From positions 1 through 64,000 of the forward strand of contig CACHMT010000003.1 of the NCBI GenBank assembly GCA_902581005.1: a stretch of DNA of 64,000 nt. Reading direction: 5' to 3'. Under the pieces are notes generated by a model. The model did no database searches. It was not told where the DNA came from and saw only the letters and a list, made by a program, of their open reading frames with translations. The translations under genes were made by a program, and so were the position numbers. The stretch's first letter is position 1, and each line of letters starts with the position of its first letter. Of the stretch, positions 1 through 64,000 are shown in pieces. The stretch comes from an uncultured Alphaproteobacteria bacterium. GTDB taxonomy: Bacteria > Pseudomonadota > Alphaproteobacteria > Rhodobacterales > Rhodobacteraceae.

Positions 1-17
1 CTGAATCCCTTTTTTTA

Positions 18-1229
18 CTAATTCGAAACTCTTCTTATCAAAACGTTTCCGCTTGGAACATTATTTACATTCTCAATAATTCGCGTCGGTTGACTATGGA
101 GTACTGTTTCAACACCAAACCTATCGACTAATGTTGCCTTAACCCTCACTTGGCTTCCAACTACTGTTTGATCAAGATTCAGTTTCTTTGTATTCTCTCC
201 AGTCAAAGAAACCCAGTTTCTTCCATCTCTGCTTCTTTCCCAAGCAACATCAATCGAAGCTATCCCGTCATCATCTGAAAGAGAGTCAGTCCGCGCTTGT
301 AACACAGAACCTTCCTTCTCTTCACCAAGGATAACGACATCTCCAAGAACTGGGTCATCAACATTTCGTACTGCCTCGCTCTCATTCGAATAAATAACTT
401 CCCTATTATCAAAACCATCAATGTACTCTACGCGGACTCTGTATGTGTAAGAAACGTGTTCTTGTCTCAGGTTCAAAACTTCAGTATCGTCTTCGGTGTA
501 GTTTTCCCAGCCCGTGTTAGGCGAAGTTCTTTGCCAGGTATAATTGAAAGGCCCCATTCCATCTTCGTCATACACATCTGACACGTCTAATATAAGAGCG
601 CTATCCTCTGCGCTTTCACCAGTGAGTCTAACTACACCGGTGGGCTTATCATTCACATTAATGACTGGAGTGGTGGGTTCAGAAATTAAAGTTTCTAGGT
701 TACCTTGTCCATCTAGATATGTAAGTACAACACGCAATGTTCTACCCACGTGCTCCTGTCTAGGGGTAAATGATTGATTTGTCGCACCTGGAATAGTTCT
801 GTAAGAACTGCCATCGTTAGAAATTTTCCAAACAACGTTCACTTCACCAATACCATCTTTGTCAATAATTGATGTTAAATCCGCGATCAAAGGTTCGTCC
901 TCTAGCACATCGCCGACACTATTTCCTCTACCGGTATCATTTTGGTCCCTACTTGAGTTGTTTTCTTCATTTTTAGTAGCGGATAAATTTTGAGATTCTT
1001 TTTCCTCTGGCTTTTTTACATCTCTGTTTTCGTTATCTGAACTATCACCTTTGCTTTTCTTCTGATCAGTTGAATAATTTTTTTTCAATTTCTCTAGCGT
1101 TTTAGGAGGAAATACTTCTTCATCTGAACCTCCAGCAGAGACTGCAGACCTTAGTGAAAGAGCTAGCAGCAGCAGAACTACTGATGTTATTTTGATTAAT
1201 AAGTTAATACGCATTACCCCTCCAAGCAA
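18..1229 (-). CDS. Secreted protein with tandem ~98-aa Ig/cadherin-like adhesin repeats
   Basis: N-terminal signal peptide (INLLIKITSVVLLLLALSLRSAVSA); repeats of the type 'DxDG(I/M)...W.....G......VG...RV...Y.DG.....V.S......NV(N/D)'; linkers NVNDKPTG / NVDDPVLG / NVNNVPSG spaced exactly 98 aa apart. Confidence 0.7.
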   Translation of the reverse strand: MLGGVMRINLLIKITSVVLLLLALSLRSAVSAGGSDEEVFPPKTLEKLKKNYSTDQKKSKGDSSDNENRDVKKPEEKESQNLSATKNEENNSSRDQNDTGRGNSVGDVLEDEPLIADLTSIIDKDGIGEVNVVWKISNDGSSYRTIPGATNQSFTPRQEHVGRTLRVVLTYLDGQGNLETLISEPTTPVINVNDKPTGVVRLTGESAEDSALILDVSDVYDEDGMGPFNYTWQRTSPNTGWENYTEDDTEVLNLRQEHVSYTYRVRVEYIDGFDNREVIYSNESEAVRNVDDPVLGDVVILGEEKEGSVLQARTDSLSDDDGIASIDVAWERSRDGRNWVSLTGENTKKLNLDQTVVGSQVRVKATLVDRFGVETVLHSQPTRIIENVNNVPSGNVLIRRVSN

Positions 1230-1529
1230 ATACTTACCGTTAAATACTATTTTCTACCACATTTTAAATTTTTTTATAGCAAAATAATAAAATTTTTCAA
1301 AAATGTTGCACATCTTCAACCATATTACAGGATGGCGAATGAACGTTTAGTAGGTATAAATCGTAAAAACGTTTATTTAGTGTAATTTTAAAAAAGTTTA
1401 TTATGTTGATATAAAACAAAAAAACTAATATTATCAAGCGAATAATATATATATCGAGGCTAACTTTTGGGCAGCATAGGACGTTATTAATAGCAGATAT
1501 AAAATCTCTAAAACAAATGGTGGAAAACT

Positions 1530-1946
1530 ATGCTTGAAAAAGAACTAAATGAACTTTCTGACGAGACAATATTGGTGCTTTACAAATCAATTGTTCCTTC
1601 GGCATCAATAATCGAGTCAGTCAATAAAAAGCTTGAAAGACAATCAGCCGAAGGCACACTGCGAAATAAGAAAGATCTTAGCAAAAGGAATGATAACGAT
1701 TTTAGGGCTGATAAAACCTTTTTGAACTTTCAAAGACATCTAATTGAAATGAAACTACTCGCTGTAAAGGTACTTGAGGAAATCAATAAAAGAGACTTAT
1801 ACGAATTAGACAGCTACCAAAGAAAAGCAGAAGAAGTAGGGTACGTAGAGACTTGCGCTGATGCCGTTGACTCTTCACCAAACCTTACTTCTGTTCCTCA
1901 AGGTACAGAAACATTGCCTTACTTGAATAGAGAGGCAAAATCTTAG
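1530..1946 (+). CDS. Hypothetical protein (138 aa)
   Basis: Intact ORF in an otherwise non-coding stretch; no family recognised. Confidence 0.5.
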   Translation: MLEKELNELSDETILVLYKSIVPSASIIESVNKKLERQSAEGTLRNKKDLSKRNDNDFRADKTFLNFQRHLIEMKLLAVKVLEEINKRDLYELDSYQRKAEEVGYVETCADAVDSSPNLTSVPQGTETLPYLNREAKS

Positions 1947-1986
1947 CCGTTTAATAGACTTTTGTAGCTTTATTGAAAGAACCTGT

Positions 1987-3522
1987 ATGAAAGCTAAAAG
2001 TCATTCAATAAAGGCCGGAATTTTAGAGGGTATTAGGGTCCTAGATCTTAGTAGAATGCTATCTGGACCCTACGCTACAATGCTACTAGCTGACCACGGA
2101 GCTGAAGTTATCAAGGTTGAGAGCACCGAAGGAGATTCGAGCAGAAGGAGTGGTCCCTTTAAAAAGAATGACTTAAAAAGGAATTGGTCAGGTTATTTTA
2201 TAAGTTTAAATAGAAATAAAAAAAGTATAAGTCTAAACTTAAAAAACGGGGACGATTTAGCATTTTTTAAAAAACTAATTGAAAAAAGTGATGTGTTAGT
2301 TGAAAACTTTCGACCAGGGGTCATGAACCGCTTGGGGCTTTCATTTGATGAAGTGTCTAAAATCAATCCAAGAATTGTCTACGGCTCAATAAGTGGTTTT
2401 GGTTCCGATATTTTCGGAGAAAGCCCTTACAAAAACTGGCCTTCATATGATGTAGTTGCCCAAGCAATGGGAGGTTTAATTAGTTTAACAGGGTACGATG
2501 TAGAAAATCCTGTCAAAGTTGGCCCAGGAATTGCCGATATTTTTTCGGGCTCTTTATTATCCTTTGGTCTTTTAGCTTCAATTTTAAAAGCTAGAGATAC
2601 AGGCAGGGCTCAATTTGTTGAAGTTGCTATGTATGACGCAATAATAAGTATGTGCGAAAGGGCAATCTATCAATACGATTTTAATAATGTCATCCCTAAA
2701 CCTGAGGGTAATGGTCATCCGTTGTTGGCACCATTTGGCATTTATAAAGCGAAAGATGGTTTTATTGCTATAGGGATCGTAGAAGATTCTTACTGGAACA
2801 TTCTTAAAAAAATAATTGCCACTGATGATATTCTAAATGATTTGAAATATGGAACTATTTCCTTGAGAGCTCAAAATAGAAAGGAATTAAATGAAAAAAT
2901 CAATATATGGACTGAAAGATTTAGCAAGAAAGAATTAGTCAACTTACTAGGAGGGAAAGTTCCTTTTGGCCCGGTTAACAACGTTAGAGAGATTTTTGAG
3001 GATAAACATGTTAGAAACAGAGATATGATATTTGAAATAGAGGACCCTTCTGGTAAAGGAAAAAAATGGAGGGTAGCTGGCAACCCCGTTAAATTTCAGG
3101 GTTTTAGGTCATTTAATTTAATGCCACCTATTTTAGGAGAACATAAAAAACTTTATGTCGCTACTCTAGACTCCATTAATTCGAACAATCCGAAACACTC
3201 TTTTCAACCTCAGCAAAAGGATTATCAGTGTAAAGTAACTTTTTCGAGTAAAAATAACAAAGTTTTTGAGCTTGATACATGTTCATTTACGTGGCTAAAA
3301 TCAAAGGAAACCTATCTAATATGTAGTGTAAGTAAGAGTCAATTCATGGCTTTTGAAAATTGCTATAGTTCCGTAAAGTTCCATTTTTTTAAAGTGATAG
3401 CTGGAAAGGATGATTATAAAGATGCAGTCAACTTATTAAATACAAAACTTTCTAATAAAAGTATTAATGATGTATCTATAATTGATGCTAAAGTTGAATT
3501 ATTAATATCAGTTAAAACATAA
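1987..3522 (+). CDS. CaiB/BaiF family (family III) CoA-transferase with ~120-aa C-terminal extension
   Basis: LEGIRVLDLSRMLSGPYATMLLADHGAEVIKVE, VENFRPGVMNRLGLS, INPRIVYGSISGFG; typical family end near PPILGEH, followed by an unrelated tail. Confidence 0.88.
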   Translation: MKAKSHSIKAGILEGIRVLDLSRMLSGPYATMLLADHGAEVIKVESTEGDSSRRSGPFKKNDLKRNWSGYFISLNRNKKSISLNLKNGDDLAFFKKLIEKSDVLVENFRPGVMNRLGLSFDEVSKINPRIVYGSISGFGSDIFGESPYKNWPSYDVVAQAMGGLISLTGYDVENPVKVGPGIADIFSGSLLSFGLLASILKARDTGRAQFVEVAMYDAIISMCERAIYQYDFNNVIPKPEGNGHPLLAPFGIYKAKDGFIAIGIVEDSYWNILKKIIATDDILNDLKYGTISLRAQNRKELNEKINIWTERFSKKELVNLLGGKVPFGPVNNVREIFEDKHVRNRDMIFEIEDPSGKGKKWRVAGNPVKFQGFRSFNLMPPILGEHKKLYVATLDSINSNNPKHSFQPQQKDYQCKVTFSSKNNKVFELDTCSFTWLKSKETYLICSVSKSQFMAFENCYSSVKFHFFKVIAGKDDYKDAVNLLNTKLSNKSINDVSIIDAKVELLISVKT

Positions 3523-3581
3523 TTATTCGAACTTACGTTGGCATTAAACTTGCTCTCTTAACAAAAACAGAGAGGTATAAA

Positions 3582-3899
3582 ATGCATAGAACCAACGAAG
3601 CCACACTTAGTTCAATCACCAATAATCTCGAGAAGCTGCGTGAATGCTTTGGGAATTGGGTGAATTTGTCTATAGTTTCTGACTGCAAGGTTATCGTGAC
3701 ATCAGCAGAAACTAGCATCTTTAAAATGGGAACACATGAAGTTAAACTTGGAGAATTATCGGAGAATAGCTCAAGAGAGGTTACTCAAAAAATATATTCT
3801 GGGAAAAAAATTAAAGCCAGATTGTGTGATTTTCGACCTTCGTTTTTGGGTGGTTACAAGGGAGCCCCAGAAGCCATGATATCTATCTGGGAAAATTAA
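3582..3899 (+). CDS. Hypothetical protein (105 aa)
   Basis: ORF with an appropriate upstream gap; no family recognised. Confidence 0.45.
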   Translation: MHRTNEATLSSITNNLEKLRECFGNWVNLSIVSDCKVIVTSAETSIFKMGTHEVKLGELSENSSREVTQKIYSGKKIKARLCDFRPSFLGGYKGAPEAMISIWEN

Positions 3900-3972
3900 A
3901 AACTGCTAGCTTTATCATTACGCACATGATATCTTATGTCTAAACCACATAGATGGTATTAGGCACAGGCAG

Positions 3973-4602
3973 ATGAGAGATCAGGAAACTCCGAACAGAA
4001 GAAAGCTAAATCTTGGTATAGATGCCATTGGTACGGTGGATACTATATTGTCTTGGGATAAACTAGAAATGTGTTTTGGAGGTTCTTTTAAGTTTTCTAC
4101 CGAGACTAAGTTTGAAATAACTAAAGAGTTAGCACTACAGCAAGGCCGACTTCAGAAACTTTCATCTGAAAGAAAGTCAGCTAAGATGTTTGATTTTCAA
4201 AAAGATGCGAAAAACTTATCTGAACAGATAGAAAACATAATTGAAACAAAAGATAGCAGAGCTTTATCCTTTGTTTCAGATATCATTAAAAGAGAGACTG
4301 GCTCTGGTATCAGAGATTTTTGTGATGCTTTGAAAGCTTTAGGAAGTACAGAGAATGTTTTCGAGCCCTTGAGGCCAAACGATTTGTTTAGGGATATAAT
4401 AAGAAAGATAGTTAAAATTTTATTGAGAGAAAATATTCCTCTCTCTTTACATGTTCAGTCTACTTTAAATAAGTTTATGACGGAGCTCGATAGACAGCTT
4501 CCAGAAACTATTTTCCCTGCGTCAAACGCTAGGTATATTGAAGAGGGGAGAATCAGAATTCTTAAAGATTATTTAAGGGGGTATTTAAGATCTAATACAT
4601 AA
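3973..4602 (+). CDS. Hypothetical protein (209 aa), predicted largely helical
   Basis: Intact ORF ending 2 nt before the convergent mltG-like gene; no family recognised. Confidence 0.5.
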   Translation: MRDQETPNRRKLNLGIDAIGTVDTILSWDKLEMCFGGSFKFSTETKFEITKELALQQGRLQKLSSERKSAKMFDFQKDAKNLSEQIENIIETKDSRALSFVSDIIKRETGSGIRDFCDALKALGSTENVFEPLRPNDLFRDIIRKIVKILLRENIPLSLHVQSTLNKFMTELDRQLPETIFPASNARYIEEGRIRILKDYLRGYLRSNT

Positions 4603-4603
4603 C

Positions 4604-5827
4604 TCACTTCAACAAAATGGGCTTACTAGGAGGTAAGGTGATATAAGTCATTGCTCCAGTTCTTGTTGATTTCCTTTGTTCTTTCTTCCTAGTAAGTAAA
4701 ATTTGAATACCTTTTTTGTGGCCATCATATGTCTTAGAGAATTGATGACCTCCGTTTCCATTAGATACGAAGAAAAGAAATTCCGTTTTTGATGGCCTTG
4801 CAGCCGCAAACAAAGATGCCACCGAGGGGTTGCTTATTGGGGCAATAGGTAACCCTTTTACAATATATGTGTTATAGGGGTTCTTTTCTTTTATCTCTGC
4901 TTTAGTTGGACTTCTTGCAATCACATCTTTTCCCATCGTCAGCCCGTATAGAACAGTTGGGTCAGCCTGAAGTTTCATTCCTTTAGAAAGTCGATTATGA
5001 AATACTGAAGAAATAAGTTGTTTCTCGGAGTCGTTCCTAGTTTCTTTTTCTAAAATCGAAGCTAAAATTAGTAATTCTCTGGGACTTTTCAGTATTGTAT
5101 TCCTGGATCGCATCAGCCATGCCCTTCCCAAATTTGCTCGTTGCAAAAGCATAATCTTTGATAAAACCTTTTCTCTACTTTCCCCAAATTTAAAATACAG
5201 TTTTCCTGTAGCTAAGCTTCCTTCCTCAGGGACAAAATCGATAAATCCTGTTAAATTTTCCGTTGAGTTAATTTTGTTCACAATTGAGTTGGAGGTCATG
5301 CCACTTTCTAAAAATATCTCGACTTTTTCTTGAAAGTTTTCTTCCTCAGAAATATTGTCTTCTATTTTCTCAATAAGCTTGGAATTCTCTATTTCAATCA
5401 ATGCAAGTTCTGATTTTAGTTTGTGTAATTCCTTTGTCAGGCTATCAATCTTAATACTTAGGGGTTGGGAAACCGTTTCTACAAGGGGAGTGAGTGCATC
5501 GTCTGATCTGAAACAAACTCCTTCCCAATTGGTTTTCCCTGAAATAATCTTTATCTTATCATCTTCTAGGATCAAGAATTCGGTCCCTTTTTTACTTGTA
5601 CCGAGCCAGATCCCATCATCCAAAACAAGTTTAAACGATCGATCGTCTACAAAAGCTTCTCCAGTTCCATTTTCATTCTGTTCAATTAAAGTAATTAAAT
5701 GTAAAGTAAAATCGTCTGACTCGCCTTTCACACAGCTTAACACCTTAGGAAATTTTTCGGCGAAACTTTCTGAGGATGTCTGCAAAACAAAAAAAAGTAG
5801 AACTGTTGAGAAAAAAATTCTTAGCAT
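4604..5827 (-). CDS. MltG/YceG-like endolytic murein transglycosylase with atypical secreted N-terminal domain
   Basis: ILASILEKET, VFHNRLSKGMKLQADPTVLYGL, PYNTYIVKGLPIAPISNP, FFVSNGNGGHQFSKTYDGH; N-terminal signal peptide plus an unrelated ~150-aa region. Confidence 0.85.
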   Translation of the reverse strand: MLRIFFSTVLLFFVLQTSSESFAEKFPKVLSCVKGESDDFTLHLITLIEQNENGTGEAFVDDRSFKLVLDDGIWLGTSKKGTEFLILEDDKIKIISGKTNWEGVCFRSDDALTPLVETVSQPLSIKIDSLTKELHKLKSELALIEIENSKLIEKIEDNISEEENFQEKVEIFLESGMTSNSIVNKINSTENLTGFIDFVPEEGSLATGKLYFKFGESREKVLSKIMLLQRANLGRAWLMRSRNTILKSPRELLILASILEKETRNDSEKQLISSVFHNRLSKGMKLQADPTVLYGLTMGKDVIARSPTKAEIKEKNPYNTYIVKGLPIAPISNPSVASLFAAARPSKTEFLFFVSNGNGGHQFSKTYDGHKKGIQILLTRKKEQRKSTRTGAMTYITLPPSKPILLK

Positions 5828-5849
5828 TTAGATAACATATAGTCGCCGA

Positions 5850-6215
5850 TTAAATTTTGTGGAAATTTACATCTAAAATGGCACCGTCATCTATAGCTAC
5901 TCTTTTGTAGGATAAATCTCCTTTAACACTTGCGGAAGATGCAATGGTTATTTTATTTGCACAAACTTCTCCTTCGAAGTTCCCAATAATTATCAGGTGT
6001 TCGGCAAATATAGAGCCGTTGACCGATCCTTCTTTTTCGATCACTACTTCAGAGGCATTTAGTTCACCCTGAACTAATCCAGAAACCGAAATTGTACTTG
6101 GAGAGGTTATTCGGCCGTCAATCGTTGACCCACTTGATATAACTGTACCAGCGGCAGGCTCAGTTGCCAAGAAGTCAATATCTGAAAATTTTGATCTAAC
6201 ATTCACGGCGTTCAC
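5850..6215 (-). CDS. Bactofilin family polymer-forming protein
   Basis: Short beta-helical repeats: GTVISSGSTIDGRITSPSTISVSGLVQGELNASEVVIEKEGSVNGSIFAEHLIIIGNFEGEVCANKITI. Confidence 0.88.
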   Translation of the reverse strand: MNAVNVRSKFSDIDFLATEPAAGTVISSGSTIDGRITSPSTISVSGLVQGELNASEVVIEKEGSVNGSIFAEHLIIIGNFEGEVCANKITIASSASVKGDLSYKRVAIDDGAILDVNFHKI

Positions 6216-6421
6216 CTTTTACTGTTTAACTCAATACTGCCAAATAGGTTAGCGTCTGCTGCGCTTTTTAATATAGTATCAGAGCGAAGATAGGTCGCAA
6301 CGATTCTTTACGTTAGCTATTTTTTATCCTTTTTTCAAAGACTATGTTTTAAATAAATGCCTTTAAATGCAAAAAAGATATTTAAACTGCATAATAAATG
6401 CTATCATTTTCTTGAAAAGCT

Positions 6422-8737
6422 ATGAAATCCTCAGAAATAGAAAAAATGAAATTTACAGCAGCCCACTGGGGAACTTATAAAGTCAGTCAAAACGTAGGAA
6501 AAACCTTTGAACTAGTTCCGTTTGAGAAAGATAAGGACCCATCAGATATAGGAAGAGGAATAGAATCCGCCATAGAAGGTAGTTCGCGTATACAAAAGCC
6601 GGCAATTAGAAAAGGATGGTTAGAGTCTAAGAAAAAACAAAGAGATATCAAAAGAGGAGATGATGAATTTGTAGAGGTATCATGGGAAGACGCATTTGAC
6701 TTAGTCAGCCAAGAAATCAAAAGAGTTATTTCTTCCCACGGAAACGAAAGTATTTATGCGGGTTCATATGGCTGGGCTAGTGCTGGCAGGTTTCACCATG
6801 CTCAAAGCCATTTGAGGAGATTTTTAAATTTAATAGGTGGTTATACTTACTCTAAAAATACCTATAGTTATGCTGCTGCTGAAGTAATCATCCCACATGT
6901 TTTAGGAAATTTTTATAATTTTCTTTTTGATACTACTAGTTGGGAATCAATTTTAGATCACACTTCCCTATTTGTGGCCTTTGGAGGTATTCCTTTAAAA
7001 AATGGACAGATAAATCAGGGAGGAGTTGGTTCACATAATCAAAGAGACTATTTAAAAAAGGCGACTGCGAAAGGAGTAAAGTTTATTAATGTAAGTCCAT
7101 TGAAATCGGACCTAGAAATAGCTAGGAATGTGGAATGGGTCTCATTAAAGCCTAATACTGACGTCGCTCTAATATTATCACTTTGTTACGAAATCAGTAA
7201 AGCCAAAGCAACGAAAAGAGACTTTATAGAAAAATATACAGTGGGTTTTGAACAGTTTTCTGCGTATTTAAATGGACATACTGATGGGGTTGTTAAGAAC
7301 GCAAATTGGGCATCGCGAATTACCGGAATAAGCAAAGAGGCTATTTTTGATCTTGTTAGAAAAATAAAAAGTTCTAAAAGGACAATGATTTCAGTTAGTT
7401 GGTCGCTAACTAGGCAATCGCATGGAGAACAACCTTACTGGGCGGCAATTGCTCTAGCTTGTATTATTGGAGACCTTGGCAAGCCTGGTGGAGGCATTGG
7501 ATTTGGTTATAGTGCAATGAATAGCATCGGCAACCACTACAAAAAAATACCAGCAGTTTCTTTGCCTCAGGGAAAAAACAAAGTCACGAAATTCATTCCT
7601 GTTGCAAGGATTTCAGAGATGCTAGAAAGCCCTGGAACCAGCTTTGATTACAATGGATCAAAACTCACTTATCCTGACATTAAACTGATTTACTGGGCTG
7701 GAGGCAACCCCTTTCACCACCACCAAGATTTAAATAGGATGATCAAAGCGTGGCAACTACCTGAGACTATCATCTCAAATGAATGGTGTTGGAATGCTTT
7801 GGCAAAACATAGTGATATCGTTTTACCGGTTACAACGCCATTGGAGAGAGAAGATATCGCACTTGCGCCAAGAGACCCATATATGATCTTTATGTCAAAA
7901 GTTATTGAACCAATTGGGGAGAGCAAGTCCGATTTTGAAATTTTTTCAGGCCTTGCGGAAAAATTTGATCTCAAAAATGATTATACCGATAACAAAACTG
8001 AAAAGGAATGGATTAGGTGGATCTATGATGAGAGTAACGCTTTACAGGAAAATAACCATAGGTTCCCAGATTTTGAGTCTTTTAAAAAAAAGGGATGGTA
8101 TAAACACCCTGATCCACTCGATCAACAAATATTTTTAGAAAAATTCATTCAATCTCCTAAGAGACACCCGCTAGAAACCCCGAGTGGGAAAATTGAAATT
8201 TTTTCGGAGGAAATCGACAGCTTTCAATATGCAGATTGTGTGGGCCATCCCAAATGGTATGGCGATAAAGAATATCTAGGTAATACCTCAAAGTACAAAC
8301 TGCATCTTCTTTCAAATCAACCTAAATTTAAACTTCATTCGCAATTAGATAACGGTCAAGTTGCAGACAATGAAAAATCAGAGGGGAGAGCAATAATTGA
8401 GGTAAATAGGAGTGATGCAAACGCTAGAGGTTTATTAGATAAAATGCTGGTAAAAGTTTTCAATGACAGAGGCTCCTGCCTCGCAGTATTAAAAATATCA
8501 GAAAGTATTATGGAAGGAGTCGTGAATATTCCGACTGGCGCTTGGTTAGACCCTTCAAAAAGTAATACACTGAGTTGCGTACATGGCAATCCGAACGTGT
8601 TAACTTTGGATGCAGGTACGTCTAAACTGGCTCAAGGCCCTTCATCACATACTTGCCTAGTAGAGATTGAACAATTTAAAAAGGAACCCCCCAGAATTAG
8701 GGCTTTTGATCCTCCAAAAGTCATGAAAACTAAATGA
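6422..8737 (+). CDS. DMSO reductase-family molybdopterin oxidoreductase (biotin/TMAO sulfoxide reductase-like), cytoplasmic
   Basis: AHWGTYKV, GSYGWASAGRFHHAQSHLRRFLNLIGG, TYSYAAAEVIIPHVLG, C-terminal molybdopterin dinucleotide-binding region; no Tat signal. Confidence 0.85.
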   Translation: MKSSEIEKMKFTAAHWGTYKVSQNVGKTFELVPFEKDKDPSDIGRGIESAIEGSSRIQKPAIRKGWLESKKKQRDIKRGDDEFVEVSWEDAFDLVSQEIKRVISSHGNESIYAGSYGWASAGRFHHAQSHLRRFLNLIGGYTYSKNTYSYAAAEVIIPHVLGNFYNFLFDTTSWESILDHTSLFVAFGGIPLKNGQINQGGVGSHNQRDYLKKATAKGVKFINVSPLKSDLEIARNVEWVSLKPNTDVALILSLCYEISKAKATKRDFIEKYTVGFEQFSAYLNGHTDGVVKNANWASRITGISKEAIFDLVRKIKSSKRTMISVSWSLTRQSHGEQPYWAAIALACIIGDLGKPGGGIGFGYSAMNSIGNHYKKIPAVSLPQGKNKVTKFIPVARISEMLESPGTSFDYNGSKLTYPDIKLIYWAGGNPFHHHQDLNRMIKAWQLPETIISNEWCWNALAKHSDIVLPVTTPLEREDIALAPRDPYMIFMSKVIEPIGESKSDFEIFSGLAEKFDLKNDYTDNKTEKEWIRWIYDESNALQENNHRFPDFESFKKKGWYKHPDPLDQQIFLEKFIQSPKRHPLETPSGKIEIFSEEIDSFQYADCVGHPKWYGDKEYLGNTSKYKLHLLSNQPKFKLHSQLDNGQVADNEKSEGRAIIEVNRSDANARGLLDKMLVKVFNDRGSCLAVLKISESIMEGVVNIPTGAWLDPSKSNTLSCVHGNPNVLTLDAGTSKLAQGPSSHTCLVEIEQFKKEPPRIRAFDPPKVMKTK

Positions 8738-8830
8738 ATTAAGGATCTAGACAAAGTGTCGCAAATATTCGATTAGCATTTATATATTGTTGACTAAGGC
8801 GATAAATTTTGCAATCGTTGATCACATTAA

Positions 8831-10972
<2,142 letters not shown>

Positions 10973-11078
10973 GTCGCAAGCACTTCACATAGCACTAAGA
11001 ATTAGTAAATCTGGTTGAAAAGTACGTTTTGGCATGATTATTGATTGAGCTATTCTTTTATTATTAAAAGTTATATGA

Positions 11079-13655
11079 ATGACCTCAATTTTTCCTGGTG
11101 GTAATGCTTTAAACGCTGCGAATATAACCAATCAACAGCAAAATCAGTCTGCTGAACTAGTGGAAAAAATTTCCAACGGAAAGAGGCTGATAACCGGTGC
11201 AGATGATGCTGGAAATATTAATAAAGTAAATAACTTAAAAGCAAAAGTGTTAAGTACTAAAGCTGCTATTCGAAGCGTAACAGACATGATGTCTATGGCT
11301 CAAATAGCTGACCAAGGCTATAATAATATCAATAAAATGCTATTAAGGGCGAACGAACTAGCAGTACAATCCACTAATAAGATTTACAAAGATGCTGATC
11401 GAATTGCCCTCAATAATGAAATCCAAAATATCATTGATGAAATAGATAATATCGCCAATGGGATCAGCTTTAATGATACCACACTTATAAATAGTTCTAT
11501 CAAGCAAATTCACTCTGATATGGGTACGGGAAGAACAGGTGAGATATCTTTAGATTTAAGTAATATCGATACAAAACATATAGGTCTGTATTCCCAGAGC
11601 TCATTAAATTTCAGTAGTGATTTAAGCATTGATACTTTTGATGGCATAGATCAGGAAAACTTTCTGTACAATAATGTTTCAACTGATTCAAGTAGATTGA
11701 TCGACTTGGGCGATAGCCTAATTCCTTCTAGCGGAAAAGCGTTTTTCTCGGGATCACATATAGATTTATCACTTAACGACTCTAAGTTGAATAATGAAAC
11801 AATTAAACTAAGAACTATTGCTACAGCGTCTACTGCTAAAAATAGCGTGTCAGTAGTCGGCAACAAGGTGTACGTTGGGAATGGAACTACAGCCGATCAT
11901 GTAGCAACAGTAGATGGCACTTTAGATGGAACAAACGGAAAGAAACTGCGTATTAATATTGAAGAACCTTCTTTTACAAATGGTGACTTTGAATCAGCGG
12001 CTGATTTAGAAGGTTGGACTGTGGAGACTGAAAGAGTGTATTTGAATGGAAGTGACCTTATAGATGGTAAAGCTACTCCGGTTGATAACACCTATCACAA
12101 TAATAATTCTAGCAGAGGTTTAAATGACTCTGATCCACTTGCTAATGGTGGCACAATGTCAGGTGGCATTACGACAACACAAGTTAATAACGGATCGAAG
12201 GCTGTTCGCTTAACTAGCGCCAATTTAACCTCCTCTTCGGGTTACGCTACGGTTAGAGGGCCATACCTGTACAGCAATTCCTACGTTACACTGGGGACCT
12301 CAAGTTCAGTATCATTTGCTTGGCGGGCAGAAGGAGGTGGAGATGCTTATGACGTATATGCATATTTAGTAGATATAGATGATCCGAGTAAAAAAATTAC
12401 ATTACTTAATGAGCATACAAACAACACATCAGGAACCTCTCCTTGGACAACTAAGACAGTCAATATAAATGAAGAAGGAACATTTCAATTCGTTTTTGTT
12501 GCTGGTTCTTATGATGCAAGCGGGGGGAAAGCGTTAGGAGCTCAATTGTTTATCGATGATGTAGCAGTAACAAATGCAGCGAGAAAATTAAATGGTTCCG
12601 TTATTGAAAGCATCGGTTCATTGTTATACGGCGAAGTAGATGTTAATTCAAATGGCAATCTGTCCGTTGGGGCATCAGCGTCCTTAACAGAGAAAATCAT
12701 AAATACTGGACAAGATGTCAGCATATTGGGAACTCTTGGCAAAAAACAAATAAGTGTGAAAAGTGGGGATATTGCTGAGGTAATTGCTAATAAAATCAAC
12801 AAAGTGAAGGATGAAACATCTGTAGAAGCAACTTCTTCGACGCAGGCAATGTTATCTTTTGAGAATACCAGCGGAACAAATTTGAATGATACTGTTTCAT
12901 TTAATTTATATGGTATAGATGGAACGATGAGACATATTAGTTCTAAAATTAACTTTGGTTCAGCCAACCAAAACATGGACTTAGGTCCTCTTAAAGCCGA
13001 GATCAATAATTTTTCAAGCCAGACAGGTATAACGGCATATATATCTGATGACAAGCAAGCAATTATTTTTAAAACGAGGCAGGGCTTTGATATATTAATT
13101 GAGGATTTCAACTTAAAAAATGATACCAATAGCGTCTTCATGTATCTAAATGAGATGAAATCATCTGGGAAAATATCTCCATGTTCATTAAAGCTCAGCC
13201 AGAGTTCAAGTGGTGCAAGTGCTAATGACTCAGCTAGAATTGCTGGTGAAGTTATCCTTAAAAGCCATAAGCACTTCTCTCTGAATTCTACTCAAACCGA
13301 AAGCATACTTTCACTTCGTGAAAAAAATCTCGACTTTGTTTCTTTGTCCACGATAGCGGCAAGATCTTTCGAGGCCGCAAAAAGCTCTATTGATGTTATA
13401 AAGTTTTCCATGAAGTCAATAGCTGCTGAACAGAGTAAAGTTGGTGGACTTGCAAATCAGCTTCAAGAAACAGTGCGTAATCTGAGCCACATGAAGTCTC
13501 TGGATAAAATTTCCATTGGTAAAATAGAAGATGTCGACGTTCCCAAAACAGTTGTCTCCTTACAGAAAGCAAACTATATTCAAAGTATTGCGACTGCGAT
13601 GGTTAACAGAGTTAAATCAACAATGGAAGCTGTCCTTCAAATACTAGATCGATAA
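11079..13655 (+). CDS. Flagellin, 858 aa, with large central insertion including a lectin/CBM-like domain
   Basis: N-terminal flagellin D0/D1 (NQQQNQSAELVEKISNGKRLITGADDAG...RANELAVQSTN...FNDTTLIN), C-terminal D0/D1 (FEAAKSSIDVIKFSMKSIAAEQSKVGGLANQLQ...ANYIQSIATAMVNRVKSTMEAVLQILDR), Flagellin_IN-like segment, and a beta-rich insert (NGDFESAADLEGW...FVFVAGSYDASGGKALGAQLFIDDVAV). Confidence 0.88.
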   Translation: MTSIFPGGNALNAANITNQQQNQSAELVEKISNGKRLITGADDAGNINKVNNLKAKVLSTKAAIRSVTDMMSMAQIADQGYNNINKMLLRANELAVQSTNKIYKDADRIALNNEIQNIIDEIDNIANGISFNDTTLINSSIKQIHSDMGTGRTGEISLDLSNIDTKHIGLYSQSSLNFSSDLSIDTFDGIDQENFLYNNVSTDSSRLIDLGDSLIPSSGKAFFSGSHIDLSLNDSKLNNETIKLRTIATASTAKNSVSVVGNKVYVGNGTTADHVATVDGTLDGTNGKKLRINIEEPSFTNGDFESAADLEGWTVETERVYLNGSDLIDGKATPVDNTYHNNNSSRGLNDSDPLANGGTMSGGITTTQVNNGSKAVRLTSANLTSSSGYATVRGPYLYSNSYVTLGTSSSVSFAWRAEGGGDAYDVYAYLVDIDDPSKKITLLNEHTNNTSGTSPWTTKTVNINEEGTFQFVFVAGSYDASGGKALGAQLFIDDVAVTNAARKLNGSVIESIGSLLYGEVDVNSNGNLSVGASASLTEKIINTGQDVSILGTLGKKQISVKSGDIAEVIANKINKVKDETSVEATSSTQAMLSFENTSGTNLNDTVSFNLYGIDGTMRHISSKINFGSANQNMDLGPLKAEINNFSSQTGITAYISDDKQAIIFKTRQGFDILIEDFNLKNDTNSVFMYLNEMKSSGKISPCSLKLSQSSSGASANDSARIAGEVILKSHKHFSLNSTQTESILSLREKNLDFVSLSTIAARSFEAAKSSIDVIKFSMKSIAAEQSKVGGLANQLQETVRNLSHMKSLDKISIGKIEDVDVPKTVVSLQKANYIQSIATAMVNRVKSTMEAVLQILDR

Positions 13656-13679
13656 CAACTTTTACGCTAAGGATAATAC

Positions 13680-14342
13680 ATGTTTTATACAACTCAGGCA
13701 AACGATCATGGGTTCCCACACGACCCTTTCAAAGCAATAGTAACACCGAGGCCTATCGGTTGGATTGGATCAATTGATAAAGACGGAGTTGCCAATCTAG
13801 CGCCACATAGTTACTTTAATGCAATTTCAGATAACCCCTATTTTGTTATTTTTGGCTCTATCACTTATAAAGATACCGTACGTAATATTGAAGACACAGG
13901 TGACTTCACCTGCTCTCTAGTTTCTGAAGACATGTTTGATGCTATGAACTCTTCATCAGTTCCAGTTGAACCGAAAGTAGATGAATTTAATTTAGCCGGG
14001 ATTAAAAAGCAAGAAAGTAATTTGGTAAAATCGCCTTTTGTAAGTGGTTGCTGTGCTGCTTTAGAGTGCAAACTATGGAAAACTATTGATATTCCTGGGA
14101 CTGATCGATCTAACTTGACAGGCAATTATTCAATAATTGGCGAAGTAGTAGGGATCCATATCAATGACGAATACATTGAAAATGGTATGTTCAATACCAA
14201 GAAAGCAAGACCTGTTGCAAGATTAGGCTATATGGACTACGGAGTTGTAGGTGAAGAAAATATTTTCTCTAAAAATAGACCAAAAATTAACTCTGAAGGT
14301 AAATTGGAACAGGTTGGTAATTGGGATGGCGTGTATCGCTGA
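13680..14342 (+). CDS. Flavin reductase-like / FMN-binding split-barrel protein
   Basis: DPFKAIVTPRPIGWIGSIDKDGVANLAPHSYFNAISDNPYFVIFGS. Confidence 0.85.
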   Translation: MFYTTQANDHGFPHDPFKAIVTPRPIGWIGSIDKDGVANLAPHSYFNAISDNPYFVIFGSITYKDTVRNIEDTGDFTCSLVSEDMFDAMNSSSVPVEPKVDEFNLAGIKKQESNLVKSPFVSGCCAALECKLWKTIDIPGTDRSNLTGNYSIIGEVVGIHINDEYIENGMFNTKKARPVARLGYMDYGVVGEENIFSKNRPKINSEGKLEQVGNWDGVYR

Positions 14343-14344
14343 AA

Positions 14345-15265
14345 TTATTCTATTTCCGGGAAATGCTCTAGAAATTCGTTCCATTCTCTTTTTGACATTC
14401 CGGAATTTTCAAAGGCTATCTTCTCACCTTTCAATTTTGTTTTAAGGCACTCGACCGCCTGACTTGATAAATGGATCGAATTCAATTGATAGTCCAAAAA
14501 CGCTTGGAATGCTTTAGGAACCCATTTTTGTACTATCTCACCGATTGTTTCTGCGTATACTCTTATCTCATATTGAGCATGTTTATCTGCTCTGAGCCGC
14601 AAAAAGTTAAATAAATTGTGTAGGTCTGTTTTCCAGTACCACTGAGTATAAATATTTGTTGGCAAATTCATTCTGGCTAATTCTCTTGCTAAACCAGGTT
14701 TCCCATCAGAGGAAAGTAATCGTTCATAATTTGCATAACTTCGGTCACTGTCATTTTTTAAAATCTCTAGAACTCGCTGTGCTTCTTCTGCTTCTAATAC
14801 TTCTCCCCTACCCTGGTTATTAATCTTCGATTGAGCAGCTAAATTACTAGGGTCAGGGATATAAAACTCTTTATCAAGAATAGAATACCGAGCTGAGTAC
14901 TCATTAACGTTAGCTGTCCTATGTCTAATCCACTGCCTTGCTACGAATACAGGTAGTTTTATATGAAATTTTATTTCACACATTTCAAATGGCGTAGAGT
15001 GCCAGTGTCGCATTAAATAACGAATTAAGGAATTATCGTCTTGAGCTTTCTTAGTGCCCGCACCATATGAAACCCGTGCTGCTTGAACAATTGCGTCATC
15101 ATCCCCCATATAGTCTATTACCCTTACAAGGCCATGATCCAAAATAGGAAAGATTTTGAAGAGGCTATTTTCGAGGCCTTCTATAGTGGCTCTTTTAGTA
15201 GTGAAAGATTTTTTTCTTTCTTCCTCTACTGACTTCTTATCTTTTTCAGATATTGTCATTTGCAC
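14345..15265 (-). CDS. thyX: FAD-dependent thymidylate synthase ThyX
   Basis: ThyX motif [49 protein letters not shown]. Confidence 0.96.
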
Positions 15266-15316
15266 GCTTTCTCATAAAATATACTCTTAATTAGTTTTAA
15301 CAAGGATAGGAATAGA

Positions 15317-15745
15317 ATGGCAATCAAATATTTGCATACAATGGTAAGGGTAAGAGATATTGACACATCGCTAAACTTTTATTGCAACCTGCTTGGGCTA
15401 AATGAAGTCCGCAGAAAGGAATATGAACAAGGCAAATTTACACTAATTTTTCTTGCACCACCTAATCAACCCGATGCAATGATTGAGTTAACATATAATT
15501 GGGATAGCTCAGAAACATATACAGAGGGACGAAATTTTGGCCACTTAGCTTTTGAGGTTGATGATATTTATCAAAGCTGTCAGTATTTGCTAGATAATGG
15601 TGTAAGTATAAATAGACCACCAAGAGACGGGCGTATGGCTTTTGTTAGATCACCAGATAATATCTCTATAGAACTTTTGCAAAAGGGTGAACCCAAAGAA
15701 ATCCAATCTCCTTGGGATACAATGGAAAATATTGGTTACTGGTAG
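15317..15745 (+). CDS. gloA: Lactoylglutathione lyase (glyoxalase I)
   Basis: LHTMVRVRDIDTSLNFYCNLLGL...MIELTYNW...GHLAFEVDDIY...FVRSPDNISIELLQ. Confidence 0.93.
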   Translation: MAIKYLHTMVRVRDIDTSLNFYCNLLGLNEVRRKEYEQGKFTLIFLAPPNQPDAMIELTYNWDSSETYTEGRNFGHLAFEVDDIYQSCQYLLDNGVSINRPPRDGRMAFVRSPDNISIELLQKGEPKEIQSPWDTMENIGYW

Positions 15746-15789
15746 TTGATAATTTTCGAGAATTATAGCATAATATCGTCGTCTTTTCG

Positions 15790-16075
15790 ACTATGGTAAT
15801 AAACGCGCATGTAATAAACGGATCGGACCCGGGGGCGGTACCCGGCGGCTCCACCAAAAAATTTCAGGGGGCCGAAATAGGATCGACGGACGTCTAAAGA
15901 TGTTTGCTTTTACTCGGCGGGACGCCACCGTTATCGGCACAAATTGTATAATTGCAAATGACGATTATGCTCCGGTTGCAGTTGCAGCGTAAGCAGTAAC
16001 GAATACCGAAACTTAACTCCAATCTGTTTGCACAGATTGGCGGGGTTTGTAGGCACCTGGCAACAGAAGCCTACG
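15790..16075 (+). ncRNA. ssrA: Circularly permuted two-piece tmRNA (acceptor piece upstream, intervening segment, coding piece downstream)
   Basis: Acceptor piece ends at 15856 with T-arm CCGGG-GGCGGTA-CCCGG then CGGCTCC-A-CCA; coding piece starts GGGGCCG at 15868-15874, pairing 7/7 with CGGCTCC including G3.U70; tag ORF 15954-15992 GCA AAT GAC GAT TAT GCT CCG GTT GCA GTT GCA GCG TAA = ANDDYAPVAVAA*; outer ends approximate. Confidence 0.92.
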
Positions 16076-16099
16076 CTACCGCGACAAGGGGATTGCTTA

Positions 16100-16570
16100 A
16101 TGGCGGATATGAATTATAAAGTGCTTATAGAAAAAGCTATGTTGAATATGGTAAGGGATATTTTAAAAAAAATATCAAAAGATGGCTTGCCAAAAAACCA
16201 CCATTTCTTGATAACCTTTTTTTCAAACTCGAAAGGTGTAATTATTCCTGATTGGATGAAAGAAAAGTATCCAGATAAGATGACGATTATTATTAGAAAT
16301 TGGTTTGAAAACCTTAATGTGACCGACAAGAAATTTGAAATATCACTCAATTTTAATAACAATGTGGAAAGGTTAACTATTCCTTTCAATAGCCTTGAAT
16401 TATTTGCGGATCCATCAGTTGATTTTGCTATAAGTTTTAATCAAGTTAATAGTATGCCAACTAGCGAAGCCGAAGGTGATAACGAACCTAACAAACAAAC
16501 TGCTTCAAAAAAAGATGAGTTGAGTAAAAAAAACGAAAATGTAATTAATTTAAAAAATTTCAAAAAATAA
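16100..16570 (+). CDS. sspB: SspB, ClpXP adaptor (alphaproteobacterial type)
   Basis: MADMNYKVLIEKAMLNMVRDILKKISKDGLPKNHHFLITFFSNSKGVIIPDWMKEKYPDKMTIIIRNWFENL; start ATG at 16100 because the longer ORF (from 16028) runs into the tmRNA; AAGGGG upstream; next to fumC. Confidence 0.82.
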   Translation: MADMNYKVLIEKAMLNMVRDILKKISKDGLPKNHHFLITFFSNSKGVIIPDWMKEKYPDKMTIIIRNWFENLNVTDKKFEISLNFNNNVERLTIPFNSLELFADPSVDFAISFNQVNSMPTSEAEGDNEPNKQTASKKDELSKKNENVINLKNFKK

Positions 16571-16590
16571 TTGAATAATGGGAGAAACAA

Positions 16591-17973
16591 ATGAGACCAA
16601 CACGAGTAGAATCTGATAGTTTTGGGCAACTAGAGGTACCTACTGATAAATTTTGGGGTGCTCAGACACAAAGATCACTAAAAAACTTTGCAATAGGATA
16701 TGAAAAGCAACCCTACCCGTTAATTATGGCAATGATAGCAATCAAACAAGCTGCAGCAAAAGTCAATATGGCTGAGGGGAAATTGGATAAAAAATTAGGC
16801 TCTGCAATTATAAAAGCTTGCAAAAAATTACGTGAAGGAGGTTTTGAAGATAACTTTCCTCTCTCAGTTTGGCAGACCGGCTCTGGTACACAGACAAACA
16901 TGAACGTAAACGAGGTGATTGCGAACTTAGCAATAAAGGATTTAGGAGGTCAGGTAGGCTCAAAACACCCAATACACCCAAATGATCATGTCAATATGTC
17001 TCAAAGTTCAAATGATACCTTTCCTTCAGCAATTCACGTCGCAATAGCTACGGAATTTTTGGAGCATACTCTACCAAAAATGACTTTTTTACATAAATGC
17101 CTAAAAGAAAAACAAAATAAATTCCAGAAAATTATAAAAATTGGTAGGACTCATACTCAAGATGCCACACCACTAACACTTGGACAGGAATTTAGCGGTT
17201 ATACATTCCAAATTCAGCAAGCTATGAAACGCTTAAATCATTCATTAAAGGATATATTGTTTTTAGCTCAAGGCGGAACGGCGGTTGGAACTGGAATAAA
17301 TGCCTCGAAAACTTTTCCAAAGAGCGTAATTCGGGAAATTTCTAAAATAACAAGAATAGATTTTAAGACGGCTTCTAATAAATTTGAGGCATTAGCTGCA
17401 AATGACCCTATAGTCGAATTTTCCGGTTCCTTGAAAACCGCTGCCTCAAGCCTCTTTAAGATTGCCAACGATATTAGGTTTCTAGGTTCCGGCCCTAGAT
17501 GTGGTCTCGGTGAACTAAGCCTCCCCGAGAATGAACCAGGTAGTTCTATAATGCCAGGGAAGGTAAATCCAACTCAAGCCGAAGCCACAACTATGGTCTG
17601 CATCCAGATAATGGGTAATGATGCCGCAATAGGGTTTGCTGGAAGCCAGGGGCACTTTGAGTTAAATGTTTATAAACCGCTATTGAGTTATAATACACTT
17701 CAATCACTTCAATTACTTGGTGATGCATGTTATTCTTTTGCAAAAAATTGTGTAAACGGGTTAAAAGCAAATGAGGTTCAAATTAAAAAGCACCTTGATA
17801 ATAGTTTAATGCTCGTAACCGCTTTGGCACCAAAAATCGGTTATGACAATGCAACCAAAATTGCAAAAAATGCACATAAAAATAATACAACTCTCAGAAC
17901 CGAGGCTATTAAATCAGGATTAATTGATGACAAGGAATTTACTAAAATTGTAAATCCCAAAAATATGATTTAG
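16591..17973 (+). CDS. fumC: Class II fumarate hydratase
   Basis: [42 protein letters not shown]. Confidence 0.97.
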
Positions 17974-17978
17974 TAACG

Positions 17979-18737
17979 CTAGCCGAACACACTCAGAAAA
18001 GGTAGGTACTCTAAAATAAAAAAACCAATCACCTGAAAAGATCCACTTAAAAATAGAAGACCAATAATTATCAAGAACCCGCCAGTGACCCGCTCGATAT
18101 ATAAAGAGTACTGGGAAATAAATCTTGTGATAAATACTCCCCTAATCAAAAGATAGGCTACACCTATAAATGGAAGGCTAAGTCCCAAGGAGTAAAATAT
18201 CATTAAAACTAAACCTCTTAAAACAGATGTATCTTGTGCTATTATGGCCAATATTGAGCCAAGTATTGGTCCTATGCATGGGGTCCACCCAAATGCAAAA
18301 GTTAACCCTAAAAAAAATGGTGGTAGTAAATTTCCTCTCTGCTTAATATCAATGTTAAGCCGAAATTCTTTTTGCAAAAAAGTTACTCTTAGTAGTCCGA
18401 TAAAGTGTAGCCCAAATACTATGATTAAAATTCCTGAACCAACTCTTAATTCATTTTGATAAAGAATAAATATTGATGCCATCGAATTGGCGGCTAAGCC
18501 CAAAAGAATAAAGACAACTGAAAGACCAATTGAAAAGCTAATGGCGCTTAGCAAGACACCTTTTTTAATAGTCTCATTATTATTTTTTATTTCACTAACG
18601 GTTGTCCCAGCCATATATGCCAAATATGGAGGGAGTATGGGCAAAACACAAGGCGATAGAAAACTCAGTATACCTGCAAATAAACAAAGTATCGCGCTAA
18701 AAATAATTGACGAAGAAAATAAATCTATTCCGAACAT
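17979..18737 (-). CDS. ccdA: Cytochrome c biogenesis protein CcdA
   Basis: FLSPCVLPILPPYLAYMAG and GWTPCIGPILGSI motifs in a multi-TM protein. Confidence 0.92.
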   Translation of the reverse strand: MFGIDLFSSSIIFSAILCLFAGILSFLSPCVLPILPPYLAYMAGTTVSEIKNNNETIKKGVLLSAISFSIGLSVVFILLGLAANSMASIFILYQNELRVGSGILIIVFGLHFIGLLRVTFLQKEFRLNIDIKQRGNLLPPFFLGLTFAFGWTPCIGPILGSILAIIAQDTSVLRGLVLMIFYSLGLSLPFIGVAYLLIRGVFITRFISQYSLYIERVTGGFLIIIGLLFLSGSFQVIGFFILEYLPFLSVFG

Positions 18738-18772
18738 ACGCCTTTATATAGTATGGTTAGAACGAATTCCAG

Positions 18773-21700
18773 TTATTCAGCTGCTGAAAGCTTTTGATCG
18801 GAGTGATTACCAGAGATGATCGCCTTAAGGTTTGATCTAATCTTATCGGATTTATCTATAGCCTGCTCTTTAACATGACCGAAGCCTCTTATTTGTAACG
18901 GTAAAAGAGCCAGGTTGATACAAGCATCGTGATTATTTTCATTATAATATTCTATTATATAATCAACATCTCTTTCGTATTGACTGATTAATTTTCTCTC
19001 TGTCAAACGTTCTTTTGTAAAATGGAAAGGGTCTAGCCAAGTACCACGTAAGTATTTACCTTTTGCTAATAGCTTCATTAATGTAAACATCCAAGGACCA
19101 AACTCCTTTTTTATAAGATGTCCATTCTTGTCCCTTTTGGAAAACAGTGGAGGTGCCAAATTAAATCTCAGTTGTTTATATCCTGAGAAACTATTTTTAA
19201 CTTGGTTTTCCAAATATTCGGTATGTAGTCTAGCAACTTCATACTCGTCTTTATACGCAATTAGCTTATAGTAACCGCGAGCAACAGAAGAGCCTAAGTT
19301 TTCATTTAAGTCTTTTGCTTTATTACAAAGCTGCTCATATTTTTTTGCCAGTTTTTTACTTTGATAACCTTCAAGCCTTTTGGATCTGTACGCCAGTATT
19401 GACTCAAAATTATAATTTACCTCGTTAATATCCTCCACTTTTGCTTCCTGGAAAAAATTCGGCTGATATACATAATATCTCCCCAATTCAAAAGCTAATA
19501 GGTTTCCATCCACAGCAGCTCCATTCAACCTAATAGCCTCTAATAAACTTTCTCTCTTTAGCGGCAACAACTTGGATTGGTACGCCATTCCTAGTAGTAC
19601 AGTGTTTGAAAATATAGTGTCTCCTAAATACTTTGATGAAATTCTATTTGCATCAATATATTGTACGCTATCAGGACCCACTTTAGCATTAAGGGCTAAT
19701 TTCATCCCATCTGATGGCAAAGCAAACTCAGTGTCACGAGTAAATTCACCTGTAATTGCTTCCATTTCATTACAGACAACTTTTGATCTATCTCGCCTTA
19801 AAAGGGACAGTGTTTTATCACCAGCTGTCACTAAAAGATCACCACCAATCAAAGTGTGCGCTTCACCTGATGCTACTCTGACAACACTAATATCCTCCGG
19901 GCTTTCTGCTATTCTACAATGAATATGAACTGCTCCACCTTTCTGTGCAAGACCAGCCATTTCCATCACTCCAGCTCCTTTCCCCTCTATATGTGATGCC
20001 ATCCCTAACAATGCCCCTATAGTAACAACTCCAGTACCTCCAATCCCTGTTACCACGATGTTGTATGTTTTATCAATGCTAGGAACTGTTACATCGGGAA
20101 TGTCGGGTATTTTCAACTGTTCAGTGGAACTTTTCTTTATCTCAGCCCCAATTACTGACACAAAACTTGGGCAGAAGCCATTAACACAAGAAAAGTCTTT
20201 GTTACAGGAGCTCTGGTCAATTTTTCGTTTTCTACCGAGCTCTGTTTCCTCGGGAAGGATTGAAACACAATTGGATTTAATACCACAATCTCCACAGCCT
20301 TCACAAACTTCAGAGTTTATAAAAATTCTTTTGTTTGGATCCGGGAACAAGCCTTTTTTTCTACGGCGCCTTTTTTCAGCGGCACAGGTTTGAATGTAAA
20401 CAATTGCTGTTACACCCAAGGTTGACGCTAGTTCCTCTTGTATTCGCATAAGTTCCGATCGAGGTACCATTTCGCAGAGGTTTCGATAGTCATTAAGATC
20501 AAACTCTTCCTTTTCATCAAATACTCCTACTACTCGTTTTACACCTGCAGCATTTAACTCCTTTATTATTTCATCTGCGCTAAGATCTCCTTCATGCGAC
20601 TGTCCTCCAGTCATTGCAACGGCATCATTAAATAATATTTTGTAGGTTATATTAGCATTTGAGGCCACAGCAGCTCTGATGGCCAAAAGCCCAGAATGGT
20701 TGTAGGTCCCGTCTCCAAGATTTTGAAACACGTGGTTTCTATTTGAAAAGGGTGCCTGTCCTATCCAATTAATGCCTTCTCCACCCATATGCGTTGGACC
20801 GTCCGTCGCTCTATCCATCCATATAGCCATTGTATGGCATCCAATTCCGGCGTAAGCAATTGAGCCTTCAGGAATTTTTGTTGAACTATTGTGAGGACAG
20901 CCTGAACAAAAGTACGGTATCCTGTCAGGTGCGGGTGTATTGGCCTCACTTCTTGAGCCTATTGACATTGAATTCAGTGCATTTTCAAGCTTCTCTGATT
21001 TCGATGATCCAATTAATTTATTAGCTATAGCTTTCCCAACGATAATGGGGTCTAAGACACCATTCGAGGGAAGTAATAACTCTCCATTATCATCATGCTT
21101 CCCAATAATTTTTGGACTATTCACCATCCCATAAAGAGCTTCTTTAACTTGGCTCTCTATAAGACCTCGCTTTTCTTCAACGATTAAAATCTTATCAAGT
21201 CCGTCAGCCCAATCTTTCACAAAACTGTCATCAATCGGCCAAACCATTCCTAATTTCAAAGTCGTTAGTTTATATTTTTCTGCTTCCTCTCTATCTATGC
21301 CTAGGAGGCTTAGGGCATGGACTGTGTCTAGCCAACTTTTTCCAGCTGAAATTATTCCTATTTTCTTTTCGGTAGGTGAATAGTCAACTTTATCTAGCTT
21401 ATTGGCTCTTGCAAAAATCTTTGCTGCTCTAAGTTTTTTGTTATGCAAACGATCTTCTCTAGCTGGAGGTGTATCGCCCAATCTTATATTCAGCTCTTCG
21501 TGGTCTTTATCTTGAGGGTCAACTATCTTTATTCTGTCATATGCAGCATCAACAACTTCTGTGACTTCTATTGTGTCTTTCAAACATTTTATGCCTACCC
21601 AAAGACCAGAGTATCTACTGAGAGCCCACCCCTTAATACCAAAATCCAAAATATCTTGAACGCCAGCTGGTGAAAGAATAGGCATCATTGCATCTACAAG

Positions 21701-22186
21701 GGCATATTCTGACTGGTGCAACTCTGTTGAGCTTTCTGCGGAATGATCATCACCCATTGCCACTAGTACGCCGCCATACTTAGATGTACCAGCTAAATTC
21801 GAATGTCTAAAAACATCTCCACATCTATCAACGCCTGGGCCTTTACCATACCAAAGACCAAAAACCCCATCATATTTTCCTTCATTACGCAATTCAGTTT
21901 GCTGAGACCCCCAAATTGCTGTAGCGGCTAAATCCTCATTCAAACCATATTGAAATTTTATATTGTTTTTCTTAAGAAACTTTTCAGCCTTAGTAAACGT
22001 TGCATCAACACCGCCAAGTGGTGAGCCTCTATAACCCGTTACTAGGCCCGCTGAATTTATTCCATTAACCCTATCACGAACAGCCTGATTGAGCATCAAT
22101 CTAACAAGAGCCTGCGTACCTGAAGCGATAACTATCTTTTTTGCAACATCAAATCTATCGTTTAGCGAGACTTTATTAATTGTCAT
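18773..22186 (-). CDS. Fused indolepyruvate ferredoxin oxidoreductase (1137 aa)
   Basis: GYRGSPLGGVD, CSGCPHNSSTKIPEGS, CEGCGDCGIKSNC Fe-S motif, GIGGTGVVTIGALLGMA. Confidence 0.93.
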   Translation of the reverse strand: MTINKVSLNDRFDVAKKIVIASGTQALVRLMLNQAVRDRVNGINSAGLVTGYRGSPLGGVDATFTKAEKFLKKNNIKFQYGLNEDLAATAIWGSQQTELRNEGKYDGVFGLWYGKGPGVDRCGDVFRHSNLAGTSKYGGVLVAMGDDHSAESSTELHQSEYALVDAMMPILSPAGVQDILDFGIKGWALSRYSGLWVGIKCLKDTIEVTEVVDAAYDRIKIVDPQDKDHEELNIRLGDTPPAREDRLHNKKLRAAKIFARANKLDKVDYSPTEKKIGIISAGKSWLDTVHALSLLGIDREEAEKYKLTTLKLGMVWPIDDSFVKDWADGLDKILIVEEKRGLIESQVKEALYGMVNSPKIIGKHDDNGELLLPSNGVLDPIIVGKAIANKLIGSSKSEKLENALNSMSIGSRSEANTPAPDRIPYFCSGCPHNSSTKIPEGSIAYAGIGCHTMAIWMDRATDGPTHMGGEGINWIGQAPFSNRNHVFQNLGDGTYNHSGLLAIRAAVASNANITYKILFNDAVAMTGGQSHEGDLSADEIIKELNAAGVKRVVGVFDEKEEFDLNDYRNLCEMVPRSELMRIQEELASTLGVTAIVYIQTCAAEKRRRRKKGLFPDPNKRIFINSEVCEGCGDCGIKSNCVSILPEETELGRKRKIDQSSCNKDFSCVNGFCPSFVSVIGAEIKKSSTEQLKIPDIPDVTVPSIDKTYNIVVTGIGGTGVVTIGALLGMASHIEGKGAGVMEMAGLAQKGGAVHIHCRIAESPEDISVVRVASGEAHTLIGGDLLVTAGDKTLSLLRRDRSKVVCNEMEAITGEFTRDTEFALPSDGMKLALNAKVGPDSVQYIDANRISSKYLGDTIFSNTVLLGMAYQSKLLPLKRESLLEAIRLNGAAVDGNLLAFELGRYYVYQPNFFQEAKVEDINEVNYNFESILAYRSKRLEGYQSKKLAKKYEQLCNKAKDLNENLGSSVARGYYKLIAYKDEYEVARLHTEYLENQVKNSFSGYKQLRFNLAPPLFSKRDKNGHLIKKEFGPWMFTLMKLLAKGKYLRGTWLDPFHFTKERLTERKLISQYERDVDYIIEYYNENNHDACINLALLPLQIRGFGHVKEQAIDKSDKIRSNLKAIISGNHSDQKLSAAE

Positions 22187-22297
22187 AACCGATCTTTTAA
22201 TTTTATATTAATTTATGTAGTTTATCAGATTTAATCACTATATAAAAGTATTGAATGATCACTGAAAATTAATGCAAATTTTGAATTTGGCAAGAGA

Positions 22298-23185
22298 ATG
22301 GATTGGGACAGGTTAAGAATTTTTTTATTGGTTGCGAATGAAGGTAGTCTTACAGACGCTAGTAAGCGTCTCAACCTATCGCAATCATCTATTAGTAGGC
22401 AAATAAAAAAACTAGAAGATAGCTTAAAAGTAGTTTTGTTTCATAGACACCCAAGGGGGCTACTCCTTACTGAACAGGGAGAATTGTTATTTAAGTCTGC
22501 AAACAAAATATATTTGGAAATAAATTCAACATTGGCGAAAATAAACGATAGCAAAGAGACTGCTTTTGGAGAGCTTAAAGTTACAACCACTACCGGTTTT
22601 GGTACTCTTTGGCTGGCTCCAAGATTAAAGAAGCTGTACGAACGACATCCAAATATTCAAATAAATTTAATGTTGGAAGAAAAACTTCTAAACCTTTCTA
22701 TGAGAGAGGCGGATATTGCTATAAGGCTGCAATCACCAAGTCAAGCTGACTTAATCCAAAGAAAGCTTATAAGTGTAAGGATAAAATTTTATTCTACTCA
22801 AAGTTATTTAGAATCTAACGGTTCGCCATCAACAATTGAAGATCTTGCAGAAAATCATCGCTTGATTTGCTACTCCCCCAATTCAGCTCAAATTACAGCA
22901 GGCCAAAAGTGGATTGCGCCGTTTCTTGACAAACAAAACTTTTCTCTACTTTTTCTAAATAATTATTACGGAATATTTAGAGCAGTAAGAAATGGACTTG
23001 GAATCGGTACGCTACCTGATTACTTAGCTAGTGATTTTCCTGAATTGGTGCAGGTTCTACCAGAATTTCAATCAGACATGGTGCCCGTACATATTGCCTT
23101 CCCGCAAGAATTAAAAAAATCTAAACGGGTGGAAGCATTCAAAGATTTTATTATTGACGAGCTTTCGGGAAGTAGAAACACTTGA
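22298..23185 (+). CDS. LysR-family transcriptional regulator
   Basis: MDWDRLRIFLLVANEGSLTDASKRLNLSQSSISRQIKKLEDSL HTH plus effector domain. Confidence 0.93.
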   Translation: MDWDRLRIFLLVANEGSLTDASKRLNLSQSSISRQIKKLEDSLKVVLFHRHPRGLLLTEQGELLFKSANKIYLEINSTLAKINDSKETAFGELKVTTTTGFGTLWLAPRLKKLYERHPNIQINLMLEEKLLNLSMREADIAIRLQSPSQADLIQRKLISVRIKFYSTQSYLESNGSPSTIEDLAENHRLICYSPNSAQITAGQKWIAPFLDKQNFSLLFLNNYYGIFRAVRNGLGIGTLPDYLASDFPELVQVLPEFQSDMVPVHIAFPQELKKSKRVEAFKDFIIDELSGSRNT

Positions 23186-23262
23186 TCGACATTCCAAAAA
23201 AAATATAATGACACCTGTAATAATGTAACAGTTATTTTAAACTAAAATACTAATGCACAATA

Positions 23263-24021
23263 ATGAAAATAAATGAAATTCTCGAAGATATATCTATCGC
23301 TACAATAGTTTTAACACGAATACCAATTAATAACATTTTCTCAATTAATCAAAATATTGAGATCCATCGAGGTCAATGGGCTTATCCTATTGTTGGAGCC
23401 TCGATAGGTTTTTTTTTATTTCTGCTGATATGTGTTTTTGAAGGGATTGGTATCAATCGTCAAGTATCAGTACTGATTTCCTTGTCGGTAGGCATATTGT
23501 TAACGGGTGCTTTGCATGAAGATGGAGTTGCAGATTTCTTTGATAGTTTGGCGGGCGAGGACCATACCACCAGACAGAAAATATTAAAAGACAGTAGACT
23601 AGGGACTTATGGCGTATTGGCGCTAATGATAGTATTCCTACTCAAATTTTTACTCATGTTAGAATTAGACTCTCGCCTTGCATTGGCTTGCGGTCTAATC
23701 GCATGTTCAAGTCTAGGTAGGTTCTCAATTTTACTTTTGGTGAACTACTGCGATCTGTCAAAACAGGCTGGCCTAACGAAACACCTTAAAAAAGTTGATA
23801 ATAGAACCATTATTTTATGTGGGATTTTCTGTATGTTTTGGATTATACCTGCCGGATTGCCAGCCATACTTATTACCACTATATTTGGTTGCGCATTTCT
23901 ATACCTTTTTGTGAAGTTTATTATTCCGTTCAATAAGGGGCTAAGCGGCGATATATTAGGCCTATGCGTAGTTTTAATAGAGATTTTTTCTCTGATTGTC
24001 ATTTCAGCCTCATTAAATTAA
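23263..24021 (+). CDS. cobS: Adenosylcobinamide-GDP ribazoletransferase
   Basis: TGALHEDGVADFFDSLAGEDHTTRQKILKDSRLGTYGVLAL. Confidence 0.92.
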   Translation: MKINEILEDISIATIVLTRIPINNIFSINQNIEIHRGQWAYPIVGASIGFFLFLLICVFEGIGINRQVSVLISLSVGILLTGALHEDGVADFFDSLAGEDHTTRQKILKDSRLGTYGVLALMIVFLLKFLLMLELDSRLALACGLIACSSLGRFSILLLVNYCDLSKQAGLTKHLKKVDNRTIILCGIFCMFWIIPAGLPAILITTIFGCAFLYLFVKFIIPFNKGLSGDILGLCVVLIEIFSLIVISASLN

Positions 24022-24033
24022 AGTTTTTCTTTT

Positions 24034-24657
24034 ATGGAAAACTTTCTTTTTGGATTTTATTTGGGGATGAGTTTGATTTTGGCGGTAGGGCCCCAAAATC
24101 TCTTTGTAATTGAGCAAGGGCTAAAAAGAAATCATGTGTTCTTGGTTTGCTCAATTTGCTCTATATCTGATTGTATATTTATAGTCATTGGAATAGCGGC
24201 TTTTTACTATTTTTCGCAAACAAATCCATTAGTTGAACTAATACTAAATTTGTTACTACTGATTTTTATTTTAAATTTTATTTGGAATAAACTTAATTAC
24301 TCTTCAAATTTATATTCATTCAATGAGGCATATCGGGAGGAATATATTGGGAAAGTCGTTCTTAAAACACTGGCTTTCACTTATCTAAACCCACATGTTT
24401 ATTCGGATACCATTTTTATAATTGGCGGTTTTTCAAGAGAGTTAATATTTAATGAAAAAGTTTTCTTCGCAATTGGCGCATCCACTGCATCTTTTATTTA
24501 TTTTTTTTCTCTTGGATACGCATCATCTTACTTTGCAAATTTTATTAATAACCAAAGAAGCTGGCGTCTGATAAATATAATAGTTATTTCTAGCATGGTA
24601 TTTCTATCGATTTTAATATCTCATAAGATTTTGACCATAATTAGGTCGATAACCTAA
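24034..24657 (+). CDS. LysE/ArgO family amino-acid exporter
   Basis: LAVGPQNLFVIEQGLKRNHVF...TYLNPHVYSDTIFIIGG. Confidence 0.88.
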   Translation: MENFLFGFYLGMSLILAVGPQNLFVIEQGLKRNHVFLVCSICSISDCIFIVIGIAAFYYFSQTNPLVELILNLLLLIFILNFIWNKLNYSSNLYSFNEAYREEYIGKVVLKTLAFTYLNPHVYSDTIFIIGGFSRELIFNEKVFFAIGASTASFIYFFSLGYASSYFANFINNQRSWRLINIIVISSMVFLSILISHKILTIIRSIT

Positions 24658-25400
24658 AGTGATAGTATTCTACGCAAACTCTTGGGGAATTGTTCTAATA
24701 AAAAACTTGTTAGAAAATAATCTGCTTCGTCCAAATTATCTCCTACGCTATATCGACTCGGGTTTACAGCAGTATTGATATTAGCTCTCTTTGCAGAAGC
24801 AAGACCTATTCTACTATCTTCAAATGCTAGACACTCTTCTGGCATTAAGTTCATTTCTTCTAATACCAATTCATATAAATCCGGACTGGGCTTCTTTTTT
24901 TTTACTAGATCTCCCGTTGATATAAAAGAGAAAACATCTTCTGGATTTTCATTCAAACAAGACTTAAGTAACAAAATTACGTTATCACGACTTGTCGATG
25001 TGGAAATAGCTAGTTTCTTTTTATTATATTTTGCTTTTTCCAAAAATTCCCTTATCCCTGGTCTCAATTGTACAAAACCTTGAGATACTGATTGCATATA
25101 AAATTTAGTTTTTTGAAGATGAATTTCTTCAATATCTTTACTACTTATTTGTTTTGATTTTGATGAAAAACTATTATTATAAAATTGAATTCTTTCTTTT
25201 CCTCCTGCTACTCGAAGTAATCTTCTGTAAATGTGTTGGTCCCAATTCCAACCTAGTTTATTAGACTGAAATGCTTTGTTAAACGCGTTTCTATGGGCCT
25301 CTTCGGTTTCAGCTAGGGTTCCATCACAGTCAAATATCAAGCACTTAACCTCCTTTGTTCCAGTACAATTGCGGTATCTATCTGATTCTTTCTTTTTCAT
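24654..25400 (-). CDS. HAD-superfamily hydrolase (CbbY-like)
   Basis: LIFDCDGTLAETEEAHRNAFNKAF; LAFEDSRIGLASAKRANI; true start possibly downstream of the longest ORF start. Confidence 0.9.
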   Translation of the reverse strand: MKKKESDRYRNCTGTKEVKCLIFDCDGTLAETEEAHRNAFNKAFQSNKLGWNWDQHIYRRLLRVAGGKERIQFYNNSFSSKSKQISSKDIEEIHLQKTKFYMQSVSQGFVQLRPGIREFLEKAKYNKKKLAISTSTSRDNVILLLKSCLNENPEDVFSFISTGDLVKKKKPSPDLYELVLEEMNLMPEECLAFEDSRIGLASAKRANINTAVNPSRYSVGDNLDEADYFLTSFLLEQFPKSLRRILSL

Positions 25401-25463
25401 ATTATAATTATCAATTTGATCAGTACTTGATTGATCTATTCATACAGAATTAAACTACTTACG

Positions 25464-26720
25464 TTAGTTGTTTATTAAATACAGTAAGTCTTTGACAAGA
25501 ATGTTTATATCTTTCTCAAGCTTAGTCTTTAGTTTCGCTAAACACTTAGAGATTGGAACATAATTTTTTCTAGATAAAACTTCAAATAAATCCTTGGAAC
25601 TAGTAATCTGAGAAGCAAGATTTAAACGTTTTAATAATTTAAAGTCATCATTGAAGTTTGAATATTTTGGCCCAAAAATAGTTGTGCAACCTAAATTTAT
25701 GGCTTCCCAAGGGTTATGACCTTCAACGCTGGAGAAAGTTCCTCCGATAAACACAACTTTAGAAGCTTTATACCACAATCCTATTTCTCCCATAGAATCA
25801 GCAACATAGACTTCAGTTTTTTGATTTGGGATTTCTCCTTTACTTTGCATCCTTACTTTAAAATTTTTAAGAGATTTTATTATTTCTTTTCTTCTATTTG
25901 GAAATCTTGGGACCAAAACCAATAAATTTTTTATATTATGGTCTTTTAATAATTTCTTGGCTTGGATCGCTATTTTTTCATCTTCAGCATGACTAGAACC
26001 CAAAACCCAAACTTTTGTGTTACAGGTTGCTTTTTTTATAATTTTAAGTTTGTCTTCCTCGAAAACCAATGGTGGACAATGTGGCTTTAAAGATCCGTCG
26101 GTTCGAAGTGTACATGAAGCACCCAGTTTCTCATATAATTTCTTAGAGGAAAGATCCTGCGCCGATATAAATTCAAAGCGCTTATAAATGACTCTATGTA
26201 AAGATTTTACCTTGTTCCTGCGACTAAAGGATTCATTGGTCATTCTTCCATTTACAAGCACCTGTTTTATGCCAAACTTAGAAACCAAAGAAGACATACC
26301 AGGCCAAATGTCCTGTTCTGACCATATCACAAAATCTGGAGACCAGTGACGTAAAAACCGTTTGCAAAAAATTCCTAGATCGTACGGTAGAAATTGATGA
26401 ATAGTGTTAGGCATATTATTTTTCTCGAACACATCTGCCGATGAAACAGTAGATGAAGTCACGAGGAAATTTAGCTTTTCTTCATTCTTGTGAAGCTCTT
26501 CAATGAGCCCTCTTAAGGCCAACACTTCCCCCAATCCAACAGCGTGGAGCCAAATGAGTTTCCCGGAGGGACGCGCTAAGTTTGTTTTGCCAAGCTTTTC
26601 CCTCCATCTCGTTGGATGTTCTTTAGCATTGTAAATACGCCAAATCAAAATAATTTCAACGAAGGGTAGAGCCAAGAAAGTTAAGAAGAGGTATAGATTT
26701 AAAGATAGTTTATCAAGCAT
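25464..26720 (-). CDS. waaA: 3-deoxy-D-manno-octulosonic acid transferase
   Basis: LIWLHAVGLGEVLALRGLIEEL...NGRMTNESFSR...GTFSSVEGHNPWEAINLG. Confidence 0.92.
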   Translation of the reverse strand: MLDKLSLNLYLFLTFLALPFVEIILIWRIYNAKEHPTRWREKLGKTNLARPSGKLIWLHAVGLGEVLALRGLIEELHKNEEKLNFLVTSSTVSSADVFEKNNMPNTIHQFLPYDLGIFCKRFLRHWSPDFVIWSEQDIWPGMSSLVSKFGIKQVLVNGRMTNESFSRRNKVKSLHRVIYKRFEFISAQDLSSKKLYEKLGASCTLRTDGSLKPHCPPLVFEEDKLKIIKKATCNTKVWVLGSSHAEDEKIAIQAKKLLKDHNIKNLLVLVPRFPNRRKEIIKSLKNFKVRMQSKGEIPNQKTEVYVADSMGEIGLWYKASKVVFIGGTFSSVEGHNPWEAINLGCTTIFGPKYSNFNDDFKLLKRLNLASQITSSKDLFEVLSRKNYVPISKCLAKLKTKLEKDINILVKDLLYLINN

Positions 26721-26745
26721 TTAAAGAATATTTCTTCAATTACAG

Positions 26746-27690
26746 TTATGATTGATTATACCGCATCAGAAGTAAATCTAGAATTCTCTTGGGTTGCTTC
26801 CCATATGAAAAATATCTCTCCTGAAAAGCCACAGGTATTTTTTTAAAACCTTTCAACAAACCTCCATTCATAATATACTCTCGAAGTCTTTTATGTTTTA
26901 GTCTAGTTTCCGCCAGCCTTACAGCCTCCAAGTCACGATTATTTGGTCTTTTGAAAATCCTCCCAATAGCTTTACGGCAAACTAAAAAAATAACATCATT
27001 ATTTTCAATATACTCAATAGAAAAGTTATCTTTTAATAAGCCTATTAAAGATAAGCTCGTGAAATAACAAATATGAGCTTTAAAAAAATGATTGAAAGGG
27101 GAAGTAGTTTTTGACTCGAGGTTTGGTACCTCTATAACAAACAATCCTCCGACTTTAAGTATTTGATGTACTTTTCTAATTACTTTCAATGGATTTGGTA
27201 GATGTTCCAAAACATGAAACATAGTTACTATTTGGTACGATTGTGTGTCTTCCAACTGAGAAATTTGTTTCTGTTCTACGTTAATCGAGTAATGATTTTT
27301 TCCAAATTCCAAATAGCCACTACTTGGATCAATTCCAGAGGCGTCAGCGCCCATACAAGAAGCAAGATAAGTGAACTCTCCTCCACCAGATCCAATATCT
27401 AGTAATTTTGTGTTTTCCCTTATAAAAGGTGCAATTTTTTTCAGCCTAGATATCGCCTGGGCTCCCGCTCTGTAAACATGTTTCGGACTAGGTCGGTCCT
27501 GCTTTTTGTACTCAATCCTATATTTCGACTTATAAAAATCAAAAAGATCCAGTTCATTTGGCACATCTTTAAGCTGAACCAATCCGCAATTTTGGCAACA
27601 AGCAATCGAAATAAAATCTCCCGCTTTTGCATCTTTCATTGTGTGGCTAGTACTAATATCGCTATTGCATGCAATACAATGAAAACTCAT
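26746..27690 (-). CDS. Class I SAM-dependent methyltransferase with N-terminal Cys-rich (Zn-binding-like) segment
   Basis: CIACNSDIS...CCQNCGLVQL; LLDIGSGGGEFTYLA; MFHVLEHLPNPLKVIRKVHQILKVGG. Confidence 0.87.
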   Translation of the reverse strand: MSFHCIACNSDISTSHTMKDAKAGDFISIACCQNCGLVQLKDVPNELDLFDFYKSKYRIEYKKQDRPSPKHVYRAGAQAISRLKKIAPFIRENTKLLDIGSGGGEFTYLASCMGADASGIDPSSGYLEFGKNHYSINVEQKQISQLEDTQSYQIVTMFHVLEHLPNPLKVIRKVHQILKVGGLFVIEVPNLESKTTSPFNHFFKAHICYFTSLSLIGLLKDNFSIEYIENNDVIFLVCRKAIGRIFKRPNNRDLEAVRLAETRLKHKRLREYIMNGGLLKGFKKIPVAFQERYFSYGKQPKRILDLLLMRYNQS

Positions 27691-27813
27691 AGGCCAGTTT
27701 TCCCTTTTTATAAAATCAATATACTGCTATCACCAAAGCAGTAGAACTGCAATAATGAGCCCTGATTTTTATAACGAATATTAAATCGGTAAATCAATAT
27801 ACCTTAAGCATCC

Positions 27814-28500
27814 TTAGAGCTGTTTGCAAAATGTCATAGATTCAAACTCTTTTCTCCATTCATCTGAAAACTCGGTATTTGAATAATCGTCAAAGTAAGG
27901 CCCACCTAAGGTCCAGTGCAGAACCTTTATATCTTCCGTTGGGTTATCATATTCGCCTACTAACCAATTCCACTTTACAGAAAGCTCTCCTATTTCTTCG
28001 TCTTTCAACCAAAGAAATCTATGAAGCGTTGCTGCATCGGCGTCCCCAATGAAGTCAGGATTTACTGCATTATTCGACGGATGGGCACAATTCCAAACTA
28101 TAAACGAGGACCAGTTTTTTCTCGGGTAACTGTATTGTTTATTTCCAAGATATTTCACCTTAACCTTTGACTCATAATCATGCTTAACCACAGACACTGC
28201 ATGATTCTCATCTATATCATTTAACACCTCACTAATGTCTCCTAAAGCTAGCATGTCGCAATCCATATAGACGCTAAACCCTTCGTAATTACACAGATAA
28301 GGCACCAGAAATCTAGAAAAAGAAAATTCGTTCGATTGACGCTGATCATGCTCTCTAGAATATAGGGCTTTCAAATTTCGTAAATTAATAGGTACAATTG
28401 AAATAGGTTTGGAACTTCTTTCTAACAAAGAATGACTAAGGACATGAAATGCGACGGCCTCCTTAGGATCGTAACCGATAAATATTTTAAGTGTTTTCAT
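27814..28500 (-). CDS. Glycosyltransferase (GT8-like)
   Basis: IFIGYDPKEAVAFHVLSHSLL...FSRFLVPYLCNYEGFSVYMDCDMLALGDI (DxD-type site). Confidence 0.78.
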   Translation of the reverse strand: MKTLKIFIGYDPKEAVAFHVLSHSLLERSSKPISIVPINLRNLKALYSREHDQRQSNEFSFSRFLVPYLCNYEGFSVYMDCDMLALGDISEVLNDIDENHAVSVVKHDYESKVKVKYLGNKQYSYPRKNWSSFIVWNCAHPSNNAVNPDFIGDADAATLHRFLWLKDEEIGELSVKWNWLVGEYDNPTEDIKVLHWTLGGPYFDDYSNTEFSDEWRKEFESMTFCKQL

Positions 28501-28517
28501 TTTTCTTCCTATTTAAT

Positions 28518-29312
28518 TTATATCTTGCGTATTGCTTTTTCAATTTTCATAACATCTTCGGGGTTATTTAGTTCCCAAAAAGTTCTACCCTTACTATCAA
28601 CTAAAACACATTTTATAGCACATCTATTTTCGAGAAATCTTAATTGTTCTAATCCCTCCAGTGCTTCAAGATTACTTTCTTCCCATGTGTAGTATTTCGA
28701 AAGGATTTCAGGCCGATAGGCATACACGCCTACATGGTGAAATATCGGACTAGCTTCTGTTCGAATTGAGCGTTTTTCATCGAAGAATGGAATTATCTCT
28801 TTCGAAAAATATAAAGCGTTGTTGTCACTATCAAATACTACGGTAGTGCCTCCCACTCGACCAGAGTTTCTATCAAGCCTAAAAGAATTCAAAGAATCTC
28901 TATCTAATCTCAAAACGGGTGTGGCCATTTGGGTATCTGGATTTTTTTTAAAAGCCTCGATCAAATCTTCGACAAACCATTCTGGAGTTAACGGAGCATC
29001 TCCCTGTAAGTTCACGATCAAATCAGCATTTAAATTTAGATTTTTCAACGCTTCTGCACAACGCTCTGTTCCATTTTTGCATTTCTCTGAGGTCATCACA
29101 ACCTTAGCACCAAAAGACTCTGCTTCAGTTCTAATTCTTTCATCATCCGTTGCCACAACAATGTGTTCCACATTTTTAACTCTACAAGCGGCCTCCCAGG
29201 ACAACTGGATTAGTGTTTTTTGAAGCCCTTGTCCAATGGAAAGCTTTACAAGAGGTTTGCCAGGAAACCTTACAGAAGAGTAACGCGCTGGAATAATGAT
29301 GACTGTCTTCAT
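28518..29312 (-). CDS. kdsB: 3-deoxy-manno-octulosonate cytidylyltransferase
   Basis: IIPARYSSVRFPGKPL, VATDDERI, NLQGDAPL, HHVGVYAYR. Confidence 0.94.
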   Translation of the reverse strand: MKTVIIIPARYSSVRFPGKPLVKLSIGQGLQKTLIQLSWEAACRVKNVEHIVVATDDERIRTEAESFGAKVVMTSEKCKNGTERCAEALKNLNLNADLIVNLQGDAPLTPEWFVEDLIEAFKKNPDTQMATPVLRLDRDSLNSFRLDRNSGRVGGTTVVFDSDNNALYFSKEIIPFFDEKRSIRTEASPIFHHVGVYAYRPEILSKYYTWEESNLEALEGLEQLRFLENRCAIKCVLVDSKGRTFWELNNPEDVMKIEKAIRKI

Positions 29313-30286
29313 TTAATACCTGAGCGTAAAACATCATGCATGCGTAGTAATCCAATAGGCTTACCATTCTCAATTACAACAATTGCATAAACTTTAGATT
29401 TTTCCATTTTTTCTAAAGCAACAGACACTAAATCAGTTGGCTTTATCGATGTAGGATTTAACGTGGCTATGTCTCTCGGAGAAAAAGTGAGAATATCATA
29501 AATGTTTCTTCTTAGATCTCCATCCGTTATTATTCCTGAAAGCATTCCATTTTCATCCACTAAAATTGCAACGCCAAATCCAGATTGGTTCATACAGGAA
29601 ACAACACTACTCATACTCAAGTCCTCCTTTACGATTGCCATTTCATTTTTCTTTCTCATCAGTTGTGACACCGTTAACATCTGCAAACCAAGATTGCCTC
29701 CAGGATGCAAAACCTTAAAATCTTCTGGCTTAAAATCTCGTTGCTCCATTAGCGCAACAGCCAATGCATCTCCTAAAGCCATCGTGAGTGTAGTTGATGT
29801 TGTGGGAGCCATACCAATGGTACAGGCTTCGGGGGCATCAGTTAGTAGCAGCTTAAAGTCAGCAGCTTGTATTAAAGTGCTATTTTTCGAAGAAGAAATA
29901 ACCGCTGTCAGAATACCAAACCTACGGGTGTGGGCTAAAATATCGTAAAGCTCCGATGTCTCTCCAGAATTCGAGATAAGCAAGCAGAAGTCGTTTGGAG
30001 TGATCATTCCTAAATCACCATGGCTCGCTTCTGTTGCGTGCACAAAGCCCGCTGGTGTGCCTGTGCTAGCCAACGTAGCTGCAATTTTCCTACCAACATG
30101 CCCAGACTTTCCAACACCTGATACAACAACTCTACCCTTGGTTTCAAGCACAGCATCAATAGCCGCTGAAAAATCCGCTGGCAAATCGCTGGCTAGCTTC
30201 GAGAGCGCCGATGCCTCAGTTTCTATAACAAATTTACCAATTTCTTGAATATTTTTTTTCTTCATCATCTTTAGCGGTCTTTGCAT
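29309..30286 (-). CDS. kdsD: Arabinose-5-phosphate isomerase (SIS + CBS domains)
   Basis: GVGKSGHVGRKIAATLASTGTPAGFVHATEASHGDLGMI; C-terminal CBS pair. Confidence 0.93.
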   Translation of the reverse strand: MQRPLKMMKKKNIQEIGKFVIETEASALSKLASDLPADFSAAIDAVLETKGRVVVSGVGKSGHVGRKIAATLASTGTPAGFVHATEASHGDLGMITPNDFCLLISNSGETSELYDILAHTRRFGILTAVISSSKNSTLIQAADFKLLLTDAPEACTIGMAPTTSTTLTMALGDALAVALMEQRDFKPEDFKVLHPGGNLGLQMLTVSQLMRKKNEMAIVKEDLSMSSVVSCMNQSGFGVAILVDENGMLSGIITDGDLRRNIYDILTFSPRDIATLNPTSIKPTDLVSVALEKMEKSKVYAIVVIENGKPIGLLRMHDVLRSGIK

Positions 30287-30547
30287 TTAATCATTGGTTA
30301 TTGACCCCGTTGAAAATATAATGCTAAAAACACTTAAGTCGCAAACCAATTTCCTAGTTGGTTATTAAGGCGACACATGTTAAACAAATAGCTACACTAT
30401 CAAGAAAATTAAGTCAAACTCATTTGTTTTTCATTTGTCGCACTCAACTAAACTTTTTGTTTTTCTTAAACTGAAAAAAATACTTTATTTGCACAAGGCA
30501 TTTTCATTTTAGAAAATAATTTAAGCTTTGAAAATATCGGTGAAAAG

Positions 30548-30580
30548 GGGAGATCTTTTATAGATGCTAAAAGACCTCCC
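30548..30580. other. Strong imperfect hairpin in intergenic region (possible sRNA/terminator/UTR element)
   Basis: GGGAG a TCTTTTA - TAGATGC - TAAAAGA c CTCCC: 12 bp with one mismatch. Confidence 0.5.
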
Positions 30581-30687
30581 TGTTGAAGGAAAAAACTGAA
30601 ACATATTTCCTGACAAAAATAACGACATGGAATATTTTTTGTTTATAAAAATCACATTCTCACATTAGATATGCGAATATTGTGGCA

Positions 30688-30773
30688 TGGTGGAGGGGAT
30701 AGGATTCGAACCTATGTAGGGTTTCCCCGACGGAGTTACAGTCCGTTGCATTTGACCGCTCTGCCACCCCTCC
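30688..30773 (-). tRNA. tRNA-Tyr (GTA), CCA encoded
   Basis: Reverse complement GGAGGGGTGGCAGAGCGGTCAAATGCAACGGACTGTAACTCCGTCGGGGAAACCCTACATAGGTTCGAATCCTATCCCCTCCACCA; long variable arm, anticodon GTA. Confidence 0.97.
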
Positions 30774-30860
30774 TTGAAGATGGCGTAAAAGCGTTTTACA
30801 TCTGATATAGCTAAGTGTAAATAGAAAGATACAAGTTTAATATGAATTAATACTTAAAAA

Positions 30861-31628
30861 ATGGGCATGTATAGTAAGAGAACTAAGAATATTAAAGAAA
30901 ATAGCGCCTACTATATGTTTGGCTTGCACGCCGTAAAGGCTGCAATAAAAAATCCTGATCGTAAAATACATGAGCTATGGATTAGTCAAAATGCAAGAGC
31001 TAAAATATTTTCCGATTATGCAATTCCTAACATACCCATTTTTAATCTCGATAAATCAAAAAATTTACCAATTTCAGAAAATAAAGTTCATCAAGGAGCT
31101 ATTTTAAAAGTAAGTCCCTTAAAACAGCCAAGTGACATTTATGAGATCCATAAAAATAAGCAGGCTAAATTAATTATTATTCTAGATAAGGTTAGTGATC
31201 CACAAAATGTTGGAACTATCATCAGATCAAGCCTATTCTTTAATTGCAATGCTATAATTAACACTCTAAACGGCGGGTCAAGAGAAAATGGAAGCCTTGT
31301 AAAAGCAGCTTCAGGGGCCTTTGAACGAGTACACTACATACAAGCTACGAACATTGCACAAACGATCGTTAAATTAAAGAAACTTGGATATATTATTATA
31401 GGGCTTGATGAAACCGCAACAGAGAAAGTATCTTCATTTAAGAAAGGAAATGATGATATTGCAATTGTCTTTGGAGCAGAAGGGAAAGGGATAAGGCGTT
31501 TGACAAAAGAATACTGTGATATGTTGTTATCTATAGATGGTAACCACACGTTTTCATCACTAAATGTATCGACAGCCGTTGGAATAACACTTTTCAACAT
31601 TCAATCAAATAAACTGTATGACGTTTAA
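30861..31628 (+). CDS. rlmB: 23S rRNA (guanosine-2'-O-)-methyltransferase RlmB-like (SpoU/TrmH family)
   Basis: YYMFGLHAVKAAIKNPDRKIHELWIS; LDKVSDPQNVGTIIRSSLFF; VFGAEGKGIRRLTKEYCD; SLNVSTAVGITLF. Confidence 0.93.
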   Translation: MGMYSKRTKNIKENSAYYMFGLHAVKAAIKNPDRKIHELWISQNARAKIFSDYAIPNIPIFNLDKSKNLPISENKVHQGAILKVSPLKQPSDIYEIHKNKQAKLIIILDKVSDPQNVGTIIRSSLFFNCNAIINTLNGGSRENGSLVKAASGAFERVHYIQATNIAQTIVKLKKLGYIIIGLDETATEKVSSFKKGNDDIAIVFGAEGKGIRRLTKEYCDMLLSIDGNHTFSSLNVSTAVGITLFNIQSNKLYDV

Positions 31629-31711
31629 TCAGACCTTCTCCCAATAGTTTTCTAGCTATCTAATTTATGATATATTATATTCGCTTTTAAAGATCGTTAA
31701 GATAAAGTGAA

Positions 31712-33655
31712 ATGAATAAAAATAAGCTAGCTCTAAATTTATCAAAAACATCAATCCAGCTTCTAAAAAAAGGCAGTAAGAAAACTTGGAGTGTGCTTGG
31801 ATCAGTTGACCCATCATCAAAAAACCTTGAAAAAGACCTAGTTTCACTAAGAAATCAAGCTGCGGCTTTATCAACAAAAAAACCAATAGTAGACGTCCTT
31901 CTACCTCGAGAGTTAGTCCTTTCACAAACTATCGTTATTGAAGACAATTTTTCTATTCAATATTGTAAACAAGTAACAGCTAAACGATGTGGCCTGAATG
32001 AAAATGAACTATTAATAGCGGTCGGAGACTCGTCCACAAGAAGCACTATTCCAATTGCGGCCATATCTGCAAATTCTATAACTGAGTCCAGAAATTTCGT
32101 GAAAAGAGCAGGATTTCGGCCTGAAAGATATATTGCTTCAAGTAAGATATCAGGATTTAAAAAAAGTCCCGTTTTTTTTAATGATAATAGTTCAAAAAGA
32201 CTATTTGATCTTGAAGGACAAACATTTAAACGGGCTCTATCAATAATCAGTTTTTTACTATTTGCTGGTTTTTTATTTTCGCTGACTTCCACATTTTTGG
32301 AATATAGGTCTAATAATAAGCCCTATAATTATTTAGCTGACTCTAGAGAATTTAGAGATAAAGAAAATAACTTGAAACCCGAACTTACTTTATTGGCGAA
32401 AGCAAAGAAAACCTCTTCTACGCGACTAGATATATCAATTTTTGAAGCAAAAGATCCAAATCATATAGATCTTCCTCAAATACCTAAAAATCACTCTCCT
32501 AAAATTTTTTCTTATAATAAATTCTCGGTAAAATCCCAATTTAATGCAAACCAAAAAACAGTACAGTTGAAAGAACTAAACATTGGAGAGATAAATAATC
32601 CAATGTCAATTCCCGAAAACCCAATCAAGTTCGATGACTTTAAAGAATTTGCTAAATTGGAAAAAGTGGCATTATTAAGTTCTTTTGCGAAACAGCAAAA
32701 AAAAGTACATGGATCGCTTCCGAAAATAGATAAAAATTTTTCATATTCAAAACATCGAGAAGATAAACAATCTAATCCATCAAAAACTATTTCAAATAGC
32801 CTAAAAATGAAGATGGTTTTTGATAATCCAAAAAAAGAAAGGAGTATAAATCATGAATACAAAAAAATAGTTATTGAAGAGGTTTTTTCAGATCTATCTT
32901 TAACTAAAATTCTAATTACAACGGCAACTAGAAGAGCTAGTACGCTTCCATTAATCTTCTTTGACGTCAAAAAACCAAATATTCTAAGTTCCAATAGAAT
33001 GATTGGATTTAATTTTATAAATGATGAAAATAAAGCTTTGATAAGACCCGCAAATATAATCCAAGAAGAATTTTTGATTAGCACTCTTGTACCCACTTAT
33101 GGCAATGAACTGATTTTAAATCATCAATTAAATGTAAAACTGAAAGAGCAAGGTATTGATGTTAAGTTGTTAAAAAGTAATCAAGGAAAAGATTCGATAC
33201 AATTTACCTTATGGAATGGCAAAAAACCTACCATAAAGCCAAATATAATTGACTCAATTAAAGTTTTAGACGATCCTACTAAGTCTACTGGAGCAGTGAC
33301 ATTTGTTGATATTCCTCCTGGAATGCCCACGGAGGTCAGTAAATTGAAAAAAGTTGCTGCTAGCTCAATCAGAAACTTAAATGTCAGAAGCAAGCCACCA
33401 AGCATACCTAGGAGGGCCTCTATAGTCGGAAATTCAACACTACGCAATTTGATAGAATTAAATAGGACAAATTTAATTGGTGTCTTTGGTAAAAGAACGG
33501 GACGAATTGCTTTAATAAGATTATCCTCTGGCAATACAGTTAAAGTTAAAGTAGGACAGCAATTTGGGAATGGCTGGAGAGTTATAAGTATCGACCTCGA
33601 TAAAATTCATATTACTAATGGAAGGAGACAAGAAACTCTTAGAATTCCTGGATAA
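31712..33655 (+). CDS. Uncharacterised single-TM protein; C-terminal PilP/GspC-like segment
   Basis: N-terminal ~175 aa cytoplasmic-like, TM ISFLLFAGFLFSLTSTFLEY (approx. 32239-32305), low-complexity periplasmic linker, C-terminal NLIGVFGKRTGRIALIRLSSGNTVKVKVGQQFGNGWRVISIDLDKIHITNGRRQETLRIPG. Confidence 0.7.
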   Translation: MNKNKLALNLSKTSIQLLKKGSKKTWSVLGSVDPSSKNLEKDLVSLRNQAAALSTKKPIVDVLLPRELVLSQTIVIEDNFSIQYCKQVTAKRCGLNENELLIAVGDSSTRSTIPIAAISANSITESRNFVKRAGFRPERYIASSKISGFKKSPVFFNDNSSKRLFDLEGQTFKRALSIISFLLFAGFLFSLTSTFLEYRSNNKPYNYLADSREFRDKENNLKPELTLLAKAKKTSSTRLDISIFEAKDPNHIDLPQIPKNHSPKIFSYNKFSVKSQFNANQKTVQLKELNIGEINNPMSIPENPIKFDDFKEFAKLEKVALLSSFAKQQKKVHGSLPKIDKNFSYSKHREDKQSNPSKTISNSLKMKMVFDNPKKERSINHEYKKIVIEEVFSDLSLTKILITTATRRASTLPLIFFDVKKPNILSSNRMIGFNFINDENKALIRPANIIQEEFLISTLVPTYGNELILNHQLNVKLKEQGIDVKLLKSNQGKDSIQFTLWNGKKPTIKPNIIDSIKVLDDPTKSTGAVTFVDIPPGMPTEVSKLKKVAASSIRNLNVRSKPPSIPRRASIVGNSTLRNLIELNRTNLIGVFGKRTGRIALIRLSSGNTVKVKVGQQFGNGWRVISIDLDKIHITNGRRQETLRIPG

Positions 33656-33671
33656 AATTTTTCTCAATCTT

Positions 33672-34301
33672 CTATTTTGTACCATATAACCTATCACCTG
33701 CATCTCCAAGCCCCGGTAGGATATATCCAATGTCATTGAGTGATCTATCCAATGATGCGGTGAAAACTTTAACATCTGGATGATTTTTCTGCATAACCTC
33801 AACACCCTCTGGTGCAGCTAATAGACACAAAAATCTGATGTCTTTTGCCCCTTTTTTCTTAAGGTAATCAACAGCAAATGACACAGATCCTCCAGTCGCA
33901 AGCATTGGGTCAACAGCTATACATACGCGATTGCTCAAATCACCAGGAACCTTAGAGTAATACTCAACCGGTTGTAGTGTTTTTTCGTTCCTATATAAAC
34001 CAAGGAAGCCTACACGAGCAGAAGGTATCAGATCTAAAACCCCATCAAGCAAGCCATTACCAGCTCTCAGAATAGAAATTAGGGCTAGCTTTTTTCCTGC
34101 CAAAGTTGGTGCCTCATACCTTTCTAGAGGAGTTTCTATAGATATCGTTTCCATTGGCAAATTTCTTGTAATCTCATAGGCAAGAAGTAAACTTATTTCC
34201 TTTAAGAGTGTTCTAAAATGATTAGAGGAAGTTGTCTTTTTTCTCATTTCTGTAAGTTTATGTTGAATTAATGGGTGGTTGATTATAGTTAAGTTTTCCA
34301 T
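33672..34301 (-). CDS. upp: Uracil phosphoribosyltransferase
   Basis: [56 protein letters not shown]. Confidence 0.96.
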
Positions 34302-34312
34302 TTATTTACTTC

Positions 34313-35290
34313 CTAAAGTTGTTGAATTAATTTTTCTTTGAGTCTTGCCTCACAAAAAGCAAACTCTAAAGACTTCCTATTAATTTGCGAAAAGATCTCA
34401 AATCCCCAACCAAAAACATCATGAAGATCCTGATATTCTTTGGATAAACTTGTAGAAAAGAAAGGAGGATCATCTGTCGAAATGGAGATTGGTAGGTCTC
34501 TATTAAATAAAAAGTTAATTGGGTGATCATCAAGTGATGGATATAAGCCAAGCGCTATGTTTGAACCTGGACATACTTCAAGTAAGATATTCTCTTTTGA
34601 TAGGTTCATTATCGTTTCTTCGCTTTCGCATGATCTAACGCCATGACCTACTCTGGTTACTCCAAGTTTTATAGCTTCATCCACAGATTTTGCTCCACAT
34701 ATCTCCCCGGCATGAGTAGTTGTCCCCAGTCCAGAATCTTTAGCAAATTCAAAGCTTCTCATGAAATCTAATGTATTGAATTTTGTTTCATCTCCGGCCA
34801 TGCCAAAACCAACGACATTTTTATCTTTAACCTTCGAGGCAAACCTTGAGGCTTCTAAAGCCTTCTCAGGACCAAGATGTCTTATACAAACAATAATAAA
34901 ATAGGTATAAATACCATATTTTTTTTCATACTCATCTGCAACTTTGCTAGCAATATTTAAAAAACGTTCCCATCGGTCATTGGGTCGATCACTCCATAAA
35001 TGAGGCCCCAAAAAAACTTCGGTATATATAACATTTTCCTTAACCTGCTTATCAAGTACGTGGCGAACGAGCGCCTCAAAATTTTTTTCGTCTAAAAATA
35101 TGTTCGTTACTATTTCATATATAGTAAGAAATTGATCAAAATTCTGCCATTTGTAGTTCCCATTTTTATCAAAGATTTCTGGAATCTCTATGCTACTACC
35201 GTAACATATTTCTCTAACGAATTCCGGTGAAGCTGCTCCCTCGAGGTGAATATGTAATTCAACTTTTTTACATAGTGCAAATGAGCTCAT
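34313..35290 (-). CDS. add: Adenosine deaminase
   Basis: KVELHIHLEGAASPEFV; THAGEICGAKSVDEAIKLGVTRVGHG; ISTDDPPFF. Confidence 0.93.
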   Translation of the reverse strand: MSSFALCKKVELHIHLEGAASPEFVREICYGSSIEIPEIFDKNGNYKWQNFDQFLTIYEIVTNIFLDEKNFEALVRHVLDKQVKENVIYTEVFLGPHLWSDRPNDRWERFLNIASKVADEYEKKYGIYTYFIIVCIRHLGPEKALEASRFASKVKDKNVVGFGMAGDETKFNTLDFMRSFEFAKDSGLGTTTHAGEICGAKSVDEAIKLGVTRVGHGVRSCESEETIMNLSKENILLEVCPGSNIALGLYPSLDDHPINFLFNRDLPISISTDDPPFFSTSLSKEYQDLHDVFGWGFEIFSQINRKSLEFAFCEARLKEKLIQQL

Positions 35291-35303
35291 AATTGAATAC
35301 CTA

Positions 35304-36485
35304 TTAGTATTTTTCTAACTTAAGGAAGGTTTCTACCAACGACCCTATATCAGAAAAATTAATCAATCCGTAACATTTATTAATCAAATTATGTTTTTTT
35401 ATCAGAACAGGAACTTGTTCTCTAGTATGATCTGTTCCTTTAAAGGTAGGATCGTTTCCGTGATCTGCTGTAATCAACAAAAAGTCATCTCTATTTAAAA
35501 TTGAAAAAAGCTTTGGTAATTGCTTATCAAACTTTTCCAATGCTCTTGCATAACCGGGCAAATCTCTCCTATGACCATATAAAGTATCGAACTCAACAAA
35601 GTTTGCAAATATTAAATCACCAGTGTTTGCCTTTTCAATGACATTCAGCATTTTATCAAATAATTTATCGTCGGACATCCCAGATATAGACTTGCTTATT
35701 CCTCGATGTCCAAAAATGTCTGCAATTTTACCTATGCCAAAACATTTTTTTCCAGATTTAATAACTTTGTCACATAAGGTTTGTATTGGTGGAGGTAATA
35801 TAAAATCCTTTCTATTTTTGGTACGAAAAAAATCGTCTTTATTGCATCCAAGAAAAGGTCTCGCAATTATTCGTTGCACCCGCAAATTATTAAAAATTTC
35901 AGAGGCGATTTTACAGGTTTTGTATAAACGATCTAATCCAAATACTTGTTCATGGGCTGCTATTTGGACCACACTGTCAGCTGAGGTATATACGATTGGG
36001 CACCTACTGTCTATGTGAGATTCACCATATTCTTTAATAATGTCTTCGCCAGATGCGTGCTTATTTCCTAAAACACCAGTCACTTTCGCTTCTTTGATAA
36101 GCATATCCATTTCTTTTTTAGGAAAAACTGGTACACTTTTAGGAAAAGTATACCAACCAATTGAATTAGTATAACCAACTATTTCATGATGACCGGTCGG
36201 CGTATCCTTCCCTTTAGAACGCTCTTTAGCTACAGCATAGGATCCAACAGTGCTATCAGTATTCGGAAGGGTTAAGCCAGTTGATAACCTTGCAGCGCTA
36301 TATATACCTAAAGACTCAAGATTAGGAATCTTTAATGCTCCCCTCCGTCCAATATCCGCATCGCCGTTTGAACAGGCCAAAGCAATAGAACCGAATGTGT
36401 TGGACCCTTCATCATTATAGAGCTTAGCATCAGGAGCACCTCCAACACCCAAAGAGTCTAAAACAATCAATATAGCCTTACCCAT
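35304..36485 (-). CDS. deoB: Phosphopentomutase
   Basis: [45 protein letters not shown]. Confidence 0.96.
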
Positions 36486-37798
36486 TAAACAACTTTTCGC
36501 AAAATCGGGGTCCTTAATTGCACCGGTCCACTCTCAGAAATAGAAAAACAATCATTGATTTCTTTTTCCAAAGATGCAGTTAACAATTCGCCAGCACCAT
36601 GCAAAAACAGGAGAGATGTTTTATTATTGACCTCTTGCCCAGATTTCACTACCTCTGTAAATCCAACAGATAGGTCAAGCTTATCTGAAGCCTTCTGTCT
36701 CCCTCCACCTATTTTTACAAGAACATCACCCAATGCTTTTGTATTAATTTGAGAAATAAACCCTTCTTTTTTTGCCTTAACGGGTACCACTGAATTAGCT
36801 CTCGGGAGTACCTTTTGATAAATTGATAAAAAGTTTTTTGGCCCACCTAAGGCCGATACCATTTTTTCAAAGCACTCAGCCACATGACCAGATTCAAGAA
36901 GTGAATAGATTTTCTGCTTTATATCTGATGGGCTTTTTTCCGAGTAAACCATCGAATATAATTCAACTGATAAAGCTATTGTTGTGTCCAAAAGGGCATA
37001 TTCATTTTTATTTTTTCCTAATAGAACTTCGACTACTGTTTCTACTTCTAGAGAATTACCTATTGATGAGCTAAGAGGGTCGTCCATGTTAGTTATCAGA
37101 GCTTTCGTATTACAATTTGATGCTTTTCCAATAGAAACCAAACTTTCAGCTAATTTTTTTGCTTGCTTTATATTTGCCATTAATGCGCCTCTACCAACTT
37201 TAACATCCAGAATTAGATTGGGTATTCCAGAGGCAAGCTTTTTTGAGATTATAGATGCTGTAATTAAATCAACAGAGTCGACTGTACTGGTTACATCTCT
37301 TGTAGCGTAAAGTATTTTATCGGCAGGCACTAACTTAGAAGTCTGACCTACAATAGCGCATCCTACCTCTGACACAATCCTTTGAAACGCAGTTTCACTT
37401 TGCTCTACTTCGTATCCGGGTATCGAAGAAAGTTTATCCAAAGTGCCTCCGGTATGCCCTAAACCCTTGCCAGAAATCATAGGTACAAAACAACCTAAAC
37501 TAGCCATTAGGGGTGCGAGGATTAGAGAGACTGTATCACCAACTCCCCCAGTGGAATGCTTATCAACTATTGGCCCGTCTAGATCCCACTTTAAAACCGT
37601 TCCACTATTCTTCATCGAATTGGTTAAATTAATTTTTTCATGTTCGCTCAAACCATTTATCCATGATGCCATCAAAAAAGCGCCCGTTTGAGCAGGTTCA
37701 ACTTTATTGTTAGACAATTCTTGTATAAACCAATCTATTTCGGCGGAAGTCAGTTGCTGTTTATCTCTTTTCTTTCTAATCAAATCTTGAATAAACAT
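36485..37798 (-). CDS. deoA: Thymidine phosphorylase
   Basis: [44 protein letters not shown]. Confidence 0.96.
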
Positions 37799-37941
37799 AA
37801 TTTGGCCTGTAGCACTTACTCTATTTCTTTGTGTAGCAAATAGGTTACGAACTCTATATACTATAGCATTACTGTACTATTCTAAACTAACAATTTGATC
37901 CAACTAAATTTGATGCACTAAAAATCACAAAAAATTATAAA

Positions 37942-38934
37942 ATGCCACTAGACAAAAACTTTAATAAAAGAAAATTGGATGACGTGATTGTGAAGAATGA
38001 GGGCATTCCCTTTCAGCTAGAGGCTATTAACGAAGTTAGGATTAATAAAAGCGCTGTAGAAAAAAGATGCGCTTCGGCAACCAACCGTCGCACAGTGAAA
38101 AAACATAACCAGGTCGCATGGCTACTTAAGGCAATTACATGCATGGATCTTACTACGCTATCTGGTGATGATACCGAGAGCAGAGTAGTTCGACTTTGTA
38201 ATAAAGCCAAGACTCCTTTACGCAATGATCTTCTGAAGAAGCTTGGGATAGAAGATTTAAATATAAAAGTAGGAGGCATCTGTGTTTATCACCAATTCAT
38301 ACGAACCGCATTAGGCGCTCTTCAAGGGTCCACTATTCCAGTAGTTGCTGTGTCTACGGGGTTTCCAGCGGGGCATACTCCAAAAAAAACAAAAATTACA
38401 GAGATAAAAGAGTCAATAAGGAGTGGTGCTCAAGAAATTGATATTGTAATCTCAAGAAGACATGTTTTGTCTGGAAATTGGAAAAAGCTGTACGATGAAG
38501 TATCAGAGTATAAAGAAGCTTCGGGTACGGCTTGTCTTAAAACTATTTTAGCTACCGGTGAATTAGGGACATTAAAGAATGTGAAGAAGGCTGCCTTGAT
38601 TTGTATGATGGCTGGTGCAAACTTTATAAAAACATCTACTGGTAAAGAAAGCATAAACGCAACATTACCCTTTACTCTGGTTATGTGCAGAGCAATTAGA
38701 GAATATCGCGAATGCACAGGGTTTGAAGTAGGATACAAACCCGCAGGAGGAATTTCATCGGCAAAAGATTGTTTATCTCATATGATACTGGTAAAAGAAG
38801 AACTTGGTTCAAAATGGCTACACCCTTTCCTCTTCAGGGTTGGTGCTTCATCTTTGCTTTCCGATATCGAGAGACAGATAGAGCATTTTGTGACAGGTCA
38901 TTACTCCTCATTTAATAGACATGGCATGGCGTAG
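37942..38934 (+). CDS. deoC: Deoxyribose-phosphate aldolase
   Basis: CMDLTTLSGDDTESRVVRLCNKA; STGFPAGHTPKKTKITEIKESI; FIKTSTGKESINATL; GYKPAGGISSAKDCL. Confidence 0.94.
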   Translation: MPLDKNFNKRKLDDVIVKNEGIPFQLEAINEVRINKSAVEKRCASATNRRTVKKHNQVAWLLKAITCMDLTTLSGDDTESRVVRLCNKAKTPLRNDLLKKLGIEDLNIKVGGICVYHQFIRTALGALQGSTIPVVAVSTGFPAGHTPKKTKITEIKESIRSGAQEIDIVISRRHVLSGNWKKLYDEVSEYKEASGTACLKTILATGELGTLKNVKKAALICMMAGANFIKTSTGKESINATLPFTLVMCRAIREYRECTGFEVGYKPAGGISSAKDCLSHMILVKEELGSKWLHPFLFRVGASSLLSDIERQIEHFVTGHYSSFNRHGMA

Positions 38935-38938
38935 GTAA

Positions 38939-41308
38939 ATGAAAAAGATTGAAGATTCTTTTAAAAAAATGGGCTATGAAGAAGCTCTTGAGAGTGACAA
39001 AGAAGCCCTCGAGTGGATTGCTAAGCATAATGGCCAATTCGGACATTTTATTGGCGGTAGATTTACTAAACCAAAAAACTTATTCAAAACCATTAATCCT
39101 TTTAATAAAAAAGAAATCGCTAAGGTTTCGCAAGGAACTATTACTGATATTAAAAACTCTGTGAAAATTGCAAGATCAGGCCTCGAGAGATGGCAATCGC
39201 TTAGTTGCTTTCAGAGATCGAAATATTTGTATGCTATAGCAAGATATATTCAAAAGGAATCGCGAACAATCTCTGTTTTAGAATCATTAGAAAATGGAAA
39301 ATCAATTCGCGAGAGTAGAGACATTGACATACCTCTTGCAGCAAGACACTTCTATTATCATGTAGGATGGGCTCAATTACTTGATGAAGAGTTTGAAAAC
39401 TATTCCCCCGTCGGGATATGTGGGCAAATTATCCCATGGAATTTCCCACTCCTAATGTTGGCATGGAAAGTTGCCCCTGCAATTGCAGCCGGTAATTCAG
39501 TGATCCTTAAACCAGCTGAACAAACCTCTCTGACAGCACTTTATTTTGCAGAAATATGCAGGAGAATTAAGCTGCCAGCAGGTGTAGTAAACGTAGTAAC
39601 TGGTGACGGAATAACTGGATCATATCTGGTACAACAAAAGGATGTTTCCAAAATTGCCTTCACTGGCTCAACGGAGGTTGGCAAAGAAATTAAGAAAAGT
39701 ACGGCGGGAAGTGGAAAAAAACTAACTTTAGAATTAGGAGGAAAATCTCCTTTTATCATATTTGATGATGCTGATCTAGATAGTGCTGTTGAAGGTTTAG
39801 TTGACGCAATTTGGTTTAATCAAGGACAGGTTTGCTGCGCTGGATCTAGGCTTTTATTACAGGAGACGATCAGTACAAAGGTAGAAAAGAAAATCCTTTC
39901 AAGAATGAAAAAATTAAGGTTTGGCAATCCATTAGATAAAAGTATAGATATGGGGCCTTTAGTAAGCTTTGAACAACAGAGTAGAGTTAAAGGTTTAGTT
40001 GATAAAGGAGTAGAAAGTGGAGCAGACATCTTCCAGTGTGATATACCCTCTAATCTAAAAGGATACTTTTATCCACCGACACTACTAAAAAATGTTTCCC
40101 CTTCAATGGAGATTTTCCAGAAAGAAATATTTGGTCCTGTTCTTTCTTCAACGACATTTAGAACACCAGAAGAAGCAATCTCCCTCGCAAATAATTCCCG
40201 CTACGGGCTATCGGCGAGTATTTGGAGCGAGAATATTAACCTTGCGCTGGATATTGCACCAAAATTAAAAGTGGGAGTTGTATGGATAAACTCTACGAAC
40301 GTTTTTGATGCTGCTGTTGGGTTCGGGGGTTACAGAGAGAGTGGATATGGTAGAGAGGGTGGGAAAGAGGGAATGTATGAATATCTAAAATTTAATTCCG
40401 ACCACTACCAAATAAAAGAAGCGAGAGTATTGAAGAAAAATATTTCAGTAAAAAAGAAATCTATTTCTCATATAGACCAAACTAGAAAAATGTATATTGG
40501 CGGCACACAAAAGAGAGGAGATAGTGGGCACTCTATAGTGATATTTGATAATCAAAGAGAAGAGATAGCGACGGTGGGACGCGGTAATCGAAAAGATATA
40601 AGAAATGCTGTAGAGGCAGCCAATAAGCAAATGAATTGGACCGTGCTTAGCTCTCATGCTAGAGCACAAATTATGTTTTATATTGCAGAAAACCTTTCGC
40701 AAAGAAGAGATTATTTTATAAGTTTGTTATCTTCGACAACCTTTTGTCAAAATCCTATACAAGAATTTGATACCGCCTTAAACAGATTGTTTACCTTTGC
40801 TTCGTGGGCAGATAAATTCGATGGCGCTGTCCATCAAGCGCCAATAAGAGCAAATACCATTGCACTTAACGAACCTGTTGGTGTTATCGGGGTTATATGC
40901 CCTAATCTTGCACCCTTGGCTTCTTTTGTCACTCTCATTGCAGCAGCACTTTGTCAAGGAAATCGCTTAGTAGTTATTCCTTCAGAAAATTTTCCCTTGC
41001 CTGCGGTAGATATGTATCAAATATTTGAGACGTCAGATGTTCCTCCTGCAGCAATTAATATTGTAACTGGAAAATACGAGGAACTTATCAAAACGCTTTC
41101 TGAGCATAATTCTGTTGATGGGATATGGAATTTTGGAGATCCAAAATACGAGTCTGATATTGATATAGCCTCCATTTCGAATTTAAAACAAATATGGTCG
41201 ATAAATGGAAACAACATTAACTGGATTAACTATCATGCAAGCTTCAATAAATTGCTATTAAGAAAATCGAGTCAAGTTAAGAATATTTGGATACCATATG
41301 GAGAGTGA
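38939..41308 (+). CDS. Two-domain aldehyde dehydrogenase (active N-terminal ALDH + truncated second ALDH-like domain)
   Basis: NPWNFPLLMLAWK-type region, TLELGGKSPFIIF, FNQGQVCCAGSRLL catalytic Cys; second domain from about 40477 (MYIGGTQKRGDSGHSIVIFDNQREEIATV...) lacks a recognisable catalytic Cys segment. Confidence 0.92.
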   Translation: MKKIEDSFKKMGYEEALESDKEALEWIAKHNGQFGHFIGGRFTKPKNLFKTINPFNKKEIAKVSQGTITDIKNSVKIARSGLERWQSLSCFQRSKYLYAIARYIQKESRTISVLESLENGKSIRESRDIDIPLAARHFYYHVGWAQLLDEEFENYSPVGICGQIIPWNFPLLMLAWKVAPAIAAGNSVILKPAEQTSLTALYFAEICRRIKLPAGVVNVVTGDGITGSYLVQQKDVSKIAFTGSTEVGKEIKKSTAGSGKKLTLELGGKSPFIIFDDADLDSAVEGLVDAIWFNQGQVCCAGSRLLLQETISTKVEKKILSRMKKLRFGNPLDKSIDMGPLVSFEQQSRVKGLVDKGVESGADIFQCDIPSNLKGYFYPPTLLKNVSPSMEIFQKEIFGPVLSSTTFRTPEEAISLANNSRYGLSASIWSENINLALDIAPKLKVGVVWINSTNVFDAAVGFGGYRESGYGREGGKEGMYEYLKFNSDHYQIKEARVLKKNISVKKKSISHIDQTRKMYIGGTQKRGDSGHSIVIFDNQREEIATVGRGNRKDIRNAVEAANKQMNWTVLSSHARAQIMFYIAENLSQRRDYFISLLSSTTFCQNPIQEFDTALNRLFTFASWADKFDGAVHQAPIRANTIALNEPVGVIGVICPNLAPLASFVTLIAAALCQGNRLVVIPSENFPLPAVDMYQIFETSDVPPAAINIVTGKYEELIKTLSEHNSVDGIWNFGDPKYESDIDIASISNLKQIWSINGNNINWINYHASFNKLLLRKSSQVKNIWIPYGE

Positions 41309-41315
41309 GATTTGA

Positions 41316-41714
41316 TCAAATAGTATTCAAATCAAAAGCACCTGGTAGCAATAACCCCATAGTTGTTTCTTCTAGAACATCCTCAAGATTGCAAAGATAA
41401 ACCGGCGTGTAAGGTTTTGAAAATTCCATTAGTCTCTGTCTACATCCCCCACAGGGAGTTGTAGGTTTCTTTGTGTCTGCCATCACCAATATTTCATCGA
41501 TTTCAGTGCATCCATCAGTAACCATTTTTCCTATTGCGGCCGCCTCAGCACACATCCCTTGTGGAAATGCGCTGTTTTCAACATTTACTCCAGTGTAAAT
41601 AGCGGCGTTTATTCCAAGCAAGCTAACTGAAACATTAAAGTTTGAATAAGGTGCATAGGCATTTGAGAAAACACTCTTTGCATTAGAAAAAAGTAATGTT
41701 TTTTTTTGCTTCAT
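41316..41714 (-). CDS. cdd: Cytidine deaminase
   Basis: CAEAAAIGKMV and PCGGCRQRLMEF zinc motifs. Confidence 0.95.
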   Translation of the reverse strand: MKQKKTLLFSNAKSVFSNAYAPYSNFNVSVSLLGINAAIYTGVNVENSAFPQGMCAEAAAIGKMVTDGCTEIDEILVMADTKKPTTPCGGCRQRLMEFSKPYTPVYLCNLEDVLEETTMGLLLPGAFDLNTI

Positions 41715-41721
41715 CTTATTT

Positions 41722-43635
41722 TTAATTTTTTGGATATCCTATAGTTGCAAGCGCCTCTTTAATTTCCTCTAGAATCAGCGGATCATCTATAGTTGCTGGA
41801 ACTTTAAATTCTTTGCCATCGGCTATTTTACATACGGTTGAACGCAAAATTTTTCCAGATCGTGTTTTTGGCAAGCGTTTTATAATCAGTGCTTGCTTAA
41901 AAAATGCAACAGGCCCCAGCCTCTCTCTAACCATTTGCACCAGCTCTTTTTTAACTTCACCTTCAGGTCTATTTACCCCATCTGTTAAACAAACCAAGCC
42001 AAGTGGGACCTGCCCCTTTAATTCGTCACTTATTCCAACAACCGCACACTCGGCAACATCTTTGTGATCAGCTAAAATTTCTTCCATTGCTCCCGTAGAC
42101 AATCTGTGGCCTGCAACATTAATAACATCATCCGTTCTTGCCATTATATACATGTAACCATCTTCGTCCTTCAACCCAGCATCACCGGTTTCATAATATC
42201 CAGGAAATTTTGATAAATATGCCGAAACAAATCTGTCATCAGCTTTCCAAAGCGAGGGTAAAGCTCCAGGAGCAAGAGGTAACTTGATAGCAATTGATCC
42301 TAGCTGATTTGGAGGCAATATATTACCTTTCTCATCTAGAACATCTATCTCGAAACCAGGAATTGGTACAGATGGTGAACCAACTTTAATTTCCAGCTGC
42401 TCGATACCCCAAGGATTTCCAATCATCACGTGTCCACTTTCTGTTTGCCACCAATGATCTATAACAGGTATTTGGAGCAAATCCTTTGCCCAGTTTATAG
42501 TATCAGGGTCTGCTCTTTCCCCAGCCAAAAACAGTGTTCTTAAACTCGTTAAACTATACTTTTTGAGAAAGTTACCTTTTGGATCAGCCCTCTTTATTGC
42601 CCTGAAAGCGGTAGGGGCAGTAAAGAGCGATACAACCTTGTGATCGCTTATTACTCGCCAGAAAGTACCGGCATCTGGTGTTCCAACAGGCTTTCCTTCA
42701 AAAAGAATACTAGTAATACCACTTACTAAGGGAGCATATACTATATAGGAATGGCCTACAACCCAACCTACATCAGAAGCAGCCCAAAAAACTTCGCCAG
42801 GACGAATATCATAAAAGTTTTTCATAGTCCAATTTAGACTTACCAAATGCCCGCCAACAGGTCTTATAACACCTTTAGGCTGCCCTGTTGTACCAGAGGT
42901 ATAAAGAATATATAATGGGTCTTCTCCACTCACTGGAACACAATCAGCTTCATCAGCTTCTGAAACTAAATCATTCCAATCAAAATCTCGACCCTCTATC
43001 AAATCCGCTCTCAACTCATCCCTTTGGTAAACAATACAAAAATCGGGCTTATGATCAGCTAATGAAATCGCTTCATCGAGCAAGGGCTTATAGGGAACAA
43101 TTCTGCCAGGCTCTAAACCACAGGAGCCCGCAATTATCGCTTTTGCGTTACAATCATCAATCCTTACAGCTAACTCACTTGAAGCAAATCCTCCAAAAAC
43201 TACAGAATGAATGGCTCCAAGCCTAGCGCACGCAAGCATAGCAACTACTGCCTCTGGGATCATTGGCATATAAATAATTACTCTGTCACCTTTTTTAATG
43301 CCTTTTCCTTTTAGAGCTCCAGCTAACTTTGCCACGTTTTGCTTAAGTTCTAAATAGGAAATTTTTCTTACTTTTTTACACATAGCGCTATCATAAATGA
43401 TTGCAATATCTTCCCCTTTTCCATTCTCGATGTGTCTGTCAACGCAATTATAGCAAGCGTTTATTGCTCCACCCGTGAACCAATTATAAAAAGGCTTTTT
43501 GCTATCATCCAAAATTTTGTCAGGAGCTTTGTACCACGTAATTTCTTTTGATTGGTTTTTCCAAAATCCTAAAGGGTCCTGCTTCCAGTCGTTATAAACT
43601 TTTTGATAACTCAATTGATCCTCCTGGTTAACCAT
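41722..43635 (-). CDS. prpE: Propionyl-CoA synthetase (acyl-CoA synthetase)
   Basis: YNCVDRHI, ILYTSGTTGQPKGV, KTRSGKILRSTVCKIADG; next to the propionate pathway genes. Confidence 0.9.
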   Translation of the reverse strand: MVNQEDQLSYQKVYNDWKQDPLGFWKNQSKEITWYKAPDKILDDSKKPFYNWFTGGAINACYNCVDRHIENGKGEDIAIIYDSAMCKKVRKISYLELKQNVAKLAGALKGKGIKKGDRVIIYMPMIPEAVVAMLACARLGAIHSVVFGGFASSELAVRIDDCNAKAIIAGSCGLEPGRIVPYKPLLDEAISLADHKPDFCIVYQRDELRADLIEGRDFDWNDLVSEADEADCVPVSGEDPLYILYTSGTTGQPKGVIRPVGGHLVSLNWTMKNFYDIRPGEVFWAASDVGWVVGHSYIVYAPLVSGITSILFEGKPVGTPDAGTFWRVISDHKVVSLFTAPTAFRAIKRADPKGNFLKKYSLTSLRTLFLAGERADPDTINWAKDLLQIPVIDHWWQTESGHVMIGNPWGIEQLEIKVGSPSVPIPGFEIDVLDEKGNILPPNQLGSIAIKLPLAPGALPSLWKADDRFVSAYLSKFPGYYETGDAGLKDEDGYMYIMARTDDVINVAGHRLSTGAMEEILADHKDVAECAVVGISDELKGQVPLGLVCLTDGVNRPEGEVKKELVQMVRERLGPVAFFKQALIIKRLPKTRSGKILRSTVCKIADGKEFKVPATIDDPLILEEIKEALATIGYPKN

Positions 43636-45907
43636 AGATTTGAACAGGTGTTCCTGCTAAAGCTGAAATATTTAAAAGTCCTCTAGTGGTTATTGATGGG
43701 CTAACAATATGTGCTTTATTTCCCATCCCCATTAAGATAGGTCCTACTTCAATCCCATTAGATCTCATTTTTAAAATGTTACGCACACCACTCGCTGCAT
43801 CTATATTACTAAATACTAAAACATTCGCCGCACCAGCAAATCTACTACCTCTAAAAATTCTTTTCCTTAAATCCTCGTCGAGTGCTGAGTCAGAGTGCAT
43901 TTCGCCCTCATATGAAAAATCCAATTTTTTGCTATCAAGAATATCAAGAGCTCCTCTCATTCGTCTTCCTGAGTCGGTATCTAAGCTACCAAATTGAGAG
44001 TGAGAGCAAAGGGCAATTTTAGGGGTAACACCAAAACGTTTAGTATGTCGTGCGGCTCCAATGACGATCTCAGCTATCTCTTCCGCAGAAGGGTTTGGAT
44101 GGATATTGCAATCAGCTACAAACAAGACATCTGACTCTAATATCATCATTGACAATGCACCAACGGGCTTCAATCCGTATCCAGATAAAATTTCTTCAAT
44201 ATATTTTAGGTGCCATAGATATTGTCCAAAAGTTCCACAAATTAAGCTGTCGGCTTCGCCTCGTTTTACCATTATTGCTCCGATAGCTGTTGTGTTTGTT
44301 CTCATAATTTCTCTAGCTAAAGCTGGTGTGACGCCTTGTCTCTCCATTATTCCTAAATATGTTTCCCAATATTCTCTGAACCTAGGATCATTTTGGGGGT
44401 TTACCAGCTCAAAATCTTTACCGTGCACTAGCGGCAACCCATATCTCTCAATTCTGTTTTCAACTACTTTTGGTCGCCCAATCAGTATGGGTTTATCATT
44501 CGTCTCCTCTAACAAGGCTAAAGCAGTCCTGAGTGTTCGCTCATCTTCTCCTTCGGCAAAAACAATCTTACGAGATGATGTTTTTGCTGCTTCGAAGACT
44601 GGCTTCATCAAGATAGTAGATTTATAAACTGATCCTTCTAATTTCTGTTTGTAAGCCTCCACATCTTTCAAGGGGCGAGAAGCGACGCCACTCTTCATTG
44701 CAGCCTCTGCTACCGCCACTGCAACATTCGGCAATAGTCTTGGATCAAAGGGTTTCGGAATAAGATACTCTTTGCCAAACTTTAAAATTTCTCCCTGATA
44801 TGCTTCTACAGTTTCTGCAGTTGAAGTTTGTCTCGCTAGATTCGCTATGGCATGTATACAGGCTAATTTCATTTTATCATTTATTTGTGTGGCTCCAACA
44901 TCAAGAGCACCTCTAAAAATAAAGGGAAAACATAAAACGTTGTTTACTTGGTTTGGATAATCAGATCGACCCGTAGCTATCAGCGCATCAGGTGCCACCT
45001 TTAGAGCATCAGCTGGATTGATTTCTGGATCAGGGTTAGCAAGAGCAAAAATTATTGGTTGCTTATTCATTTTGAGAACCATTTTACTGGTCAATACACC
45101 TGGGCCTGAAAGCCCTAAAAACATGTCGCAATCTTTAATCACATCATCTAAATTTGATAAAGTACTATCTTGAGAAAACCGTTTTTTCTCTTCATTTATT
45201 TCACTTCTATTTTTTGTAATTAAACCCTTACTATCGCTGAGCCATATATTTTCTCTTTTTGCACCCAATTTCACCAACATTTCTAAGCAAGCTATTCCAG
45301 ATGCTCCCGCCCCGACCGCTACGATTTTTGTATTTTCAATTTTTCTATTTGATAGTTCTATCGCATTAACCGCTGCTGCACCTACCACTATCGCTGTTCC
45401 ATGTTGGTCGTCATGGAAAACAGGTATTTTCATCTTTTCTTTGCAAAGTCTCTCAACTTCAAAACAGTCCGGCGCCTTAATATCTTCTAAATTTATCGCA
45501 CCAAAAGTTGGCTCTAAAGACGATACTATCTCAGCAAGTCTTTGTGGGTTATCTTCATCCACTTCGATATCGAAACAGTCGATATTTGCAAACTTCTTAA
45601 ATAGAACGGCTTTTCCTTCCATCACAGGTTTAGAGGCACCAGGTCCTATATTTCCTAACCCTAAAACGGCTGTACCGTTAGAAATCACTGCGACTAAATT
45701 TCCTTTCGAGGTATACTTGGAGGCAGTATTTTCATCTTCCTTTATTTCCAAACAAGCCTCGGCAACTCCAGGAGAGTATGCCCTTGAGAGATCTCTTTGA
45801 TTAGCCAAAGGTTTTGTCGCTCTAATTTCCAACTTCCCCGGTTGTGGAAACTCATGATAATCAAGCGCAGCTTTTTTGGAGCTATTTTCTTTTAAATTCT
45901 TTGCCAA
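43628..45907 (-). CDS. maeB: NADP-dependent malic enzyme with C-terminal phosphotransacetylase-like domain
   Basis: YSPGVAEACLEI, LGLGNIGPGASKPVMEGKAVLFKKFA, FHDDQHGTAIVV; C-terminal PTA-like half. Confidence 0.94.
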   Translation of the reverse strand: MAKNLKENSSKKAALDYHEFPQPGKLEIRATKPLANQRDLSRAYSPGVAEACLEIKEDENTASKYTSKGNLVAVISNGTAVLGLGNIGPGASKPVMEGKAVLFKKFANIDCFDIEVDEDNPQRLAEIVSSLEPTFGAINLEDIKAPDCFEVERLCKEKMKIPVFHDDQHGTAIVVGAAAVNAIELSNRKIENTKIVAVGAGASGIACLEMLVKLGAKRENIWLSDSKGLITKNRSEINEEKKRFSQDSTLSNLDDVIKDCDMFLGLSGPGVLTSKMVLKMNKQPIIFALANPDPEINPADALKVAPDALIATGRSDYPNQVNNVLCFPFIFRGALDVGATQINDKMKLACIHAIANLARQTSTAETVEAYQGEILKFGKEYLIPKPFDPRLLPNVAVAVAEAAMKSGVASRPLKDVEAYKQKLEGSVYKSTILMKPVFEAAKTSSRKIVFAEGEDERTLRTALALLEETNDKPILIGRPKVVENRIERYGLPLVHGKDFELVNPQNDPRFREYWETYLGIMERQGVTPALAREIMRTNTTAIGAIMVKRGEADSLICGTFGQYLWHLKYIEEILSGYGLKPVGALSMMILESDVLFVADCNIHPNPSAEEIAEIVIGAARHTKRFGVTPKIALCSHSQFGSLDTDSGRRMRGALDILDSKKLDFSYEGEMHSDSALDEDLRKRIFRGSRFAGAANVLVFSNIDAASGVRNILKMRSNGIEVGPILMGMGNKAHIVSPSITTRGLLNISALAGTPVQIYG

Positions 45908-45921
45908 TTTTTCCTCTTAAA

Positions 45922-48066
45922 TTAGTGGTTACGACCTTTTTTATTGAATAATAACTGAATAATCTCATCTGCCGCTCTTGGAATATTAGTACCAGGTCCA
46001 AATATTGCACTAACACCACTATCTTTCAAAAATTTATGGTCTTGATGTGGAATAACACCGCCACAGATTACCAGCATATCTTGTCCATCTCTCTTTTCTA
46101 GCTCCTCGATTAATTGTGGAGCCAGTGTTTTATGGCCTGCCGCCTGTGTTGAAATACCGATGATATCAAATTTTCCATTCAGTGCATCCTCAGCTGCCTC
46201 AGATGGTGTCTGAAATAAAGGACCTACCTTTACATCAAACCCAAAATCGATAAATGCTGAAGCAATTACTTTTGCTCCTCTATCATGCCCGTCTTGCCCC
46301 ATTTTCACAACTAGCATCTTAGGCTTCCGCCCCTCCATTCTGGTAAAGCTATCCACAATGTCTAATGTCTGCTCGATTTCCTTTTTATTTTTGAAGGACT
46401 TAACATATTGCCCTTTACCAACTTCACTTGTTGTTGAATACCTAGTGTAAACTTCTTCTAAAGCATATGACATTTCTCCTACAGTGGCTCGCTCTCTAGC
46501 AGCCTCAATTGCTAATGCTAAGATGTTTCCGGTACCGTCTCTTGCTGCTAATTTCATATTATTAAGCGCAGCTATACATTTTTTTTCATCTCTAGAACTT
46601 TTTATATTTTTTAGTCTTTCAATTTGCTCAAGACGTACCTTTAAGTTATCTACATCTCTGACTTCAACGTTTTGTTCATCCTCCCCAACGTATTTATTCA
46701 CTCCAACAATGACCTCCTCACCACTATCTACCTTAGCCTGACGAATTGCTGCAGATTCTTCTATTCGTCGCTTAGGCAGACCGAGCTCAACCGCCTTTGT
46801 CATACCTCCTAATTCTTCAATTTCCTGGATCTGTTCCCATGCCTTTTCACAAAGTTCGTTAGTTAAAGTTTCCACGTAATAACTGCCGGCCAGCGGATCA
46901 ACCACATTTGTTATGCCAGTTTCTTCTTGAAGAATTAATTGAGTATTTCTAGCAATTTTTGCCGAGAACTCCGTCGGTAAAGCAATAGCCTCATCTAGAG
47001 CATTTGTATGAAGACTTTGAGTTCCGCCTAGCACAGCTGCTAGTGCCTCATATGCAGTTCTAACCACATTGTTATAGGGGTCTTGTTCCTGTAAGCTTAC
47101 ACCTGAGGTTTGGCAATGTGTCCTAAGCATCAATGAGCTAGATTTTTTTGGATTAAACTCCTTAATAATCCTTGCCCATAAAATTCTAGCAGCTCGAAGT
47201 TTTGCTACCTCCATAAAAAAATTCATACCGATAGCAAAAAAGAATGATAGCCTTCCAGCAAAATCATCAATATTTAAGCCCTTAGATAAGGCCGCTCGTA
47301 CGTATTCTTTCCCATCAGCTAAAGTGAATGCCAGTTCCTGTACTAAATTAGCTCCAGCTTCTTGCATATGGTAGCCAGATATTGATATAGAATTGAATTT
47401 TGGCATCTCTTGGCTCGTAAATTCTATAATATCAGCAATCAATTTCATAGAGGGTTCGGGAGGGTAAATATAGGTATTTCGGACCATAAATTCTTTTAGT
47501 ATATCATTCTGAATGGTACCCGTTAATTTCTCTCTTGGCACCCCTTGTTCCTCTCCTGCAACGATAAAGCTTGCCATTATAGGTATAACTGCTCCATTCA
47601 TCGTCATAGAGACAGACATTTGATCCAATGGGATACCCTCAAACAAGATTTTCATGTCTTCTACAGAGTCAATAGCGACACCTGCTTTACCCACGTCCCC
47701 TTCAACTCTTGGATGGTCACTATCGTATCCGCGGTGAGTAGCCAGATCGAATGCAACCGATATCCCTTTCTGCCCAGACGCAAGATTTTTTCTATAGAAC
47801 TTATTACTCTCTGCAGCTGTAGAAAAACCAGCGTACTGTCTTATTGTCCACGGCCTACCAGCGTACATCGTTGCTCTTGGTCCTCTCATGAACGGCTCTT
47901 TACCTGGAATACTATTTAAGTGTTCGAGTCCTTCAATATCAGTCTCCGTATACAAAGGTTTTATATCTATCCCCTCTGCTGTTTCAACATTAAGGGATTC
48001 TAACTTTTTTCCTCTTAATTCTTTTTCGGCTAAATGCTTCCATTCAGAAAGTTTTTTGTGCTGCAT
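45922..48066 (-). CDS. Methylmalonyl-CoA mutase (B12-dependent)
   Basis: [28 protein letters not shown]12-binding [26 protein letters not shown]. Confidence 0.97.
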
Positions 48067-48074
48067 GTTATACC

Positions 48075-50072
48075 TTATTCAAACTCAATAATTACATCAT
48101 CTACTGCCAAACTGTCACCAGCTGCTACATTGACTTTTTTAACCTTACCTTTTTTCTCAGCTCTAAATACGTTCTCCATCTTCATTGCTTCAACAGAGCA
48201 TAAAATTTGACCTTCCTCAATAAAATCTCCATCTTTTACACTCATAGAAACTAAAAGCCCTGGCATGGGACATAAAAGAAATTTCGATGTATCAATAGCT
48301 TCAGGCTCCTTTATAAATTTAAATAACTCTTTTTCAGTTTCGTTACATACAACTACTGTATCCAAAAAACCTCGGTACTCTACAGTAATTCCTTCATCCT
48401 GAAATCTTAAATTTGCAACAATATTTTTTTTGTTAAAACTTGCGCTTATCAAGGCATCGCTCGGTTTCCAACTAGTGACAAACTTTAACTGCGTGTCATC
48501 TACAATAACAGTATGCTCATGGTCACCTATCTGAATTTTGATAGCAACCCATCGATCCTCAAACTTTATAAAATATTCACCATCCGTATTCCTCTCAGAA
48601 GTGTTCATTCTTCCTGAAATTGTTTGATTTCTTATATTTTTTATATGCTGTGCAAACCCGACTAAAGCAGCTAATTGGTTGCGTTCCTCTTCAGAAAGAG
48701 TCTCACCTTTAAATCCTTCAGGATAGTTTTCTTCTATAAAAGCTGTTGAAATCTTGCCTTCGCGAAAATCAATATTCCTATAAACACTATGTAAAAAGGG
48801 TATATTTTGTCCTATTCCTTCAATTTGATAATTATCCAAAGCTTCCTGCATGTAGCAAATAGCTTGTTCCCTAGTTTTTCCCCAAGAACATAACTTAGAT
48901 ATCATTGGATCATAATAAATACTGATTTCTCCACCTTCAATTACACCGCAATCATTTCTAATTACTTTTTCCTCGTCATCGGATACTTGAGGGGGTCTAA
49001 ACTTTGTTAATCTTCCAGTAGATGGAAGAAAGTTTCTATAGGGATCTTCTGCATAAATTCTGCTTTCTAAAGCCCAACCCTTTAGTTTTACCTCATCTTG
49101 CATTAAATTTAATCGCTCCCCATACGCGACTTTTATCATTAATTCTACAAGATCTAAACCAGTTACTAGTTCTGTAACGGGGTGTTCTACTTGCAAACGT
49201 GTATTCATTTCCAGGAAATAAAAATTTTTATCTCCATCAACTATAAACTCTACGGTTCCAGCAGAGCAGTAGTTTACTGCCTTTGCCAAACTTACAGCTT
49301 GATCTCCCATTTTCATTCTTAGCTGATTGTCAAGGAAGGGACTTGGGGCTTCTTCAATAACCTTTTGATTTCTTCTTTGAATCGAACATTCTCTTTCCCC
49401 TAAATATACACAATTTCCAAACTTATCAGCTAGTACTTGGATCTCTATATGCCTAGGATTAGATATATACTTCTCGATAAAAACTCGTTTATCACCAAAG
49501 GACTTTTCTGCCTCGTTTTGAGAGGAAATTAAACCTTGTTTCAATTCGCTCTCAGAACTAACAATTCTCATACCCTTACCACCACCGCCTGCTGATGCTT
49601 TAATTAATACTGGAAACCCAATATCTTTAGCGATTTTTTCTGCCTGATTTTCATCAGAAATTTCGCCTAGAAACCCAGGTACGATGGATACTCCTGCTTC
49701 TTCAGCGATTTTTTTTGATGATATTTTATCACCCATTGAATCTATTGCTGAGCTTGGAGGCCCTATGAAAACTAAATTATTTTTTTCAACTTCTCGAGCA
49801 AAATCTGAATTTTCTGAAAGAAATCCGTAGCCTGGATGAACTGCCTCTGCTCCCGTTTGTTTCATAGCAGAAATAATTTTCTCTTTATCTAGATAAGAAC
49901 TTTGCGCAGGACTTTCTCCTATGTATATTGCCTCATCGGCCATCAAGGTATGCGGGGAATACCTGTCAGCGTCTGAATAAACAGCAACTACTTTTATACC
50001 CATATCTTGGGCTGACTTAATTACGCGACAGGCAATTTCACCTCTGTTTGCGACAAGTATTTTTTTAAACAT
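48075..50072 (-). CDS. pccA: Propionyl-CoA carboxylase alpha subunit (biotin carboxylase + BCCP)
   Basis: [49 protein letters not shown] biotin site. Confidence 0.95.
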
Positions 50073-50081
50073 TTTAATTTA

Positions 50082-50381
50082 CTACCCTATTACATTAGGA
50101 AAATTTTTTTCAATTTCCTTTACATCTAAAACCAAAAGAGCCTCATAGGATTTGGGATCGAAGTTTTTTTCTGCACTTTTAATCTCCCTACCGAATAACC
50201 AGCTAATCCTTCCAGCATCAAGGTTCCCTCTCAGAAATGGCTTATCACCAAAAAAATCATAAAGATGAGAGAGAAAAACCGTGTCAGCAATTATGTCATT
50301 TTTTCGTCGATCTGAATACCTTTCTCTTCTGAAAATTTTAGCAGGCTCAACTTTATTTTCACGCCGTATAGTAAAGTGCAC
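50082..50381 (-). CDS. Hypothetical protein (99 aa) between pccA and pccB
   Basis: ORF colinear with the pcc genes, short flanking gaps; no family recognised. Confidence 0.5.
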   Translation of the reverse strand: MHFTIRRENKVEPAKIFRRERYSDRRKNDIIADTVFLSHLYDFFGDKPFLRGNLDAGRISWLFGREIKSAEKNFDPKSYEALLVLDVKEIEKNFPNVIG

Positions 50382-50437
50382 CTTCGTTTGCTTAATTCCT
50401 GATGGAAATCCCCTATGCTTAAAAATCTTATACCTCG

Positions 50438-51970
50438 TTATAGTGGAATATTGTCATGTTTTTTCAGTGGGTTTGATAATTTTTTATTCCTTAGGCTGGC
50501 GAATGCTCTCGCAATTCTACGCCTTGTATTTCTTGGCATAATGACCTCATCTATGAATCCCTTTTCAGCCGCAACAAAAGGGTTAGCAAATCTCTCTTCA
50601 TAAACTTTTCTATGATTTTCCAGCTTTCCACTATCGCCAAGATCCGCTCTATGTATTATTTCCACAGCGCCCTTTGCACCCATAACCGCAATTTCAGCAG
50701 TTGGCCAAGCATAATTGAAATCACCTCTGAGGTGCTTAGATGCCATAACATCGTATGCTCCACCGTATGCTTTTCTTGTTATAACCGTAACTTTAGGCAC
50801 TGTAGCTTCTGCGTAAGCGAATAAAAGTTTAGCGCCATGCTTAATTACACCGCCATATTCCTGTGAGGTGCCAGGTAGAAATCCTGGAACGTCTACGAAA
50901 GTTAAGATTGGTATCTCGAATGCGTCACAAAAGCGAACAAATCGGGCAGCTTTACGAGAACTATCTATATCAAGACAGCCTGCTAGCACCATAGGTTGAT
51001 TTGCTACAACTCCTACAGTTGACCCGTTCACCCTAATGAAACCAACTAAAATGTTCTTCGCAAATTCCTTCTGAATTTCAAAGAAGTCATTTTCATCCGC
51101 TATTTTAATTATCAATTCCTTCATATCATATGGTGTGTTGGGGTTTTCAGGAATTAATGTATCCAGAGAATTTTCTGATCGGTTTATGGAGTCGTATACT
51201 TCTATAGTAGGGCTCTTGTCAGTATTATTGAGTGGAATAAAGTCGAAAAATCTTCTCACTTGTTTAAGCACAATGATATCGTTGTCATATGCCGCATCAG
51301 CAACACTTGATTTGCTGGTATGCGTCTTCGCTCCGCCAAGTTCTTCTGCAGTTACCACCTCATTTGTAACAGCTTTGACTACATCTGGACCAGTGACGAA
51401 CATATAGCTTGAATTTTTTACCATGAAAATAAAATCAGTCATAGCAGGCGAATAAACTGCACCACCGGCACAAGGCCCCAAGATTACACTAATTTGCGGC
51501 ACAACACCGGAAGCCAAAGTATTTCTTTTGAATACTTCCGCATATCCAGCGAGAGAAGCTACACCCTCTTGTATTCTTGCACCACCGCTATCATTCAATC
51601 CAATCACTGGCGCCCTGTTTTGAACGGCCATGTCCATAATCTTACAAATCTTTTTTGCATGACTTTCTGATAAAGATCCACCTAAAACAGTAAAATCTTG
51701 ACTGAAAACATATACCAACCTACCGTTAATCGTTCCCCACCCAGTGATCACACCGTCACCCGGAATTTTTTGAGTTTCCATACCAAAATCAGTACAATTA
51801 TGAGTTACAAACATATCAAATTCTTCGAATGAGTTCCTATCAAGCAAAACCTCTAAGCGTTCCCTAGCTGTAAGTTTTCCTTTCTCATGCTGTGCTTCTA
51901 CTCGTTTCTTTCCCCCACCAAGTCGTGCCTCTTCTCTACGTTTCTCAAGTTGCTGTAAAATGTTTTCCAT
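50438..51970 (-). CDS. pccB: Propionyl-CoA carboxylase beta subunit
   Basis: [76 protein letters not shown]. Confidence 0.96.
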
Positions 51971-51994
51971 AATTGTCCTTACACGATAATATTT

Positions 51995-52756
51995 TTAACT
52001 TGAAAGAGCTTCAAAGTCTTCATCTGAAGCCTCAAAGTTGCTAGTAACAGATCTCACATCATCATCGTCTTCCAAGGCTTCGATCAATTTGGCGACTTTT
52101 TGTAATTGCTCGATACCTATTTTAATTGGTTCTTTGGCTTTCCATATTATTTTACTGCTTATATCTTCAAAATGGCATTTCTCCATAAAGTTTGCAATGG
52201 TGTTTAAATCTTCTGTAGAACAATAAATAAATGCCCTTTGATCATAAAACTCAACATCGTCTGCCCCTGCATCTATTGCTTTTTCAAAGACTTCATCTTC
52301 ACTTTGTGCCTTGAGATCAAATGCGATTAACCCACACTGATCAAATAGAAATCCCACAGACCCACTTTCACCAAGGTTCCCACCATACTTAGTAAATAAA
52401 GAGCGCACATTAGATGCTGTTCTATTTCTGTTGTCAGTTAAAGCTTCTACTATCACTGCAATGCCACCAGAAGCATAGCCTTCGTATCGAATCTCATCCA
52501 TATTTTCAAAATCTGAACTTTGAGACTTTTTAATTGCCCGATCTATAACATCTTTTGGCACGGAGTTAGATTTTGCCTCTCTTACTGCTAAACGTAATCT
52601 AGGGTTTTTTTCTGGATCAGGATCGCCCATTTTTGCTGCAACCGTTATCTCCTTGGACAACTTGGAGAACAACTTAGATCTGGCCGCGTCTTGTCGACCC
52701 TTTCTATGCTGAATATTTGCCCATTTACTATGACCAGCCATGTAAGTTTCTACCAT
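51995..52756 (-). CDS. YebC/PmpR family protein
   Basis: [32 protein letters not shown] (probable start at this Met). Confidence 0.95.
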
Positions 52757-52798
52757 AAAAATTTTTCATAAAACAACAAAAAAAACTATTATTCATCA

Positions 52799-53602
52799 TT
52801 ATGCTGAGTGCCCTAAAACTCCGCCGATCCTAATTGCTTTTATCTTTTTTGCCGTACCGTTTTTATTCAATTCCACTGTTACTCCGCACAGAGTGGCCTC
52901 TCCATTTGCTGGCGTAAATCTTCCACTAATTTGATTTTTCAAAAATCTCCGCATTGGTTCGGCTTTATCCATTCCGATGATACTATTATAGTCACCAGAC
53001 ATTCCTGCATCAGACTGAAATGCCGTTCCATTGTCTAAAATTCTTGTGTCTCCTGTAGGCACATGTGTATGAGTACCAATTACTAAACTTGCTTTGCCAT
53101 CACAGAAATGGCCCACGGCCATTTTCTCGGAGGTTGCCTCTGCATGTACATCAACAATTATACAATCTACATTCAGGCCAAGCTTATATTGAGAAAATAT
53201 ACCTTCTAAGAACGGAAATGGGTCCAAGAATTTTTTTTTCATAAACACACGTCCCAATACCTGCAACACAAGTATTTTTTTATCATTTACCGAAAAAATT
53301 TGCCAGCCTTGCCCAGGACAATCATCTGAATAATTAATTGGTCTAACTATTTGTTTTGTGTGTGCTAATAAAGGTATTATTTCTTTTTTGTCATAGGCAT
53401 GATCTCCTAGAGTGATGCAATCGACGGAAGCATTCAGCAAATCTTCTGCGTGGTTTGCAGATAGTCCTGCCCCAGAAGTTGCATTTTCCGCGTTAACCAC
53501 AACAAAGTCAATTTTTTCAGAAGAGACAAATTGATGAAGACTACTCTCTAATTTTTGCCTTCCTGTTTTCCCAACAATATCACCGAAAAAAGCTACTCTC
53601 AT
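52799..53602 (-). CDS. YmdB-family metallophosphoesterase
   Basis: FFGDIVGKTGRQKL; NAENATSGAGLSANHAEDLLNASVDCITLGDHAYDKKEI; VDVHAEATSEKMA; GTHTHVPT. Confidence 0.94.
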   Translation of the reverse strand: MRVAFFGDIVGKTGRQKLESSLHQFVSSEKIDFVVVNAENATSGAGLSANHAEDLLNASVDCITLGDHAYDKKEIIPLLAHTKQIVRPINYSDDCPGQGWQIFSVNDKKILVLQVLGRVFMKKKFLDPFPFLEGIFSQYKLGLNVDCIIVDVHAEATSEKMAVGHFCDGKASLVIGTHTHVPTGDTRILDNGTAFQSDAGMSGDYNSIIGMDKAEPMRRFLKNQISGRFTPANGEATLCGVTVELNKNGTAKKIKAIRIGGVLGHSA

Positions 53603-53625
53603 GTTCTAGGTTTCTGCATTTAAAA

Positions 53626-54207
53626 TTATTGGAAATAATCCATTCCCGTTTCAGTTATAACTGCGTCTAGAGGAACATCATGAACCTCTGATGGTAGGTC
53701 GTGATAACTTTTTTGCCCTGAAAACGCAAGCCCGATATATTTTACTTGCTTATTTTTTCTAAAATATTTTATTGTTCTGTCATAGAAGCCTCCACCATAA
53801 CCTAGTCTCATTCCCTTTGAATCATAAGCTAGAAGCGGACAAATAATTAGGTCAGGAATTAAGGTCTGGTCATTATCAGGTACGGATATTCCGTAATGTC
53901 CAATAACCATTTTCTTTCCTGGACGCCAAGGCTTGAATATTAAAGGTTGTTTTTTATTAACAACCATCGGCAAGCAAATGGTTTTATTTTTGGTATCAAG
54001 ATACTCTATCAGCGACAGGGGACTTATTTCGCTATTTATGGGGTGATATAAAGCTACAACAAAAACAGACTTTTGACCTGAAATCCATTCATGGAAAAAG
54101 TGGGTAATTCTTTTGGCATATTCCTCATGAGAGGAATTAGCATGAATTTCCATTCTTTTCGTAAGCGCAATTTTTCTTTGCTGTGCTTTATCGGTTTCTG
54201 ACAACAA
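53626..54207 (-). CDS. 5-formyltetrahydrofolate cyclo-ligase
   Basis: LICPLLAYDSKGMRLGYGGGFYDRTIKYF; ALAFSGQ-type end; probable TTG start. Confidence 0.9.
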   Translation of the reverse strand: MLSETDKAQQRKIALTKRMEIHANSSHEEYAKRITHFFHEWISGQKSVFVVALYHPINSEISPLSLIEYLDTKNKTICLPMVVNKKQPLIFKPWRPGKKMVIGHYGISVPDNDQTLIPDLIICPLLAYDSKGMRLGYGGGFYDRTIKYFRKNKQVKYIGLAFSGQKSYHDLPSEVHDVPLDAVITETGMDYFQ

Positions 54208-54209
54208 GC

Positions 54210-54350
54210 CACCTCTGTAAAAACAAAAGTGAGAACCAGCAAAACCGTAGAGTTTTATCCTCGAGAGCCTGAATTAACAGGTGGGCATCGGTTATCAGAG
54301 GCCACGACCTTGACAGAGCCAACTCCCTTTCGAGATTTTAAGGCCACTAG
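54210..54350 (-). ncRNA. ssrS: 6S RNA candidate (SsrS), boundaries approximate
   Basis: Directly upstream of and co-oriented with 5-FCL; reverse strand TGGCTCTGTC...CTCTGATAACCGATGCCCACCTGTTAATTCAGGCTCTCGAGGATAAAACTCTACGGTTTTGCTGGTTCTCAC...ACAGAGG; CTCTGT/ACAGAG closing pairing, CCTG-TTAATT-CAGG hairpin. Confidence 0.58.
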
Positions 54351-54580
54351 GATTAAACTTTTACAAGAAAGCCAGAACTCACAATCATGACCATATATAA
54401 TCTAAAAAAAATTTAAACAAATTTTTGAATTAGCAATTTTCATGGGTCTGATTGGCCTTTAACACGGAATAACGCATGTATATCCGGCCACCACAATAAT
54501 ATTCTGAAATAACTTTGTGTTGTACAAAAAAAGCTGTTAATTCGTTCTTTTTTAACTTACTAATTACGGATGTAAGTTAT

Positions 54581-54657
54581 GCCGATGTAGCTCAGTTGGT
54601 TAGAGCACTAGATTGTGGATCTAGGGGTCGTTGGTTCGAATCCAACCATCGGTACCA
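54581..54657 (+). tRNA. tRNA-His (GTG), no encoded G-1, G1.U72, A73
   Basis: GCCGATGTAGCTCAGTTGGTTAGAGCACTAGATTGTGGATCTAGGGGTCGTTGGTTCGAATCCAACCATCGGTACCA; anticodon GTG. Confidence 0.96.
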
Positions 54658-54681
54658 CTCTCAAAAAAGTAAGTACGCAAT

Positions 54682-55245
54682 ATGGTCAAAATAAATGGAA
54701 ATGAAATAAGAAAAGGCAATGTTATCGAACATAAGAATGGTTTATGGATTGCAGTGAAAACATCTCATGTTAAGCCAGGCAAAGGTGGTGCTTTTGCACA
54801 GGTGGAATTAAAAAATATTAGAACAAACTCTAAATTAAATGAACGGTTCAGGTCAGCTGATAAGATTGAAAGAGTAAGACTTGAACAAAAGGACTACCAG
54901 TTCTTATATAAAAGTGATGAAGATTTTATATTTATGGATAATGAAACATTCGAACAAATCACCATCAAGGAAGATGCCTTAAACGTCATCACCAATTTTC
55001 TTACAGAAGGATTAGTAGTTCAAATTGAATTTTTTGAAAATGAAGCTTTAAACGTTTCATTGCCCGAAAAATTGTCCTGTGTTGTAAAAGAAACTGAACC
55101 TACAATTAAGGGACAAACCGCTGCAAACAGCTCTAAACCAGCAATCCTCGATAACGGTTTGCGAATTATGGTTCCTCAATTTATTGCTGAAGGAGAGTCA
55201 ATAATAGTTTCTACTGAAACAAGTGAATATCTTGAGAGATCTTAA
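54682..55245 (+). CDS. efp: Translation elongation factor P
   Basis: GNEIRKGNVIEHKNGLWIAVKTSHVKPGKGGAFAQVELKNIRTNSKLNERFRSADKIE. Confidence 0.97.
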   Translation: MVKINGNEIRKGNVIEHKNGLWIAVKTSHVKPGKGGAFAQVELKNIRTNSKLNERFRSADKIERVRLEQKDYQFLYKSDEDFIFMDNETFEQITIKEDALNVITNFLTEGLVVQIEFFENEALNVSLPEKLSCVVKETEPTIKGQTAANSSKPAILDNGLRIMVPQFIAEGESIIVSTETSEYLERS

Positions 55246-55263
55246 GCACCCCAAAGGCGTCTT

Positions 55264-56067
55264 ATGCAAAACAATACTGCCAATCTAAACATAATGACAA
55301 AAGCTGCTAGGAAAGCTTCTAAATCACTTATTAGAGATTTTAACGAAATCGAAAAGCTTCAAGTTGTATCAAAAAAAGCAGGTGACTTCGTATCAAAAGC
55401 TGATTTAAGAGCAGAAAAGATTATCAAAGAGGAATTACTTTCTGCGCGACCAAGTTACGGTTGGTGCGCTGAAGAAAGTCAGGAAATAGAGGGAGAAGAC
55501 CCTACAAGGAGATGGATAGTGGATCCACTAGATGGAACAACCAATTTTTTGCATGGCATTCCTCATTGGGCTATATCTATCGCTCTGGAACACAAAAAAG
55601 AAATCGTTGCAGGAATAATTTATGATCCTATTAAAGATGAATTGTTTTCTGCGCAGAAGGGCGGTGGGTCTTGGTTAAATGAACAAAGATTAAGAGTATC
55701 TAATAGAACTACGTTCCAGGAAATGTTGTTTTCTACAGGTATTCCTTTCGGTCAAAATGATAATCTACAAAATTCTCTTTCATCTATTGGTAATCTTATG
55801 CCTAGTTGTTCAGGAATAAGAAGAAATGGTGCAGCTGCATTGGATTTAGCATACGTTGCCGCTGGCAGATTCGATGGCTTTTGGGAACAAAACTTATCTC
55901 CCTGGGATATGGCAGCGGGAATAATTCTTGTGAAAGAGGCGGGAGGGATTTTAGAGAGTATAGACATGAATCTCACCCCCTTGGAAACCGGAAATATTAT
56001 CTGCTCAAACAATCAGGAGACAGTCTTTAAAAAATTTTCTGAAATAATTAGATCTTCAATTCACTAG
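55264..56067 (+). CDS. suhB: Inositol monophosphatase family protein
   Basis: WIVDPLDGTTNFLHGIPHWAISIAL; SPWDMAAGIILVKEAGG. Confidence 0.92.
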   Translation: MQNNTANLNIMTKAARKASKSLIRDFNEIEKLQVVSKKAGDFVSKADLRAEKIIKEELLSARPSYGWCAEESQEIEGEDPTRRWIVDPLDGTTNFLHGIPHWAISIALEHKKEIVAGIIYDPIKDELFSAQKGGGSWLNEQRLRVSNRTTFQEMLFSTGIPFGQNDNLQNSLSSIGNLMPSCSGIRRNGAAALDLAYVAAGRFDGFWEQNLSPWDMAAGIILVKEAGGILESIDMNLTPLETGNIICSNNQETVFKKFSEIIRSSIH

Positions 56068-56856
56068 AGTGAGTGGTTGTCCAAAAACAGTTAATTTCTC
56101 CTCTTTGAAGTCTTCCTTAATTTTAATCAAACAGTAATTATTAAAAATACTAAATATTTCTCCTACAACCTTGCCATCAAAATAAATTTTTTTGTCATCT
56201 TTATTTTCGGGGTCGATGGGAATATGTCCACAATAAAGCTTATTTTTTAACTTCGCCTTATGTTTCATTCGTGCGGTTACTTCTTGGCCTATATAGCAGC
56301 CTTTCTTAAAATCTACGCCGTGTATTTTTTCAAAATTCAACTCTAAAATATACGATTTCTCAGGGATCAACTCTATTCCCGTTTCCGGTATAAGGCTCTT
56401 TATTCGATTTATCTCAAACTCATCGTATCCTTTAGTCTTTCTCACAAATTCTTCGTTAAAATCATAACAGCGCCAACCCAAAATCTTTGCTCTAGGGTCA
56501 GGAAAAGAAAAAAATTCTTCTTGAACGGAACTCAGTACAACCTGGCAACTCTTATCGGAAATAGTCACATCAGAATTGAGTTTATAAAACTCCAAGAATT
56601 TTTTGAGAGCAACAACTCTTGATTGATGGATGTCGATAAAAATTTCCTTATTACCCAAAGAAAAAACAAAGAAGTCATATAGATATTTTCCTTGGGGAGA
56701 CAAAATCGCAGTGTAAATAATACCCTCTTTCGATACTTTCTCAATATTGTTCGTAGTTAGTGCTTGTAGAAAATCAATTTTATCTTCTCCTTCTATGGCT
56801 AGAGTGGCTCTATTTTTGTCAACAAAGAAAAAATCAGTAACACCAGTTTTAATCAT
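56056..56856 (-). CDS. ygfZ: YgfZ/GcvT-like folate-binding Fe-S assembly protein
   Basis: KKGCYIGQEVTARMKHK signature. Confidence 0.9.
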   Translation of the reverse strand: MIKTGVTDFFFVDKNRATLAIEGEDKIDFLQALTTNNIEKVSKEGIIYTAILSPQGKYLYDFFVFSLGNKEIFIDIHQSRVVALKKFLEFYKLNSDVTISDKSCQVVLSSVQEEFFSFPDPRAKILGWRCYDFNEEFVRKTKGYDEFEINRIKSLIPETGIELIPEKSYILELNFEKIHGVDFKKGCYIGQEVTARMKHKAKLKNKLYCGHIPIDPENKDDKKIYFDGKVVGEIFSIFNNYCLIKIKEDFKEEKLTVFGQPLTLVN

Positions 56857-58606
56857 CGTTTTTCTTTTCTACTTGTGATTTGAATAAATTAGAATAAAGA
56901 GAATTCTCCAGCAATAACTTACTATGCTTACCCTGTCCCACAATTTTTCCATTGTCCAAAACCAGTACTTTGTCGCTATCAACTATAGTAGATAATCTAT
57001 GCGCTATTGTAATTGTAGTTGAATGCTTTGCAAGATTACTAAGGGATTTTTGAATCAACTCCTCTGACTTACTGTCCAAGGCCGAGGTTGGTTCATCTAA
57101 AAGAAGAAGGGGACTTTTCCTCAGGAAGGCACGGGCTATAGATATTCTTTGGCGTTGCCCCCCTGATAGGGTTGATCCTCTTGGGCCAACGACTGTATTT
57201 AAACCATCTTTTAACTCATTAGTAAATTCGTCAACATAAGCCATTTTAGCTGCTTCTCTGATTTCTCCGTCAGTAGCTGTTGGCTTTCCAAATCTAATAT
57301 TTTCAAGTATTGTTTCGTCAAACACCATCCCATCTTGACGTACAACAGAAATAAGGGAACGCAGGTCATTCAAACAGAAGTCTTTAATACTAATTCCGTT
57401 AAGCTTTATAAGCCCACTACTTGGGTCTATCAACCTTGTAATAAGATTAAACAAAGTTGTTTTTCCGCTACCAGAATAGCCAACAATCGCATTCGATGTG
57501 CCCTCTTCAATCCCAAAAGTTATATTTTCAAGAACTTTTTTATCTTCATAAGAAAAGTGTACGCTATCGAACTCAATTCCTATCTTATCAAATTTTTTTC
57601 CAGCGCTAGACAAAGTTGGAAAAACTATAGATGATTTTTCCTCAAAAATTTTAAATACGCGTTCTAAGCTAGCCATGGCAACCTGAATATTGCCCGAGAC
57701 ATTACTCAATCTTCTGAGAGGTTCAAAAATTAATGCCATAGCAGTGAAAAAACTCATGAACTCTCCGATAGTCTTAGACCCTGATGTGATATCGATAGCG
57801 CCAAAAACCATTACAGCTAAAAACCCAATTGCTGCTATGACATCAATCATGGCTGGGATACCCGCCATTCCAGCCTCGAGTCGAAGCCTTACTTTATGCG
57901 TAAGCTGAAGGATATCAAAAAATTTGTTGCGTTCACGGCTCTCAGCTCGGTTGAGCTTAATATCTGTTATGCCATGGAATATCTCATCCAACCGAACGTT
58001 CGCTTTCGACTCATAGTCCCTGTTTTCTCCTGCTCTGGATCTTATTAAGCCTTGTAGAAGCAAAATTGGTAACACTAAAAATGGAATTCCCAAAAAGGCA
58101 ATTAACGACCATTTCCAATCGATAAAAAATACGACGGCAAGCAAAGATATTAATGAAAATCCATCTCTTCCAACCGTCATAAATGCTTCTCCAACGGACT
58201 CAGATAAAGCTTTGCTATCAGCTCTTACCCTATCCATAAGAGTACCCGGTGAGTTTTTTTGATGGAACCCAACATCCATATTTAAAAGATGTGCTACCAT
58301 TCGATCCTGAATAACTTTAATAATTTTCTGACAAACATTTACCGTCAAAAGCCTGTGAACGAATCCTGCTATGGCCCTAATTGAAAAAATGGAAAAGATT
58401 ACAACTGCAACAATTAAAATGCTTGATGTATCTTTAGAAACCAAAACATTATCAAATAAAAATTTAATTGAATAAGAAAGCAGCCCCAACATCGAGCCTT
58501 CTATTGACATAAAAATCAATGCCGTAAATAGAAGGCCGACATGCTTTCTTACATATAAACTCCAGAACCATTTAAAAAGAGGTTTTTTGTCATCTTCAAT
58601 ATTCAT
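56849..58606 (-). CDS. MsbA-like ABC transporter, fused permease/ATPase
   Basis: VGYSGSGKTTLFNLI Walker A; LSGGQRQRISIARAFL signature; LLLLDEPTSALD Walker B; start taken at MNIEDDKK to reduce overlap with the upstream phosphatase. Confidence 0.93.
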   Translation of the reverse strand: MNIEDDKKPLFKWFWSLYVRKHVGLLFTALIFMSIEGSMLGLLSYSIKFLFDNVLVSKDTSSILIVAVVIFSIFSIRAIAGFVHRLLTVNVCQKIIKVIQDRMVAHLLNMDVGFHQKNSPGTLMDRVRADSKALSESVGEAFMTVGRDGFSLISLLAVVFFIDWKWSLIAFLGIPFLVLPILLLQGLIRSRAGENRDYESKANVRLDEIFHGITDIKLNRAESRERNKFFDILQLTHKVRLRLEAGMAGIPAMIDVIAAIGFLAVMVFGAIDITSGSKTIGEFMSFFTAMALIFEPLRRLSNVSGNIQVAMASLERVFKIFEEKSSIVFPTLSSAGKKFDKIGIEFDSVHFSYEDKKVLENITFGIEEGTSNAIVGYSGSGKTTLFNLITRLIDPSSGLIKLNGISIKDFCLNDLRSLISVVRQDGMVFDETILENIRFGKPTATDGEIREAAKMAYVDEFTNELKDGLNTVVGPRGSTLSGGQRQRISIARAFLRKSPLLLLDEPTSALDSKSEELIQKSLSNLAKHSTTITIAHRLSTIVDSDKVLVLDNGKIVGQGKHSKLLLENSLYSNLFKSQVEKKNDD

Positions 58607-58616
58607 ACTAATAATT

Positions 58617-59330
58617 TTATCTGGGAATTTTGAACCAATGAGAATTTTTTCTAAATTCACCGTACCTTTGTGTCATCTCTTCTCTATGGTAACGTTTCTC
58701 TACCCAATCCAAAAAGTTAATCCTGTCTTTTTTGAAAGCATGTCTATATTCCATAAGCATAAAATCTAAAATTCCTGCAGTCCAACCGCCCAGGTGTAAA
58801 AACTTAAAGGAAAGTTGCTTTTGAGCTATTTCCACAGGTGTCTTTAGAACCAGTAAGAAATAAAGAGCTGAGCCTAAACCGGCTCTATCAGAGCCTGACT
58901 TACAGTGCATCAAAAAAGGCTTTTTTATGGTTCTAAAAACTTCATTTATTTCAAAAATTTTTTCTTTTTCAGGTAATTTTGATGAGTATAATTTTATGTT
59001 GATCAGTTTAATTCCGATCTTCTTACATATATTTTTCTCAATAAAAAATGCTCCTTGGTTAGACTCACCTCTAAAATTTATTATAGATTGAATCCCTTTT
59101 TCTCTTTGCCATTCCAATATCCGCTTCTCAGAGGGCTGATTAGATCTGAACACTCCGGGCGCTATCTGAAAATTATTATGATAAAAAATTCTGAGAAACT
59201 CATGGTCTATCCAGAAAGCATGCTTTTCAGCAGATTTCTTATTTGAGGAAGAGAAAGTTTTTTCTAAATCACTTCTCCAGTTTTCATCAAACTTTTCAAA
59301 CTTTTGCTTTAAGTTAAACAATATGTTCAT
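58617..59330 (-). CDS. Dual-specificity / protein-tyrosine-phosphatase-like protein
   Basis: CX5R active site MHCKSGSDRAG; FRSNQPSEKRILEWQREKGIQSIINFRGE. Confidence 0.85.
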   Translation of the reverse strand: MNILFNLKQKFEKFDENWRSDLEKTFSSSNKKSAEKHAFWIDHEFLRIFYHNNFQIAPGVFRSNQPSEKRILEWQREKGIQSIINFRGESNQGAFFIEKNICKKIGIKLINIKLYSSKLPEKEKIFEINEVFRTIKKPFLMHCKSGSDRAGLGSALYFLLVLKTPVEIAQKQLSFKFLHLGGWTAGILDFMLMEYRHAFKKDRINFLDWVEKRYHREEMTQRYGEFRKNSHWFKIPR

Positions 59331-59443
59331 CCTTTTCCGCGATTAGTATTACAACACTTCCAAACCGGCAAGACTTTTTGATTGCAAATAGCTATAACTT
59401 TTGTTTATAGGTTACATTAACAACCCAGATTGGTGAAATAATA

Positions 59444-60655
59444 ATGAAAGTTTCTAACGGACGCATACACAGAGCTCTTCCCGGACCATCAATAATACCA
59501 GATAAGGTACTTCAAGCTATGCAAAGACCTGCTCCCAACATTTACGGAGGCGAGCTCGAAGAGATTACAATGAGCATATTATCGGATATTTCTAAATTAG
59601 CTGGTAGCAAAGGCAGAGTAGCGCTGTATATATCAAATGGTCATGGTGTGTGGGAAGCGGCCTTAACAAATCTCTTTAATGAAGATGACAAAATTCTAAC
59701 TATCTCAAATGGTGTTTTTGGCAAGCACTGGGGAAATATTGCCTCAAAGCTTGGGATAGACGTAGTTCATTTGGAATACGGAATGGACAAGGCTTTTGAA
59801 TTCAATGACCTCGAAAAAGCTCTTTCCGAGGATAAAGATAAGAGGATCAAAGGTATTTTGGTTGTTCAAACAGACACTGCTTCCTCAATGCTTTTAAACA
59901 TAGAAGAAATAAGTAAATTAAAACAAAGTTTGAATCATCCAGCCTTGTTATTAGTAGACAGTATTGCTTGTTTTGGATGTGATAATATGGAGATGGATAA
60001 ATGGGGTGTTGATCTACTATTAACAGCATCACAAAAAGGTCTAATGACTCCGCCTGGCTTAGGATACCTAGTGATAGGAGAGAGAGCTGAGATCCAAGCA
60101 AAAAAAGTTACAAAAAAATCAGCTTACTGGGATTGGGGTCCTAGACTTGATCCTACAAACTTTTATGAAATTTATTTTGGAACTGCACCAACACACTTAC
60201 TATTTGCGCAAAAGGCAGCACTAGAGATTATGAACGAAGAAGGTAAAGATAACATTATCAAGAGGCATGAAATTTTAGCTAATACAGTCTGGAAAGCCGT
60301 TGATATATGGAGCCAAGAAGGAGTGCTGAAATTTAATGTTCCTAATAAGGAAAATAGATCTCACGCCGTAACCACACTTGTTGCAAAAAACTATGATCTT
60401 CTCCCATTTAAAAACTGGGTAGAGAAAAATACTGGAGTTGAATTGGGGATTGGATTAGGATTTGAGGGTCCAGAGTATTTTGATGGTAATTCTGCGTTCA
60501 GAGTTGCACATATGGGGCACCTTAATCCTCACATGCTTCTTGGGGTTTTAGCATCGTTAGAAATGGGTCTTATAGCAGCTAATATACCATTCAAAAAGGG
60601 TGGCCTAGATAATGCTATTGATTACTTAGCAAACTCTATAAATAGTGAGGGTTAA
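59444..60655 (+). CDS. PLP-dependent aminotransferase (serine/alanine-glyoxylate aminotransferase family)
   Basis: HRALPGPSIIPDKVLQAM; VDSIACFGCDNMEMDKWGVDLLLTASQKGLMTPPGLG. Confidence 0.92.
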   Translation: MKVSNGRIHRALPGPSIIPDKVLQAMQRPAPNIYGGELEEITMSILSDISKLAGSKGRVALYISNGHGVWEAALTNLFNEDDKILTISNGVFGKHWGNIASKLGIDVVHLEYGMDKAFEFNDLEKALSEDKDKRIKGILVVQTDTASSMLLNIEEISKLKQSLNHPALLLVDSIACFGCDNMEMDKWGVDLLLTASQKGLMTPPGLGYLVIGERAEIQAKKVTKKSAYWDWGPRLDPTNFYEIYFGTAPTHLLFAQKAALEIMNEEGKDNIIKRHEILANTVWKAVDIWSQEGVLKFNVPNKENRSHAVTTLVAKNYDLLPFKNWVEKNTGVELGIGLGFEGPEYFDGNSAFRVAHMGHLNPHMLLGVLASLEMGLIAANIPFKKGGLDNAIDYLANSINSEG

Positions 60656-61749
60656 AGATTCTTAATTATCCTACTCATTGCATCATCTAAGACCATTAAA
60701 TCTTTATTTGTGCCTACGGTAATTCTTATAAACGAATTGAGAGGCTCAACACTTGGCATGCGGACAAAAATTTTTTCTTTAATTAAACTGTTCATTAACT
60801 TTGCCGCAAACTTACCATCACCACCACTATTTATCGGCACAAAATTTGTTCTTGAAACTAATGAGTTAAACCCGAATTTTTTAAAGATCGAAGCAATATC
60901 TTTTTTTGACTTATCAACTTTTTTCAAAACAGTCTGTAAATACTCCTGGTCTTCCAATGCTATTTTGGCAGCGATTTGACCAAGTCTGTTTACTCCGAAG
61001 TGATTTCTTACTTTATTAAAAGCCTCAACCAATTTCTTATTTCCAATTCCGTAGCCTATCCTTAGCCCGGCCAAGCCGTAGGCCTTAGAAAAAGTTCTAA
61101 ATCTAATAACGTTTTCCCGATCTATGTCAATCGGAGCTAATTCATTCACATCTACGAAGTCTGAGTATGCTTCGTCGAGACAAAGTATTGTTTTGTCAGG
61201 TATATTATCTATGAAATCCTGTATTCTTTCTTTGGAGTGAAAAGTTCCCATTGGATTATCTGGGTTAGATAAATATAATATTTTCGCTTTGCTTTTCTTT
61301 GTCGCACTTAGCAACTCATCAAGATCCTCATAATTATTATTGTAAGGAACAAGAGATATATTACCTCCATAGCCATCCACATGATATTTAAAAGTAGGGT
61401 AGGCGCCAAGGGAAGAAACAACTTTATCGCCTGGTTCTATAAAAAGCCTCACTAGGTTTCCTAAAAGCCCATCAATTCCCTCCCCCACTGTAAAGCAGTC
61501 TCTAGGCATCTTATAGAACTCTGATAATGTCTGTAAGAGGTCAAAACTTTCAGGATCTCCATATTTCCAAACATTTTCAGCTTTAGCCTTTATCGCATTT
61601 ATAACCCTTTTAGAGGGACCGAACACACTCTCATTAGCACCCATCCTAGAATCGAAACTGAATTTATTTTCTCTCTCCTGACTTTCTGGTCCTATGAAAG
61701 GTACCGATACAGGTAAGTCATTAGCTATCTTAGTAAACTTAGGCTTCAA
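60652..61749 (-). CDS. hisC: Histidinol-phosphate aminotransferase-like class I/II aminotransferase
   Basis: RMGANESVFGPS; YLSNPDNPMGTF; LCLDEAYSDF; RTFSKAYGLAGLRIGYG. Confidence 0.85.
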   Translation of the reverse strand: MKPKFTKIANDLPVSVPFIGPESQERENKFSFDSRMGANESVFGPSKRVINAIKAKAENVWKYGDPESFDLLQTLSEFYKMPRDCFTVGEGIDGLLGNLVRLFIEPGDKVVSSLGAYPTFKYHVDGYGGNISLVPYNNNYEDLDELLSATKKSKAKILYLSNPDNPMGTFHSKERIQDFIDNIPDKTILCLDEAYSDFVDVNELAPIDIDRENVIRFRTFSKAYGLAGLRIGYGIGNKKLVEAFNKVRNHFGVNRLGQIAAKIALEDQEYLQTVLKKVDKSKKDIASIFKKFGFNSLVSRTNFVPINSGGDGKFAAKLMNSLIKEKIFVRMPSVEPLNSFIRITVGTNKDLMVLDDAMSRIIKNL

Positions 61750-64000
61750 TTGTTAAATTTCTCCAACCCCTTTATCAAGGATTTCTGTTTGTTTAATTTT
61801 GACTTAAGATCTTCATGATCAGACTCAAATTTTTCTATAACGGTTTTTGGAGCTTTATCTCTAAAGTTTTTATTGTTTAGTTTTTCTGACAATTTTGTAA
61901 TTTCACTCTCTAACTTTTTTAACGTTGCATTTACTCTCTCTTTTTCAAGTTCTAAATCAAAATCTGATTGAACAGACACAAAGGCCTCTACTTTACCTCC
62001 TGCAATTGCCAAAGCGTTCTCGGGTTTTCTTTGAACTTGCTTGATTTCTAATAGCCTAGCTAACTTACAAATAATTTTTTCATTCTCCTTGATATAACTA
62101 TATTGCTTGGCTTCCAGATCAACCACGAATAAATCTGTTTTTCCACCTGAAAGTAAATTAAAATCTGACTTGGTAGATCTTATATCCTCAATAAAAGATA
62201 TAACATTTTCTATTTTATTAACCTGATTTTTGTCTATCGAATTAACACTTATTGTAGGCCATTTACTGTTAGATAAGAGTCCTTTATCCTTTCTAAAATG
62301 CTCCCAAAGCTCCTCAGTCACAAAGGGCATTATAGGATGAAGCATCTTCAAGCACGCTACAAAAGTCCAGGACAATGTTTTTCGTGTTTCTTGAACAAGT
62401 TTTTCATCTTCATTATTTAAAAGAGATTTGGAAAACTCAATATACCAATCACAGAAAACACCCCAAGTGTGATTATAAAGGTTATTAGCGATATCGTTAA
62501 ACCGAAATCTTTCATAGCTTTGATTAACGGAGCTCAAAATACCTTGAGTTTTACCTATTATCCATTTATTTGGTGGTGCCTCAACACTTGAAATATCAAA
62601 CTCATCGTCAAAATGACAACCGTTCATTTCTAGGTATTTTGCTGCATTCCAAATCTTGGTAACAAAATTTCTATATCCCTCAATTCTTGATTCCGATAAT
62701 TTTAAATCTCTTCCGGTAACTGCCATAGCTGTTAAGGTAAACCTGAGGGGATCAGCCCCATATTTATCAATTAGGTCTAGCGGATCAAGCACATTACCAA
62801 GAGACTTAGACATTTTTTTTCCATGCTCGTCTCTTACCAAAGCATGAACATAGACTTTTTTGAAGGGAATTTGTCTTACGGTTGCAAGTTGCATCATTAT
62901 CATTCTTGCAACCCAGAAAAAAATAATATCGAAACCTGTTACCAAAACACTTGTGGGGTAGTATCTTTCCATAAGGCATTTTTCATCGGGCCATCCAAGC
63001 GTTCCGATAGGCCAGATGCCTGAAGAAAACCAAGTATCGAGCACATCTGGATCTTGAAATATTTTGCTGTGTCCCGCCAATTTTTTGGCTTCTTCAAAAC
63101 TTTCTGCGCAATATTCATTTCCTTCATCATCATACCAAACGGGTATCTGGTGTCCCCACCATAACTGTCTTGAAATACACCAAGGCTCAATATTTTCGAG
63201 CCAGTTGAAATAAACTTTTTTATCTCGTTCTGGGATAATTTCTATTTCATTCTTCCTAACAACATCAATAGCTTCTTTAACAATTTTTTTTGAGTCAACA
63301 AACCACTGCGTGGTTAAAAAAGGCTCCACTACTTCTTTTGATCTATCACCATGTGGGACAAAGTGCACGTCTTCCTTCTCAGCTTCAAAAGAACCTTCTT
63401 CCTTTAGTAATTGTAAGATTTTCTTTCTTGCCTCAAATCTTTCAAGTCCATTTAATTGGAAAATATCTACGGACGGCTTAATTTCATTTGCAAAATCTTC
63501 ATTATTTATGATTTTAATATTTGCACCTGTATCAAAAACATTAATCATTCTTAAACCATGCCTTTTACCGACCTCCCAATCATTAAAGTCATGGGCAGGA
63601 GTAATCTTCACAGCACCCGTACCTTTAGTAGGATCCGCATAGTCATCTGCTATCACTGGGATCTTTCTTCCAACCAATGGTAATATTACTGATTTCCCAA
63701 TCAAATCGCTGTATCGCTCATCACTAGGGTTAACAATCACAGCAGTATCTCCAAGAAGTGTCTCTGGTCTCGTAGTTGCAATAACTACATGATCCATAGG
63801 CATCCTTTTTAAAACCACTCCATTCTCATCGGTTTCTACTCCAAAATTGAATGTACCTTCCTCTAAAAAATACTTTAATTCCCAGATTTTTCCTCGAACC
63901 TCTATTTGCTCAACTTCTAGATCCGAAATGGCACTTTGAAATTTTGGGTCCCAATTTACTAATTTTTTACCCTTATAAATCAACCCTCTATTGTAGAAAT
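61746..64000 (-). CDS. valS: Valyl-tRNA synthetase (5' end truncated by window edge)
   Basis: VNWDPKFQSAISDLEVE; GTGAVKITPAHDFNDWEVG; KMSKSLGN; C-terminal coiled coil; about 745 aa in frame, N-terminal part missing. Confidence 0.96.
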   Translation of the reverse strand, partial: FYNRGLIYKGKKLVNWDPKFQSAISDLEVEQIEVRGKIWELKYFLEEGTFNFGVETDENGVVLKRMPMDHVVIATTRPETLLGDTAVIVNPSDERYSDLIGKSVILPLVGRKIPVIADDYADPTKGTGAVKITPAHDFNDWEVGKRHGLRMINVFDTGANIKIINNEDFANEIKPSVDIFQLNGLERFEARKKILQLLKEEGSFEAEKEDVHFVPHGDRSKEVVEPFLTTQWFVDSKKIVKEAIDVVRKNEIEIIPERDKKVYFNWLENIEPWCISRQLWWGHQIPVWYDDEGNEYCAESFEEAKKLAGHSKIFQDPDVLDTWFSSGIWPIGTLGWPDEKCLMERYYPTSVLVTGFDIIFFWVARMIMMQLATVRQIPFKKVYVHALVRDEHGKKMSKSLGNVLDPLDLIDKYGADPLRFTLTAMAVTGRDLKLSESRIEGYRNFVTKIWNAAKYLEMNGCHFDDEFDISSVEAPPNKWIIGKTQGILSSVNQSYERFRFNDIANNLYNHTWGVFCDWYIEFSKSLLNNEDEKLVQETRKTLSWTFVACLKMLHPIMPFVTEELWEHFRKDKGLLSNSKWPTISVNSIDKNQVNKIENVISFIEDIRSTKSDFNLLSGGKTDLFVVDLEAKQYSYIKENEKIICKLARLLEIKQVQRKPENALAIAGGKVEAFVSVQSDFDLELEKERVNATLKKLESEITKLSEKLNNKNFRDKAPKTVIEKFESDHEDLKSKLNKQKSLIKGLEKFNN

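Follow-up and report, generated by a model that had tools for sequence, protein, structure and literature searches.

An orphan flagellin with a predicted jelly-roll module of carbohydrate-binding type that is exchanged as a cassette between related bacteria

Flagella are mostly known as propellers and as antigens, with proteolytic flagellins as the tested exception. The window analyzed here, a stretch of 64,000 nucleotides from an uncultured marine bacterium (G000:C3:1-64000 of a 1.53 Mb assembly, 73% complete), contains an orphan gene for an 858-aa protein that has flagellin ends and, between them, a compact module which a sequence-only reading had likened to a carbohydrate-binding module (CBM). 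The question is what such a module does in a flagellin: whether it binds something, packs the filament, or simply varies the filament surface. The features of the locus are as follows.

11030..11045, + strand: sigma54-type (-24/-12) promoter-like site TGGCATGATTATTGAT, separated from the start codon by 33 bases.
11079..13655, + strand: orphan flagellin gene, 858-aa ORF with Pfam Flagellin_N, Flagellin_C and Flagellin_IN; synteny kept in 13 loci.
11079..11498, + strand: D0/D1 N-terminal part, aa 1–140; PF00669 at aa 9–138 (E 2e-18); helices 8–32, 40–98 and 105–128 in the low-confidence full-length model.
11604..11969, + strand: variable linker region V1, aa 176–297, poorly modelled (pLDDT mostly <50); mean pairwise identity 68%, the lowest of the segments.
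11970..12587, + strand: CBM-like jelly-roll module (predicted), aa 298–503; AF2 pLDDT 88.9 and pTM 0.89, Foldseek matches to CBMs, 24 relatives.
12003..12533, + strand: exchanged cassette, from the first to the last fixed difference between alleles A and B in the module, aa 309–485; fixed differences and AU test.
12588..13178, + strand: IN-motif outer domain, aa 504–700; PF07196 in two stretches, the best at aa 547–597.
13392..13652, + strand: D1/D0 C-terminal part, aa 772–858; PF00700 at aa 772–856 (E 1.4e-8); helices 764–816 and 821–857 in the low-confidence full-length model.

Judged by its end domains, the ORF is a bacterial flagellin. In the Pfam search, Flagellin_N scores 67.2 bits against a cut-off of 26.6, Flagellin_C scores 35.4 bits against 23, and Flagellin_IN reaches E 8.7e-12; many solved filament flagellins also match the N-terminal part. 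These matches bear out the earlier claim that D0/D1 ends flank a variable region, but the region between the Pfam-defined ends measures ~630 aa, not ~500 aa, and also holds the IN-motif domain (aa ~504–700). The label "giant" has to be dropped as well, since giant flagellins are those of >1000 aa (PMC6248924). By eye, the IN domain resembles that of a 720-aa flagellin encoded in the main flagellar cluster, in which PF07196 likewise matches two stretches. Conservation extends over the entire ORF and its module in 12 further genomes of the genus, where module identity is 62–94%, and the dN/dS of the module in orthologue comparisons is 0.03–0.14 where estimable, indicating that the ORF is more than a chance reading frame. 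As for a metallopeptidase domain of the flagellinolysin kind, no peptidase family matched the 858-aa ORF, and its translation contains no HExxH. The full-length AF2 model is poor (pLDDT 63.6, pTM 0.36) and was used for secondary structure only, so the surface exposure of the module rests on analogy with other flagellins.

The gene lies on the same contig as the main flagellar cluster, ~90 kb away from it. Its neighbours, named by eye as a molybdopterin-oxidoreductase-like gene, katG, a flavin-reductase-like gene and thyX, keep their order in 13 of 13 loci as far as the stretches reach. Besides the 720-aa flagellin, the cluster encodes two short flagellins that are complete (281 and 282 aa as called), a third that runs off the contig end, and FlgL (428 aa), FlgK (1562 aa; L009:4531-9219) and FlgE (~1273 aa; L101:9939-13499, continued in L009:1-760); the genome also has FliD. 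A short flagellin of <300 aa, for which the sequence-only reading had suggested a search, is thus present. The unusual length of FlgE and FlgK indicates that the axial proteins of this genome are enlarged in general. The Flagellin_C match of the orphan protein is modest, at 35 bits versus 93 bits in the 720-aa cluster flagellin.

The module was found in 13 of the 22 genomes of the genus; these assemblies are 58–91% complete, so its absence from the others is uncertain. Flagellins of other kinds also occur in the genus. A 2433-aa ORF (L057:4529-11830, G009:C10) has Flagellin_N (E 3.3e-20) and Flagellin_C (E 6.7e-6) at opposite ends of a long, repetitive middle with one RTX repeat match, and among G004 and other genomes of the genus, a single genome of ~2 Mb gives up to 18 Flagellin_N matches, some of which appear duplicated between contigs.

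The site upstream of the gene may place it with the flagellar genes. The pattern TGGCAYRNNNNTTGMW has one exact match in the window, the site at 11030–11045, with 0.19 expected by chance, and it is found at the equivalent place in 11 of the 13 orthologous loci (window, L011–L018, L020 and L060). The exceptions are L019, which reads TGGCACAAGAATTGTT and is one position off, and L059, which has no exact match. Across the 1.53 Mb assembly, the pattern occurs at six sites and its reversed control at none. Of the other sites, one precedes flhA by ~130 bases, another flgG by ~35 bases, and a third, by ~50 bases, a radical-SAM gene adjoining fliD and a cytidylyltransferase gene; the last two lie within alaS and before an ORF with no assigned function. 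The window's site, TGGCATG-N4-TTGAT, is conserved and is a putative promoter with GA in its -12 element, where GC is usual. The cytidylyltransferase and radical-SAM/B12-type genes beside fliD (L103:18-2483) possibly serve flagellin glycosylation.

The ~200-aa module had been placed at 11979–12580, and the sequence quoted for it is exact: positions 11979–12581 translate to NGDFESAADLEGW...FIDDVAVTNAA (aa 301–501) and belong to a distinct module of ~205 aa. It was modelled with AF2 over aa 296–505 from an alignment of 25 relatives, giving a confident, almost wholly beta structure (mean pLDDT 88.9, pTM 0.89). With this model as query, Foldseek found 69 PDB matches at E ≤ 0.001, led by a CBM4 (3p6b, E 1.9e-5); other top matches were CBM16, CBM61, CBM29, CBM22 and MAM-containing proteins. 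The list also includes lately solved porphyran- and alginate-binding modules and capsule-depolymerase tailspikes, together with the structural spirochaete sheath protein FlaA1 (9cyn) and enzymes, the Stig cyclases. Against viral models, the matches were phage tail proteins and CenC-like CBM proteins. The TM-scores to solved CBMs are ~0.3–0.5 by query length, which supports the general fold class and not a CBM family. The proposal of a CBM-like beta-sandwich, put forward together with structure prediction and Foldseek as its check, thus stands in the form of a predicted jelly roll of CBM type, as a fold class only.

By sequence, the module remains unnamed. No Pfam family matched it at the cut-off, no CBM family matched up to E 1 across the 25 members, and no relative by sequence was found in the PDB. 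Choice-of-anchor J (NCBIfam NF038128) is the sole named family with matches in the majority of members (20 of 25; the lowest E is 8.1e-5), with scores of 14.0–22.9 bits that lie under the curated cut-off of 30 and chiefly concern the C-terminal half; the window's own module has no match. PLAT/LH2 (PF01477) was considered and rejected, as it scores 18.7 bits in the full protein and 13.8 in the module alone against a gathering score of 23. The module ends "NGDFE...W" and "FIDDV" look like those of CBM_4_9-type modules, and serve as a lead only. In the 25-member alignment, the core motifs GGxDAYDVYAYL and FVFVxG and the residue D198 (numbered by the first row) are conserved across classes.

When 84,980 species genomes were scanned, relatives of the module turned up at 24 loci; since the scan patterns were taken from the window's module, these counts lean towards close relatives. 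In 22 of the 24, the host is an axial flagellar protein (19 flagellins, two hook proteins FlgE and one FlgK) from alpha-, beta- or gammaproteobacteria, and the remaining two are Ig/RTX-type surface proteins. Ten of the loci are orthologous flagellins in marine single-cell or metagenome-assembled genomes. Nine further flagellins come from Luminiphilus, Halieaceae, Pseudomonadales, Porticoccaceae, Betaproteobacteria, Beijerinckiaceae and Rhizobiales, one of which (L023) has the N-terminal family match only, and both FlgE proteins are from Comamonadaceae.

In a wider profile search, the module was present in 5 of 385 evenly drawn alphaproteobacterial genomes and in 4 of 399 of the phylum, the window's genome counted. 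Despite this rarity, one other alphaproteobacterial family has it in 14 of 61 genomes. Its hosts there are flagellins of ~500 to 2101 aa and two hook proteins of the FlgE type. One flagellin of that family (1021 aa; L081, G789:C51) has two modules in tandem (aa 473–639 and 646–851), and in four others (L055, L087, L088, L091) a repetitive insert several hundred residues long splits the module at about position 50–55. RTX-type surface proteins of other genomes, and large surface-type proteins of a LEPR type with an N-terminal LEPRxMFDGA motif (L095, L096) in other Pseudomonadota, also bear the module. Its occurrence in proteins of the filament, the hook, their junction and non-flagellar surfaces would make a function of its own likelier than a role in filament packing.

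Neither plasmids nor phages were accepted as the source of the module. The former offered one weak partial match, to a VCBS-domain protein of Cereibacter; phage records gave no match, and a single relative in IMG/VR lies in an ORF with neither a Pfam match nor flagellar ends.

The comparison of orthologues indicates how the module moves. Among ten orthologues, it exists as two allelic versions, A and B, with 50 fixed differences in the 206 positions of the module, 0 in the 297 positions before it and 1 in the 355 after it; four neighbouring genes have 0–1. As the A and B groups were named after the data had been seen, a control was run, and in no other flagellin segment did any split exceed ~7% fixed differences. 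With no A/B split in the neighbouring genes, we conclude that the module is exchanged as a cassette. Fixed differences are more frequent in loops than in strands (31% versus 16%, Fisher p 0.015), a weak result from a single comparison.

The position of the window's own gene, which has allele A, agrees with this. Its module is 94% identical to that of L011 and 70% to that of L014, which like L016 has allele B, and several flanking segments are nearer to L014. In trees of aa 1–140, the window and L014 are sisters (support 100/96). A module tree constrained to keep this pair fails the AU test (p-AU 3.5e-53), and so do trees of the N, IN and C segments on which the A and B grouping of the module is imposed (p-AU 0.015 to 4e-6). 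Faster evolution of the module was rejected as an explanation because the identities reverse their rank, in addition to the absence of the split elsewhere: identity to L011 is ~0.79–0.86 in the module and 0.75–0.80 just after it, and identity to L014 is ~0.57–0.76 in the module and 0.91–0.93 just after it. Judged from these alignments and trees, the module has been swapped between related species while the flagellin backbone stays in place.

A silent second cassette in the window's genome was also rejected; the sole other match (C26, E 0.005) is a glutathione S-transferase-like ORF, taken as chance. With no second copy of the module in this incomplete assembly, we take the exchange to be between genomes. 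Chimeras from single-cell amplification are an unlikely cause of the split, since the same breakpoints are seen in ten genomes.

Exchange of a larger unit is suggested at another locus of the genus. In G015 (L060), katG, the flavin-reductase-like gene and thyX are 93–94% identical to those of the window, as against just 62% for the flagellin, which suggests that the whole flagellin gene was replaced.

Based on these data, we favour, as probable on balance, the reading that the gene belongs to the flagellar regulon and encodes an alternative flagellin, which displays an exchangeable jelly-roll binding module between D1 and the IN-motif outer domain. The sigma54-type promoter, of which the site is seen and the use presumed, would switch the gene on alongside other flagellar genes; the conserved ends would be exported and would co-polymerize with other flagellins, so that the module would jut from the filament surface. 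There, as its fold and the distribution of its host proteins suggest, it may grip a ligand on the surface of particles, algae or other cells, most likely a glycan, and make the filaments mildly adhesive. As the sequence comparison shows, related species exchange the module through recombination in the regions flanking it, alternating between divergent alleles, and the exchange may alter binding specificity or evade phages or grazers that target the flagellum. As to the earlier statement that each flagellum would display thousands of copies, display on the filament is plausible in view of the intact ends, the flagellar-type sigma54 site and the short flagellins; the copy number is uncertain, because the genome has four or more further flagellin genes, and the 858-aa protein could be a minor filament subunit.

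Alternatively, the module may be a structural outer domain that dimerizes or packs round the filament core, making it stiffer, thicker or sheathed, with an effect on swimming rather than on binding. This has precedents in the outer domains of E. coli O157:H7, Achromobacter and S. meliloti, which make motility-affecting sheaths or screw-like surfaces (PMC8931119), and it would suit both the FlaA1 match and the oversized FlgE and FlgK of the same genome. One would expect a packing domain to vary in step with the adjacent domains, yet the module is swapped alone, and its hosts, which include FlgE, FlgK and Ig/RTX-type surface proteins, have no filament packing in common; we consider this explanation, the main rival, unlikely.

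The exchange by itself would also fit a module with no particular ligand, a variable surface coat turned over by flagellotropic phages or grazers as in H-antigen switching. Two deeply diverged alleles are swapped across species, and the variable regions of E. coli and Salmonella flagellins recombine and are targets of phages and antibodies (PMC7018530). On the other hand, core motifs conserved across classes and a dN/dS of 0.03–0.14 reflect more constraint than a decoy needs, even if plain maintenance of the fold fits them too, and we rate a coat of this kind as rather improbable. We find it hardly credible that the protein is flagellin-like at its ends only and, instead of a filament subunit, is secreted or is a minor part of the cap or junction. 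The ~90 kb between the gene and the main flagellar cluster and the modest Flagellin_C score would be in keeping with it, but both ends match known flagellins, FlgL, FlgK and FliD are already encoded in the genome, and the sigma54-type site is common to flagellar genes.

The favoured reading, a displayed binding module, can be extended beyond this gene. Hosts at the hook, at the hook–filament junction and on non-flagellar surfaces point to a module with a function of its own. We suggest tentatively, and with some doubt, that this unnamed jelly-roll family is a general flagellar display module of Proteobacteria, used in filament, hook and junction, that makes the flagellum glycan-gripping, with two or more specificities circulating in marine populations by module-only swaps between species. 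If this is true, a portable binding-type domain exchanged as a cassette in filament, hook and junction proteins would mean that contact with surfaces and particles is a selected function of the flagellum in open-ocean bacteria. The family is well defined by the 25-member alignment, and it has relatives in groups with cultivable members, which makes the proposal testable.

Among known systems, CBM families 4, 16, 22, 29 and 61 share the general beta-sandwich fold of the module according to Foldseek; unlike them, the module has no sequence match to them at threshold, and it is hosted by flagellar axial proteins rather than by glycoside hydrolases. The likeness to choice-of-anchor J stays below the cut-off and lies mainly in the C-terminal half. 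A search of open-licence papers on glycan-binding flagellins found nothing direct. Eckhard et al. (2017, PMC5595980) describe 61 domain types in flagellin variable regions, with no CBM-like domain among the ten most frequent. Flagellinolysin, the metallopeptidase-bearing flagellin of the same paper, is similar in that a functional domain sits in the central variable region of flagellins scattered across bacteria, and multiplication of the domain by filament assembly was proposed there; it differs in that a gluzincin protease is inserted, whose activity has been tested, whereas ours is a predicted jelly roll with no known activity.

The giant flagellins of Bermanella and Oleibacter also come from marine bacteria and have an enlarged outer region, but they exceed 1000 aa through internal duplication and a novel insert (PMC6248924), whereas the flagellin described here has 858 aa and a portable jelly roll; module-bearing relatives reach 2101 aa. 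Domain-bearing flagellins are thus already known, and what is new here, within the open-licence papers searched and with earlier notice elsewhere possible, is the unnamed jelly-roll family and the exchange of that single module. A known parallel to the exchange is H-antigen switching in E. coli and Salmonella, where a central flagellin region is likewise replaced by homologous recombination in conserved flanks. There, recombination ends in the conserved C1 and C2 regions (PMC7018530), whereas here a single module inside the variable region has the A/B split, and neither V1 nor the IN domain beside it follows that split.
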